Shown piece by piece: positions 1 through 64,000 of a stretch of DNA of 64,000 bases. Position 1 is the stretch's first letter, and each line of letters begins with the position of its first letter. Origin of the DNA: Adineta ricciae (Eukaryota > Rotifera > Eurotatoria > Adinetida > Adinetidae); assembly GCA_905250025.1 (NCBI GenBank), contig CAJNOJ010000180.1, forward strand, positions 154,556 through 218,555, given 5' to 3'. The notes under the pieces are model-generated. The model did no database searches. It worked only from the letters and a program-made list of their open reading frames with translations, and was not told the origin of the DNA. Both the position numbers and the translations under genes were made by a program.

Positions 1-2
1 GT

Positions 3-3000
3 GTGAAAGAATTTACTTGGATTGAGTGTATCGATATGCTCAAATCAGATATATTTCTTCAAACCTTTTCAATCGAAGACAATAAACGAATGATTCAGTA
101 CTTCTATAGAAGATGTACCAAGAATACTGATGATCCAATCGAGAAAATTCCATTTCTAATGGATCAACATAATCGATTACAATCGATTAAATCGATTTAT
201 TTTCCGGCAGAGACAATTGGTGATAGTGGAACAATCGATTCTGACGATTTATTTCTACACAAATCCATCTTCAGTTGGCTGAATGAGAAAAATCAAAGAG
301 AAATCAAACAATGGTTGAAGAACATCGGCGTTGAAGAACGAACTGATCTAGCATACTTCCGCAAAACAATTATTCCAAACGCTTCATCGTACATTACACT
401 GAAAAATGCAATTAGTACTATAAAGATCCTATTTACATTATTTCGAAAGAACGCGATCACGAAAAAAGAACTTGAAGACTTGAAAAAGCTGAAACTATTA
501 ACAACCCGAGGAACATTAGTCGCAGCTGAACAATGTTTTTTTTCTGACCAATACGAACCACGATTACTGCTGGAAGATTACTTAGCTGAAAAGGAAGACA
601 AATTTTTGTCCTTCGACTATATCTCGAGTGCCAACTGCACTAATGAAAATTTAGCTGAATGGAGGCAATTCTTTGCTGCATTAGGAATTCAAGAGGAATT
701 ACGTCCGATTACCTTCGATCGAAAACTAACATCGTATGAAGCGGCTGGATATGGTTTCTTTGAGAAATATCTCTCAGCAACTTCACCAAATGGAAGACAT
801 ACTGTCGATGCTTTCTTAGGATTGACAACAATTTCATTTATGCAACATACAAAAAGTAAGAATACAAATCAAGATATAACTCAACTTTATTCTCATTCGA
901 CTTCTCCATTAGATAACTACGTGTTTGCAAATTTCTTCTGGCCATATGTAACTAAAAATATTCAAGCAGAAATATTAACAAAGAAGATTACCATCTATTG
1001 GGGACATTCGAACAAACCAGGTGCCATCGTCGGAACATTACAAGACAATGCTGATTACATCAGCTGGTTTGTTAACAATGTCGAGTGTATACCGACGACT
1101 GCGACAACATGTGAACTAGCCAGTAATGTTCTTGTTGATAGTAAAGAATTAACCGATTTATGTAGTAAGTACATGAAATTTACTTCGTTATCACTACCAA
1201 AAGAGAAAATACACTGGCAGAAGATTTTCAATTTCAAAAGCAAACTTTCAGTCATTGATTATTTCGATCTACTCGACAGCATTCGTTCTGACGAAAACAA
1301 TTTAAATGAAAATCTTGATCGTGTGCAAAACGTATATTCTCATATATTAAAAGAAATGTACTATTGGTCATCTGACGAACGTCAACAAGCGAAAAGACGA
1401 GCCAAATCATCTTATCTTCTCACCGAAAATATGCAATGGAAGTTAGCGAGTGACATATATCTTTATATGGAAGATAGTCGAGCAAACAATGGTTTGAATG
1501 ATGCTATACCTTGTTTACAACTTGATTCAAAGAATAGAAATAATCTGCATCTGAAAGAGTTCTTATATTTGTTCAATATTAAACAAATCAAAATGAATGA
1601 TTTGAAACTTGTCGATGCTAAATCTTCTCCTGCTGAACATTTTCGAAGAAAACTGATTGAGATTTCACCGTTCTTGAAAAAATGGCTTCAAGTTTCAGCT
1701 GTATCCGCTGATGCGATTTGCACAATTGACCGAAAAATTCAACAAGAATATGCGTTTATCGAATCAGATAGTTTACAATTGTTTTATCATCAAAATTTCG
1801 TTCGACAAACAAATGTTTATTTTGATAGCAAACATAAACAACTGTATGTTACACGGCCGTGGGATAGCGAAACGACCTTTATTGATCTTCCAAATAAATT
1901 ATGTCTATTATTAAATATACAAGATTTTGACAAAAATCTGCGTTTTTTGCTAAAAGGAACAATCGAAGAGATTCGGAAACATTTTACGTCCAATGATGTG
2001 GAAATACCGACCGAAAAAGATATTATTATCTTAGAATCATTACCCAAAACTGGTAACTCAATGCATGCGAATACTAGGAGGTTAGTTACTTTTGATTTTT
2101 TTTTCTATTTCTCAGATTCCGTCATCCAAACAAAGGTGCCATTGGCAGCTGAAACATCCAATTCGAACAAGCCTTCTCGGTCAGTGAAGAATAAGCAGAC
2201 AAAAAGTATTCAGTCCAAAGAAACACTATCTACTACAAATAGTTTAAAATCGACGAATCCAATACCTACAGTGAGCTATCCATTTCCTTTTCACGGTAAT
2301 GAAATATTAATGACAAAACGTTCGAGCGCACGTATCATTGTTTGTAATGATTTTTAGGCTTTATGCAAGTACCTGCTCAACTGCCACTTGAATATGCAGG
2401 ACCACCGACAGGGATGTGGAGAAAGCCAACAACATCTATTTTAGATCACATTCAATTAGTTGATATATCATCAGTAGCAAATTCAACTCCAGGATTATTT
2501 CATAGTATACCAAATATCACTGGAGAATGCGATGAACTTGATTTGTATACCGGACGTGTGGGAGAGGAAATGGTTTATCAATATTTATTGAACGAACATC
2601 GTGATCATTCGAGCTCAGTGAATGTCAAATGGTTGAATGAAATTGGAGAAAGTCATCTACCGTATGATATCGTCTTGCAGAAAAATGGCAAGACATCTTA
2701 TATCGAAGTAAAAACAACACGGACATACAACCGACATACATTTCCTTTGTCAATCAATCAAATTGAAACATTTTTGCTAAAAGGAACAATCGAAGAGATT
2801 CGGAAACATTTTACGTCCAATGATGTGGAAATACCGACCGAAAAAGATATTATTATCTTAGAATCATTACCCAAAACTGGTAACTCAATGCATGCGAATA
2901 CTAGGAGGTTAGTTACTTTTGATTTTTTTTTCTATTTCTCAGATTCCGTCATCCAAACAAAGGTGCCATTGGCAGCTGAAACATCCAATTCGAACAAGCC

Positions 3001-3750
3001 TTCTCGGTCAGTGAAGAATAAGCAGACAAAAAGTATTCAGTCCAAAGAAACACTATCTACTACAAATAGTTTAAAATCGACGAATCCAATACCTACAGTG
3101 AGCTATCCATTTCCTTTTCACGGTAATGAAATATTAATGACAAAACGTTCGAGCGCACGTATCATTGTTTGTAATGATTTTTAGGCTTTATGCAAGTACC
3201 TGCTCAACTGCCACTTGAATATGCAGGACCACCGACAGGGATGTGGAGAAAGCCAACAACATCTATTTTAGATCACATTCAATTAGTTGATATATCATCA
3301 GTAGCAAATTCAACTCCAGGATTATTTCATAGTATACCAAATATCACTGGAGAATGCGATGAACTTGATTTGTATACCGGACGTGTGGGAGAGGAAATGG
3401 TTTATCAATATTTATTGAACGAACATCGTGATCATTCGAGCTCAGTGAATGTCAAATGGTTGAATGAAATTGGAGAAAGTCATCTACCGTATGATATCGT
3501 CTTGCAGAAAAATGGCAAGACATCTTATATCGAAGTAAAAACAACACGGACATACAACCGACATACATTTCCTTTGTCAATCAATCAAATTGAAACATTT
3601 TTGAAACTGAGAGAGAACTATTTCATCTATCGAGTCTATATGGACGAGAAAAAGTTTGTTATATTGGATAACATTCGATGGCGTTTAATGCAAAAAGAAC
3701 ACCTGGCTTGTCTCTTACAAATTTTACCAAGTTTACCAAACTGTAACTGA
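3..3750 (+). CDS. NO VEIN-like protein, C-terminal part (5' end outside the window)
   Basis: Five exons read well: 3-2052, 2116-2295, 2358-2879, 2943-3122 and 3185-3750. The introns (63, 62, 63 and 62 nt) are all phase 1 and together give 1165 visible residues. The C-terminus (TGRVGEEMVYQYL, VKWLNEIGESHLPYDIV, YIEVKTTRT) matches the DUF3883 domain that ends plant NO VEIN proteins and related HSP90-type-ATPase/sacsin-like proteins. That domain has a nuclease-like fold (family knowledge). The ATPase part would lie upstream of base 1. The long middle region resembles the poorly defined body of these proteins. An in-frame duplication (see the repeat entry) makes the predicted protein carry the DUF3883 segment twice, and the first copy lacks its last strand. 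The gene ends 150 bp from the convergent Hint gene. Molecular function is not known; the family call is fairly secure. Confidence 0.72.
1944..3597 (+). repeat. Perfect 827-bp tandem direct duplication
   Basis: Bases 1944-2770 recur at 2771-3597 with no difference that I can see. The shared sequence continues through a TTTTTG present at both joints, so the exact breakpoint is ambiguous by about 6 bases. Each unit contains two introns (63 and 62 nt), so the mature message gains 702 nt, exactly 234 codons, and the frame is kept. Lack of divergence means either a very recent event or an assembly or sequencing artefact. Confidence 0.95.
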
Positions 3751-3901
3751 CCGCACATATGAACTGATGTTTTTGTTTTGATTTTAGAACGAATAAAGTG
3801 CGTAGTAGTAGACAAAAATCCGAGAAATCGAATGAAACGGTTTATAGCAGCGAGATTTAATACAGTGTGAAATATCAAACAAAAAAGAATCTACGATTGA
3901 A

Positions 3902-4842
3902 TCATAGAATAAGTACATCAGCGCGAAAATAACGTGCAAAATATAACATCATTCGAGCCGTCCAATGTATTCCTTCTCTTTGGTGAGTATGAAACGGTTC
4001 AGCAATCGAAAGATATCGGGCAAGTTTATAGTAAACACGAAATGGCGTCATAGAATACTGAGCAAAACGATGATCACGAACATTTGCAAAACAACTAGCG
4101 AAGATATCATTGACAAATAAAGTCCCGGTCATTGTCAATGGAGCATAATATTGTTTTTTCATTTCTATAGTGATGTTCATCACGGGAGAATAGTCCAATG
4201 TGTCATTGATTAAAACTATGAGTTGATCTCCAATTTGAACATGTTTAGCAAATAAATATGTGTCATTTCCATTTGAATCGACAATCGGAATTAGATGGTG
4301 TTCTGTTAGACTGATCTGATGGCCAGAATACGTTATTAACGTATAAAATAACGCTAAAGATAACAGAATAAGACATACATTGAAATGCACCTGAGCATTC
4401 TATACCTTTTCCCGAAGTGTGCTTGTCTAACATCATTATCATTTCCGTGGTGATGACTTTCGAGTGCTCTCTCGTCAGAATTTGATCACTGGACTGAAGG
4501 CGGTCGATTTGTTTATACGTTCCATTAGACAAGCGCACTACCGAATCACCCGAGAAACATCGATATCTACTATAAGATGAAGAATACTCCCAACGAACTT
4601 AAATAAATATGTATTGTACTATATTAATGAAATAGCAAGATACTCACACCCTCTGTCGTAGGAAGGATGATAAGGTGAACCATACCCGGGATGACGGTAT
4701 GGGTAACCGTCAGTATTCCATAGTATGAGAAATCCAATGAAGATTTTATGAAGAAAATGCATTTTGCATCGTCTAATCGAGTAGAGGCCTGGTTAACAAA
4801 TGTTAAGGACAAAAAATTTGTTTCAAACACAAAATTCAACAT
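3902..4842 (-). CDS. Hint-domain (hedgehog-type autoprocessing) protein
   Basis: Exons on the minus strand are 4842-4650, 4597-4406 and 4353-3902, with phase-1 introns of 52 nt each, giving 278 residues. Exon 2 opens the Hint module with the nucleophile-type CFSGDS followed by VVRLSNGTYKQIDRL. Exon 3 carries the ISLTEHHLIPIV segment (T..H type), FAKHVQIGDQL, YAPLTMTGTLFVNDI and ASCFANV, the usual order in Hog/Hint domains. In this family the first Cys starts self-cleavage by thioester formation. The N-terminal exon (about 64 residues) has no signature that I recognise. The ATG at 4842 is the first in frame, but a further upstream exon is possible because no clear signal peptide is seen. Hint proteins without a hedgehog signalling domain are known outside bilaterian hedgehog genes. 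Domain call good; gene start uncertain. Confidence 0.65.
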
Positions 4843-5104
4843 ATTTGTCAATATTGTTTCGTTAATATTTGATCATTGCGTCAAATTGAATTCACTCTAC
4901 TGATAAAAATCATTAACATTTATTTATTTAAAAACAAATTGTCATCAAATCGACTACCACTGGATTAACGCTTTGTTTTTTTGTTATGCTCGCATCGTTG
5001 TGTATGTGAGCGACATTTACATAGCAGCGTCATGATTAATCCAGTTTTCGGTATTCATAAAGAAAGGGTGTATATTTACTCTTCTCGTATAATTTGAAAC
5101 GAAA

Positions 5105-6334
5105 ATGATGATGCATTCGCTAGAAATTTTGATTGTATGTTTTGCAATTGTCTCATATTCTCATCCGATTGACTATAACATTTATGGAACAACTGCGCCT
5201 GGTTGGGAATTTGTGCGAGATTTATTTATGCAAAATTTCGTAGACGAGAAAGATCTAGGTGCAGCTGTGTCAATTTACCATCAAGGTCATTTAGCCGTCA
5301 ATCTTAGAGGCGGATGGTTCGATGAATCGAAAACGATACCGTATCATGACGGTGCACTACAATTGGTTTTTTCAACGACGAAAGGTGTTGTGGCGATGGC
5401 CGCTGCACTTTGTGTACAACGAGGTTTACTCGATTATTCGGCGTTGGTAACAAAATATTGGCCTGAATACGGACAACATGGAAAGGAGAATACCACGGTT
5501 GCGGATATTTTGTCTCATCGTGCAGGTCTTCCGCATCCATCGCTACCTATTCCTCAATATGCCAACTGGACAGCGATGATTCATTCATTAGAAAAACAAA
5601 AACCAGAATGGATACCGGGAACGACACATGGCTATCATTCTGTAACATACGGTTGGCTAGCAGGCGAACTTGTCCGTCGCGTTGATCCGAAGAAGAGATC
5701 ATTCGGACAATTCATTCAAGATGAATTAGCAATACCAGCACAAATAGAATTCTACATTGGTTTACCGTTGAACATGCAATATCGCGTATCTCCCGTAGTT
5801 GCGCAGCTGGAAACAAAAAATATATTGAATGAAACGATGCTGAATTTGTTCAGCATCTGGAATGATCCTGCAATACATCAGGCAGAAATACCAGCTGCTA
5901 TTGGAATGTCGAATGCTTGGTCGATTGCTCGACTGTATGCTGTGTTTAGTGGCGATGTCGTGAACAATCGAGGACACCGAATGCTGAATGAAGATATTCT
6001 GAAGCTTGCAACGAAATCAAATACACCATCGAATGAGATCGATTTGATATTTCAATATTATTCATCATTTAGTATGGGTTTTCATCGATACAATCGATTC
6101 CTTCCAGCATTCGGTTCAGATGTCTTTGGTCATCATGGTACGAGCTAACTAAATGATCAACTGATTGCATTTTCGTTATTTTTAGGTGCTGGTGGAAGCA
6201 TCGGTTTTGCGGCACCTTCCAAAAATTTTTCATTCGCCTACACTATGAATCGACTCGGCACGGATCCCTCAATAGTTATTGATCCCCGTATACAACCTAT
6301 ATTGGATAGAATCGCAGAAAAATTAAATAATTGA
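5105..6334 (+). CDS. Secreted beta-lactamase-like serine hydrolase (class C / LACTB fold)
   Basis: Two exons, 5105-6137 and 6186-6334, with a 48-nt intron, encode 393 residues. A hydrophobic N-terminus (MMMHSLEILIVCFAIVSYSHP) looks like a signal peptide. The SxxK motif is FSTTKG, the Tyr motif is GYHSVTYGW, and the KTG-like box is HHGAGGSIGF, which is formed only after splicing. DILSHRAGLPH is typical of the family VIII esterase / LACTB / C. elegans lact group. The fold supports hydrolysis of esters or amides; animal members are not antibiotic resistance enzymes, and the substrate cannot be read from sequence. The first of the ATG codons in ATGATGATG was taken as start. Such genes are common in bdelloids and often have bacterial relatives, so transfer is possible but not shown here. 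Confidence 0.85.
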
Positions 6335-6959
6335 TTTCGACATATTGCCAAACTGATTCTTGAAAAATAGATTAAAATAATTTTCAGCGTGGTTTTATTA
6401 AGTTATTAGTTGGGGAAATTATATATATACATTAACGTATATTTGTTTAGTAAAGTAATTATTAATTTTCTATAATGAAGAAGGATATGCACAGTAAAAC
6501 ATTTTTGATGTATCTACAATACATCAGTGTATGATTTTGTTTGTCTTCACAATCTCGATGATCTACAGCGAGATCATCAGCTGCTTCATCCTCGTCCTTA
6601 TCTTCTTCTAGTTTTGTTTCATACGACGAAGCGCTGTCATGATCATTTTTAAATTTCAGATAAATGGCAATGGTGTTTGCTAATACTTTAATTATCTTTT
6701 TCGAATTCGCTGTGTTGCATCTTCCTTTTCATAACCTGTGAGTACTTTTTTCACCGAACATAATTCCGTGTCGGACTGCTCATAATAACCACATCATTGT
6801 TTTGCAATTGTATCGATACGTTCATCGTTGATTGCATAATGTTTGAGCATTTTATCAAAGTATAATTCCAAATCATTTATTAACTTAGCTGCGATTTCAT
6901 TTTTGTCTACTTCACCGGTATAACCGCGCATTTCTACACTGGCTTTTTGTAATTCGTAC
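6335..6959. other. Intergenic, AT-rich, no gene seen
   Basis: Contains the likely polyadenylation region of the serine hydrolase and AT-rich sequence. The minus strand reads into the decayed TPR sequence beyond it but is full of stops. Confidence 0.5.
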
Positions 6960-8318
6960 CCATATATTCGGTACAGTATATCTCATAGATGCTCATCTCT
7001 TCAGAATCTGTTAACCAATAATCTATTGCCTATTGAAAGTAATGTATTGCCTGATCAAAGTTCTCTCGAGCAGGAAGAGTCGGCTTTAGTTTCATGAAGT
7101 CGATCATACCAACATCCGAATAGAGACGACCCAGAACTACATGAGTATTTAATTGGGCATCGTCGCTGTTTCATTCCAATTCGTCAACGTAAGAGAATAA
7201 TTGAAGTCAAAATCGACATTTTAACTGTGAAGATCCACTTTTCCATTGGATATAATCGAATGATTTCATTGAACACGACTTGTAAAACAGATCTGCTTAT
7301 ACCGTAAAAGTCCGTCAATGCGTCCGTTAATAATTCGACGTAATGTTTGAACTGTCTTCTCTTTTTAAAATCTTCGAATATTTGTTCATCATCTTTTTCG
7401 ATTGCGTCAGAGACGAGTTTCATTTTAACAAGCCAGATTTTCCGATTAGTATTATAATGAAGATTATCTCTTGTTAGATTGAACTTCAGACTAGGCATCA
7501 GTAAAACCAACTGATTTTTGAAAAGTCAGCAAACGGAAGCGATCTAACCGGTAGATCTAGTTCGATTACGAAAAGAATACTTTAAAATTCGTCATCTGGC
7601 ACTGATGTTCCAAGATAAAGCTCCGATATAGTTGTATCAAGACTTGTGGGTAGACTGTTGTGTCTAATACAGATTATTTAATGTCTATCAAGTCAAACTT
7701 CAATAAGACAAGTGAAATCATATTCATTAACTGCAATGCATATAATGTATGACGTGATCGATGAAAATCTACGTATATGTACGTACCATAATCGTCATTT
7801 ACTTGCGTTTCTTCATCGCATACGTCATTCGCATTATCAGGATTATTTCATACGTTAAAAATACTTTACTTCATCAATGTCGAAAGGCATTTCGGATTCG
7901 CCCATAGAAATCCGCCTCACTATCGTTTTGCTCTGGTTATGCAAATCTTTCTCATAGCGAACTAATTTCAAGAAGAAGGAATTCTTTGGAAGTGCTATAG
8001 ATCGTTGATTAATTAGATGCGCGTAGTCATCGCGAAGAGCATCAAAACGATCGACATACGAATGTTAACATTGACTTTATCTTCCAATTTAACTCAATCG
8101 ACCTGATATCTATTAATAACAATATACCGACTATTCAATGATTGTAGTAAATCAATAATTCTCGTGTGTTCAATAGTTCCATGATACAAAACATCTCGTT
8201 GATTCACTTGCAATAAACGTAATTGTTTTACATGATTAATTTCTTCGTCATCGGCTTGTGTAAAATCTATTGCATCAATGTCGATCTGTATTCCAGCACT
8301 CTCTTTATTTTTAGACAT
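6960..8318 (-). pseudogene. Decayed TPR-type gene
   Basis: Reading the minus strand, coding-looking blocks are separated by stops and frame changes. One begins MSKNKESAGIQIDID and runs 8318-8094. Another, around 8060-7850, contains DDYAHLINQRSIALPKNSFF. A third at 7510-7184 contains LKFNLTRDNLHY. The block around 7180-6990 reads AQLNTHVVLGRLYSDVG then ENFDQAIHYFQ, followed at once by TAG; this is TPR-like (short alpha-helical repeats with the A..Y phase). In-frame TGA and TAG codons and the missing splice logic argue for a dead gene, but a multi-exon live gene for the 8318-8094 part cannot be excluded. The original product is unknown. Confidence 0.45.
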
Positions 8319-8446
8319 CCTATCGATTGAAAAATAGTCGAATGATTTCAAGGAGCAATTTGACATCGTGTGCAACCATTCATCACAAAAGGAAACTACA
8401 TTAAATCTTTTGTTTTTCTTTTCCTTTATAAACAAAAAAATCGTCT

Positions 8447-8737
8447 TTACTTCTTCAACATATGCTGTACTTTCTGTTTTGTTCGACGATAATAGTCGTT
8501 GAGTTTATAGATCGGAGTTTTTCGCATTTCGGAATAGAACCAATGTGGTACAGATACGATTTTGTTTTTAAAATTAACATTTGTATAAGTTGCCGCCCAA
8601 TGATTTCTCGCTGCTGGGTGATTCTTGGGCGGAAAGACCGTACGTAAATCTTTATTGTCATTGATCGAAACTAAACGCCATCCTTGCTTCTCAGCGTGTT
8701 TCCAAAGTTGCGCAAAACTTTGATGATTGTTATTCAT
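8447..8737 (-). CDS. Small basic hypothetical protein, 96 residues
   Basis: An uninterrupted frame starts at the ATG at 8737 (MNNNHQSFAQLWKHAEKQGW) and ends KQKVQHMLKK. It is rich in Lys, Arg, His and Trp, with no signal peptide or membrane segment. An upstream extension in frame to 8848 is hydrophobic and less convincing. I recognise no family. The codon pattern is compatible with coding, but no homologue in the window supports it. Confidence 0.35.
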   Translation of the reverse strand: MNNNHQSFAQLWKHAEKQGWRLVSINDNKDLRTVFPPKNHPAARNHWAATYTNVNFKNKIVSVPHWFYSEMRKTPIYKLNDYYRRTKQKVQHMLKK

Positions 8738-9119
8738 TTCTGTATATGTAACGATTGATGAAAAAAGCGTTCTCGAGTAGGGGAACACGTGAAGAATGAC
8801 ATGCTTGAATGTATACACAAAAACAAAAACAAATTTTCGTGTTTTCAAACAATTTTTTCGCTTGAATCATGCTGTCAAATATAGTGTGCGGATTCGATTT
8901 TTACTTCCGCTGTCGCACCTTTTGAATTACGCATGTGAGATTATTTCCAAATTCAATGTATTGATCGTGTATGACACTTCGGCATGCGCAGTCGCGTAAA
9001 AGTACATGTGATGTTTAGATTTCTACCATCCAGATGAAAAAATAGATAAATGACGTCAATACAAAATAAGAAAGTCATTAGTCAATAAATCGACATTGTT
9101 TAACGTGTAGACAACATCA
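8738..9119. other. Intergenic, no gene seen
   Basis: AT-rich. A perfect CRE palindrome TGACGTCA is at 9051-9058. No convincing coding sequence on either strand. Confidence 0.4.
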
Positions 9120-9440
9120 ACGAATACGCCTACATGAATAGCCTTCGTTCATGCCAAACAAATTTCTTAAAGATCGAAATATCGAAACAATCTATACGAA
9201 AACAACACGTTATAGTTGTTAAATTACACAGCATTTCCGCGACATTGCGTCCGCTGCACTTCCACTCATCACTGTATTGTATATGGATATGTGTGACACG
9301 GATTATTATTCCTTTTCTGATCATTTTCTTTGCTTTATGCTGTATTGTTGGAGAAAAGTTAATTAATTATGATATTGACTTCTTCCAATATGGAAACGTC
9401 AAAAATTTAATAGATTTTTTACAGGTTTTATATCGTTAAC
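9120..9440 (+). pseudogene. Relic of the small membrane protein gene at 10.1-10.8 kb
   Basis: The stretch around 9200-9280 (GTTAAATTACACAGCAT, then CATTGCGT and CACTTCCACTCATCA) closely follows 10281-10350 of the intact neighbour (GTTGAATTACACAGCAT, CATTGCGT, CATTCACATCA). A hydrophobic stretch TRIIIPFLIIFFALCCIVG follows where the neighbour has its second membrane segment. The frame does not preserve the Cys/His pattern, so this is a tandem paralogue in decay. An open frame of 101 codons remains, but it is not the ancestral frame throughout. Confidence 0.5.
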
Positions 9441-9489
9441 TGTGCAATGCATTTCGTAGAAGATTATAGACATTTTGTAGAAACAAAAT

Positions 9490-9620
9490 GATTCGGTCAT
9501 ACCTTTCAGCACTTCCCAGGCAGACAAGATTGAATTGCTCTCTTTGATACTTTTCAATACCTATCGAAAAAAGTTAACCGCTTTATCGTACTTATCTTGA
9601 AGCAATAGAACTGAATCGAC
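9490..9620 (-). pseudogene. TPR-like fragment
   Basis: The minus strand reads LLLQDKYDKAVNFFR, then a stop, then VLKSIKESNSILSAWEVLKG. The first part matches a single TPR unit. No start, splice site or continuation is seen. Probably another remnant of the TPR family decayed at 7-8 kb. Confidence 0.4.
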
Positions 9621-10079
9621 GATGCTTCTTGGAAATTTCTTATTGTAACGAGCAGAATAATGACCAATTTGTCTCTATATCGTTTGATTTCACCTACTCA
9701 TCTAATGTAATTGGTAGCAAAAACTTCCAACTGTATCGCTTAACTGATAGACACACGATTTCACCGTCAGTGACATATCGACCGGCCAAATCTGTTATAT
9801 TAGTCATTGTAGTTAATGTTATTACTTTCTTCGAGTTAGTTAGTGAATGAAGAGCAAGTGTATATTTGATGATACGAGATTTTTACCTACTTCTTAACGT
9901 TATTTTTCCCGTACGAGAAAAATGACTACATGAAGGGAAGCATAAATCATCGAGTCATGCTTCACTTTCTTCGTATTCTCTCGCTCTCTCTACTATAAAC
10001 ATATATATTATACTTGGAAAGTACCGTCTGATTCGATATCCATATTGAATGAGTAATAACGATTATACATAAATATATC
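9621..10079. other. Intergenic, no firm gene
   Basis: A 73-codon open frame at 9629-9850 has no family resemblance, and I do not call it. The end of the stretch is the promoter region of the membrane protein gene. Confidence 0.4.
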
Positions 10080-10087
10080 TATATAAA
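10080..10087 (+). promoter_or_regulatory. TATA box of the 10.1-kb membrane protein gene
   Basis: TATATAAA lies 36 nt before the ATG at 10123. It is only 6 nt before an earlier ATG at 10093, which favours 10123 as the real start. Confidence 0.45.
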
Positions 10088-10122
10088 CATTGATGAAAAT
10101 TGAATACTACACATATGAAAAC

Positions 10123-10761
10123 ATGAATCACACCCACACAACTGAATCTCGGTCGTTGGCTCAGTCAAGCTTACGCTGTGGATATACATTTTTAATTGTA
10201 CTGTTTATTCCAGGTTTTTTGTGGAACATCTATGCTGCATACTTGTTTATCAATCATCGAAACGTGGAAACGACGTACATGAGAACAACTTGTCATTTGT
10301 TGAATTACACAGCATATCAGCATCATTGCGTACATTGCCATTCACATCAATGTACAACCGATCGATGTTTCGATGAAAAACTATATGCCACATACCTGGT
10401 TGATAACAATAAAACGTCTGTATCAAGTGTGTACACTAGTTTTGATAAACTAAGAAGACACGAACAATCCCAGGTACAGATTGTATTGAATATTCTAGCA
10501 TGACGAATGTTACAACTATCTATATTTCAGATTGGTCATAATTATACATGTTTCTATCAGATGACGAACAATACAGTAGTTATTTTCGATCTTCCGGATA
10601 AGAAAATACCTTTGACTATATTATGGATCACCGTAGGACTTATCATACTGCCATGCCTGATTATAATGATCTCGTTGATATGTATTTTAAAGACAAATCG
10701 TAACACGAGCTACAAGTACACGAACGCTAATGTTCAGGACGCAGAAGTACCACAAGATTGA
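10123..10761 (+). CDS. Small two-span membrane protein with Cys/His-rich loop
   Basis: Exons 10123-10473 and 10531-10761 (57-nt phase-0 intron) encode 193 residues. The first membrane segment is GYTFLIVLFIPGFLWNIYAAYLF without the last residues counted strictly; a second is around ILWITVGLIILPCLIIMISL. Between them is a loop of about 110 residues with many Cys and His (HHCVHCHSHQCTTDRC) and N-glycosylation sites. Both termini are short. The layout (short tail, span, Cys-rich loop ending in YTCFY, span, short tail) recalls calcium-activated potassium channel beta subunits, but sequence similarity is too weak to name it. A decayed paralogue lies 0.9 kb upstream. I would treat it as a lineage-specific membrane protein. 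Confidence 0.65.
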
Positions 10762-10992
10762 TGTATAACATGGGTCAGACTTATTTCATTGCATATAATA
10801 TTGTTCATAATGAAAACTGTGCTTATTTCATGATTTTTACTCCATTTTTTAAAATCTTATATCAAAATGACGTTTCTTGAATCATTTGTTATCTAAAGAT
10901 AATAATTTATCTATCGAAATAAAAAACCCAGATGCAACACAATGTAATTTCGCTATTGTTAAAGATTTTTTTGCGAAGCAAAAAGAATAATC

Positions 10993-11647
10993 ATGTACAA
11001 TTTTCCACCACCGAACTACACTCCGCGTGTTGATGATAATGTGCACGAATCTTCCTGGGCGTATTTGTTTAATTTTATTCCATCTACTCAAGCGACTAAG
11101 TTACAAAATCTAGGTATAAGTTTCATTATTATTGGTGCTGTCTCGATGGGTATCGAAGGCGCAATACTTGGAAAAGAAGATGGACTGTAAACTGATTTAC
11201 AAAGTTGCGAATTTATTGTGCTTTTGCTTTTTTAGTAATCGTGACTACTTGTCTTTCTATGGCTACGAAATTCTTGGACTTTATCCATTCACTCTTGGTA
11301 TTGCTTTGATATTTGTGTGTCGCCATCAAGTCTATGCTGTAATACCAATATTTATCTTCCTTTTGCTTCAATTGTATAATCTAACCCGAAAACTAGTTGC
11401 ATATAGTATTATACTCAACACTTGGTCTAAAGTATGTCCACAGACTTCATCAGCGACTCACTGCAACCAAACAGAATATACCTGTATAATCGGAGCAGCG
11501 ATTCTTGCAGGTATTACCACTGGTTTTACGCTCTTTACTATGTACGTGATTAAACAAGTTGCCACTCCGCAACGACAGTTTCCTGTACCACATGCTCAAC
11601 CGATTTCATATATTGTTGCATCAAGCGCGCAAGCTACAAATCAATAA
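10993..11647 (+). CDS. Four-span membrane protein, 201 residues
   Basis: Exons 10993-11186 and 11236-11647, with a 49-nt intron whose splice restores one frame (KEDGL then NRDYLSFYGYEILG). Four hydrophobic segments are visible: LGISFIIIGAVSMGIEGAIL, YPFTLGIALIFV, AVIPIFIFLLLQLYNL and IIGAAILAGITTGFTLFTMY. The N-terminus is proline-rich (MYNFPPPNYTPR) and the C-terminus is a polar tail. The loop between spans 3 and 4 has two Cys. Topology is like MS4A/CD20- or tetraspan-type proteins, without their signatures, so no family is assigned. It follows the two-span protein in the same orientation, and both may belong to an expanded family of small membrane proteins. Confidence 0.65.
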
Positions 11648-11673
11648 AGTATTATGACCGGATTTGTTTTCAT

Positions 11674-12099
11674 TCAGTGAACTTTTTTAAAATAAAACAT
11701 CAAAGGCATGATAATCATACGAGTTATGTTCCTGCCGGACAGATTTTCTGCACATTTTGTTGGTTCAGTTTTAGTTGATGTGCATGTTGTCGAAGTTATT
11801 AATGAATTGTTTTTGTTTGTAGCTGGGAATATGATCGAGAATTTGATCCAGTGAGAAATATTGTAAATGTCCGTGATATAAACTTTGATTCGGTCTACAG
11901 TGTCGAAACCATTGTATTTGTTCTTGTTACAAACGTAGGAATATTCAAATAAAGGATTTTCACTTGTTTCCGGCGTAACTTTATGTTGAATTTCTAGTTG
12001 TAAACCGTTAAATTCTAACTGATGGGTGTTACAAAAGAGACGAGAAGTCAGTTCAAACGTCGTATAATAAGAACAATCATATAATTGAAAACAGTGCAT
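11674..12099 (-). CDS. Hypothetical Cys-containing protein, possibly part of a Ly6-like remnant
   Basis: An open frame of 141 codons starts MHCFQLYDCSYYTTFELTSR and contains LFCNTHQLEF, EYSYVCNKNKY, several N-glycosylation sites and a C-terminal hydrophobic patch (ITRMIIMPLMFYF) that could be a GPI or membrane signal. This fits the last part of a small surface protein. It converges on the four-span gene with 26 bp between stops. No signal peptide is seen, so upstream exons or decay are likely. Function unknown. Confidence 0.35.
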   Translation of the reverse strand: MHCFQLYDCSYYTTFELTSRLFCNTHQLEFNGLQLEIQHKVTPETSENPLFEYSYVCNKNKYNGFDTVDRIKVYITDIYNISHWIKFSIIFPATNKNNSLITSTTCTSTKTEPTKCAENLSGRNITRMIIMPLMFYFKKVH

Positions 12100-12301
12100 G
12101 TCATCTCAAATTCTGCTCGATGCCGGGTATACAAGACAAGACTTGCCGTATATTATATGAAGTTAACTAATCATTTATAAACATCGAATACAATGAATCT
12201 ATTTTATCAAGATTTTCCCCGGCAGATTGATACGCAGTTGAACACAGGACTATCACTCGTGTCTTAATCTACTGGCATAAAAATATTGCAATAAGACACT
12301 T

Positions 12302-12927
12302 TCACCTTACAGTGGGTAAGATTATGTACTCAATTTGGCGTCGCCGAGCACAAAATCTGAGTTGAGATGCACCACAATAGTAGTCTTGCTTCCAATCAAA
12401 TGTTCTGAGGTAATAACAAAGATAGTCGTTACAGTTCGTTACTAAACTGTTAAGAGTACTGTCACAATATGGTAATATACCTTTCAAAGCAGGTGAACAT
12501 TCATCAAATATTCCATTGAGCATTATTATAAGGTCGCGTCTCATTTCAAATAGTCAATCTAGTCGACTATTGACAAGATATGCATAGAAATAGTATTCAT
12601 TACATAAGTCAGTGTCGCATATGATTACAATATTTGATTCCGCATAATTTTCATAAACAGCTAATGTAGTAGTTAAATGCAATTGATTTAGTTCGATTCG
12701 ACCATCATCGAATTTGCATAAAAATCAACAGTGATCTTAACACTTGACTTATCGTATCTTGTGTTCATAACCATACGACATGTTTTACTTGACTTAAATG
12801 TTGATTTGGTTAGTTCAACGTACTTTTGTCGCAGTTGAGTGTCGTTTAAAATACTACAAATCCAGCTTAAGACCATCATTTCGAGTTTCAATACATAACG
12901 GAGCTGGTCATGATGTGCAGCAAGCAA
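12302..12927 (-). pseudogene. Ly6/uPAR-like remnant
   Basis: The minus strand carries, in shifting frames, SSKTCRMVMNTRYDKSSVKI (12.8 kb), then HLTTTLAVYENYAESN followed by IIVICDTDLCN-like sequence (12.6 kb, read as VIICDTDLCNEYY), then a stop and LPYCDSTLNSLVTNCNDYLC (12.4 kb). The CxTDLCN ending is the hallmark of three-finger Ly6/uPAR domains. A stop separates the blocks, and the start region has lost its signal peptide frame. I read this as one or two decayed secreted or GPI-anchored proteins of a rotifer-expanded family. A live gene with unusual splicing is less likely. Confidence 0.4.
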
Positions 12928-13384
12928 TGATCAAATGTTGAAGCATACGTTTATTCACCACCTTTCTGAATGAAAATTTACGTTGAGAATTCTGTATGAG
13001 AGTTGAATATGACATGTTTATTACTGATATGTTGATGACTACCAAATGAACCACACGACACTCTTTGACAATTTTACCTCATCGTATTTATATGTCGTAT
13101 ATTTACCGATATACAAACATATGACCTTCCAAAGTGTGATATAGACGTCTGTCATACATACGTAAATGCCGTCAGACGTTGAAGAGATGAAATATAGACT
13201 ATTATGCAATAGTGAGTGTGGATATTTGGCAAAGAATAAGACAAATCGAGGGTGAATGGAAAGCGAAAAACTCATTATTCTTCTATTGACAAGACGCAAA
13301 ACATGGCCCGCCGGTTATTCAGTGGAGCAAGTTTTGCTTCTCATGCAAAATAACGAACTGCACGATCTTTTTTCAATCGCTAGA
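12928..13384. other. Intergenic, no gene seen
   Basis: AT-rich. The longest open frames show no compositional or motif support. Confidence 0.4.
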
Positions 13385-13875
13385 ATCTTTTTATGCCAGG
13401 ATATGTGCGAAGCAGAACACTTGCATCGAAAGTAGTTGTGCAAGATTTAAAAATTTTAGATGTTGGTGCAGGAAAAAAACCGATACCAGATATTCAAAAA
13501 AATTAACGTCATTGGGATAGAAAAATACCAGGATCTTGGATATTTATGACACGAAGGAAAGTGAACAAGAGTTTATCAATGCATCGAAAGAGAAGCAATG
13601 GGATGTGATCACTCTCGGTTTGCGCGACTCTTTCAACGTTATTTAGATGTTAATCTGATTTTTCTATGGTAGGCGCTTACGTCAATGGTTTTGACCAAGC
13701 AGCACACCATCGAGAAGAAGGTATTCGAGCAGATCGTGGTGTATCCTTCATTGGTTCAATCTTATTTTGCATGTTGTTCATGTGTTGGCCCTCAAAACAA
13801 AAATTGTTCTGGTAAAATCACCACAATATTTGCATGACGCTATCGAGCGAATCATCGATGAAGAAAAACAATAGA
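13385..13875 (+). pseudogene. Decayed gene, possibly methyltransferase-like
   Basis: Blocks in different plus-strand frames read LKILDVGAGKKPIPDIQKK (a glycine loop like that of SAM-dependent methyltransferases), then YDTKESEQEFINASKEKQWD, then ALKTKIVLVKSPQYLHDAI ending at a stop near 13875. Frameshifts and stops separate them. The identity rests on the LDVGAG motif alone and is weak. Confidence 0.3.
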
Positions 13876-14065
13876 CATAACTGAAAACAATTGCTTTCTT
13901 CATTAAATTTGTATATTCAAGCCTCTATTCATAGAATAAAATGTATCGCATAATAAACATAAATTGTATTTGCGCATTTAAAAAGGCGTGATCGTTAATT
14001 TTCATAACAATGGGGTATTTGCAAAGAAGAAGAAAACGAAAATATGAGGGAATCATGCATATCAA

Positions 14066-14106
14066 TGACGTCATGTGTTGTTGTTTTTCCTATGTGCATA
14101 TAAAAA
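14066..14106 (+). promoter_or_regulatory. CRE plus TATA promoter of the 14.15-kb small gene
   Basis: A perfect palindromic TGACGTCA is at 14066-14073 and TATAAAAA at 14099-14106, 46 nt before the ATG at 14152. The spacing fits a compact metazoan core promoter with a CREB/ATF-type site. Confidence 0.55.
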
Positions 14107-14151
14107 GTATTGTGTACATGACTGTTTACCTATTGACCAGAAGGATTAGCT

Positions 14152-14439
14152 ATGAATCCATATAGTGCGTATGCTGCCTATGCCAATCGCGAATATGCGT
14201 CTGATATGTGGATCATACGCAACGTTCCTGGTGGATTGAACAGTTAGTATAAAACTAAACCTTTCGAAATCGATTTCAACGGTTCTCTGCCATATCGCTT
14301 AGGTCCACTTGGTGAAGCATTGGATAATTATTTGGGAGGAAATCCGAACCCATCTTATGGTCAAATTGTTGGCGGAGCACCAGGAGTTGGTGGTTACGGA
14401 TACCCACAGTACGGCAGTTCATTCGGCTATTATATGTAA
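14152..14439 (+). CDS. Small Gly/Tyr-rich protein, 75 residues
   Basis: Two exons, 14152-14242 and 14303-14439, with a 60-nt phase-1 intron. The joined frame reads MNPYSAYAAYANREYASDMW, then PGGLNSPLGEALDNYLGG and ends GYPQYGSSFGYYM. The second half is rich in Gly, Tyr, Ser and Pro. No signal peptide. Support comes from a clean promoter at the right distance, proper splice sites and a frame kept across the splice. Low-complexity GYS/P tails occur in RNA-binding, structural or secreted matrix proteins; no function can be assigned. Confidence 0.55.
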
Positions 14440-16193
14440 CATGATACAGTGACATTAGCTCTCGAAAGAACTGTAATTTTTAAAAAAATATTTACCTATA
14501 ATTCAGATTTCCTTGCATTCGTCGAATAGTTCGTTTGACGACGCCATCAAATTCTTTTTTTGTATCTCTCAGATGGTAAAACACAGATCAGAAATGTGAT
14601 CATTGGCGGTAAAAATGAGATTAGATAAGCAAACAAAAAGAACCAAAAATTTCAAGTTGATTTCATAGACTCGCTGCGAAAGGGCACGATTAAACGTGGT
14701 AAAGCCACCAACACGTACTACCTTATCAAATGATGTTTATAAGTAAAATTCAGCTGAATCGTCGCACACGAATGAGCCAGGAGTACGACGATGAAAAGAA
14801 TGGAACGAAGAAGTAAAAGAGACTAAGAAATGAATTGTAAATACTCATTAACGACGAATATTCAATCAAACACTAGGCGTATTGTTCATCTATGTCTATG
14901 TCGTCAACATCAAAGTGTGAATTGCTAAACTTTCCTTTGGCTACTCTTTGACTTTTCAGCTTGTTAAATTTCACATTCTGTTACAACGAGGAAGACTCCG
15001 CCAGCCATTGATGATTTGTGAAAAGGCTAATTTGAAAGAAGACTAACTGAAAACACTTGACTACGAACATACACACAATCAGAACAAATTAAACGTTGAT
15101 TTCGTCAACATAGTAGTGGACAATATTTGACACGAAAAGTTTCATTAAATAACTCATCTGTTGACAAACGTCGATAGACTATAAGGAGAAGAACATGATA
15201 GGTTGAGTGACATAATCACATCGAATTTTAATTATATTTGACTTTTTTCAAACATACTTAGCCCTTGATGTTTCATTGATAGTTTCGTCACTAAATTCAA
15301 CATCAATTTGATTTCGATGATTTTCACATCTATCGTCATAGAGCTCCCCTTGACAAAGATATACAAATGCCTTGCAACTGGGCCGATCTTCTATAATGGA
15401 ACATAAACTCCTCTTTGTTTGCAGGCGAAGTGTCCGCTAGTTCGTGTTTTAAATACCATTTCGAGTCAAATTTATTCATCGGCCAAACGCATATACTTCT
15501 GGAAGGACGCTTGAGCTGATAAATCTTTTATGATCTGAAACACGGTATGTAGCTTTACAGTTCCTTCCTTTCTCGCCATTTTACGCAGTATGTGATAGAG
15601 AAAACGCATGTTCAGCATTTCATTGCTTCTTTGTTATTATCACAGTTCTTCGAGAAAAATCAAATAACTGAGTTAGAAGTTAAACGATAATTTTTATCAC
15701 ATGAATTGAATTACATCCAATTGCAGAGCCAAAATTAGCAATAACGTAAGGCACTGATGGCTTCACGAATACATTCAACAATTGAATTAACTGTTGCCAT
15801 TTGCGGATGAGATTATTCGTTATAATCTGCAGTCATTTCCATTGTTTTTTCGTTGTGAATACAATTCAAAAATGGGATGTGATTGCACTTTAATTTTTTG
15901 TATAATGATAAGATAAGAAAAACACGTATCAATTACATCTGGTTAAGAGTGAAAGGAAAAATGCAAGTAAAAGAAGTTGCGTTATCTTTACCTTAATGTA
16001 TACTGTAGGCTGATCGTCATAACTCGCATTGTTATTTTCGCGCTTGGGCCTTTGCAACATCCTGAAAGGACGTTTAAGTTTGAAGTTCATTTCTAATCAG
16101 AGAAACTACATTTTTAAGCTTCTTATCATTCTCGATCTTTAAAGGTGTCATGAAACAGTAAGGCGAAGAAATACAAGATATCATCTTAGTTCG
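14440..16193. other. Gene-poor stretch with short relics
   Basis: Plus-strand fragments at 14.57-14.73 kb read DGKTQIRNVIIGGKNEIR, stop, then FQVDFIDSLRKGTIKRGKA, stop; they look like one dead exon. On the minus strand 15618-15472 is an open frame of 48 codons (MLNMRFLYHILRKMARKEG and onward) preceded by a stop. It could be a terminal exon of a lost gene, but nothing supports it further. The rest is AT-rich without coding signal. Confidence 0.35.
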
Positions 16194-16200
16194 TATATAA
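16194..16200 (+). promoter_or_regulatory. TATA box of the P450 gene
   Basis: TATATAA, 56 nt before the P450 ATG at 16256. Confidence 0.45.
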
Positions 16201-16255
16201 ATACATCTATAACGACAAGTCATATATAACAGATCTTTAAACACATATCGTGACA

Positions 16256-17775
16256 ATGATCGGTTTAATCGAAAGTCTACTTTTGGTTCTTGTTACTTTA
16301 TTCGTAATTTATTTCATTCGCTCCAAGCCTGATGAAGATTCATCCATTCCCTATGCTAAATATGGCAGCTATCCAATCATTGGACATTTAATTGCATTTA
16401 CACGTAATCGAACTAAAGTGTTACTCGAATGCCATCGACGGTACGGTGCGTGCTTTCGAATTCGATTAGCAAATCAACGTTTTATCATGATACCGTCGCA
16501 TGCTGATTGGATGGCGATAGTGAAAAATTCATCGTTTAAATTTACAGGCACTGAGCTAGGCATAGAAATATTTGGATTTTCTTCTGTTTTCTTGGGTATG
16601 TATGGAGCATTTAACTCATTCACGAAGTATTCTCCTCTTCTATAGATCATCCTGAACTTGATCCGGACACTCATCGTTTGTATGTTCAACATTTGAAAAA
16701 TCGTGATGGTCTACACCCAATGGTTGTCGAATTTGTTCGTCGAATGTATGAAGCGATGAGGAACGAAAAAGTATCTCTTGAAAAGAATCATTCTGCATCC
16801 AAATGGATCTCAACTGGTCTACTCGAATTTAGCCATCGTATGCTGTTTCGTCCTTCGACTGTGGCATTATTCGGAGATATTGATACAGCGGCACTGGAGC
16901 AACATTTTCGTTTATTCGATAATAAGTTCCATTATTTTTTTATTCCATTTCCCAAATGGGTTTATTCATATTTTCTACGTAAAGAATTAAATGCCCGCTC
17001 CAGTTTGGGCAAATCGTGGCAAAACAATTGCGATCCAAACAACGCATCGAACTTCTATCGAGATCGATTAGCAGTCTATGAAAGTCATTCGGATTGGCTT
17101 CCAAAGGAAGAAATTGGTAAACTTGTAACAGCCTTCTTCTGGGCATCACTTGGCAATACGATTCCCGCGGTGTTTTGGTCATTGTTCTATATTTTACGAG
17201 ATCCAAAAGCTCTGCAGCACATCCAACAAGAAATGGATGTACATTTACCATTCATATCATTGGATGAAGCAGATTCTTCAACGGCTTATTGGACACCGGA
17301 ACAGATAGATTCATGTATGTATTTGGAAAGTGCAATTAACGAAACGATTCGATTAGTTGGCGCACCTTTTATGCTAAGAAAATGTTGTCGAGATGCACAA
17401 ACAAGCTTAGAAGACGGACGTCAAATCAATATAAAAGCAGGTGAAAACTTGGCCTGGTATGCCGGTGTAAGTCATTTTGATGAAAACTTATTTCCACGAG
17501 CCAATGAATTTATCTTCGATCGATTTCTAAACAAAAAGGCCGAAAGCGTACCGGGCTATATGCCGTTCGGAGGTGGAAAAAGTATATGTCCAGGACGGTT
17601 CTTTGCACGATACGAAATCAAAACTTGCGTCGCCATGCTCTTGCGCTATATGGAATATCAATTTAAAGATATGAAAGCAGTACCAAAGCAAAAGCTGACT
17701 CGCGTTGGTTTTGGCATTGCTCCACCTGATCATGACGTGCCTATTGTCTATCGATACAGAGTTTGTTCTCATTGA
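16256..17775 (+). CDS. Cytochrome P450, CYP7/CYP8-like (clan 7), copy A
   Basis: Exons 16256-16595 and 16646-17775 (50-nt phase-1 intron) encode 489 residues. An N-terminal membrane anchor (LIESLLLVLVTLFVIYFI) is followed by IPYAKYGSYPIIGHLIAF. The I-helix reads FFWASLGNTIPAVFW, very like the ASQANT.PA.FW of CYP7 sterol 7-alpha-hydroxylases, with Asn in the place of the usual acidic residue. ExxR is ETIR, and the heme loop is PFGGGKSICPGRFFA with Cys at about 428. In animals this clan contains sterol/oxysterol hydroxylases and prostacyclin synthase; the substrate here is unknown. It would sit in the ER membrane. The first in-frame ATG (16256) was chosen. A 3' fragment recurs at 43039-43473. 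Family call secure, subfamily inferred from the I-helix. Confidence 0.88.
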
Positions 17776-18007
17776 AAATAAACTAGTTCTACATGTTGAC
17801 CATGCAGTTTGATACGATTCTTTGCTCTCCTTCCACAGATTTCAATACTTTTTACATATGCTAACTAATCCCTTCTTACGTAAGTTGTTTGATTGAATAT
17901 TCAAGTATATTACTCGATTTGCATGCTTCTCTGGAAACGAATTAGTGATGAAAAAGAAAAACAAGAATCTATTATTCGAAAATCAAACGAAAATCTGATT
18001 TCTGCTG

Positions 18008-18949
18008 TTATTTGATATTTGTCGCGATAATAGTAACCATACCGTAAATGCCCAATGTTTCACGAACTTTTTCGACCTGAAAAAGAGATGTTCCACTAAC
18101 ACTATCTTTCAACATTCCAATTTTTTCTGGCGTAACTTTAGGAAAAAGAATTTGATACAGCCCATCTGCAGTTCGAATAATGAAATATTGTTTTGTTTGT
18201 CTCGTCAAATCATCACTATTCGATTGACGAACAAGATTTTGAAGTATATCTAATTTTTCTAATTCATTTATACCAACATATGCAGCAAGATAAATCACTT
18301 GACATTGACTCAGAATCGATCGAACCTCATTTGGTAATGGACTTTCACAGATATCTTGAGTGATAAAATGCATACGTTTGAAAAGATCCGCAGGTAAGAT
18401 TTGTTCGCTGATCAACGATGCTAGTTGATTCGCTTCTTCACACATATCAATATTATAAATATCGACCAACGGTCCATGATCATTGAGGATAATCAAGGAA
18501 GATGTTGGAATTGGACCTGAACCAACAAACGCAATTTTAGTAACTAACGAACTACCCTTTGCATTGTGATCCGTCGAATTCTTCGCTAGAGAAACACCAA
18601 GATTCTGTAACATGTTGATTTCACATTGAATCAATTCTTCATAACCTTTCCGATGTTTGAAATGTTCGGTAAAATTATGATTTCGATCAACAGCACAGAT
18701 CTTTGCTGTTCGAATTTCACCGTAGAGACCATACAGAGCGAACAAACGACGCAGATTTTCGCATGCAACGTTCAATTCCACGTCTGTATCTAACATCTCA
18801 TTCAATTTCGATAAACAGACATCTTTTGCAGAACATAAGTTTATAAGTTCGTCGAATAAATCAATCAGCTGAGGAGAAAATTCGGTAATATCAAGTTGGG
18901 CAAGCTCATGATTTAACTGAATAAGTCGATTACGCATCGAACCGTCCAT
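18008..18949 (-). CDS. Nicotianamine synthase-like protein, copy A
   Basis: Single exon, 313 residues, starting at the first ATG (MDGSMRNR). The order of motifs follows nicotianamine synthase (NAS): an N-terminal helical part with ENLRRLFALYGLYGEIRTAK, HFKHRKGYEELIQCEINML, then the SAM-binding Rossmann part KIAFVGSGPIPTSSLIILN (about 138-156), YNIDMCEEANQLA, RMHFITQDI, QVIYLAAYVGINELEKLDIL and YFIIRTADGLYQILFP. Length matches plant NAS (about 320). NAS condenses three S-adenosylmethionine molecules into nicotianamine, a chelator of Fe, Ni, Cu and Zn; it is known from plants, some fungi and archaea and is not a standard animal enzyme (family knowledge). Presence here between a P450 and caspase-like genes, apparently without introns, suggests horizontal acquisition. 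Activity is not proven. Confidence 0.82.
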   Translation of the reverse strand: MDGSMRNRLIQLNHELAQLDITEFSPQLIDLFDELINLCSAKDVCLSKLNEMLDTDVELNVACENLRRLFALYGLYGEIRTAKICAVDRNHNFTEHFKHRKGYEELIQCEINMLQNLGVSLAKNSTDHNAKGSSLVTKIAFVGSGPIPTSSLIILNDHGPLVDIYNIDMCEEANQLASLISEQILPADLFKRMHFITQDICESPLPNEVRSILSQCQVIYLAAYVGINELEKLDILQNLVRQSNSDDLTRQTKQYFIIRTADGLYQILFPKVTPEKIGMLKDSVSGTSLFQVEKVRETLGIYGMVTIIATNIK

Positions 18950-19383
18950 GTTACACCGAGAGAGAGAAAATGATTATAATGCACAACGTCTTTTTTTATA
19001 TACACATGTAAAGATCTCTTTGTCATTCTGTATGATAACAACATTTTTTATTTGTCATCATACTTTCTTTTTCTTTTTCTGTTGATCTTATTATACAACA
19101 AAATTGTCCTCTGCTAAACTGTTGGCTTGATCGTCGTTCTCGAATTAAAGTTAAAACGAAGAATAATATCCTTATACATGCTTTGATCTTTTAGGAAATG
19201 ATCAGTCATGAGTTAGATTTGATCGATATGAACATATTTATGTGAGTCGAGAAAAAAAATATCATCATATATTACGCCGAACGAGTTTTCCGCTTTTTCA
19301 TCAGTAAGAGTGAATTTATTTAAGACAATATTAAAAGTTTAGCTTCTCTCCTTTCTCGATCGTATAGTTCGCTAGATAGAAAG
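18950..19383. other. Intergenic, no gene seen
   Basis: Upstream region of the nicotianamine synthase gene (pyrimidine-rich CTTTCTTTTTCTTTTTCT at about 19063-19080) and 3' region of the caspase-like gene. Confidence 0.5.
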
Positions 19384-20447
19384 TCATTTTGCAGGCAGAG
19401 TGGAATATTTTCGCTGAATGGCATTTTGGCGTCTGATTTTTAACTTGTGAATTAGTGCTCGAATTTCACCAAGACGGCAACTAGCATCACGGTTATAAGA
19501 ACCACTTCCTTGTGGTTGTTTAATAGCAATATCTTCCAATTCATCGTTTAATTCTTCAATCCGTACGTTGCAATCTTTGATTTTTTGTTCTACACGAAAA
19601 CAAAACACAACAATTCGGTTCTATCTGATAAAGGAGTGTTTTAAACGTACCATCTGGCATTGTATAGAGACAAACTTGATCGTATTGTTGTAATCCATTC
19701 ATAAAGAATGGGCGTTGTTTACCTTTGCTTTCCTGACTAACGTTTTCAGCGATGTTTTGAAACACGTCAATGATAGGAACATCTTCTCGATCAATGTTGT
19801 TTAGTAGATGTTCAGCAAACAAATTTTCTTGATTTTTCTTTCGATTATCCGAAACAATCTTGCCAGCACCGCAAGCAAATTGAATGAAAACTGGATTGGA
19901 TGAAGTTATTGTCTTTAGACCTTTCGGTAGCCGATGAGCTATAAAAAGGAATGGAAATGTTCTTTGTATAATAAATTCATTTCGCTCAGTACATACAGTT
20001 TGATGGTGACTCGCAATTGTAAAAGTATTGTTTAACACAATCGAGAATAAAAATGTTCACGCCAGATTCATTTTTGTCGGTTAGTTTCCTCAATATACTT
20101 GCAGCATTTGCACCCATTTCGCTGGCAACAATATCCGATTCCATTCGATCGTCATCCGTAGGTATTAAATAGTTCGCACCGTCTACTTGACGGCATTGAC
20201 CACAGTAATAGAATAAAACTATACTACCATCTTCTATTGTCTTGGCAAATTCAACCACTCGTTTGAGCATCTCTTTTTTTAAATTCATATGCAAAGTAAC
20301 CCGAAAGTTAATTGCCTGTAAGACATCGCTCAGTTGTCTAGCATTGCTAGCCGCGTGCTCCACGCGATTTTCTTTTCGCTTATAATTACGATTGCCAATA
20401 ATGAGGGCTACTTTTGGACGAGATGAAAAATCACCAACGTTTGACAT
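19384..20447 (-). CDS. Caspase-like (peptidase C14 fold) protein with C-terminal coiled coil, copy A
   Basis: Three exons, 20447-19997, 19938-19651 and 19589-19384 (introns 58 and 61 nt), encode 314 residues. The N-terminal half shows the metacaspase/paracaspase p20 pattern: KVALIIGNRNY, then SIVLFYYCGQCRQVDGANYL with IPTDD, then NIFILDCVKQ. The expected catalytic His of the YxGHG box is Gln (about residue 84), while the Cys in LDC is kept (about 137). So this may be an inactive or altered protease, a pseudoenzyme. The middle segment (SSNPVFIQFACGAG, LFAEHLLNNI) corresponds to the p10-like part of caspase-14-type domains. The end (EQKIKDCNVRIEELNDELED) is a predicted coiled coil. Start: ATG at 20447, the first in frame. 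It is divergent from the caspase/PARP fusion 422 bp away, with which it is clearly paralogous. Confidence 0.75.
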
Positions 20448-20869
20448 TTTCAATTCGAATCTGAAAAATGAAACTCAATAACGGCAAACCAGAGTATGCA
20501 TTTGAACTCCTATTTTCACCGAAAAAAAAACTTCCAACTTACCAACAAAACCATCAAGTAGGATGTTATGATGTTCTGTTATTTGGAAAGAATAATGCAT
20601 TACTTTATATTTACACTGCACGTCCAAAAGAATTTGAGTGATGTTTGTCTCTCTGCCAGAAAGAAACTATTGGTAGTTGCTTGTTTGCGTTAAATCAACA
20701 ATGTGACTGGTAAGAATGATTTTAAAAAATCACATCTACCAAAAATTAAAATGCGTCACGTCTTCGACTGAGGCTCCCTATTTTCAGAGAACAAAGATGT
20801 TTACGACGTGAAAATGAGAATCAAAACTAATAAACACAGCATCTTTATAGTTTTAGATCAGAATAACAA
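20448..20869. promoter_or_regulatory. Shared divergent promoter region, copy A
   Basis: 422 bp separate two caspase-like genes transcribed away from each other; the same arrangement is kept in copy B. No unambiguous TATA box. Co-regulation is inferred from layout only. Confidence 0.4.
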
Positions 20870-22929
20870 ATGGCACGTTCGAATAGTAATGCATCTCAAC
20901 GCCGAAAGTTAGCTTTGATCATTGGCAACGGAAGATACAATTTATCGGAAAACCGATTAGATTATGCAAAACAGAATGCGGACGAGTTGAGTGCGCTACT
21001 CAAATCCGTCGGATTCAAAGTGACCCTTGTCCATGACATACAACGACATGAATTTGCGAACTGTTTTGTTGCTTTCTCTGCAGCGATTCGCGAAGATGAT
21101 TTAGTGTTGATCTATTTCTGTGGTCAGGCATGTCATGTCGATGGTACTAATTTTCTTATACCCACCGGGGATAATGATATTGAAACTAAAGATGATTTCG
21201 AAGACTCTGCTAATAAGCTAAAGAATATGATCACTCAAATAGCGGATTCGAAACAATCATATGCAACGATATTTATTTTCGATTGTTCGAAACCTTACTT
21301 AGTGAAAAGCACAAAAAAATCGAAGTGTAAGTAGAAGGTTATGAGGAAAACAGTAAGTAAACCTTGTCTATATCAATTTAGCGCTAGATCGATGTGCGGG
21401 ATTGAATAAAATCTCACCATCACCTCAAACATTCATCCAATTTGCTCGCTCAAGTGATGATCATGCGTCGACTAATTTGTATTTTGAACACTTACTGAAA
21501 AACATTGTGCAAGAAAACGTGGAGCTTGTCGATGCACTTCGACGAGTAGAAAAGGATGTTGCTCAAGAAAGTAATAAGAAACAACAGCCGTTATCTATGG
21601 ATAATTTAGACAAAAGTCGATCGATCTGCCTGAACCCTGTTGTTCTTGAAAGTAAATCAAAAAGAATCTACAAGAAGAGATTGTCAGATGATCCTTTTCC
21701 ATTTCATAGAATGGGATGAAGTCAAACCAAGTGAAATGGCTGAATTTAAGAAAAAACAGGCTGAACTGAAGGCATGTTACGATAATTATCCAACAATCGA
21801 CGAGCTGACAAAGAAAAACAAGTCAAGTATTGAAAAAGCCGAAGGATTGACAAAAGAAATTCTGTCGAAAACGCCGTCCGGAGATGCAACTAAAACAGAC
21901 ACCGTATGTCACGTCCTATACAAATTATTCGAACAGGAAAATCAAGAATGTCTATTCTTTGATTCCACTCAAGATATGAAACTTCACGATGCATCCAGTA
22001 ATCTAGCTGATTTTAGTACTCAAGATAAACCATTTGTGCTAAAATTGAATAATGTTCATGGCCTGGGTACCAAAACTTACGCTGACGATGGACAGCAAGG
22101 ATTGAATGTTGTTCAAACATTAGAACGTGCACGAGAACAAAACCAGTCGCATCCAGTTCTTGATGACATTGTTGATCGATTGGCGAAAGCACATGATGTT
22201 AATAAAAAGCAGATCAAGATCAAGAACTTCTTCTATGGGTCATGCGGTGTTGTCTACACCGTGGATGATCTACCAAAGAACATAGTTAAGTCATTGTCGA
22301 CTGTTACCGACAGATTACGAGAACGATTCGAACAATTCCAATCGGCAAAGATTCATCCATTGTTATTTCGACCATCATTCGATATATCGCAGTTTGATGA
22401 ACGTGGAAATAAAACATTTACAGAACAAGGGAAATTAGAAGTTGGACCACCTGGACGTAAGATGACATACTATCAACCAGTTGGATGGACACGATATGGA
22501 TTGAAAGTATTAGGTAGATATGAAAATGATACATGGTTAGATCCGTTTGGACATGAAAAAAATTGGTACAAAGCTTATCATGGAACCGGTCGTGCTGAAG
22601 CACAAGACTTCGGAAAAGCTGACGGTGATATTGATAAACAATACGCAGCGATTGACGCAGCTGCGAGTATTCACAAAAATGGATTCCGTGAAGCAAGAGT
22701 TCATGTTTATGGAGCAGGTGTTTATTGTTCTCCAGATCCTACTTTCCCCGTCAAGAATTATGTTGGTACAGTTGAGTTAAAAACTGAGCAAGGACCTAAA
22801 AAGTTTATGTGCATGCTTCAAGTAGCAGTGAATCCAGACGGCGTTACGTTTACCACAGCACCACAAATATGGGTTGTTCCAAAGCCTAAAGACATCCGAA
22901 CATACGGAATACTTATTAAAGAAGTTTAG
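20870..22929 (+). CDS. Caspase-like / PARP(ART)-like fusion protein, copy A
   Basis: Exons 20870-21326, 21382-21651 and 21710-22929 (introns 55 and 58 nt) encode 648 residues. Residues 12-240 are a caspase-like domain: KLALIIGNGRYNL, DLVLIYFCGQACHVDGTNFL with IPTGD, and ATIFIFDCSKPYL. The His position is Gln at 86; Cys 139 is kept. After a Lys/Glu-rich linker (AEFKKKQAELKACYDNYP) the C-terminal part from about 490 reads GRKMTYYQPVGWTRYGLKVL, WYKAYHGTG (about 528-536), IHKNGF, YGAGVYCSPDP, MCMLQVAVNP and DIRTYGILIK. This has the H-Y layout of PARP-like ADP-ribosyltransferase folds seen in many protist, fungal and rotifer proteins. Role could be proteolysis-coupled signalling or a scaffold; neither activity is shown. 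Domain order and splice frames are clear. Confidence 0.75.
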
Positions 22930-23031
22930 CTCAGAAACATAATAGACCACTGTATTCTTTTTTTCCATTTTTTATTCTCTCGCACTTTAATATCAATAAA
23001 AAAAATATGCCGAAAAGAGACAAGCTAGTCA

Positions 23032-24765
23032 TTAGTCTATCCATATGTCTAATCGAGTATTTTCTAAAGCCCACTTATACTGCATTCCTGTTTCACTTTT
23101 ATATAGCCATTTTTTCAAATCACCGATGTCGATTGCTTCTGGGTCGTTGAGGATAACCGCGTAAACCAAATGACACAGACTGTTCATCAGGATAGGCAAG
23201 CAAGCGAATTCTGCGATGCGTATTGAAATATATTCCAAATTGGGAAAAAGTCGAGTGAATAAATCTACATCACACAGATTGCAGAAGTAGCAGTTCAAAG
23301 ACTCGCTGAGAGTCAATCTTTTGATTGTGCGTAACGGCGAAGAAAGCGACCTGAGGCAATCAACGTCTCCATCATAGCATCGAATTTCTAATGACGTGAT
23401 ATTGGTCATCATTGGTAGGGTTGCGAAGAACCTTGGACTATCTACGGTACATGTTGTAGCTTTCGCGAAATTTACATAGTTAGACAGAATAGAAGTGTCA
23501 TAACTGTGATTATAAGTGTACACTGTGGCTGAGCGGATTGTGGTAGCGTTTGTATATTGACGCGGACTACCTGGAGCGCTACGCCGATGCTCTGAAATTG
23601 GTAATATTTCCAGTGTTCGTATACTATCAAAGTTTGGCAGTGCAGAATTAGAAACCCATGGTACATTTGGACGAAAGATGATTTTATCGTCAGTTGGCGG
23701 TGGCAAACTGTAAAGTTCAATTGTATCGACATCGTTCTCAGGTCGATCGGCGACAAACCACCACTTCTTTTCTTCAGTCCAGAAGTTGCTGCGAAAAGAT
23801 TGCATTACAGATGAAGGTGTTGCAGTTTCGGCTGCTTCAAGACCAACGTTCAAACGAAAATCAGTTAAATTTGGTAAGTGAGTACGAATTAACTCTTCCC
23901 AAATTGCTCCATCTTGATATTCAGCACCGGCAGTATAGTTGCAAATAAATGCACTAAACCAAAATGTGTGCAATTGTGGAAGGCTACGAAGAAATCTCGC
24001 CATGGTTGTAAAGGGAACTATTCCATTCATAGTGATAACTAACTTCTGTAAGTTGATTCTAGGACTGAAATCATTTGGTTTATTCATGTATTCTTCACCT
24101 TTTCGTGCTGACACAATGACATCGATGGATACTATTTGGGGTAACATCGATAAAAAACGATAAAGAATATTGAAAGTGATTGGAATTCGAAGAATAAATT
24201 CTTGAACATTTGGAACATTAAAACGACATTTATACAGTTCCCTTTCGTCAAAAACCAAACCAGAACGGCGACCTGTATAGCCAAGTTTGAGATAAGTAAG
24301 CAAAGGCAAATTAACATTCATAATTTTGGTGACAAATTTTCCTTTCGATTCTTCGGAGTCATGCATTATAGTTAGTGAACGAAGATTGATGAAATCGCTT
24401 AATTTCTTACGCACTATATCGATCGTGTCATCAGTTAAATTGATCAATGTCAACGACTGCAGCAGCTGTAAGACGTTCTTCGACTTCGTTTCAAAAAAAA
24501 GCTGCTCGGTCTGTTCTATCATCAGTCGTGGACAAAACTTAACAGCAAATGGAACTTCGATTTTCTTGAAAATATGTTTACGAGTAAAATCGAATTGAGA
24601 TTTACGACAACAACTGAGATCGAAATCGATACTACTGGCTTGCACTAGACCATCCAAACGAGTATTCAAATTGTAAAATGCATACCATGCATCGACAGCT
24701 GTTAAATATTTCAGTATTTTAATTATTAACTCATTGGGTAAGTGTTCGAATTCAGTACGCGTCAT
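23032..24765 (-). CDS. F-box / leucine-rich protein, copy A
   Basis: Single exon, 577 residues from the first ATG (MTRTEFEHLPNELIIKILKY). The first 45 residues are an F-box (LPNELIIKILKYL, then YAFYNLNTRLDGLV). The rest has loosely repeating leucine-rich stretches (LLQSLTLINLTDDTID, LSDFINLRSLTIMHDSEE, LPQLHTFWFSAF, MTNITSLEIRCYDG). F-box proteins recruit substrates to SCF ubiquitin ligases by binding Skp1; the leucine-rich part would bind the target. Single-exon F-box genes of this type are greatly expanded in bdelloids. It converges on the caspase/PARP fusion with 102 bp between the stops. Confidence 0.8.
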   Translation of the reverse strand: MTRTEFEHLPNELIIKILKYLTAVDAWYAFYNLNTRLDGLVQASSIDFDLSCCRKSQFDFTRKHIFKKIEVPFAVKFCPRLMIEQTEQLFFETKSKNVLQLLQSLTLINLTDDTIDIVRKKLSDFINLRSLTIMHDSEESKGKFVTKIMNVNLPLLTYLKLGYTGRRSGLVFDERELYKCRFNVPNVQEFILRIPITFNILYRFLSMLPQIVSIDVIVSARKGEEYMNKPNDFSPRINLQKLVITMNGIVPFTTMARFLRSLPQLHTFWFSAFICNYTAGAEYQDGAIWEELIRTHLPNLTDFRLNVGLEAAETATPSSVMQSFRSNFWTEEKKWWFVADRPENDVDTIELYSLPPPTDDKIIFRPNVPWVSNSALPNFDSIRTLEILPISEHRRSAPGSPRQYTNATTIRSATVYTYNHSYDTSILSNYVNFAKATTCTVDSPRFFATLPMMTNITSLEIRCYDGDVDCLRSLSSPLRTIKRLTLSESLNCYFCNLCDVDLFTRLFPNLEYISIRIAEFACLPILMNSLCHLVYAVILNDPEAIDIGDLKKWLYKSETGMQYKWALENTRLDIWID

Positions 24766-25044
24766 GTCAGGATATTTCAACGTGTGAACGGCAGAGAATT
24801 TTTTATAGAAATGACTCGCACACGCAATCGTTGGCGTTGGTAAACAGACAATTTTTTCTCCAGCGAGAATGTTTTAGAAAAAAGTAAATAGGAAAAAAAT
24901 CTTTTCTCTCCTCTCTGTTTGCTACACGTGACTTTACAAAGACTAAGTCAATAAGACGGAAGTGTTGCATAGAGAATTGACTCACAACACCTATACTTAC
25001 TCTATCCGATTGGTTTAAATGAAAATATAATTATGTGTCAGATA

Positions 25045-26118
25045 TATTCGTTTTTTTTTTATTTCGATACACTGATGCTTAAACGACATGACCAACCGAA
25101 TGAACTGTTGTTCGAAATTTTCAAATACTTTTTCTACAATGACAATATCTATACTTTTCTCAACTGCAATAAGCGAATTAATTATATCCTTCGACAAACA
25201 AATTCTTTCACTTATTTCGCCGTGCCAACAACTAATTTCGAGTAGCTGCCTCATTTTTGTCAGTCATCAGTTTGAAAACATACATTTGTTGTCTATGAAA
25301 TCTAATGAGATGTTATTACTACCGACGTGTCCAACTCGTTTGGATATACAAAACTTCGTTTTGAAGAAAGTGTTTCATAACCGAAATCACTTACGAAGAT
25401 TCAAATAGTCATCTTGTATTCCTTTGTTGACACCGGATTGGACAATAAATCCAAATCTGCGTTCTTTAACGTTGAATTTGCTTCTTGTTCACACACCTAA
25501 TTTGAAGTATTTAAACATCAACACAACGCCACCATTTCCGCGACAAGGCGAAAAGCATGCATTCAATATTGATTATATCATATTAGAACAGTTTTCCATA
25601 ACTTTCAACGATTCCATTTTTACGGCATAAGTCGATTTTCATCTCGGCAAATTCATTTTCCTGATTTGATCAACACCCTGTGAGCGTTGAAAAACGAATC
25701 ACAGTGATTAATTCATGCAATATGAAATTTACAATCGTTACATCTGCGATTGACAGAGTTTTCGTTAATTCAAAGTGACTTATCGGCAGTGTTGAATGAA
25801 CGAATTCAACAATTGATTGTGGAAAAGTCTCCCGTGATTGAATACTTTGAACAACAAGGTTATGTGCTTTTTTTCAAATCTACAGCACCTTCAATTACGA
25901 TGTGATTTTAGTTTGCGTGTGAATATCTATCAATGCTATGCGAAAAGTTTGATAAAATTTTGTCGATTTATTTCAATTCATTCAATTTTGAATTGTCAAG
26001 GTCAACTCCCGAACGGGAATTGAAGAAAATTATGAACGAACTAAATCCGGAAGGAATCACAAAAAACTACCAAATAAAACATGTAGCTTCTTCTATTGGT
26101 TTTACTAAAAAGGACTAA
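25045..26118 (+). pseudogene. Decayed F-box / leucine-rich gene, copy A
   Basis: A clear F-box start (LKRHDQPNELLFEIFKYFFY, then NDNIYTFLNCNKRINYILRQ) ends at a stop at about 25243. Leucine-rich fragments follow in other frames (FENIHLLSMKSNEMLLLP, TPNLKYLNINTTPPFPRQ, CFFSNLQHLQLRC). About 160 bp present in copy B between the F-box and the first leucine-rich block are deleted here. Paralogous in type to the F-box gene at 23.0-24.8 kb, on the opposite strand. Confidence 0.6.
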
Positions 26119-26159
26119 GTTGTGTTTTTTTTTCAGTACAGTTCTTCGATCATTTGGAG

Positions 26160-27935
26160 TTAGAAGAATTTGATGTAGGGTGGAGAGGGTAGATTGGCAT
26201 CTGTTCCACTGTAAATCGCTGCTTGTTTGAATGAACACGGTGTTTCGCGCCAGAGATAACGAAGACCGTAAAGTTGTTTTCCCACACATGTACTCGGAAC
26301 GGTCAATGTTATGGTTAATCCGCTTTTGCCTGAAACACTCGATTGAACCCATAAGGCATCGTTGGAACATTGACTGCCTTGACAACAAACTTCAAATCCA
26401 GCAGGATTACGTAGTTCAATACTTGATACAGCAGTGTAAGCAATGTTGACAGTCTGACCACCACTTGTGTAAGTAACACTTTGTACAATTGGACCTTGAA
26501 ATTCAACTGATTGTCCGTAGGCAACAGCAAGACCAGCACGGGAAAGACGATAGCCCACATCATGCTTCGTTCGAGGATGAATGCTACAATTAAATTTACA
26601 TATAGATGAGTCTTTTCTTTCGTTCATTATTTACCCATTAGGATCATCGCGTAGGTCTAAAGCAACAGCCATAAAGACTTTGGGAACAACATTGTTCGGT
26701 ACATAACCAACGTTAAATGTTTGTTGCCAACGAAGCATTGGAAAACCTCCAATATATCGAGTGTCGTTTGTGAATGTCGATAGCTGAAACCATCCAACTT
26801 ATACTCGTTGAAAATCATAACAGAATGTAACTTACTTGAACGAAACCGAATGGAAATTGAAGATCAGTTATGCCGTTAGTGCGTTGATTCCATACTTGTC
26901 GCCAGGATTCAATCATTTTTGCAAATTTACAAGCATATGTTGGATTGCCGGCATTCGCCTCACCTATGGGAAGAAAAAGTTACTATAAAACTCATACATG
27001 AGAGTTCTTTGAATATTTACCTTGATACCATATCGAACCATAGATAACCATACGTGTAAACGGATAGATCATAGCATTGAATAAATTGGAATGATTTACT
27101 GGTGGAGCAGCAAAAGATCGGTCGGTAAACTGTGCCGTCATAATTTCATTCTTCTGTACAGAAGTTGTGTCATTACATTCGTGTAATGCACTGGGTGGCA
27201 TCCAAAACTCGACCGGTGTTCCACCCCAACTTGTAGCAATGAGACCAATGGGTCGACCACCTAGAGCTTCATGTATCATACGTCCATAGAGCCAACATAC
27301 CGCTGACATATAATTCCAATTAGGCCCACCAACACTTGATGGCGATGCAACAGACCAATTGAGATTAATGCCCAACAATTCTTCGACAGGCACTGCTGAT
27401 GGGATAAGTGAAGCAGTAAACAGCCGTACTTTTGGATAATTGCCAGCATTGGCAATTTCTTCGGTTGCATTAAAAATTAAACTGACCGTCATCTGCATAT
27501 TTGATTGGCCAGAACAAATCCATACATCACCGAATAAGACGTCATGAAGTGTGATTGTTAGAAGCGTCCCGTTAGACAGAGTTTCTTCTACTTTAATATC
27601 AAACGGTCCTTCTTCAGGCATTGGATCGAGTGTTATCGACCAAATATCTGCGCCAAGTGCATTCGTCGGCTCCTTGCGTGTCATTGTCGTATAGATTTTA
27701 TCATTCATTTTCAATGTAACCGATGCACTTGCATCACCATATCCCCATATAATTGCCCGTTGTGGTGCACGTTGTAAAACCATATGATCTTGAAGATAAT
27801 TGGCAAAACGAAACACCCCATTGCCTAAAATGAAATGCCTTCATAATTTCGATCTCACATGCGACTAGAACTATTATGCTTACATGGAGCAATGAGAAAA
27901 ACAAGAACTAGTAAGCCCAGCCTGACCACACACAT
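26160..27935 (-). CDS. SIAE: Sialate O-acetylesterase, copy A
   Basis: Five exons: 27935-27884, 27824-27021, 26963-26836, 26783-26635 and 26583-26160, with introns of 51-59 nt, giving 518 residues. Exon 1 encodes a signal peptide (MCVVRLGLLVLVFLIAP). The product reads FRFANYLQDHMVLQRAPQRA, then DVWICSGQSNMQMTVS (nucleophile Ser at about 125), WLYGRMIHEALGGRPIGLI, TSWGGTPVEFWMP, IWYQGE formed across a splice, FPFGFVQ, and near the end the IHPRTKHDVGYRL block with the catalytic His. This is the full motif order of animal SIAE, which removes acetyl esters from sialic acids in the lysosome or outside the cell. Length is close to vertebrate SIAE (about 520). Whether rotifers supply the substrate is unknown; dietary or bacterial glycans are plausible. 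Confidence 0.9.
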
Positions 27936-28099
27936 CTTTTTTTACATTGTCGATTTCGTTTGCGTCTATTATTAAATACTGCCGAGATAGAAGTCGCTCC
28001 AGATAAGACAACTGGCGAGATAAAGCAAAGAACATTAAATTCATGATAAAACATTTTTATTAAAACGAATGAAATAACAACAACAAACAAAAAACAAAT

Positions 28100-28434
28100 T
28101 CATCCCCATCCGTTCTCTCTGCACATGCATATTAAAGCATGGACTGGACGATATCCCTGATTAGAACGAACCGGATGACGAACGAGTTTATGTTGAAACA
28201 TATGATCGAGTGTACAACTTGCATTGTATCGTTTGAATACATCATCACTGTTGCGTCGTTCATACCAGTCACGGCAAGCACCACATTTTTCACATGCTTC
28301 GCCACCACAACTCAATTGACTTTCATTCGATGGTGAACTAGATCCAGATTCTACAGAATATATTCATTTATTTCTCATTTCATATACTCTTCGTGATAGA
28401 ACTTACTGAAAGACTGAAGAACCGTATGACTCAT
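28100..28434 (-). CDS. Small Cys-rich protein, 92 residues, copy A
   Basis: Exons 28434-28407 and 28350-28100 (56-nt phase-1 intron). The product starts MSHTVLQSFKSGSSSPSNES and carries CGGEACEKCGACRDWY, a motif with paired CxxC that could bind metal, then CTLDHMFQHKLVRHPVRSNQ and a final ALICMCRENGWG. No signal peptide. The same exon structure is kept in copy B, with only a one-codon difference at the end, which supports a real gene. The family is unknown to me; a zinc-binding role is possible. Confidence 0.6.
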
Positions 28435-29250
28435 ATTGTTGTAGATCAGATGAATTGACAGTAGAATATTGCGACAAATCGTTTAATCGATCGATGATTG
28501 TGCTGAGTAAGAAGTATTGCCGCTATATATATATACGTGCGTGGCACTTAGAAACATTGTTTGTCCTTTTTTACTAACGAATGTCATACTTTGACCTGTA
28601 AAAAGGCTTCTTTTCTCTGCATTTTGATCATAAGCCACGAATATACGTTTGTTAGTTGTCACGAAAGTTTACGTCAATTTGTTTTCTAAAACGATTGAGA
28701 TTAGTGACTAATGATTTGGTTAAAAATATCAACTTGAGTAACTATGCAGCATCCTACGCTGTTAAATAAACTTGAGAAGAGAGAACGAGAAGAAAATAAT
28801 TTTACAATACATCATCTCTAAACGAAACGATCACCTTAAAGTTCATGTAAATATGAGTTCGTTTCAAGCAATTATTCGTACATACTTTTCTCCTCCTCAA
28901 ATTTATCGCTTCTATTTTTTGACATTGGTAAACCCACACCTACACACACTAATCGATGAATCTAATTCCAAAAATAACCGTTTGATTCGCGCTTGCTTAC
29001 TCATTACAGCTCTCTTTTGGCGTAGAGAATTTTGATTTCGATAATTATCAATTCGTGAAAGTGTTTTCTAATCAAAAAGATATTTCCTGGAAGCATTGGC
29101 ACTTAAGAAAAAGATTTTTTAGGGCATTCGGATGCAAAATGCATCCCGTAATTATCGTTTAATTGATTGAAGTCAAGAACAGAATATGCATTTCAATTTG
29201 ATAATTGCTACGAACAAATATTCAAATATCTCGTCATACTCATTCAAAGA
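28435..29250. other. Divergent intergenic region, copy A
   Basis: Contains the promoter of the Cys-rich gene. A plus-strand open frame at 28772-29035 (87 codons, with a TYFSPPQIYRFYFLTL segment) is also open in copy B with a 6-nt in-frame difference. I do not call it a gene because it has no clear start context, splice or homology. Confidence 0.4.
28524..28535 (-). promoter_or_regulatory. TATA-rich element upstream of the Cys-rich gene
   Basis: TATATATATATA, 90 nt before the start codon at 28434 on the minus strand; kept in copy B at about 54481-54490. Confidence 0.35.
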
Positions 29251-32113
29251 ATGTCAAAGAGAAAGATCATTTACACGATGTCGCTCACTCAACTAGCTGT
29301 TCTACTACTATTGATTCCTTCCATAGTTATGTACTCGAAGGGATCTACAGATTATGATCTCTATGGAATTAAAATTGCTCTCAACGATCGATTCCTGGTT
29401 AGTGTCGACAATCTTTTTCTCGTTTGGTATGTGGAACACTTTCCACATGCCAACGGTTCATCATGCCGAGTCCTGTACAATTTAACAACGTGTGATTTCG
29501 TCTACAGTGTTGTTGTGCCCACAACTAATAATATCTCTTTTATATACAACTGTATTGATGTTCATGGCAACAACGTTGTCGGTTTCCTTGTTAGTAATGA
29601 TACGTGCTCATTTTATCTCATGAATGAACAGATCATTTCCAATTATTCGACACAGGACAACTTTGTCATAGCGATCGATGGACAAAGTACGGGCGTGTAT
29701 GGTTTTGCCGACGATTTTCTCTTCTTCTATCAATTGTTTCCAACAATAAGTTTGGTCACCTGGCCAAATACATTGAATATTTCTCCTCGAGCAGTAGATA
29801 TCGGTCACAATGACAAATATGCAGTGATCGCTGGATACTGCCAGTCATCGGTATCGGTCGCGGTTGAATGTGGTTTTCTCCTTCGACTAAACGTTTCTTC
29901 AGCTTGCCCATATGTTACGAGTACTTTTCAAATCAGTACCGTCGTAACATATTCATGGAATGATCCACGTTCAATTCGTTTAGTTACAAATAGTAGAACA
30001 TATACAGCACAATTCGTCATGTCTGTAAGTATCTGTTGGCAGACTCAACAAGTTCTTATTGGTGTTCAATCATTGAATACAGTATATTTGTACTCGCTAA
30101 ATGATACTCAAACGCCAATAGGTGTTCGTCAAACAGGCATGAACTTGATGGGCTATGGAAAAAGTGTTGCTTGGTTAGATCAGACCTGTCAGAAAGCAGT
30201 TATTCTCGCTAATGCGTATTCCTATTCCAATTATGAATGGATATCATCATCAGTACATATCTATGATATTCAGTCGGACGGTTTTAACGATTCAACACAA
30301 CCGATTCTCGCTTATCCAAATGCTCTACAAACGCTTCACCAATCGATGAATCCATCATTTATTCGTCTCACATGCTCGCCCAGTGGCCATTTAGGTCTTC
30401 TGGATCGTTTTGGAAATGGTATTGGTATTCTCAGTGCACCGCCTAACAATTATGCCAACACAAACACCCGTATATATGTGACCAGTTACCTACCCTGTTA
30501 TCGTGGCACCAGCCGAAACTACAGTAGCATTGAGCTATGTTATCCTGAATCATCGTCTGCCAGTAACTGTTCAACAGACTTGTTTTGTCCGTATGGATCA
30601 GTTGGCGAAGTTGCCTATTCAGCATTTGAATCGATTGAACAAGATCAAGACTATCCAGAAGCACCTGAAAATACGGTTTTTGATGATATACTCATGCAAA
30701 ATATCTTCAGTTTCAATTTGAAATCGGTTCATTGTTTGATTGTATCGCCGACGACATGGGTATTTGTGGTAATGATCATTGTTGGAATTATAGTTATCGG
30801 AATGGAGTGTTCCGAAAGATTTTATCCTCACCAACATTACATACGTGATCGAGCCAAACAAATATTCAGAAAAATCGATTTAATCGGCGAAGGAGAGGTA
30901 TTTCTATTTGTTAAATAATTACACAAAAATTGATAATTCCCTTATTCATATCTAGGTATGGATTGGCGGTTTAATTACAACCGCCATTATTGTCTTCATC
31001 ATATCAGCATACGTGTTCTCCAATGCTTTTTTCCATCAATATCCAATCGAACAACTCAAAGATAACAACTCATTTGCCTGCGATGCCACTCTCCGCAATG
31101 CGAAATTCGCTACAACGACTCAAAAACGATGGGATCCTCGTCGCACTTCAAAAGAAAGCCAACTTATCTTTGATTTACTTGATGCTCAAGTATTTACCCT
31201 TAACATCGATCTGATCCAAACGGCGTACACGTGCGGCGATTACTTTTACATACAGCGGAGCGATGGATATAAAATCACTCTAGTTTCTATCACTAACTGT
31301 ACAACAAACTATAATGGTACGATACTGAGCTTAGCAATTGTACTTCCAGCTCATGAGTTGACTGTTCAACTTGTTTTATCCGGTTTGAAGACGGTTGGAG
31401 CTGTTCGAATAGGCCTTAGTTCACCCTCGGCAACACTTGAACATGGAAGGTAAGTTTTGTAATCAGTATTTGAGAGAAATGCATGCTAATTACACTTTTG
31501 TAATGAAAGATTCACAGCGTTGGAAATGAAGTTTGCTTCGACGTTTGTTTCATCATCGCTGGATCAAGTTCTTACTGAATCGAATGTATTTCCAATCGAA
31601 CTAACTAAAATTATCAATGAAACTGATCCACTAGACAGTAATGGATCACCGCAATTCAGTGCCATTTGGTCATATTCGTTAACGGCCAATACGGATCAAT
31701 TATTTACAAGTGAAAATCGATACACATTCTTCTACCGATCGCAAACGAATATCAGCGTTACAATTTCACAAAATATATTCTACATTAGTAACATACAACA
31801 ACCCATTGCAAGACAAACTGAAGTGATCTTTCGCTGTCTTCTATTCACCATCGTCGTTTTAGAAGTATTTGGGCTGCTTTTCTTGATCGTCAAATTATTA
31901 TTTATTCCAATACTTCATATGATTTACACTCGTTTGTATCAAAATTTTGCAAAAATCCACAAAGTTTATCCATCGAGCGATCTCAGTATGGTCACTGTGG
32001 AAAACAAGAATCCACTTGATACACTCACACATACTTTCAAAACTCAAATGCCTCGTCGTCGTTGGTCATCTGGTACGCATGTTAACGAGATGAACAACTG
32101 TAGTGCACATTAA
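29251..32113 (+). CDS. Large membrane protein with extracellular domain, copy A
   Basis: Exons 29251-30897, 30956-31449 and 31510-32113 (introns 58 and 60 nt) encode 914 residues. The ATG at 29251 gives MSKRKIIYTMSLTQLAVLLL, a signal or anchor segment, and is the start shared with copy B. A long ectodomain of about 480 residues with many N-glycosylation sites and evenly spaced beta-like strands (DRFLVSVDNLFLVWYVEHF, AVDIGHNDKYAVIAGYCQSS) resembles a beta-propeller. Then come spans at TTWVFVVMIIVGIIVIG, VWIGGLITTAIIVFIISAYV and VIFRCLLFTIVVLEVFGLLF, with a second extracellular part between the last two. The tail is basic (MPRRRWSSG). I know no named family; such proteins recur in bdelloid genomes. 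Function unknown, possibly receptor or adhesion. Confidence 0.72.
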
Positions 32114-32644
32114 TAATCTAATAAACTATTGAATTCTGTTTGACCAATTGAAAAATGAACTTGTAATTCGAAAGTTTCACTGTTGCGCATGTTTGAACAT
32201 CTGTTTGTGATTCTCGGTAGATGATGAAATCCCTGACTGAAATCGTATCACACTGACAGAAATATATCGAATCGGTTCACTTCGTTTGTTCGTTTTCTTT
32301 TTCTTTTTCTTTTAAGTTTCTGACACATAAATCGAACGGAATCTAATTTTAAAAAATATTTCAAAATATACAAAACGATAATAAATATAGTCGCAGCCGT
32401 CGCGGAAATCATAGTAATATAGGCCAGTGATTTTGAAACCGTTTCAAAATTATGATAATAACGACCAGAATACCTGTGACTGTTGGGAGAATCCAATATT
32501 TCAATACAATATAGTAACCAAGCAAAATGTATATATTTCGTAGAGTAAACTTTTCATGAAGCGTCTATTTTTTACAAAAAATCCTGATATTTTACAAAGA
32601 GAACAACAGTTACATTGAAAAATAATTTGAATCGTCTTGTTTGA
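32114..32644 (-). other. Intergenic, with a remnant single-span membrane ORF
   Basis: The minus strand at 32496-32248 reads a hydrophobic stretch (AATIFIIVLYILKYFLKLD) and a Lys/Arg tail. Upstream MKSLLYEIYTFCLVTILY runs into a stop. Copy B keeps the hydrophobic stretch but differs around it. Probably a decayed small membrane gene. Confidence 0.35.
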
Positions 32645-32914
32645 TTAAGGTTTGAATAGATTCCGTAGAAAACCTCGGGCGAAGTCGTCAGGAGTTGGAT
32701 ACTGTGCGCTAGGATATGCACTCATCCGATATTGACTGTGAGGAACAACATGAGATGCATATGCTGGTCCACGAGTTGGTTGAAATTGTTGAACGCGACC
32801 ACTAGCAGCATGAAGTTGTTGCCCACCGTTGTTATTGACATACGCGTGCAATTGGCCAGCCACATTATGCCATTGAGCAGCAGTGTTTTGACCCATTCCA
32901 GTAGGAGCACTCAT
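32645..32914 (-). CDS. Small Gln/Ala/His-rich protein, 89 residues, copy A
   Basis: Single exon from the ATG at 32914 (MSAPTGMGQNTAAQWHNVAG) ending TPDDFARGFLRNLFKP. Rich in Gln, Ala, His, Tyr and Pro. No signal peptide or membrane segment. Copy B (58984-58715) has the same length with only substitutions, so purifying selection is likely. It looks like a disordered protein with a short C-terminal amphipathic motif. Function unknown. Confidence 0.55.
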   Translation of the reverse strand: MSAPTGMGQNTAAQWHNVAGQLHAYVNNNGGQQLHAASGRVQQFQPTRGPAYASHVVPHSQYRMSAYPSAQYPTPDDFARGFLRNLFKP

Positions 32915-33191
32915 TGTAAATAATTTATAGCGTGTAAGTATGACCAAATGAATAAATAAATAAATTTTTTTTCGGATGCTTTAGGCAGTATTAATAGGAC
33001 GGGAAAAGGGAAACGTTGTCAATTAAATATGCGTCATGACAAGCAGTGAAGCATACCATGGCAAAAATCACGAGCAATTTTGTCATTCGACAGTACAAAT
33101 GAAGAAAACAACATAGTAATCATCAACATGTGCTACAAACAACTAGGAGAAAAAGACATACAGGTAATAAAATCAAGCGTGAAGAAATGAT

Positions 33192-35592
33192 TCATGAGGA
33201 TGAAAACTGTCTTTTTGATTGCCATTGAATAAATGGTCCATACAATTCAATTGCATATACAAGCTGTTGTCCGATGAGTACATTGTATGTACCTGGATAG
33301 AGCCATTTTGTCCCGTCTTGTTCAACGATTAATAAATGTTCGACATTGAGTGGAAAGAAAACTTCTTTTGTTTCATTGATCCCTAAATGAATACGATCAA
33401 AACCGAACAGCTGTTTGATCGGTAAGATTGATTCATTGATGACTGTATTCGATGCTTTGACAAATGCCAGTATTACATCGTCACCCGGCATCGTACCGAT
33501 GTTAGTCACGTTCACGCGAAATAATCGAATAAGAACACGATGTGCATCATTCTTGTTTTCAATCAATGAGGATATTGAATATGATCGTTGCGCTGTATTA
33601 TTGCTCCATGAGTAACGAAACGTTGTATAGGAAAGGCCAGTGCCGAACTCATAAACAGCTTCACCTGTATAGAATTTATACGTTCGACCGGGATTACTTT
33701 TCGATGGTCGCATTTGCATGTCAAACATACTAACAGCATCGACATACGACGCTGGATATATCGTAATCGGTAAACGTCCAGCGGGATTGTATTCGCCAAA
33801 GATAACATTTGCTATTGCTAAACCACCAGATTGTCCAGCGTAACCCATCCAAATGAGACTACCGAATCGAGGTGAATCACGAACATACGTTAAATCTAAA
33901 CCACTACCGGACATAATCACGACATGAATGGGCGATTGAACAACTCTTTCAAGTTGTTGTAAAAGTTTCAGTTGAATATCAGGCATTGCAATCGACACAC
34001 GATCGATCGTTTCACCTTCGATTGTCTGGTCAAGTCCACCGAAGAAAATAACGACATCCGCTGTTCGAGCTAATTCAATAGCTGCTGAAAAGCCACTTTC
34101 GTCTGAACCATTTATCTTACAACCAATGACGAATTGTACATCAATCGATTTTCCTTCAATGAATGTATACCGAATCAAAATTAACGATAAATTTCGTTCC
34201 GATTACATACCTGTTGTTAACACTTTTATCGCTGTTACTGGGTCGATAAGAAATGGAGCTTTACCGAAATAACTTCCTTGCATGAGTTCTGTTGCATTCG
34301 CTGTCGGTCCAATCAAAGCAATTCTCTTATTGAGTAAGCGATCGCGATCTAATGGCAATGATTGATTCATATTCTTCAGTAACACAATACTTTCTTGAGC
34401 GCTTTCCAGCGACAACTGCCGTGCTTCGTGTGTATCAACATCATCTTTTGTTAGCTGTCGATAATATTGCTGTTCAGGAGGATCAAACCAACCGAGTCGA
34501 ATTAAAATATTAAACGTACGTTCTAGTGCACGATCAATATCTGCTTCAACAATTGTCTGTTTTTCAAGTGCTTGCTTCGTGTAATTATAATAGAAATAAC
34601 CACAATTGAGATCCGTACCGGCGTGTAGTGCAACAGCGACTGTTTCCTCTACAGTCGATGTGTAGTTATGTGTGTACATAATGGTTGATATTGCTCCACA
34701 ATCGCTAACAACAAAGCCATCAAGATGAAATGATTCTCTAAAATGAGATTTGCTGAAAACAAAAATTCATCTAAAAAAGTTTCTACCGTGCCAATATCTC
34801 CAGTTCAAATTGATTGGCACAATTTGGTATTCCATTAATTGAGTTGTAACTGCACATAATACTCGCCACGCGTGCATCTCGAATACACTTTTCAAATGGT
34901 GGTAAATATGTTTCAACTAAATCCTGATCACTAATAATCGCATTAAAATGAAAACGATCGGTGCCATTCCAATTTTCTAAATCATACGCATTATACGCTT
35001 TACAATCTGCAGCGATTTTCAAATAACGTGCATCTTCACCACCTTGTAAACCTTGTACTAATGCATAGGCATATTCTGCTACAAGAAATGGATCTTCGCC
35101 TGGAGTTTCTTGACCACGGCCCCATCTTGGATCTCGAAATATATTTACTGTAGGTGTGAAAAAAGTTAAACCTGCTTGACCTTCGTTATTGAATGCTCGT
35201 GCTTCGGTCGATATGATATTCGCCATACGATGAACTAGACGCATGTTGAATGAAGCGCCGAAATTAATTGGCATGGGGAATGAAGTTGCTGCTGAAATGC
35301 TTCCGTTAAATGAGACACCAGGTGAAAACGCTAAACCATGCAAAGCTTCTGACCACCATTCATATTGAGGTAAACCGAGGCGTGGTATAGCAGATGCAGT
35401 TGTTATCATTTGCGAAATTTTTTCATCAATAGTCATACGACTTATTAAATCGGCAGCACGCTCTCGAGATGGAATTGTTTGATCACATATTGGAAATTTC
35501 GAAAGTGGTCCTGATGCACAATCGGGAAAATGGTCCGATTGGCTATATACAAAGACAATTTTAATTAAAAATATTCGTACGAGAGCATACAT
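33192..35592 (-). CDS. GH3 beta-xylosidase/beta-glucosidase, copy A
   Basis: Exons 35592-34787, 34737-34211 and 34153-33192 (introns 49 and 57 nt) encode 764 residues, about the size of plant and fungal BXL beta-xylosidases. Signal peptide MYALVRIFLIKIVFVYSQS. Motifs in order: RAADLISRMTIDEKISQM, PQYEWWSEALHGLA, TFFTPTVNIFRDPRWGRGQE followed by TPGEDP, GFVVSDCGAI with the nucleophile Asp at about 281, SIVLLKNMNQSLPLD, RIALIGPTANA, GLDQTIEGETIDRVS and YEFGTGLSYTTF (fibronectin-like C-terminus). It should release xylose or arabinose (or glucose) from plant cell-wall oligosaccharides outside the cell. Animals generally lack this subfamily, so transfer into the lineage is likely. An acceptor 15 nt upstream (34-nt intron) is also in frame. 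A TATA-like TTTATATATC lies about 45 nt upstream. Confidence 0.88.
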
Positions 35593-36399
35593 TTTATTTG
35601 AAAGTTATAGACGTAAAGAACGTGCGCTATGGAGATATATAAAGGAAAAGATAAGGAATGAATGAATGAAAAGCTAACAACAGACATGAAAGAAAAGTGT
35701 TGAACGAGATAAAAGATATGTTTTCTGATAGAGATATATGAATGAGTATAGAACTGAGAATAGTTGAAGCTGTTGTCGTTGGACTGATTTTTCTCTTTAT
35801 AGGCCTAACATTATCACAGTGAAATTTAAATGAGTTTGTGACAGATCTATGTTTCGGTTACTTTTTATATCGTAATGAACTTCTATTCGTCGCTGAAACA
35901 AGAAGTCATCAACATTTGACCTATCTTGTTTGACGTTCCCGAAAAAATAACGGAATAGGCTAGCAACTATTTGATTTATTTCAACAAACATCTCAAATTG
36001 ACGTCAATCATCTGCGTCTGTTATACAGTCAGGTTTGTTTTCGGTCCGTAAAAAAGTACCACGTTCATAACATCTGATTAGATTGTATATTTTGACGTTT
36101 AAACGAGTTGAAAGAACCATCGAACGAAATGTGGATACTTTACTTAATGTTTCTTTGAAACCCTATGAAATCAGTTTTCGTGTTGCATAAGTCATCGATA
36201 CAAAGAATAAATCTTTTTCAAATGAACACAGGAGGAATTTTTCTTGAAATAGAAGACTACAAAGAAGGGTAAGCATTTTTTTTTCATTTTATACAAAATA
36301 ATAAATCAACACTCAGACACCATATATACTTACTTATAAAGATTGTTTTTGCATTCCATTGGATTGTCACTGAGAATATTTTCTTTTTCTTTTAGGTAT
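35593..36399. other. Intergenic, copy A
   Basis: Promoter side of GH3. A TGACGTCA palindrome is at 35999-36006. No gene on either strand. Confidence 0.4.
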
Positions 36400-37940
36400 C
36401 TCAATTAATCAAACCAATCTATGCTCCTTTCCACAACAATCAATGTTTTAGACAATAGTTATCTACATATAACGGTACGATATTCATTGTCGAAGAAATA
36501 TTGGCTTGCGACCTTATCCATCTGATTCATTATCAATGTGTAGTCAAAGTAGTCTATATCATCCGCTCTTCTACTAATCATACTAACATCGACGAATTCT
36601 CAATTGCGTATTTCAAGATCAACTGCGTGTTTTCGCGTAAAATGCACTATCTTTACGAATATAACACGTCGAAGTGCGCTAGCTTCATTCAATGGGCGAG
36701 TATGTTTTCGCTGATATATTTCAACGGAACAGTACCTAAGGCGACCATTCATCAACTGAATTAAACGGTTTGTTTTCTATATGTAGTCATTCCTAGAAAT
36801 TCTATGATCTATGAAGCCACTACTGACTGACCAGGATGAATTCATCACCGAATGCATGAATATTTACATAGACATAACCTGAAACTGTTCAATATATTCG
36901 AGAATTTGAGCAATATTACGAATCCCATGTCGCTCTATTCTGGTATTCTCGTTAAACATTTCTTTTTTCGCTATTAAATAAAGCTCTACGTATGGAAAAT
37001 TGGTTTAGTGTATATCTTAGCTGCTTTCCTATGCGTGATCGATTTTCGCAACGGCAATGTATCTCACCTATTGTGATATATCGAGGACAGTTAATGTCTG
37101 TGAAGAAATTAATAAGATTAAATCCTTATTCTTCGAGTATCGAAACACGACACTAGCTCACGAACACGAAGTATTATTCATGTGAAGTTGTATCTTTCGA
37201 ATAACTAACATTCATGACGAAGATTCTAAATGTGTGGTTAGTTTAGCGCTGTCTACCAATAATGATCGCGAATTCCAAAATATATTTCATCTTTTGAAGG
37301 AAGATTATGTTGGTAGAGCAGCCAATTACAAAACTTTTTTGCATTCATTGCCTGATGCATACCCTGATCGTGTTCGGTGTGCCTATAATATCGGAAATCT
37401 TTTTCTTGGAAAACGCCAATACTGTGAGAATCATCAATGATTGAACAAGACGGTCGAGCTAACTCAACAGATTCGACTATTGAATTCCAGACTGGCCACC
37501 ACTACATGTTCCAACAATATCATGGTGACTATCATTCTCGTATCACGACAAAAGAATTTCGAAAAGGCAATTTTTTATTTGATAAAGCTCCGGGCATTAA
37601 TATCAACTGTCCACCGCTTTATCATTCAGATTTAACAATAGGTTATTACTTTCTTGCAATCACTCTCAGTAGAAATAATCAACAAAGCTTAATTCTGGAA
37701 TATTACGAGAAATCTCTAAAGATCGGTATTAAATCAATATCTTCGAACAGTCTTCATCTCGTAAGTATTTATGCTGCAGCTGGAAAGACCTATCGAAGAA
37801 TGGAAAATATACAAAATGCTACTGAATATTGTCAAAAAGCTGTTGCCATCACAAATCGTGCGTTGTCAAAAGTGACATATCTAGTCTGTCGTATTTTCCA
37901 TTCAAGATTGTCGTTGAGGCTCTGTAAATCTTTCCAATAA
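36400..37940 (+). pseudogene. Decayed mono-ADP-ribosyltransferase / TPR gene, copy A
   Basis: Fragments in several plus-strand frames follow the order of bdelloid ART-TPR proteins: VVKVVYIIRSSTNHTNIDEF, PLLTDQDEFITECMN, LLNKALRMENWFSVYL, RGQLMSV, DSKCVVSLALSTNNDREFQN, YVGRAANYKTFLHSLPDAYP, YNIGNLFLGKRQY, and the TPR-like LEYYEKSLKIGIKSISSNSL with YAAAGKTYRRMENIQNATEY. Stops and shifts fall between blocks, including inside the RGQ region. This makes a functional R-S-E transferase unlikely. The family itself transfers ADP-ribose to arginine; it is expanded in bdelloids. Confidence 0.6.
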
Positions 37941-38478
37941 ACAATTAATTGTATATCTAGAGAAAATGATTTATTAATTATAAATATATTACCATCCAAA
38001 ATATAAGTGCTCGAAAGTAAGTACCGAAACATTACGATTTTCTATTGCCTTTATTCCGTTAAGTATAAACATGAAGTATAGAGAACAGCAAATGAATGAG
38101 ACAATAGAATTTTTACATGTTTGTCCAAAGAAAAGTCGATTGAATTATCGAATAACATTGTGCAGAGCAAAATTTGAATCAAGAACGGTCATGGTTTCTA
38201 TCCGATGCCATAATGTTGATATGATAGATAGAATGTTTCTAGTAATGTGTAGGACACTTTTTACTAGGGCCAATATTTACATAGACTTTCATAGAGAGAG
38301 GGAGAGAGCGACAGAAAAGGACATAAATTGCCAAAGTGTAACTGAAGAAAAAGAACAAAAATATTAAGTTAAAAGCAGACAACAGTTGCCAAAATACTTT
38401 TATTCATGACAAAAAACACAAAAGTACATTTGTTCGTAAACATCAACGTTGACAAGATTCAGGTAACATTCCGTCGGC
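37941..38478. other. Intergenic, copy A
   Basis: 3' flank of the pseudogene and promoter side of the glycosyltransferase. An 98-codon open frame at 38071-38367 has no support. Copy B lacks most of this stretch. Confidence 0.4.
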
Positions 38479-40022
38479 ATGCTTTTGTCCATTGTTCTAC
38501 TTCAATCAATAATTCTCGCTGTTTCAACAACAAATGAACTAGTCGAAACGAGGAAAACTGGTCATATTGTGTTGATCACGAGTCCCTTCTTCGGTCACAT
38601 CGTTCCAATTCTTGATTTTGCTCGACGTTTATCTGCATATCATCATGTTACTTACATTGTTTCAGCTTCAAAACTTCCTTTGCTGAAACAACGTGGATTG
38701 ATTGACGATAACAGTGATTCGAGCGAATCCAAGCTAGATATCATCGGTTTATATGATGGCAACGATCATGACTATGAAGTAAGAGTTCTTCATATAGCAT
38801 TCAAATAGCTCCTCTTCTAGAAATTCAGTAAATCTAAATAATATTATTTGAAGAGCGCCGATAAGAGCATAATTAGACAAATCCAACCAATCGTCGAGAA
38901 AATGCATCTGCCGCTCATTGAACTCCTCTTTTCTACGTCTCTTACGTCATCGCGTCCAGTGGCAACTCGGCCGATTCGTCGTCCAATTGACGTTATAGTT
39001 TCTGATATGTTCATTACTGATTTATTTGTTTTACCACCTGTTTCCGAAGCTCTTCAAAAAGGTCTTATTGCTTACTTTTTTCTACCAAACAGCTTGGTAG
39101 CTTTTGTGGACCTTGTCAACACTTTCATTAAAAAGGTTAAAAGTGAGGAAGTAGGCTCAAATTATGAACATCTGATGTATCAGACAATTGCCCCTATTAA
39201 AGGAATCATTTGTAATTCAATTCTCGAATTTGATAAAGAAGTTCTACGAACGCTACGCCAACGGTCACTACCTGGCTCAAATACGTCCATTCTATTTGTT
39301 GCACCGATCATCTCAGAGGTTACCCAACGGACACGACAGGTCAGTATTGATTTCCTCATCTTTTTCTTACTGTTTGTCTCGTTCTTTAGAGTGCTCTTCT
39401 AACTCGTGTGAAACAATGGTTAGATAAACAATGGGAGGTAGCAAATCATTCATCGTCAGTGATCTATGTCTCCTTTGGTTCATGGTCATTTCTTCAACCT
39501 ATTCAAATCATCGAGATAGCTCGTGCTCTTAAACCTTACGCTTTTATTTGGTCGCTGAAAACAAAGTTACAATCTCATCTTTCAACTTTATTCAATGATG
39601 ATGGACGACATTTGTTTCTCGATTGGATTCCTCAGCGATTCGTCCTCACACATCCAGCTGTCCGTTTGTTTGTGTCGCACGGTGGTTGGAATAGTTTACT
39701 CGAAAGTATGATAATCGGAATGCCTACACTTGTTTGGCCCCTATTTGGAGATCAAATGCTCAACGGATATCGTCTGGAACACGAGCTTGGAATGGGGCGT
39801 TGGATAGAAAATTCCCATAAAAGATTCATATCGAGCGATGAACTTGGTCGATATTTGAAAGATATGTTTTATCAACAGAAAGAATACATTCGAAGAGCTC
39901 AACAAGTGAAAAAAATGTTTGCCGAAGCGAGTAGGAACAGTTCACGATACTATTTTGAAGAACTCGTGCATATTGTTGATAAGAAAATTATTAGTGTCCC
40001 GAACAAACACACAGAACTATAA
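38479..40022 (+). CDS. UDP-glycosyltransferase (GT1), copy A
   Basis: Exons 38479-38778, 38854-39339 and 39390-40022 (introns 75 and 50 nt, phase 0) encode 472 residues. N-terminal signal peptide (MLLSIVLLQSIILAVS), acceptor-side GHIVLITSPFFGHIVPILDF with the catalytic-type His in FFGH, VIYVSFGSWSFL, and the sugar-nucleotide box WIPQRFVLTHPAVRLFVSHG, then GWNSLLESMIIGMP and DQMLNGYRL (HGGWNS at about 359). The box WxPQ..VL.H...F..H.GWNS...E is shared by plant PSPG and animal UGTs; the DQ ending leans to the plant type. No C-terminal membrane anchor is seen, unlike most animal ER UGTs, so the enzyme may be soluble or secreted. It would add a sugar to a small hydrophobic acceptor. Confidence 0.85.
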
Positions 40023-40537
40023 GCGCCATTCGTTTGTAATTTTTCTTTTCGGAATCTTTCTCTATGCATAAAAAATATTCGATGAAAGCAGAAAATGTGT
40101 ATATCAAAGACCATCTCTTATCTCGTTGAAGTTCTCATGGTGCTTGTATACAAATAGTGACAAAGGAATGTAAGATCATGTGTGTACAAGTACATAGCTA
40201 CATGTAGATATAGACTGATCGTAGATGTTAAGCGTCTTTGTTGGAAAATGCTCAGAACTTGCGTGATCAACTAAACGAACATCTTGATATATTCTCTCCG
40301 CATAGAAAATTGTTATAGACCTACGGAGATCATAACGACATAGTAGTAGGTGCGAATTTGTTGCCGTAAAGATCATGAAGTGGCAAATATCAAACTGTTA
40401 CAGTTTCTACCGTAGTTAAAACTATATCGCACATCGTATACCAATTCAGAACTTTCGAATGAAAGTTTCTACTTCTCAATCCATGATAGACCAAAGTATA
40501 TCACTGTGGTACCTCTATGCCTAACACTGGGCAGATA
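40023..40537. other. Intergenic, no gene seen
   Basis: AT-rich 3' flank of the glycosyltransferase up to the TA target of the transposon (40536-40537). Confidence 0.5.
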
Positions 40538-42695
40538 CAGTGAAATCTCTCATAGTGGACACTCCCATATAGTGGACACTATTTTTCAGTCCCAATTGTA
40601 TGAATTACCTCTCTATAGTGGACACTTTCTTAGTCGACAAAAAATATTTGATAATAACGATCAAACGTCAGCATGTATATAGTGTTTATTAATTAAGAAA
40701 CGTGTTAGAGAAAAGGAAACGTCCGCTTCATCAATTACGAAGGAAAAACGACGGAACGAATGACAATGATATTGTCACATTTGTTGTATTTTCTTATCAT
40801 AAACAGTATCATGTCTGAGCGAAAAACGCTAGCTCTTGAAGATAAAATATCATTAATCAAGGATAATCAAAATGATGAAAAGTCAACCCGAGATCTCGCT
40901 ATTGATTATGGAATCTCAAAGAGTAGTGCTGCCAATATCATTCGTCGAAAACAAGAATATTTATCGGACTACGCATCCAATTGCAACAAAGGAATTAAAC
41001 GCAAACACAAAGATGATGATGGACAAAAGATTGAGGAACTGGTGTTTGAATGGTTTACGATACAGCGTTCTAAAAACATTCCAATTTCCGGACCAATCTT
41101 ACAAGAAAAAGTGAGACAATTTGCTGAACAGTTGGGATATCTTTCAGATGAGTTCAAAGCTTCACACGGTTGGCTCGAAAAATTTCGCGCCCGTCATGCT
41201 ATTTCGTTTCGATTAATTTCCGGCGAAAGTGCTTCTGTGGATCATTCTACAGTCGAAGAATGGACAAAAAGGCTTTTGACAATAATTGAGGGATTCGACA
41301 AAAATGACATATTTAATGCAGATGAGACTGGTTTATTTTATCGTACATTGCCAGATCGTTCGTTAGTATTGCAGAAAGAGGAGTGTAAAGGTGGAAAGAA
41401 AAGTAAAAAACGATTGACGAATTTTATTGTGCTCTAACTGGAGCGGAACAGAGAAGCTGGAACCATTGGTGATTGGTAAGATGCCTACTGAATTATTTAA
41501 AAATTACTTAATTTATTTTTGATTTTAGGAAGAAGTCAACGTCGTCGGTGTTTAAAGAACATCAATATATCTGATCTCCCAGTTACTTGGCTTGCAAATC
41601 GTACAGCTTGGATGAATCTAAAATTGTTTACGAATTGGCTCGCTACTCTTAATAATCGAATGAAAAGAAATGCTTGTAAGATTATTCTATTTCTGGATAA
41701 TGCACCTGGCCATATAGTTGATGAAACTTTTTCTAATGTCAAATTAGTCTTTTTTCCACCAAACACTACTTCCAAATGTCAACCATTAGATCAAGGTGTC
41801 ATAAAATCATTCAAATGTTATTACCGACAAAAATTAGTCAGACATATCATTTCTCAATGTACTACCGCTCTAACTATCGATCAAGTTTCTATTAGCGTTT
41901 TAGAGGCAATTAAATGGATCGATTTAGCATGGAAAGCAGTAACGAATGTCACAATGCAAGGTGGATTTCGAGCTGCTGGTTTTATTGATTCGTCATTAAC
42001 GTCTTTATCAACAATCGATATTGATATTGCTGATCAAACAAATTTGCAACTAGTCAATCATGGTGATTCGCTTGAAGCTTTGCTGTTCCATGTTTGAATT
42101 GGTGGTCAACAGCTAACAGCTGCTGAATTTGTTGATATTGATTCATCAATTCCTGCTTTCAATGAATGGGATGACGACGTACATTTGAAGGAGCTGATTG
42201 AAATTTCTCGAGGAGATGAGAACGAACAAGAAGAAGAAGAAACAAGTGTTACTAAAAAGTTACCCAATATAGCAAAAATCTTAGAAATGGTGAAAGCAAT
42301 TCATCTTTATGCAATACACGAACAGCCTCAGTTGCACAATGCTTTATACGAACTGGAATCACAATTAATTGATGTATACCTCGATTCAAAAGCGACTAAA
42401 CAAAGTTCTATTAAAGATTATTTCTCTTCTTGTTGAGTTTTTTTATATTTATTTATTCATTTTTTCTTGTTAGCGCTAACGCTTATTCTCAATGAAACAA
42501 TAAAACATAGAAATCAATGCTCTAATTGATCGTTTTTTTCTTGAAAAGTTATGTAGTAATGCAGAAGTATATCGATTTCATTCATATATGTATATTGATT
42601 TTGCAAAAAAGCTACACCTCTATAAAGTGGACACCTCTGTATAGTGAACACTTTGCCTCAGTCCAAGTGGTGTCCACTATAGAGAGGTTCCACTG
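40538..42695 (+). mobile_element. pogo/Tigger-type DNA transposon, 2158 bp
   Basis: The left end CAGTGAAATCTCTCATAG and the reverse complement of the right end (CAGTGGAACCTCTCTATAG) form terminal inverted repeats of about 25 bp, each flanked by TA (40536-40537 and 42696-42697), the Tc1/mariner/pogo target. Subterminal copies of ATAGTGGACACT recur at about 40568-40580, 40615-40626 and, inverted or diverged, at 42618-42650; these are likely transposase-binding repeats. It carries one broken transposase gene. It lies between copies A and B. Confidence 0.92.
40811..42436 (+). pseudogene. Tigger-type transposase, broken
   Basis: The product starts MSERKTLALEDKISLIKDNQ with a CENP-B/Psq-type helix-turn-helix (STRDLAIDYGISKSSAANII), then a second DNA-binding part ending in SHGWLEKFRARH, and a DDE domain: D1 in IFNADETGLFYR, D2 in IILFLDNAPGH, D3 in TSKCQPLDQGVIKSF. 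All three acidic residues remain. Damage: a one-base loss near 41430 shifts the frame just after TNFIV, and a TGA at 42095-42097 interrupts the C-terminal part, which continues in frame to 42436. A 53-nt intron at 41476-41528 is supported by frame. The element is non-autonomous as it stands. Confidence 0.85.
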
Positions 42696-43037
42696 TATAT
42701 AAATACTTTGCAAACAAATCTATGTACTACTGAAATTTACTGATTCTGAGAACAATGGCAATAAATATATTGTATCTGCTATGCTATTAAGTTTGACGCT
42801 TTAAACGATCAAACATGTCATACATGATTATATATTTCATCTCAGACATTCAAATACACCGAACCGTACCGTTTCCTTTCATCGATTGAAAACAAAAACT
42901 TTAACAAGAAAGTAAATATCTGATATCTGATTAGCTGCCCAGTTTCAGTCATACCCAGGTCAACCAATCCGATGTTGGATCCGGTCGTCGGAGCCGGAAT
43001 TTCGAAAATCTCAGAAATCCGATAAAATCAGTATATC
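42696..43037. other. Unique flank before the assembly gap
   Basis: AT-rich, then a short, more GC-rich end (GTTGGATCCGGTCGTCGGAG at about 42973) that matches nothing else in the window. No gene. It does not resemble the P450 sequence expected if copy B continued to the left. Confidence 0.5.
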
Positions 43038-43038
43038 N
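43038..43038. other. Single N: assembly gap or join
   Basis: One ambiguous base (TATATCNGAAACG) exactly where homology to copy A begins, inside an exon. Confidence 0.9.
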
Positions 43039-43473
43039 GAAACGATTCGATTAGTTGGCGCACCTTTTATGCTAAGAAAATGTTGTCGAGATGCACAAAC
43101 AAGCTTAGAAGACGGACGTCAAATCAATATAAAAGCAGGTGAAAACTTGGCCTGGTATGGCGGTGCAAGTCATTTTGATGAAAATTTATTTCCACGAGCC
43201 AATGAATTTATCTTCGATCGATTTCTAAACAAAAAGGCCGAAAGTGTACCTGGCTATATGCCATTCGGAGGTGGAAAAAGTATTTGCCCAGGGCGGTTCT
43301 TTGCACGATACGAAATCAAAACTTGCGTCGCCATGCTCTTGCGCTATATGGAATATCAATTTAAAGATGTGAAAATAGTACCAAAGCAAAAGCTGACTCG
43401 CGTTGGTGTTGGCATTGCTCCACCTGATCATGACGTGCCTATTGTGTATCGATACAGAGTTTGTTCACATTGA
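43039..43473 (+). CDS. Cytochrome P450, C-terminal third only, copy B
   Basis: The last 144 codons of the clan-7 P450, from ETIRLVGAPFMLRK through the heme loop PFGGGKSICPGRFFA to the stop. It starts within the ExxR motif right at the N, so the truncation reflects the gap and not necessarily a biological break. Substitutions against copy A are few (for example YGGASHF against YAGVSHF). Confidence 0.85.
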   Translation, partial: ETIRLVGAPFMLRKCCRDAQTSLEDGRQINIKAGENLAWYGGASHFDENLFPRANEFIFDRFLNKKAESVPGYMPFGGGKSICPGRFFARYEIKTCVAMLLRYMEYQFKDVKIVPKQKLTRVGVGIAPPDHDVPIVYRYRVCSH

Positions 43474-43706
43474 AAATAAACTAGTTCTATGTGCTGATTA
43501 TTCAGTTTGATATGATTCTTTGCTCTCCTTCCACAGATTTCAATACTTTTTACATATGCTAACTAATCTCTTCTTACGTAAATCGTTTGATTGAATATTC
43601 AAATATATTACTTGATTTGCATGCTTCTCTGGAAACGAATTAGTGATGAAGAAAAAAAAACAAGAATCTATTATTCGAAAATCAAGCGAACATTTGATTT
43701 TTGTTG

Positions 43707-44648
43707 TTATTTGATATTTGTCGCAATAATAGTAACCATACCGTAAATGCCCAATGTTTCACGAACTTTTTCAACCTGAAAAAGTGATGTTCCGCTAACA
43801 CTATCTTTCAACATTCCAATTTTGTCTGGCGTAACTTTAGGAAAAAGAATTTGATACAGCCCATCGGCAGTTCGAATAATGAAATAGTGTTTTGTTTGAC
43901 TGGTCAAATCATCACTATTCAATTGACGAACAAGATTTTGAAGTATATCTAATTTTTCTAATTCATTTATACCAACATATGCAGCAAGATAAATTACTTG
44001 ACATTGACTCAGAATCGATCGAACCTGATTTGGTAATGGATTTTCACAGATATCTTGAGTGATAAAATGCATACGTTTGAAAAGATCCGCAGGTAAGATT
44101 TGTTCGCTGATCAACGATGCGAGTTGATTCGCTTCTTCACACATATCTATGTTATAAATATCGACCAACGGTCCATGATCATTGAGGATAATCAGAGAAG
44201 ATGTTGGAATAGGACCTGAACCAACAAACGCAATTTTAGTAACTAACGAATCGCCCTTTTCATTGTGATCCGTCGAATTCTTCGCTAGATAAACACCAAG
44301 TTCCTGTAACGTGTTGATTTCACATTGAATCAGTTCTTCATAACCTTTCCGATGTTTGAAATGTTCGGTAAAATTATGATTTCGATCAACAGCACAGATC
44401 TTTGCTGTTCGAATTTCACCGTAGAGACCATACAAAGCAAATAAACGACGCAGATTTTCGCATGCGACGTTCAATTCCATATCTGTATCTAACATTTCAT
44501 TCAATGTCGAAACACAGACATCTTTTGCAGAACATAAGTTTATAAGTTCGTCGAATAAATCAATCAGCTGAGGAGAAAATTCGGTAATATCAAGTTGGGT
44601 AAGTTCATGATTTAACTGAATAAGTCGATTACGCATCGAACCGTCCAT
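43707..44648 (-). CDS. Nicotianamine synthase-like protein, copy B
   Basis: 313 residues, single exon, start at MDGSMRNR as in copy A. All motifs (KIAFVGSGPIPTSSLIILN, YNIDMCEEANQLA, VIYLAAYVGINELEKLDIL) are unchanged; differences are scattered conservative changes such as CLSKLNEM to CVSTLNEM and KGSSL to KGDSL. Full length and frame are kept, which argues that both copies are under selection or are alleles. Confidence 0.82.
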   Translation of the reverse strand: MDGSMRNRLIQLNHELTQLDITEFSPQLIDLFDELINLCSAKDVCVSTLNEMLDTDMELNVACENLRRLFALYGLYGEIRTAKICAVDRNHNFTEHFKHRKGYEELIQCEINTLQELGVYLAKNSTDHNEKGDSLVTKIAFVGSGPIPTSSLIILNDHGPLVDIYNIDMCEEANQLASLISEQILPADLFKRMHFITQDICENPLPNQVRSILSQCQVIYLAAYVGINELEKLDILQNLVRQLNSDDLTSQTKHYFIIRTADGLYQILFPKVTPDKIGMLKDSVSGTSLFQVEKVRETLGIYGMVTIIATNIK

Positions 44649-45237
44649 TTTACACCGAGAGAGAAAATGATTATAATGCACAACGTCTTTTTTATATACA
44701 CATGTAAAGATCTCTTTGTCATTCTGTATGATAACAACATTTTTTATTTGTCATCATACTTTTTTCTTTCTTTTTCTGTTGATCTTATTATACAACAAAA
44801 TTGTCCTCTGCTAGAAAACAAAAACCTATTCAACACTATACCAGATAATCATCGATTTAGATACTAAACAGTGTGTAGAAGAGAAAAAAAGGGATAGAAT
44901 CGAAAAGAGACCAATTATCCTTCTTATTTTATTGGTTCATGCAATGTGCATGGTCCAGATAATGATGAACTTTACTGTTTGGTTGATTGTCGTTCTCGAA
45001 TTAAAGTTAAAACGAAGAATAATATCCTAATACATGCTTTGATCTTTTAGGGAATGATCAGTCATGAGTTAGATTTGATCGATATGAACATATTTATACG
45101 AGCCGAGGAAAAATATCATCATATATTACACCGAACGAGTTTTCCGCTTTTTCATCAGCAAGACTGAATTTATTTAAGACAATATTAAAAGTTTAGCTTC
45201 TTCCCTCTCTCGGTCGTATAGTTTGCTAGGTAAAAAG
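44649..45237. other. Intergenic, copy B
   Basis: As 18950-19383, plus about 170 bp (44812-44985) not present in copy A. No gene. Confidence 0.45.
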
Positions 45238-46301
45238 TCATTTTGCAGGCAGTGTGGAATATTTTCGGTAAATGGCATTTTGGCGTCTGATTTTTAACTT
45301 GTGAATTAGTGCTCGAATTTCACCAAGACGGCAACTAGCAGCAAGGCTGTAAGAACCACTTCCTTGCGGTTGTTTACTAGCAATATCTTCCGATTCATCG
45401 TTTAATTCTTCAATCCGGACGTTGCAATCGTTGATTTTTTCTTCTACACGAGAACAAAACACAACAATTTGGATCTATCCGATAAAGGAATATTTTAAAC
45501 GTACCATCTGACATTGTATAGAGACAAACTTGATCGTATTGATGTAATCCATTCATAGAGAATGGTTGTTGTTTACCTCTGCTTTCCTGAGTAACGTTTT
45601 CAGTTATTTCTTGAAACATGTCAATGATAGGAACATCTTCTCGATCAATGTTTTTTAGTAGATGTTCAGCAAACAAATTATCTTGATTTTTCTTTCGATT
45701 ATTCGAAACAATCTTGCCAGCACCGCAAGCAAATTGAATGAAAACTGGATTGGATGAAGTTATTGTCTTTAGACCTTTCGGTAGCCGATCAGCTATAAAA
45801 AAGAATGAAAACGTTCTTTGTATAATTAATTCATTTCCCTCAGTACATACAGTTTGATGTTGACTGGCGATTGTAAAAATATTGTTTAACACAATCGAGA
45901 ATAAAAATGTTCACGCCAGATTCATTTTTCTCGGTTAGTCTCCTCAATATGCTTGCAGCATTTGCTCCCATTTCGCTGGCAACGATATCCGATTCGATTC
46001 GACCGTCATCCGTAGGTATCAAATAGTTCTTACCGTCTACCTGACGGCATTGACCACAGTAATAGAATAAAACTATACTACCATCTTCTATTGTCTTGAT
46101 AAATTCAACAACTTGTTTGAGCATCTCTTTTTGTAAATCCACATGCAAAGTAACCCGAAAGTTAATTGTCTGTAAGACATCTCTCAGTTGTCTAGCATTG
46201 CTAGCCGCATGCTTCACACGATTCTCTTTTCGTTTATAGTTACGATTGCCAATAATGAGAGCTACTTTTGGACGAGATGAAAAATCACTAGCTTTTGACA
46301 T
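45238..46301 (-). CDS. Caspase-like protein with coiled coil, copy B
   Basis: Exons 46301-45851, 45792-45505 and 45443-45238, same phases as copy A, 314 residues. The active-site region again reads YYCGQCRQVDG (Gln in the His place) and FILDCVKQ (Cys kept). The shared Gln means the His was lost before the copies separated. The coiled-coil end reads EEKINDCNVRIEELNDESED. Divergent from the copy-B fusion gene. Confidence 0.75.
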
Positions 46302-46695
46302 GTTCAATTCGAATCTGAAAAATGAAACTCAATAACGACAAACCAGAGAATGCATACGAACTCCCATTTTCATCGAAAAAAAACTTCCAACTTACCAGCA
46401 AAACCATCAAGTAGTATGTTATGACGTTCTGTTACTTGGAAAGAATAATTCATTACTTTATATTTACACTGCGCACCCAAAAGAATTTGCGTGTTGTTTT
46501 TCTCTCTGTCAGAAAGGAACTACAAGTAGTTGCTATTTGCGTTAAGTCAACAATGTGACTGGTAAGAATGATTTTCAAAAATCACGTCTTCGACTGAGAT
46601 TCCCTATTTTCAGAGAACAACTATGTTTACGACGTGAAAATAAGTATCATAACTAATAAATAGAGCTTATTCATAGTTTTAGATCAGAATAGTAA
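46302..46695. promoter_or_regulatory. Shared divergent promoter region, copy B
   Basis: 394 bp between the two divergent caspase-like genes; similar to 20448-20869 but with small deletions. Confidence 0.4.
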
Positions 46696-48755
46696 ATGGC
46701 ACGTTCGAATAACAATGCATCTCAACGCCGAAAGTTAGCTTTGATCATTGGCAACAGCAGATACCATTTGTCGGAAAATCGATTAGATTATGCAAAACAG
46801 AATGCGGACGAGCTGAGTGCGCTACTCAAATCCGTCGGAGTCAAAGTGACCCTTGCACATGACTTGCAGCAAACTGATTTGAGGAATTGTGTCATTGATT
46901 TCTCTAAAGTAATTCGCGAAGATGATTTAGTGTTGATCTATTTCTGTGGTCATGCATGTCATTTCGATGGTGTTAATTTTCTTATACCCATCGGGGATAA
47001 TAAGATTGAAACTAAACATGATTTCGAAGACTTTGCTAATAATTTAATGAATACAATCAATCTAGTTCTGGATTCAAAACAATCATATGCAACGATATTT
47101 ATTTTCGATTATTCGAAACCTTATTTAACGAAAAGTACAAAAAAATCGAAGTGTAAGTACAAGGTTAGGAGGAAAACTGTAATTAAACCTTGTCTATATT
47201 AATTTAGCGCTAGATCAATGTGAAGGATTGAATAAAATCTCGCCACCACCCCAAACACTCATCCAATTTGCTCGCTCAAGTGATGATCATGCGTCGACTA
47301 ATTTGTATTTTAAACACTTACTGAAAAACATTGCGCAAGAAAATGTGGAGCTTGTCGATGCACTTCGACGAGTAGAAAAGGATGTTGCTCAAGAAAGTAA
47401 TAAGAAACAACAACCATTATCTATGGATAATTTAGACAAAAGTCGATCGATCTGCCTAAATCCTGTTGTTCTTGAAAGTAAATCACAATGAATCTACAAA
47501 CGGAGATTTTCAGATATTCTTTTTCCATTTCATAGAATGGGACGAAGTCAAACCAAGTGAAAAGGCTGAACTTATGAAAAAACAGAATGAGCTGAGGGCA
47601 TGTTACGATAATTATCCAACAATCGACGATCTGACAAAGAAAAACAAGCCAAGTATTGAAAAAGCCGAAAGATTGACAAAAGACATTCTCTCAGAAACAC
47701 CGTCGGGAGATGCAACTAAAAGAGACACCGTATGCCACGTCCTATACAAATTATTCGAACAAGAAAATCAAGAATGTCTATTCTTTGATTCCACTCGAGA
47801 TATGAAACTTCATGATGCATCCAGTAATCTAGCTGATTTTAGTACTCAAGATAAACCATTTGTGCTGAAATTAAATAATGTTCATGGTCTGGGCACTAAA
47901 ACTTATGCTGATGATGGACAACAAGGATTGAATGTTGTTCATACATTAGAACGTGCACGAGAGCAAAACCAGTCGCATCCAGTCCTTGATGACATTGTTG
48001 ATCGATTGGCGAAAGCACATAATGTTAATAAGAAGCAGATCAAGATCAAGACTTTCTTTCTTGGATCGTGTGGTGTTGTCTACACCGTGGATGATCTACC
48101 AAAGAACATAGTTAAGTCATTGTCGACCGTTCCCGATAGATTGCAAGAACAATTCGAACAATTCCAATCGGCAAAAATTCATCCTTTGTTATTTCGGCCA
48201 TCATTTGATATATCGCAGTTTGATGAACGTGGAAATAAAACATTTACAGATCAAGGGCAATTCGAAGTTGGACCAACTGGACGCAAGATGACATACTATC
48301 AACCAGTTGGATGGGCACGATATGGATTACAAGTATTAGGTAGATATGAAAATGATACATGGTTACATCCGTTTGGACACGACGAAAATTGGTACAAAGC
48401 TTATCATGGAACTGGTCGTGCTATAGCACAAGATTTCGGAAAAGCTGACGGTGATATTGATAAACAATACGCACCCATTGACGCAGCTGCGAGTATTCAC
48501 AAAAATGGATTCCGTGAAGCAAGAGTAAATGTTTATGGAGCAGGTGTTTATTGTTCTCCAGATCCTACTTTCCCCGTCAAGGAGTATGTTGGTACAGTTC
48601 AGTTACAAACTCAGCAAGGACCTAAAAAGTTTATGTGCATGCTTCAAGTAGCAGTGAATCCAGACGGCGTTAGGTTCACCACGGCGCCAAAAATATGGGT
48701 TGTTCCGAATCCTAAAGACATCCGAACATACGGAATACTTATTAAAGAAGTTTAG
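46696..48755 (+). CDS. Caspase-like / PARP(ART)-like fusion protein, copy B
   Basis: Exons 46696-47152, 47208-47477 and 47536-48755, 648 residues, same splice phases as copy A. In the caspase-like part the His is present (YFCGHACHFDG, residue 86) but the Cys position is Tyr (IFIFDYSKPYL, residue 139), the reverse of copy A. The PARP-like part keeps WYKAYHGTG, YGAGVYCSPDP, FMCMLQVAVNP and DIRTYGILIK. The last exon is more conserved between copies than the caspase part, suggesting that the C-terminal domain is the functional core. Confidence 0.75.
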
Positions 48756-48856
48756 CTCAGAAACATAATAGATCACTGTATTCTTTTTTTTCCATTTTGT
48801 ATTCTGTCGCACTTTAATATCAATAAAAAATATGCCGAAAAGAGACAAGTTAGTCA

Positions 48857-50590
48857 TTAGTCTATCCATATGTCTAATCGAGTATTTTCTAAAGCCCACT
48901 TATACTGCATTCCTGTTTCATTTTTATATAGCCATTTTTTCAAATTACCGATATCGATTGCTTCTGGCTCGTTGAAGATCACCGCGTAAACCAAATGACA
49001 CAGACTGTTCATCAGGATAGGCAAGCAAGCGAATTCTGCGATGCGTATTGAAATATATTCCAAACTTGGAAAAAGTCGAGTGAATAAATCTACATCACAC
49101 AGTTTGCAGAAGTAGCAGTTCAAAGACTCGCTGAGAGTCAATCTTTTGATTGTGCGTAACGGCGAAGAAAGCGATCTGAAACAATCAACGTCTCCATCAT
49201 AGCATCGAATTTCTAACGACGTGATATTGATCATCCTTGGTAGGGTTGCGAAAAATCTTGGACTATCTACCGTACATTTTGTAGCTTTCGCGAAATTTAT
49301 GTAGTTAGACAGAATAGAAATGTCATAACTGTGATTATAAGTGTACACTGTGGCTGAGCGGATCGTGGTAGCGTTTGTATATTGACGTGGACTACCTGGA
49401 GCACTATGCCGATTGTCTGAAATCGGTAATATTTCCAGTGTTCGTATACTATCAAAGTTTGGCAGTGCAGAATTGGAAACCCATTGTACATTTGGACGAA
49501 AGATGATTTTATCATCAGCTGGTGGTGGCAAACTGTAAAGTTCAATTGTATCGACATCGTTCTCAGGTCGATCAGCGACAAACCACCAATTCTTTTCTTC
49601 GATCCAAAAGCTGCTGCGAAAAGATTGAATTACAGATGAAGGTGTTGCAGATTCGGCTGCTTCAAGACCAACGTTCAAACGAAAATCAATTAAGTTTGGT
49701 AAGTAAGTACGAATTAACTCTTCCCAAACTTCTCCATCTTGATATTCAGCACCGGCAGTATTGTCGCAAATAAATGCACTAAACCAAAATGTGTGCAATT
49801 GTGGAAGGCTACGAAGAAATCTGGCCATGGTCTTAAAGGGAACTATTCCATTCATAGTGATAACTAACTTCTGCAAGTTGTTTCTAAGACTGAAATCATT
49901 TGGTTTATTCATGTATTCTTCACCTCTTCGTCCTGCCAAAATGACATCGATGGATACGACTTGAGGTAACATCGATAAAAAACGATAAAGAATATTGAAA
50001 GTGATTGGAATTCGAAGAATAAATTCTTGAACATTTGAAACATTAAAACGACATCTATGCAGTTCCCTTTCGTCAAAAACCAAACCAGAACGACGACCTG
50101 TATAGCCAAGTTTGAGATAAGTAAGCGAAGGCATATTAAGATTCATAATTTTGGTGACAAATTTTCCTTTCGATTCTTCGGAGTCATGCATTATGGTTAG
50201 TGAGCGAAGATTGATGAAATCGCTTAATTTCTTACGCACTATATCGATCGTTTCATCAGTTAAATTGATCAATGTCAACGACTTCAGCAGCCGTAAGACG
50301 TTCTTCGACTTCGTTTCAAAAAAAAGCTGCCCGGTCTGTTCTATCATCAGTCGTGGACAAAACTTAACATCAAATGGAACTTCGATTTTCTTGAAAATAT
50401 ATGTACGAGTAAAATCGAATTGAGATTTACGACAACAACTGAGATCGAAACTGATACTACTGGCTTGTACTACATCATCCAAATGAGTATTCAAATCGTA
50501 AAATGCATACCATGTATCGACGGCTGTTAAATATTCCAGTATTTTAATTATTAATTCATTGGGTAACTGTTCGAATACAGTACGCGTCAT
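48857..50590 (-). CDS. F-box / leucine-rich protein, copy B
   Basis: Single exon, 577 residues from the first ATG (MTRTVFEQLPNELIIKILEY). Same length as copy A with no indel; substitutions are scattered through the leucine-rich part and a few in the F-box. It likely serves as an SCF substrate adaptor, as for copy A. Confidence 0.8.
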   Translation of the reverse strand: MTRTVFEQLPNELIIKILEYLTAVDTWYAFYDLNTHLDDVVQASSISFDLSCCRKSQFDFTRTYIFKKIEVPFDVKFCPRLMIEQTGQLFFETKSKNVLRLLKSLTLINLTDETIDIVRKKLSDFINLRSLTIMHDSEESKGKFVTKIMNLNMPSLTYLKLGYTGRRSGLVFDERELHRCRFNVSNVQEFILRIPITFNILYRFLSMLPQVVSIDVILAGRRGEEYMNKPNDFSLRNNLQKLVITMNGIVPFKTMARFLRSLPQLHTFWFSAFICDNTAGAEYQDGEVWEELIRTYLPNLIDFRLNVGLEAAESATPSSVIQSFRSSFWIEEKNWWFVADRPENDVDTIELYSLPPPADDKIIFRPNVQWVSNSALPNFDSIRTLEILPISDNRHSAPGSPRQYTNATTIRSATVYTYNHSYDISILSNYINFAKATKCTVDSPRFFATLPRMINITSLEIRCYDGDVDCFRSLSSPLRTIKRLTLSESLNCYFCKLCDVDLFTRLFPSLEYISIRIAEFACLPILMNSLCHLVYAVIFNEPEAIDIGNLKKWLYKNETGMQYKWALENTRLDIWID

Positions 50591-50869
50591 GTCAGGATAT
50601 TTCAACGTGGTGCGAACAGCGGAGAATTTTTTATAGAAATGACTCGCACACGCAGTCGTTGACGTTGGTAAACAGACAATTTTTTCTCCGGCGAGAATGT
50701 TTGAGAAAAATAAGTCAGAAAAAAAAATTCGTTTTTCTTTCTCTGTCTGCTACATGTGACTGTAGAAAGACTATGTCAATAAAACGGAAGTGTTGCATAG
50801 AGAATTGACTCACAACACCTATACTTACTCTATCTGGTTGGTTTAAAAGAACATATAATTATGTGTCAT

Positions 50870-52065
50870 ATATATCTTATCATCTCAGCAAATATATTTC
50901 GATACACTGTTGCTTAAATGATATGACCAACCGAATGAATTGTTGTTCGAAATTTTCAAATACTTTTTCTACAACGATAATATCTATACATTTCTCAACT
51001 GCAATAAGCGAATTAATTATATCCTTCGACAAACAAATTCTTTCACTTATTTCGAAGTGCTAACAACTAATTTCTCTTTGCATGTCAAATCTACTCACAG
51101 ATCCTGCATCGAATGTTCAAGCAATAAAACTAACAACAAATGTGATACCTTCATCGCTAACATTGTTTCCTAACTTGAAATCAATTGTAGTTCATCCATT
51201 TGACAACACACCTGAAGAACATGTAGAAGCCATTTTTGCCAGTCATCAGTTTGAAAATATACATTTGTTGTCTATCAAATCTAATGAGATGTTATTACTA
51301 CCGGCGTGTCCAACTCGTTTGGATATACAAAACTTCATTTTGAAGAAAGTGTACCATAACCGAAATCACTTACGAAGATTCAAACATTCATCTTGTACTG
51401 CTTTGTAGACACCGGATTGGACAATAAATCCAAATCTGCGTTCTTTAACGTTGAATTTAAAAAATTTCTACGATTTGAATTCGATTCTTGTGTACAGACC
51501 TAATTTGGAGTATTTAAACATCAAAACAACGGCATCGTTTCCGCGACAAGGCGAAAATCATGCATTCAAAATTGATTATATCATATTAGAACAGTTTTCC
51601 ATAACTTTCAACGATTCCACTTTTACGGTCTAACGCGATTTTCACCTCGGCAAATTCATTTTCCTGATTTGATCAACACCCTGTGACCAAGGTTTATATC
51701 ACTCTGGGAGCGTTGAATGAAAGAATTCAACAATTGATTGTGGAGGGGTCTCCCGTGATTGAATACTTTGAACAACAAGGTTATGTGCATTTTTCAAATC
51801 TATAGCACCATCAATTACTAGATGATTTTAGTTTGCGTGTGAATCTTCATCACTGGTATGCGAAAAGTTTGATAAAATTTTGAAGGATTACAAACATTTG
51901 AAAATTTTGTCGATTTATTTCAATTCATTCAATTTTGAATTATCAAGGTCAACTCCCGAACTGGAATTGAAGAAGACTATGAACGAATTAAATCCGTATG
52001 AAATCACAAAAAACTACCAAATAAAACATGTAGTTTCTTATATTGTTTTCACTAAAAAAGACTAA
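50870..52065 (+). pseudogene. Decayed F-box / leucine-rich gene, copy B
   Basis: The F-box (YDQPNELLFEIFKYFFYNDN) is preceded by an in-frame TGA at about 50914, and the frame shifts near 51080, after which ASNVQAIKLTTNVIPSSLTL and LFPNLKSIVVHPFDNTPEEH read in another frame. These blocks are absent from copy A. So each copy has its own set of lesions. Confidence 0.6.
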
Positions 52066-52104
52066 GTTGTTTTTTTTTCAGTACAGTTCTTCGATCATTT
52101 GGAG

Positions 52105-53880
52105 TTAGAAGAATTTGATGTAGGGTGGAGAGGGTAAATTGGCATCTGTTCCACTGTAAATTGCTGCTTGTTTGAATAAACACGGTGTTTCGCGCCAGAG
52201 ATAACGAAGACCGTAAAGTTGTTTTCCAACACACGAACTTGGAACGGTCAATGTTATGGTTAATCCACTTTTGCCTGAAACACTCGATTGAACCCATAAG
52301 GCATCGTTGGAACATTGACTGCCTTGACAACAAACTTCAAATCCAGCAGGATTACGTAGTTCAATACTTGATACAGCAGTGTAAGCAATATTCACAGTCT
52401 GACCACCACTTGTATAAGCAACACTTTGTACAATTGGACCTTGAAATTCAACTGATTGTCCGTAGGCAACAGCAAGACCAGCACGGGAAAGACGATAGCC
52501 CACATCATGCTTCGTTCGAGGATGAATACTACAATTAAATTTACATATAGATGAGTATTTACTTTCGTTCATTATTTACCCATTAGGATCATCGCGTAGG
52601 TCTAACGCAACAGCCATAAAGACCTTGGGAACAACATTGTTCGGTACATAACCAACGTTAAATGTTTGTTGCCAACGAAGCATTGGAAAACCTCCAATAA
52701 CTCGACTGTCGTTTGTGGATGTCGATAGCTGAAACCATCCAGTTTATACTTGTTGAAAATCATAACAGAATATAACTTACTTGGACGAAACCGAATGGAA
52801 ATTGAAGATCAGTCGTGCCATTAGTGCGTTGATTCCATATTTGTCGCCAGGATTCAATCATTTTTGCAAACTTACAAGCATATGTTGGATTGCCGGCATT
52901 CGCCTCACCTATGTGAAGAAAAAGTTACTATAAAAATCATACATGAGAGTTCTTTAAATATTTACCTTGATACCATATCGAACCATAGATAACCATACGT
53001 GTAAATGGATAGATCATAGCATTGAATAAATTGGAATGATTTACTGGTGGAGCAGTAAAAGATCGGTCGGTAAACTGTGCTGTCATAATTTCATTTTTCT
53101 GTACAGAAGTTGTATCATTACATTCATGTAATGCACTGGGTGGCATCCAAAACTCGACCGGTGTTCCACCCCAACTTGTAGCAATGAGACCAATGGGTCG
53201 ACCACCTAGAGCTTCATGTATCATACGTCCATAGAGCCAACACACCGCTGACATGTAATTCCAATTAGGCCCACCAACACTTGATGGCGATGCAACAGAC
53301 CAATTGAGATTAATGCCTAACAATTCTTCGACAGGTACTGCTGATGGGATAAGTGAAGCAGTAAATAGCCGTATTTTTGGATAATTACCAGCATTGGCAA
53401 TTTCTTCGGTTGCATTAAAAATTAAACTGACCGTCATTTGCATATTTGATTGACCAGAACAAATCCATACATCACCGAATAAGACGTCATGAAGTGTGAT
53501 TGTCAGAAGTGTCCCATTTGAGAGGATTTCTTCTACTCTAATGTCGAACGGTCCTCCTTCAGGCCTTGGATCGAGTGTTATCGACCAAATATCTGCGCCG
53601 AGTGCATTCGTCGGCTCCTTGCGCGTCATTGTCGTATAGATTTTATCATTCATTTTCAATGTAACCGATGCATTTGCATCACCATATCCCCATACAATTG
53701 CCCGTTGTGGTGCACGTTGTAAAACCATATGATCTTGAAGATAATTGGCAAATCGAAACACCCCATTGCCTAAAATAAAATTACTTCATAATTTCGATCT
53801 CACATGCGACTAGATCTATTATGCTTACATGGAGCAATGAGAAAAACAAAAACTAGTAAACCCAGCCTGACCACATACAT
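52105..53880 (-). CDS. SIAE: Sialate O-acetylesterase, copy B
   Basis: Exons 53880-53829, 53769-52966, 52908-52781, 52728-52580 and 52528-52105; 518 residues as in copy A. The signal peptide (MYVVRLGLLVFVFLIAP), CSGQSNMQ nucleophile motif, TSWGGTPVEFWMP and IHPRTKHDVGYRL are intact. Intron positions and phases are identical. Probably functional. Confidence 0.9.
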
Positions 53881-54048
53881 CTCTTTTTTACACTGTCGAT
53901 TTCGTTTGTGTCTATTATTAAATACTGCCGAGATAAAATTCGTTCTAGATACGACAACTGGCGAGATAAAGCAAAGAACATTAAATTCATGGTAAAACAA
54001 TTTTATTAAAACGAATGAAATAACAACAACAAGCAAGAAACAGTTTCG

Positions 54049-54380
54049 TCACCATCCATTCTCTCTGCACATGCATATTAAAGCATGAACTGGATGATAT
54101 CCCTGATTAGAACGAACCGGATGACGAACGAGTTTATGTCGAAACATATGATCGAGTGTACAACTTGCATTGTATCGTTTGATCACGTCATGACTGTTGT
54201 GTTGTTGATACCAGTCGCGGCAGGCACCACATTTTTCACATGCTTCGCCGCCACAACTCAATTGACTTTCATTCGATGGTGAACTAGATCCAGATCCTAC
54301 AAAAGATATTCATTTACTTCTCAATTCATATACTCTTCATGATAGAACTTACTGAGAGACTGAAGAACCATATGACTCAT
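54049..54380 (-). CDS. Small Cys-rich protein, 91 residues, copy B
   Basis: Exons 54380-54353 and 54296-54049. All Cys of CGGEACEKCGACRDWY and the later CTLDHMF and ICMCREN are kept; WYERRNSDDV becomes WYQQHNSHDV, and the last Gly is lost. Conservation of Cys amid other changes supports a real protein with structural or metal-binding Cys. Confidence 0.6.
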
Positions 54381-55204
54381 ATTGTTGTAGATTAGATGAA
54401 TTGACAGTAGAATATTGCGATAAATCTTTTAATCGATCGATGATTGTGCTGACTGATGCTGATTAAGAAGTATTGCCGCTATATATATATGTGTGTGTGT
54501 GACACTTAGAAACATTATTTGTCCTTTTTTACTAACAAATGTCATACTTTGACCTGTAAAAAAAGGCTTCTTTTCTCTGCATTTTGATTAGAAACCACGA
54601 ATACACGTTTGTTAGTTGTCACGAAAGTTGACGTCAATTTGCTTTCTTAAACGATTGATTAATGACTAATGATCTGGTTAAAAATATTAACTTGAGTAAC
54701 TATGCAGCCTCCTACGTTGTTAAGTAAACTTGAGAAGAGAGAACGAGAAGAAAATACTTTTACAACACATCATCTCTAAACGAAACGATCACCTAAAAGT
54801 TCATGTAAATATGAGTTCGTTTCAAGCAATTATTCGTACCTACTTTTCTCCTCCTCAAATTTATCGCTTCTATTTTTTGACATTGGTAAACACACACACA
54901 CTAATCGATGAATCTAATCCCAAAAATAACCGTTTGATTCGCGCATGCTTACTCATTACAACTCTTTTTTTACGTAGAGAATTTTTATTTCGATAACTAT
55001 CAATTCATGAAAGTTTTTTCTAATCAAAAATATATTTCCTGAAAGCATTGACACTTAAGACAAAAAGATTTTTTAGAACATTAGGATGCAAAATGCATCC
55101 TTTAATTATTGTTTAATTGATTGAAGTGAAGAACAGAATATGCATTTCAATTTGATAATTGCTACGAATAAATATTCAAATATCTCGTCATACTCATTCA
55201 AAGA
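54381..55204. other. Divergent intergenic region, copy B
   Basis: As in copy A, with a TATATATATA/TGTGTGTG repeat at about 54481-54500 and the same uncertain open frame at 54730-54996. Confidence 0.4.
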
Positions 55205-58069
55205 ATGTCAAAGCGAAAGATCATTTGCACGATGTCGCTCACTCAACTAGCTCTCCTACTACTATTGATTCCTTCCATAGTTATGTATTCCAAGGGATCT
55301 ACAGATTATGATCTCTATGGAATCAAAATTGCTCTCAACGATCGACTCCTGGTTAGTGTCGACAATCTTTTTCTCATTTGGTACGTGGAACACTTTCCAC
55401 ATGCCAACGGTTCGTCATGCCGAGTCCCGTACAATTTAACAACGTGCGATTTCGTCTACAGCGTTGTTGTGCCCACCACCAATAATATCTCCTTTATATA
55501 CAACTGTATTGATGTTCATGGCAACAACGTTATCGGTTTTCTTATTAGTAATGATACGTGCTCATTTTATCTCATGAATGAACAGATCATTTCCAATTAT
55601 TCAACACAAGACAACTTTGTTATAGCGATCGATGGGCAAAGTACGGGCGTGTATGGTTTTGCCGACGATTTTCTCTTCTTCTATCAATTGTTTCCAACAA
55701 TAAGTTTGGTCACCTGGACAAATACATTGAATATTTCTCCACGAGCAGTGGATATCGGTCACAATGACAAATATGCAGTGGTCGCTGGATACTGCCAGTC
55801 ATCGGTATCGGTCGCAGTTGAATGTGGTTTTCTCCTTCGACTAAACGTTTCTTCCGCTAGTCCACAAGTTACGAGTACTTTTCAAATCAGTACTGCCGTA
55901 ACATATTCATGGAATGATCCACGTTCAATTCGTTTAGTTACAAATAGTCGAACATATACAGCACAGTTCGTCATGTCTGTAAGTATCTGTTGGGAGACTC
56001 AACAAGTTCTCATCGGTGTTCAATCATTGAACACAGTATATTTATACTCGCTAAATGACACTCGAACGCCAATATGTATTCGTCAAACAGGCATGAACTT
56101 GATGGGCTATGGTAAAAGTGTTGCTTGGTTAGATCAAACCTGTCAGAAAGCAGTTATTCTCGCTAATGCGTATTCCTATTCGAGTTACGAATGGATATCA
56201 TCATCAGTACATGTCTATGATATCCAGTCGGACGGTTTTAACGATTCAACACAACCGATTCTCGCTTATCCAAATGCTCTACAAACGCTTCACCAATCGA
56301 TGAATCCATCATTTATTCGTCTCACATGCTCGCCTAGTGGTCATTTAGGTCTTCTGGATCGTTTTGGGAATGGTATTGGTATTCTCACTGCACCGCCTAA
56401 CAATTATGCAAACACAAACACGAGTATATATGTGACCAGCTACCTACCGTGTTATCGTGGTACCAGTCGAAATTACAGTAGCATTGAGCTATGTTATCCT
56501 CAATCTTCGTCTATCAGCAACTGTTCAACAGAGTTGTTTTGCCCGTATGGATCAGTTGGTGAAGTTGCTTATTCAGCATTTGAATCGATTGAACAAGACC
56601 AAGACTATCCAGAAGCACCCGAAAATACAGTGTTTGACGATATACTTATGCAAAATATCTTCAGTTTCAATTTGAAATCAGTTCATTGTTTGATTGTATC
56701 GCCGACGACATGGGTATTTGTGGTAATGATCATTGTTGGAATTATAGTTATCGGAATGGAGTGTTCGGAAAGATTTTATCCGCACCAACATTACATACGT
56801 GATCGAGCCAAACGAATATTCAGAAAAATCGATTTAATCGGCGAAGGCGAGGTATTTTTATTTGTTAAATAACTGCACAAAATTGATAATTCCCTTGTTC
56901 ACATCTAGGTATGGATTGGTGGTTTAATTACAACCGCCATTATTGTCTTCATCATATCAGCATACGTGTTCTCCAATGCTTTTTTTCATCAATATCCAAT
57001 CGAACAACTCAAAGATAATAACTCATTTGCCTGCGATGCCACTCTCCGCAATGCGAAATTCGCTACAACTACTCAAAAACGATGGGATCCTCGTCGCACG
57101 TCGAAAGAAAGCCAACTTATCTTTGATTTACTTGATGCTCAAGTGTTTACCCTTAACATCGATCTGATTCAAACTGCGTATACGTGCGACGATTACTTTT
57201 ACATACAGCGGAGCGATGGATATAAAACCACTCTAATTTCTATAACTAACTGTTCAACAAATTATAATGGTACGATATTGAGCTTAGCAATTGTACTTCC
57301 AGCTCATGAATTGACCGTTCAACTTGTTTTATCCGGTTTGAAGACGATTGGAGCTGTTCGAATAGGCCTTAGTTCACCCTCGGCAACACTTGAACATGGA
57401 AGGTAAGTTTTCTAATCAGCATTTGAGAGAAATGCATGCTAATTATACTTTTGTAATGAAAGATTCACAGCGTTGGAAGTGAAGTTTGCTTCAACATTTG
57501 TTTCATCATCGCTGGATCAAGTTCTTACTGAATCGAATGTATTTCCAATTGAACTAACTAAAATTATCAATGAAACCGATCCACTAGACAGCAATGGATC
57601 ACCGCAGTTCAGCGCCATTTGGTCATATTCGTTAACGGCCAATACGGATCAATTATTTACCAGTGAAAATCGATACACGTTCTTCTACCGATCGCAAACG
57701 AATATCAGCGTCACAATTTCCCAAAATATATTCTACATTAGTAACTTACAACAACCAATTGCAAGACAAACTGAAGTTATCTTTCGCTGTCTTTTATTCA
57801 CCATCGTCGTTTTAGAAGTATTTGGATTGATTTTCTTGATTGTCAAATTATTATTTATTCCAATACTTCATACGATTTACGCCCGTTTGTATCAAAAGTT
57901 TGCAACAACCCGCAAAGTTGATCCATCGAGCGATCTCAATATGGTCACTGTGGAAAAGAAGAATCCACTTCATACACTCACACATACTTTCAAAACTCAA
58001 ATGCCTCGTCGTCGTTGGTCGTCTGGTACAAATGTTAACGAGATGAAACATTGTAGTACACATGAATAA
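55205..58069 (+). CDS. Large membrane protein with extracellular domain, copy B
   Basis: Exons 55205-56851, 56909-57402 and 57463-58069, 915 residues. Signal segment MSKRKIICTMSLTQLALLLL and the three later membrane spans are all kept. Here the ATG is not preceded by an open in-frame extension, which fixes the start for both copies. The intact frame over 2.7 kb of coding sequence in both copies argues for function. Confidence 0.72.
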
Positions 58070-58714
58070 ACTAATAAACTATTGAATTCTGTTCGGCCCA
58101 TTGAAAAATGCACTTGTAATTCGAAAGTTTCATTGCTGCGCATGTTTGAACATCTGTTTCTGATTCTCGGTAGGCGATGAAATCCCTGACTGAAATCGTA
58201 TCGCATTGACGGAAAGATATCGAATCGGTTCACTTCATTTGTTCGTTTTCTTTTTCTTCTAAGTCCCTGTCGTATCGATCGAACAGGATCTAATTCTAAA
58301 AAATATTTCAAAATATACAAGACAATAATAGATATAGCCGCAACCGTCACGGAAATCATAGTAATATAAGCCAGTGGTTTTGAAAACGTTTCATGTAATT
58401 ACTATGATGGAGTTTGTTTTAAATTGAGGGTGAGAGTGAAGATGATTTATATTTTCAAACTATACTGTTCTCAGAATATCTAGCTTTGAAAGTTAGTACC
58501 GTTCGCGCCTTCGATATTTTGAATTTTCGACATTTTTTCTTTCGATCCTAGTTGGAAGAATCCAATATTGCAATACAATATAATAACCAAGCAAAATGTA
58601 TATATTTCGTAGCATAAACTTTTCATGAAGCGTATATTTTTTAGAAAAAAGTCCTGATATTTTACAAAGAGAACAACAGTTACATGGAAAAATAATTTGA
58701 ATCGTCTTGTTTGA
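58070..58714 (-). other. Intergenic with membrane ORF remnant, copy B
   Basis: Hydrophobic AAISIIVLYILKYFLELD is kept from copy A, but about 160 bp at 58395-58550 have no counterpart there. No confident gene. Confidence 0.35.
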
Positions 58715-58984
58715 TTAAGGTTTGAACAGGTTCCTTAGAAAGCCTCGGGCGAAGTCGTCGGGAGTTGGGTAGTGTGCACTAGGATATGCACTCATCCGAT
58801 ATTGACTGTAAGGAGCGACATGAGATGCATATGCTACTCCACGAGTTGGTTGAAATCGTTGAACGTGACCACTAGCGGCATGAAGTTGTCGTTCACCGTT
58901 GTTATTGACATACTCGTGTAATTGGCCAGCCACATTATGCCATTGAGCGGCAGTATTTTGACCCATTCCAGTAGGAGCACTCAT
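58715..58984 (-). CDS. Small Gln/Ala/His-rich protein, 89 residues, copy B
   Basis: Same start (MSAPTGMGQNTAAQWHNVAG) and end (DDFARGFLRNLFKP) as copy A; the middle varies (GERQLHAASGHVQRFQPTRG). No indel. Function unknown. Confidence 0.55.
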   Translation of the reverse strand: MSAPTGMGQNTAAQWHNVAGQLHEYVNNNGERQLHAASGHVQRFQPTRGVAYASHVAPYSQYRMSAYPSAHYPTPDDFARGFLRNLFKP

Positions 58985-59265
58985 TGTAAATAATTTATAG
59001 CGTGTAAGTACGGTCAAATGAATAAATAAAAATGTTTTTTGTTCGAATGTTTTAGGCAGTATTAATAGGACGGGAAAAAGGAAACTTTGTCAATTAAATA
59101 TGCGTCATGGCAAGCAGTGAAGCATACCACGGCAAAAATCACGAGCAATTTCATCATTCGAAAGTACAAACGAAGAAAAAACATAGTAATCATCAACATG
59201 TGCTACAAACAACTAGGAGAAAAAGACATACAGCTAGGTAATAAAATCAAACGTGAAGAAATGAT

Positions 59266-61154
59266 TCATGAGGATGAAAATTGTCTTTTTGATTGCCATT
59301 GAATAAATGGTCCATACAATTCAATTGCATATACAAGCTGTTGTCCGATGAGTACATTGTATGTACCAGGATAGAGCCATTTTGTACCGTCTTGTTCAAC
59401 AATTAATAAATGTTCGACATTGAGTGGAAAGAAAACTTCTTTTGTTTCATTGATCCCTAAATGAATACGATCAAAACCGAACAGCTGTTTGATCGGTAAG
59501 ATTGGTCCGTCGATGACTGTGTTCGACACTTTGACAAATGCTAGTATTACATCGTCACCTGGCATCGTACCTATGTTAGTCACGTTCACGCGAAATGATC
59601 GAATAAGAACACGATGTGCATCGTTCTTGTTTTCAATCAATGAAGATATTGAATATGATCGTTGAGCTGTATCATTGCTCCATGAGTAGTGAAATGTTGT
59701 ATAGGAAAGGCCGGTACCGAACTCATAAACAGCTTCACCTGTATAGAATTTATACGTTCGACCGGGATTATTTTTTGATGGTCGCATTTGCATATCAAAC
59801 ATACTAACAGCATCGACGTACGATGCTGGATATATCGTAATCGGTAAACGTCCAGCAGGATTGTATTCGCCAAAGATAACATTTGCTATTGCTAAGCCAC
59901 CCGATTGTCCAGCGTAACCCATCCAAATGAGACTACCGAAACGAGGTGAATCACGAACATACGTTAAATCTAAACCACTACCGGACATAATCACGACACG
60001 AATGGGCGATTGAACAACTCTTTCAAGTTGTTGTAATAGTGCCAGTTGAATGTCAGGCATTGCAATCGACACACGATCGATCGTTTCACTTTCGATTGTC
60101 TGGTCAAGTCCACCGAAGAAGATAACAACATCCGCTGTTCGAGCTAATTCAATAGCTGCTGAAAAGCCACTTTCGTCTGAACCATTTATCTTACAACCAT
60201 AGACGAATTGTACATCGATTGATTTTCCTTCAATGAATATGTCTCGAATCAAAATTAACGATAAATTTCGTTTCGATTACATACCTGTTGTTAACGCTTT
60301 TATCGCTGTTACTGGGTCGATAAGAAATGGAGCTTTGCCGAAATAACTTCCTTGCATGAGTTCCGTTGCATTCGCTGTTGGTCCAATCAAAGCAATTCTC
60401 TTATTGAGTAATCGATTGCGATCTAATGGCAATGATTGATTCATATTCTTCAGTAACACAATACCTTCTTGAGCGCTTTCCAGTGATAATTGTCGTGCCT
60501 CGTGTGTATCAACATTATCTTTTGTTAGCTGTCGATAATATTGTTGTTCAGGAGGATCAAACCAACCGAGTCGAATTAAAATATTAAACGTACGTTCTAG
60601 TGCACGATCAATATCTGCTTCAACAATTGTCTGTTTTTCAAGTGCTTGCTTCGTGTAATTATAATAGAAATAACCACAATTGAGATCTGTACCGGCGTGT
60701 AGTGCAACAGCGACTGTTTCTTCTACGGTCGATGTGTAGTTATGTGCGTACATAATGGTTGATATNCGGTCGATATGATATTCGCCATACGATGAACTAG
60801 ACGCATGTTGAATGAAGCGCCGAAATTAATTGGCATGGGGAATGAAGTTGCCGCTGAAATGCTTCCGTTAAATGAGACACCAGGTGAAAACGCTAAACCA
60901 TGTAGAGCTTCTGACCACCATTCATATTGAGGTAAACCGAGGCGTGGTATAGCAGATGCGGTTGTTACCATTTGCGAAATTTTTTCATCAATAGTCATAC
61001 GACTTATTAAATCGGCAGCACGTTCTCGAGATGGAAGTGTTTGATCACATATTGGAAATTTCGAAAGTGGTCCTGATGCACAATCGGGAAAACGGTCCGA
61101 TTGACTATATACAAAGACAATTTTAATTAAAAATATTCGTACGAGAACATGCAT
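59266..61154 (-). CDS. GH3 beta-xylosidase, copy B, interrupted by an assembly gap
   Basis: Exon 1 part 61154-60767, gap at 60766, exon 2 part 60765-60285, exon 3 60227-59266. Compared with copy A, 513 bp are missing at the N, removing the TPTVNIFRDPRWGRGQE region, the first intron and the nucleophile Asp segment. All remaining sequence is in frame with copy A (signal peptide MHVLVRIFLIKIVFVYSQS, WWSEALHGLA, FGTGLSYTTF). The loss most likely lies in the assembly, so the gene may be intact in the organism. Confidence 0.8.
60766..60766. other. Single N: assembly gap inside GH3
   Basis: One N replaces the 513 bp that copy A has at 34692-35204. Confidence 0.9.
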
Positions 61155-61959
61155 TCTATTTGAAAGATATAGACGCAAAAGACGTGCGCAATCGAGATGT
61201 ATAGAGGAAAAGATAAGGAATGAATGAATGAAAAGCTAACAATAGATATGAAAGAAAAATGTTGAACGAGATAAAAGATATGTTTTCTGATAGAGATATA
61301 TGAATGAGTATAGAACTGAGGATAGTTGAAGATATTGTCGCTGAACTCATTTTTTGTTTTAGCCTGAAATTATCACAGTGAAATTGGAATGAGTTTGTGA
61401 AAGATTGATGTTTCGGTTACTTTTTATTTCGTGATGAACTTTTATTCGTCGCTGAAACGAGAATTCATTAATATTAGACCTATCTTGTTCGATGTTTCTG
61501 AAAAAAAAAATTACGGAATTAGATTAGCAACTATTTGATTTATTTCAATAAAAATATTTCAAATTGACCTCAATGATCTGCGTCTCTTGTACAGTTAGGT
61601 TTGTTTTCGGTCAGTAAAAGAGTGCCATGTTCATAGCATCTGGTTAGATTGTATATTTTAACGGTTGAACGAGAGTTGAAAGAACCATTGAACGAAATGT
61701 GGGTACTTGACTGAATGTTTCTTTGAAACTCTATGAAATCAGTTTTCGTGTTGCATAAATCATCGATATAAAAAATTAATCTTTTTCAAATAAACACAGG
61801 AGGAATTTTTCTTGAAATAGAAGACTACAAAGAAGGGTAAGCATTTTTTCCATTTTATACAAAATAATAAGTCAATACTCAAACACCATATATACTTATT
61901 TATAAAGATTGTTTTTCATTCTATTGGATTGTCGCTGAGAATATTTCCTTTTTATTTTA
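61155..61959. other. Intergenic, copy B
   Basis: Colinear with 35593-36399 of copy A. No gene. Confidence 0.4.
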
Positions 61960-63310
61960 GATATCTCAATTAATTAACCCAAACTATGCTCCTTTCCACA
62001 ACAATCAATGTTTTAAACGATAGTTATCCAAACAATCTGCTTGCTACATTTAACGGTACGTTATTTATTGTCGAAGAAATATTGGCTCGCGATATTATTC
62101 ATCTAGTTCGTTATCAATGTGTAGTCAAAGTATAGTCTATATCATTCGCTCTTCTACTAATCATACTAACATCGACGAATGAATTATCTTTACGAATATA
62201 ACACGTCTAATTATGCTTGCTTCATAGAATGGATGAGTTTGTTTTCGTTGATATATTTCACCGGGCCAGTGCCCAAGGCGGCCATTCATCAACGGAACTC
62301 AACAGTTCGTTTTCTATATCTAGTCATTCCTAGATGTACTATGACCTATGAAGTCACTATCGACTGACAAAGATGAATTCATCATCGAGTGCATGACTAA
62401 TTATATGAATCAACCTGAAACTGTTCAATATATTCGAGAATTTGAGCAATATTATGAATCTCAATGCGCTCTATTAAGGTACGCTCGTTAAACATTTCTT
62501 TATTCGCTATTAAATAAAGCTCTACGCATGGAAAATTGATTTAGTGTATATCTTAGTCGCTTTCCTATGCGTGATATTCGTAATCAACTTTAGTAACGGC
62601 AATGTATCTCAACTGATGTGATATATCGAGGGCAGTTAATGTCTGTGAAGAAATTAATAAGATTAAATCCTTATTCTTTGAGTATCGAAACACGACACTG
62701 GCTTACGAACATGAAGTATTATTCATGTGAAGTTGTATTTTTCGAATAGCTAACATTCACGATGAAGATTCTAAATGTGTGGTTAGTTTAGAGCTGTCTA
62801 CCAATAATGATCGCGAATTCCAAAATATATTTCACCATTTTAAGGAAGATTATGTTGGTAGAGCAGCCAATAACAAAAATTTTTTGCATTCATTGCCTGA
62901 TGCGCACCCTTATCGTGTTCGATGTGCCTATAATATTGGAAACCTTTTTTCTTGGAAAACACCAATAGCGTGAGAATCATCAATGATTGAATAAGACGGT
63001 CGAGCTAACTCAACATATTCGACTATTGAATTGCAGACTGGCCACCACTACATGTTCCAACAATATCATGGGGATTATCATTCTCGTATCACGACAAAAG
63101 AATTTCGAAAAAGTAGTTTTTTATTTGATAAAGCTTCGCGCATTAATATCAGCTATCTACCGCTTTTCCATTCAGATTTAGCAATAAATTATTACACTTT
63201 CGTGCACTCACTCTCAACAGAAATAATCAACAAAGATTAACTCTGGAATATTACGAGAAATCTCTAAAACTCGCTATTAAATCAATATCTTCGAACAGTC
63301 TTCATCTCCA
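61960..63310 (+). pseudogene. Decayed mono-ADP-ribosyltransferase / TPR gene, copy B
   Basis: Same blocks as copy A; here the segment FIIECMTNYMNQPETVQYIR then EFEQYYESQCALLRYAR is readable where copy A is broken, while the 3' TPR part is cut at about 63310 by the inserted sequence. Several stops. Dead in both copies, with different lesions. Confidence 0.6.
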
Positions 63311-63620
63311 TACATGTAAAAGTCGAAGAGACTATTCGAGTATTAAACTTTCAGTTCGAGTTCTCAACTATTCAACTTCTAAATTTTAGAATTCGAAGCT
63401 TCGAGTTTTAAACTTTTAACTAAATGGCTATTAAATATCCACTAATTAAACGATAATTATTAAATAACTAACTGATTATCAATTATTAACTAACTGATTA
63501 CGACGGTGGGTGTGGGCGGGGGTGTTGGGTAGCAGTGTAAAACTCGAAGCTTCGAGTTTTAGAATTCGAAGGAAGTTTTAATACTCGAATCGAGTTAACG
63601 ATTTCTACACTACTCGGGAG
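63311..63620. mobile_element. MITE-like insertion with inverted ends and a G-rich core
   Basis: About 0.3 kb absent from copy A, which has 0.5 kb of other sequence there. The left end has ATTCGAGTATTAAACTTTC (63345) and the right end, reverse complemented, ATTCGAGTATTAAAACTTCC. Internally TTCGAAGCTTCGAGTTTTA occurs at both 63395 and 63547. Short ATTAACTAACTGATTA-like repeats fill the middle. Ends and target duplication are not certain. Confidence 0.45.
63504..63529 (+). other. G-quadruplex-capable tract
   Basis: Four runs of three or more G within 26 bases (GGTGGGTGTGGGCGGGGG then TGTTGGG), in otherwise AT-rich DNA and inside the insertion. Contains one TGTGGG, the unit reported for bdelloid telomeres, but not an array. 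Confidence 0.5.
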
Positions 63621-63824
63621 AAACCCCATGGAAATACCCAGAGAGACCGACAGAAAAGGACGTAAATTGCCAAAGTACAACTGAAGAAAAAGAACAAAAA
63701 ACATTAGGTTAAAAGCAGACAACAGTTGCCAAAACACTTTTTTCATGACAAAAAAACACAAAAGGACATTTGTTCGTAAACATAAACGTTGACAAGATTC
63801 AAGTATCATTCCGTCGGCGTCGGC

Positions 63825-64000
63825 ATGCTCTTGTTCATTGTTCTTCTTCAATCAATAATTCTCGCTGCTTCGACAACAGATGAACTAGTCGAAACGAGGA
63901 AAACTGGTCATATTGTGTTGATCACGAGTCCCTTCTTCGGTCACATCGTTCCAATTCTTGATTTTGCTCGACGTTTATCTGCATATCATCATGTTACTTA
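63825..64000 (+). CDS. UDP-glycosyltransferase, copy B (cut by window end)
   Basis: The first 58 codons: signal peptide MLLFIVLLQSIILAASTTDE and the GHIVLITSPFFGHIVPILDF block identical to copy A. Frame intact to the end of the window. Confidence 0.8.
   Translation, partial: MLLFIVLLQSIILAASTTDELVETRKTGHIVLITSPFFGHIVPILDFARRLSAYHHVT

Follow-up and report, generated by a model that had tools for sequence, protein, structure and literature searches.

Does the joining of a caspase-like domain to a putative ADP-ribosyltransferase (ART) domain in one rotifer gene represent a real protein and, if so, does that protein act as a protease or in some other way? The question arose from a 64,000-nucleotide stretch of Adineta ricciae DNA (contig CAJNOJ010000180.1, positions 154,556 to 218,555; hereafter the window), which is contained in contig C180 of a 130-Mb genome of 1033 contigs. 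An earlier note on this DNA had described a 648-residue, three-exon product linking a peptidase C14-type domain, taken as a death-protease fold, to an ART-like C-terminus in an unfamiliar domain order. The exon model was found exactly in the sequence, and a second copy (copy B) in the window has an equal exon plan:

20870..21326, + strand: exon 1, p20 half of the caspase-like domain; the His column holds Gln86 and the Cys column Ser140 (D138-C139-S140)
21382..21651, + strand: exon 2, p10 half of the caspase-like domain
21710..22929, + strand: exon 3, middle domain (aa ~244-462) followed by the PARP-like ART domain (aa 463-648; 22369-22926); H533 of HGT lies at 22579 and Y581 of GVY at 22723 (coordinates derived from the gene model)
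46696..48755, + strand: second copy (B) of the fusion gene, with its exons at 46696-47152, 47208-47477 and 47536-48755; His86 is kept and the Cys column is Ser

In window copy A, the three-exon model gave an ORF open across 648 aa. The predicted splice joins enclose an intron 1 of 55 nt (GTAAGT..TTTAG) and an intron 2 of 58 nt (GTAAAT..CATAG). Copy B was 92% identical to copy A, with equal intron lengths and places and no frameshift. Both copies lie in collinear blocks of about 21 kb each (17341-38654 and 43039-64000), arranged head-to-tail at 88-95.5% identity, and a single N is found at window positions 43038 and 60766. Near-copies on one contig were also seen at C561, C453 and C290, and perhaps at C422 (from coordinates only). 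The collinear copies look like two haplotypes joined through scaffolding, and copy B is probably the other haplotype of the fusion gene; given the single Ns and the same-contig near-copies elsewhere, a biological tandem duplication was judged less likely. Away from these blocks, positions 1944-3603 hold an exact 833-bp tandem repeat (1944-2776 and 2771-3603).

A comparison of the two copies over 648 codons gave a dS of 0.171, a dN of 0.061 and an omega of 0.36 (Fisher p = 3.9e-9), which argues that the fusion gene is more than a chance frame. Constraint was clearest in p10 and the middle domain (aa 153-462; omega 0.18, p = 3e-11). Neutrality was not rejected for p20 between the copies (omega 0.72, p = 0.23), and for the ART domain constraint fell short of p 0.05 (omega 0.48, p = 0.057). 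The fusion protein is conserved as a whole. Amino acid differences appear clustered at about aa 48-90 of p20 (21011-21139 versus 46837-46965; alignment by eye), for which gene conversion or local selection is a possible cause.

The duplicated region also carries a nicotianamine synthase-like gene (18008-18949, - strand; copy at 43707-44750), the first copy of which matched PF03059 at 2.4e-27. Nicotianamine synthase is a plant/fungal-type gene, and horizontal transfer is the likely source of this candidate homolog in the rotifer.

The N-terminal part of the protein was analyzed against Pfam and solved structures. Peptidase_C14 was the sole Pfam match above cut-off in the window protein (aa 12-226; E value, 1.4e-17; 64.6 bits against a curated cut-off of 21.4). 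An eight-row family profile aligned both p20 and p10 with MALT1 (E value, 1e-17) and matched caspase-1 at 4.8e-6, and the window domain alone matched MALT1 at 2.8e-5. MALT1 is thus the nearest solved relative, and the D-x-C-R of the family falls on the D-M-C-R of MALT1 in the profile alignment. These matches bear out the peptidase C14-type assignment, but the notion of a death protease fails at the active site. In the MALT1 register, the His-Cys dyad is broken in both copies, as Gln/Ser in copy A and His/Ser in copy B. Judged by these residues, the window gene is a predicted pseudo-protease with an ART tail. Among 20 caspase-like domains aligned from 28 loci, both dyad residues were kept in 10 and not kept in the other 10. 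His and Cys are intact in the fused paralogs C561a, C561b, C99 and C303, so the loss in the window gene looks secondary; both residues are also gone in C57 and in its near copy C88.

The C-terminal part was more difficult to assign. Pfam PARP (PF00644) gave no match to the window protein at an E value of 1 and none to its ART domain alone; in Pfam as a whole, the HGT...GVYCSP C-terminus had no PARP or ART match, just unrelated ones below threshold. A search of the same genome with exon 3 found 23 places, 15 of which were ART frames at 25-38% identity. Sixteen ART domains were aligned, comprising five of the fused type and 11 of the 15 other frames, and five of the 16 matched Pfam PARP at E values of up to 1, the best at 1e-6. 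Two matches on contig C197 exceeded the PARP cut-off of 26.7 bits (27.6 and 27.1), with the whole ORF of one scoring 25.4. When compared by hhalign with eight PARPs of the same genome, the 16-row profile reached a probability of 94.9% with a score of 54.8 (maximum of 17.9 in 50 column shuffles). The five fused-type rows alone matched the PARPs weakly (probability 36%, score 31.2; shuffle maximum 24.5) and matched the other eleven ARTs at a probability of 99.7%. In a PDB profile search, PARP15 was found at a weak E value of 0.28, with non-ART chains from 0.47. AlphaFold2 models from two-sequence input had a pLDDT of 32.4 for exon 3 of the two window copies and 29.0 for the ART domain alone. Therefore, the ART-like C-terminus proposed in the earlier note is upheld by the comparison of its family with PARPs, but not by a Pfam match of its own or by a confident model. 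At the family level, the evidence supports a divergent PARP-type ART that is recognizable only via relatives in the same genome. A single-protein scan with one ART of this genome confirmed no viral relatives.

Of the 16 rows, 15 keep the HGT His and every one keeps the Tyr; all five fused-type rows have both. The position of the PARP Glu, read by eye and outside the hhalign match, holds Gln in copy A, Lys in copy B, and Asn, Asn and Asp in the rest of the fused set; in the relatives L012 and L022 it is Glu or Asp (by eye). With Gln or Lys at this position, the window ART may be inactive. PARPs without this Glu can act as mono-transferases. Ubiquitin-like domains share an ORF with members of this ART family in L012 (PF00240, 2.3e-13) and, by eye, in L022. 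Counted per exon, the genome has at least 125 PARP and at least 150 ARTC-type matches, and its predicted ADP-ribosylation repertoire is very large.

The middle domain had no Pfam match above cut-off and no NCBIfam match; matches to FAE1 and Cluap1 were below their cut-offs and were treated as chance. Compared with the corresponding region of other ART proteins, its profile scored 13.5 (60 shuffles reached up to 18.9); compared with the middle of C303/C88 it scored 19.4 (50 shuffles reached up to 20.2). A TRADD-N assignment was not supported: PF20694 matched three places in the genome, none of them at the window gene, and the resemblance consists of the GS turn alone in a low-confidence model.

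To place the window gene among its relatives, genome searches for caspase-like domains were merged into 71 loci, fragments included. Eight of these carry the ART tail or, in C57, its middle domain. In seven, a PARP-like ART match follows on the same strand at a distance of no more than 2 kb (two on C180, two on C561, and one each on C99, C303 and C88), with one C561 copy interrupted within exon 3, where there is an N; at the eighth, C57, the contig runs out after the middle domain has begun. With near-identical pairs counted as one, the eight loci represent about five genes. The frames of C303, C88 and C57 are joinable at GT-AG borders read by eye. Two further exon-3 copies were found: the contig of C611, a copy of the window subtype, is without any caspase-like match, and C109 is a remnant with six stops in the match. 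For the domain order that the earlier note could not place, a narrow search of the open literature found no paper; within this genome, the order is present at several further loci.

Other candidate tails were found behind caspase-like domains. An NHL propeller frame follows downstream at 15 or more loci (ten by coordinates and five by frame reading), and Pfam identified NHL in all five of the fifteen propellers that were submitted. In C99, the p10 half and an NHL propeller lie within a single ORF, so that join requires no splice. On contig C238, locus L029 (14942-15646 and downstream) encodes a caspase-like domain with an intact dyad that can be joined to an NAD:arginine ART (PF01129; 2.9e-6; 27.2 bits against 22.3) by removal of a 55-nt intron. 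With its splice predicted, L029 would be a second kind of caspase-ART join, of the ARTC type.

A caspase-like gene stands head-to-head with the fusion gene in both copies:

19384..20447, - strand: partner gene, 314 aa; exons 20447-19997, 19938-19651 and 19589-19384; splice borders by eye
45238..46301, - strand: partner copy B, 314 aa; outer coordinates from the start codon and the equal CDS and intron lengths
20448..20869, no strand: 422 bp of intergenic DNA separating the divergent start codons; perhaps a promoter for both genes (inferred)

The partner has a three-exon plan like that of the fusion gene and encodes a caspase-like domain with Gln/Val at the dyad in both copies, followed by a helical module. 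This module is related to frames that immediately precede six ART exons at other places (probability 93%, score 37.8; maximum of 16.4 in 100 shuffles), a match for which coiled-coil bias is a possible cause. Between the copies, constraint on the partner gene fell short of p 0.05 (omega 0.67, p = 0.21). An opposite-strand, head-to-head caspase-like gene was present at all five fused loci of the window subtype, with 284-438 bp between match edges, and was not found at the C303 and C88 fusions. The frame after the partner caspase domain is NHL at C561a and C99; at C561b the contig end is reached first. The dyads of the pairs vary: in C561 the ART side is intact and the NHL side lacks the Cys, in C99 both sides are intact, and at the window both are dead. 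The window partner being dead as well, there is locally no pair of an active and an inactive member. Head-to-head caspase pairs without an ART match were found four times (C74, C129 and two on C422; 860-907 bp), and in C74 and C129 one member is intact and the other has His changed to Leu.

A tree of the 20 caspase-like domains had good support on 4 of its 17 inner branches. The tree required three changes for the fused genes and three for the partners, and neither formed a single group in any of 200 bootstrap trees; the well-supported branches are compatible with such grouping. The caspase part thus does not demonstrate that the fused subtype arose once.

What can be read from the DNA is the set of domains, the loss of the dyad, a head-to-head pairing that recurs and the varied tails on a constant caspase-like domain. 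Our preferred explanation, which we hold tentatively and at a little below an even chance, is that the pseudo-protease serves as a constant docking module for pairing with caspase-like proteins and that the PARP-type ART tail is the effector. The paracaspase-like p20-p10 fold would dock other caspase-like proteins, above all the one encoded by the divergent neighbor, in a pairing that resembles cFLIP with caspase-8; dimerization and co-expression are presumed here. Docking, or a sensor tail such as the NHL propeller on partners at other loci, would bring the ART into position, and the ART tail might then transfer single ADP-ribose units, the mono-ADP-ribosylation as well as its trigger and targets being conjectural. 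A docking module fits better than a protease because the fold is kept without the protease site, p10 is constrained, the divergent pairing recurs and the tails vary. By analogy with cFLIP and with bacterial constant-caspase systems, a docking logic with ADP-ribosylation as output is what we propose, and a stress or immune switch in the rotifer, as the earlier note had it, is plausible.

Under a different reading, an ancestral or paralogous paracaspase would release the ART through cleavage of its own chain or of its partner after a basic residue, the window locus having been recently disarmed. The intact His and Cys of C561a, C561b, C99 and C303, the window-pair p20 that is indistinguishable from neutral and the MALT1-like relationship are all consistent with this, but C57 and C88, which form a caspase-ART pair that is more distant, are without both dyad residues. 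The caspase-ART join appears to outlast catalysis more than once, and we regard release by proteolysis as unlikely. It is also conceivable, at a somewhat lower probability, that both domains are non-catalytic and serve as a scaffold or decoy, possibly binding NAD+. The Cys is gone from the caspase-like part, the third ART residue is Gln, Lys, Asn, Asn or Asp (by eye) in the five fused-type rows, and the window protein combines the absence of its own Pfam ART match with an ART constraint of p 0.057; however, the NAD-site His and Tyr are retained in all five rows, and active mono-transferases are known among PARPs lacking the Glu.

That two adjacent genes were read as one, or that the gene is decaying, is highly improbable. 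The assembly has single-N joins, the exon joins at the window are predictions, and C109 and C611 are pieces that have decayed or stand apart. Nevertheless, both copies share the exon plan and the short GT-AG introns; at C561, C99, C303 and C88 the caspase and ART frames likewise follow each other in this order on one strand, with in-frame splice borders (by eye) at C303 and C88; and the 648 codons are without stop or frameshift at an omega of 0.36. The docking module with an ART effector might further be one form of a wider bdelloid system, a possibility that we put below the docking reading itself. Its constant element would be an often dead paracaspase-like module; its tails would be NHL sensors, PARP/ARTC effectors and a helical adaptor; and divergent pairs would be matching halves.

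According to the available portion of a previous study, bdelloids have a specific and highly divergent Peptidase_C14 expansion (A. vaga, 101 proteins; A. ricciae, 69), few genes of which changed on pathogen exposure, mostly downwards, leaving scores of caspase-like genes without an assigned role (PMC11258130). The 69 A. ricciae proteins of that study compare with our 71 merged loci, which include fragments. Its available text makes no mention of fusions, dead dyads or pairing, and the terms 'PARP' and 'ADP-ribosyl' are absent from its main text. Searches of the open-access literature for a caspase-ART fusion, Peptidase C14 with PARP, or a rotifer NHL-caspase found no paper. As far as this search reaches, the C14 expansion is already known, and the caspase-ART fusion and the head-to-head pairing are apparently undescribed. 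In the accessible part of another report, apoptosis after radiation or desiccation was argued to be unlikely in A. vaga, and 17 PARP genes were over-expressed after radiation and nine after rehydration (PMC10809525). If true, a dead caspase fold wired to ADP-ribosylation would partly explain the bdelloid paradox of many caspase-like genes where apoptosis is unlikely; the caspase fold would be reused for assembly, with NAD-based modification as the output. Because the pairs are head-to-head, co-expression offers a direct test.

The window protein shares with the MALT1 paracaspase the p20-p10 caspase fold (by sequence) and the D-x-C-R motif column of the Cys, but has no Ig or death domain in Pfam, has Ser in place of the Cys and has an added ART tail. 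Its ART domain has the HGT His and GxY Tyr of PARP-type ARTs (PF00644) and a profile match via relatives, but alone it is below detection, and its third position is not Glu (by eye). In vertebrates, the dead cFLIP adjoins caspase-8 and pairs with it, as stated in the available text of PMC11121540. Compared with cFLIP-L/caspase-8 as given there, the window likewise encodes a dead caspase fold beside a caspase-like gene, with heterodimer logic proposed here; it differs in that no death-effector domain was found in the window protein, the partner is also dead and an ART is fused. The wider bdelloid system described above would be an animal counterpart, with ADP-ribosylation as output, of bacterial two-gene conflict systems in which, in the part of PMC7159879 available, a constant caspase occurs with up to 50 variable C-terminal domains, and about 70% of the caspase domains that occupy a related effector position are described as inactive. 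The rotifer genes differ from that description in being animal genes with introns and in having no membrane-protein partner found, and they resemble it in architecture, with a constant N-terminal caspase-superfamily domain on which the C-terminal domains are exchanged.
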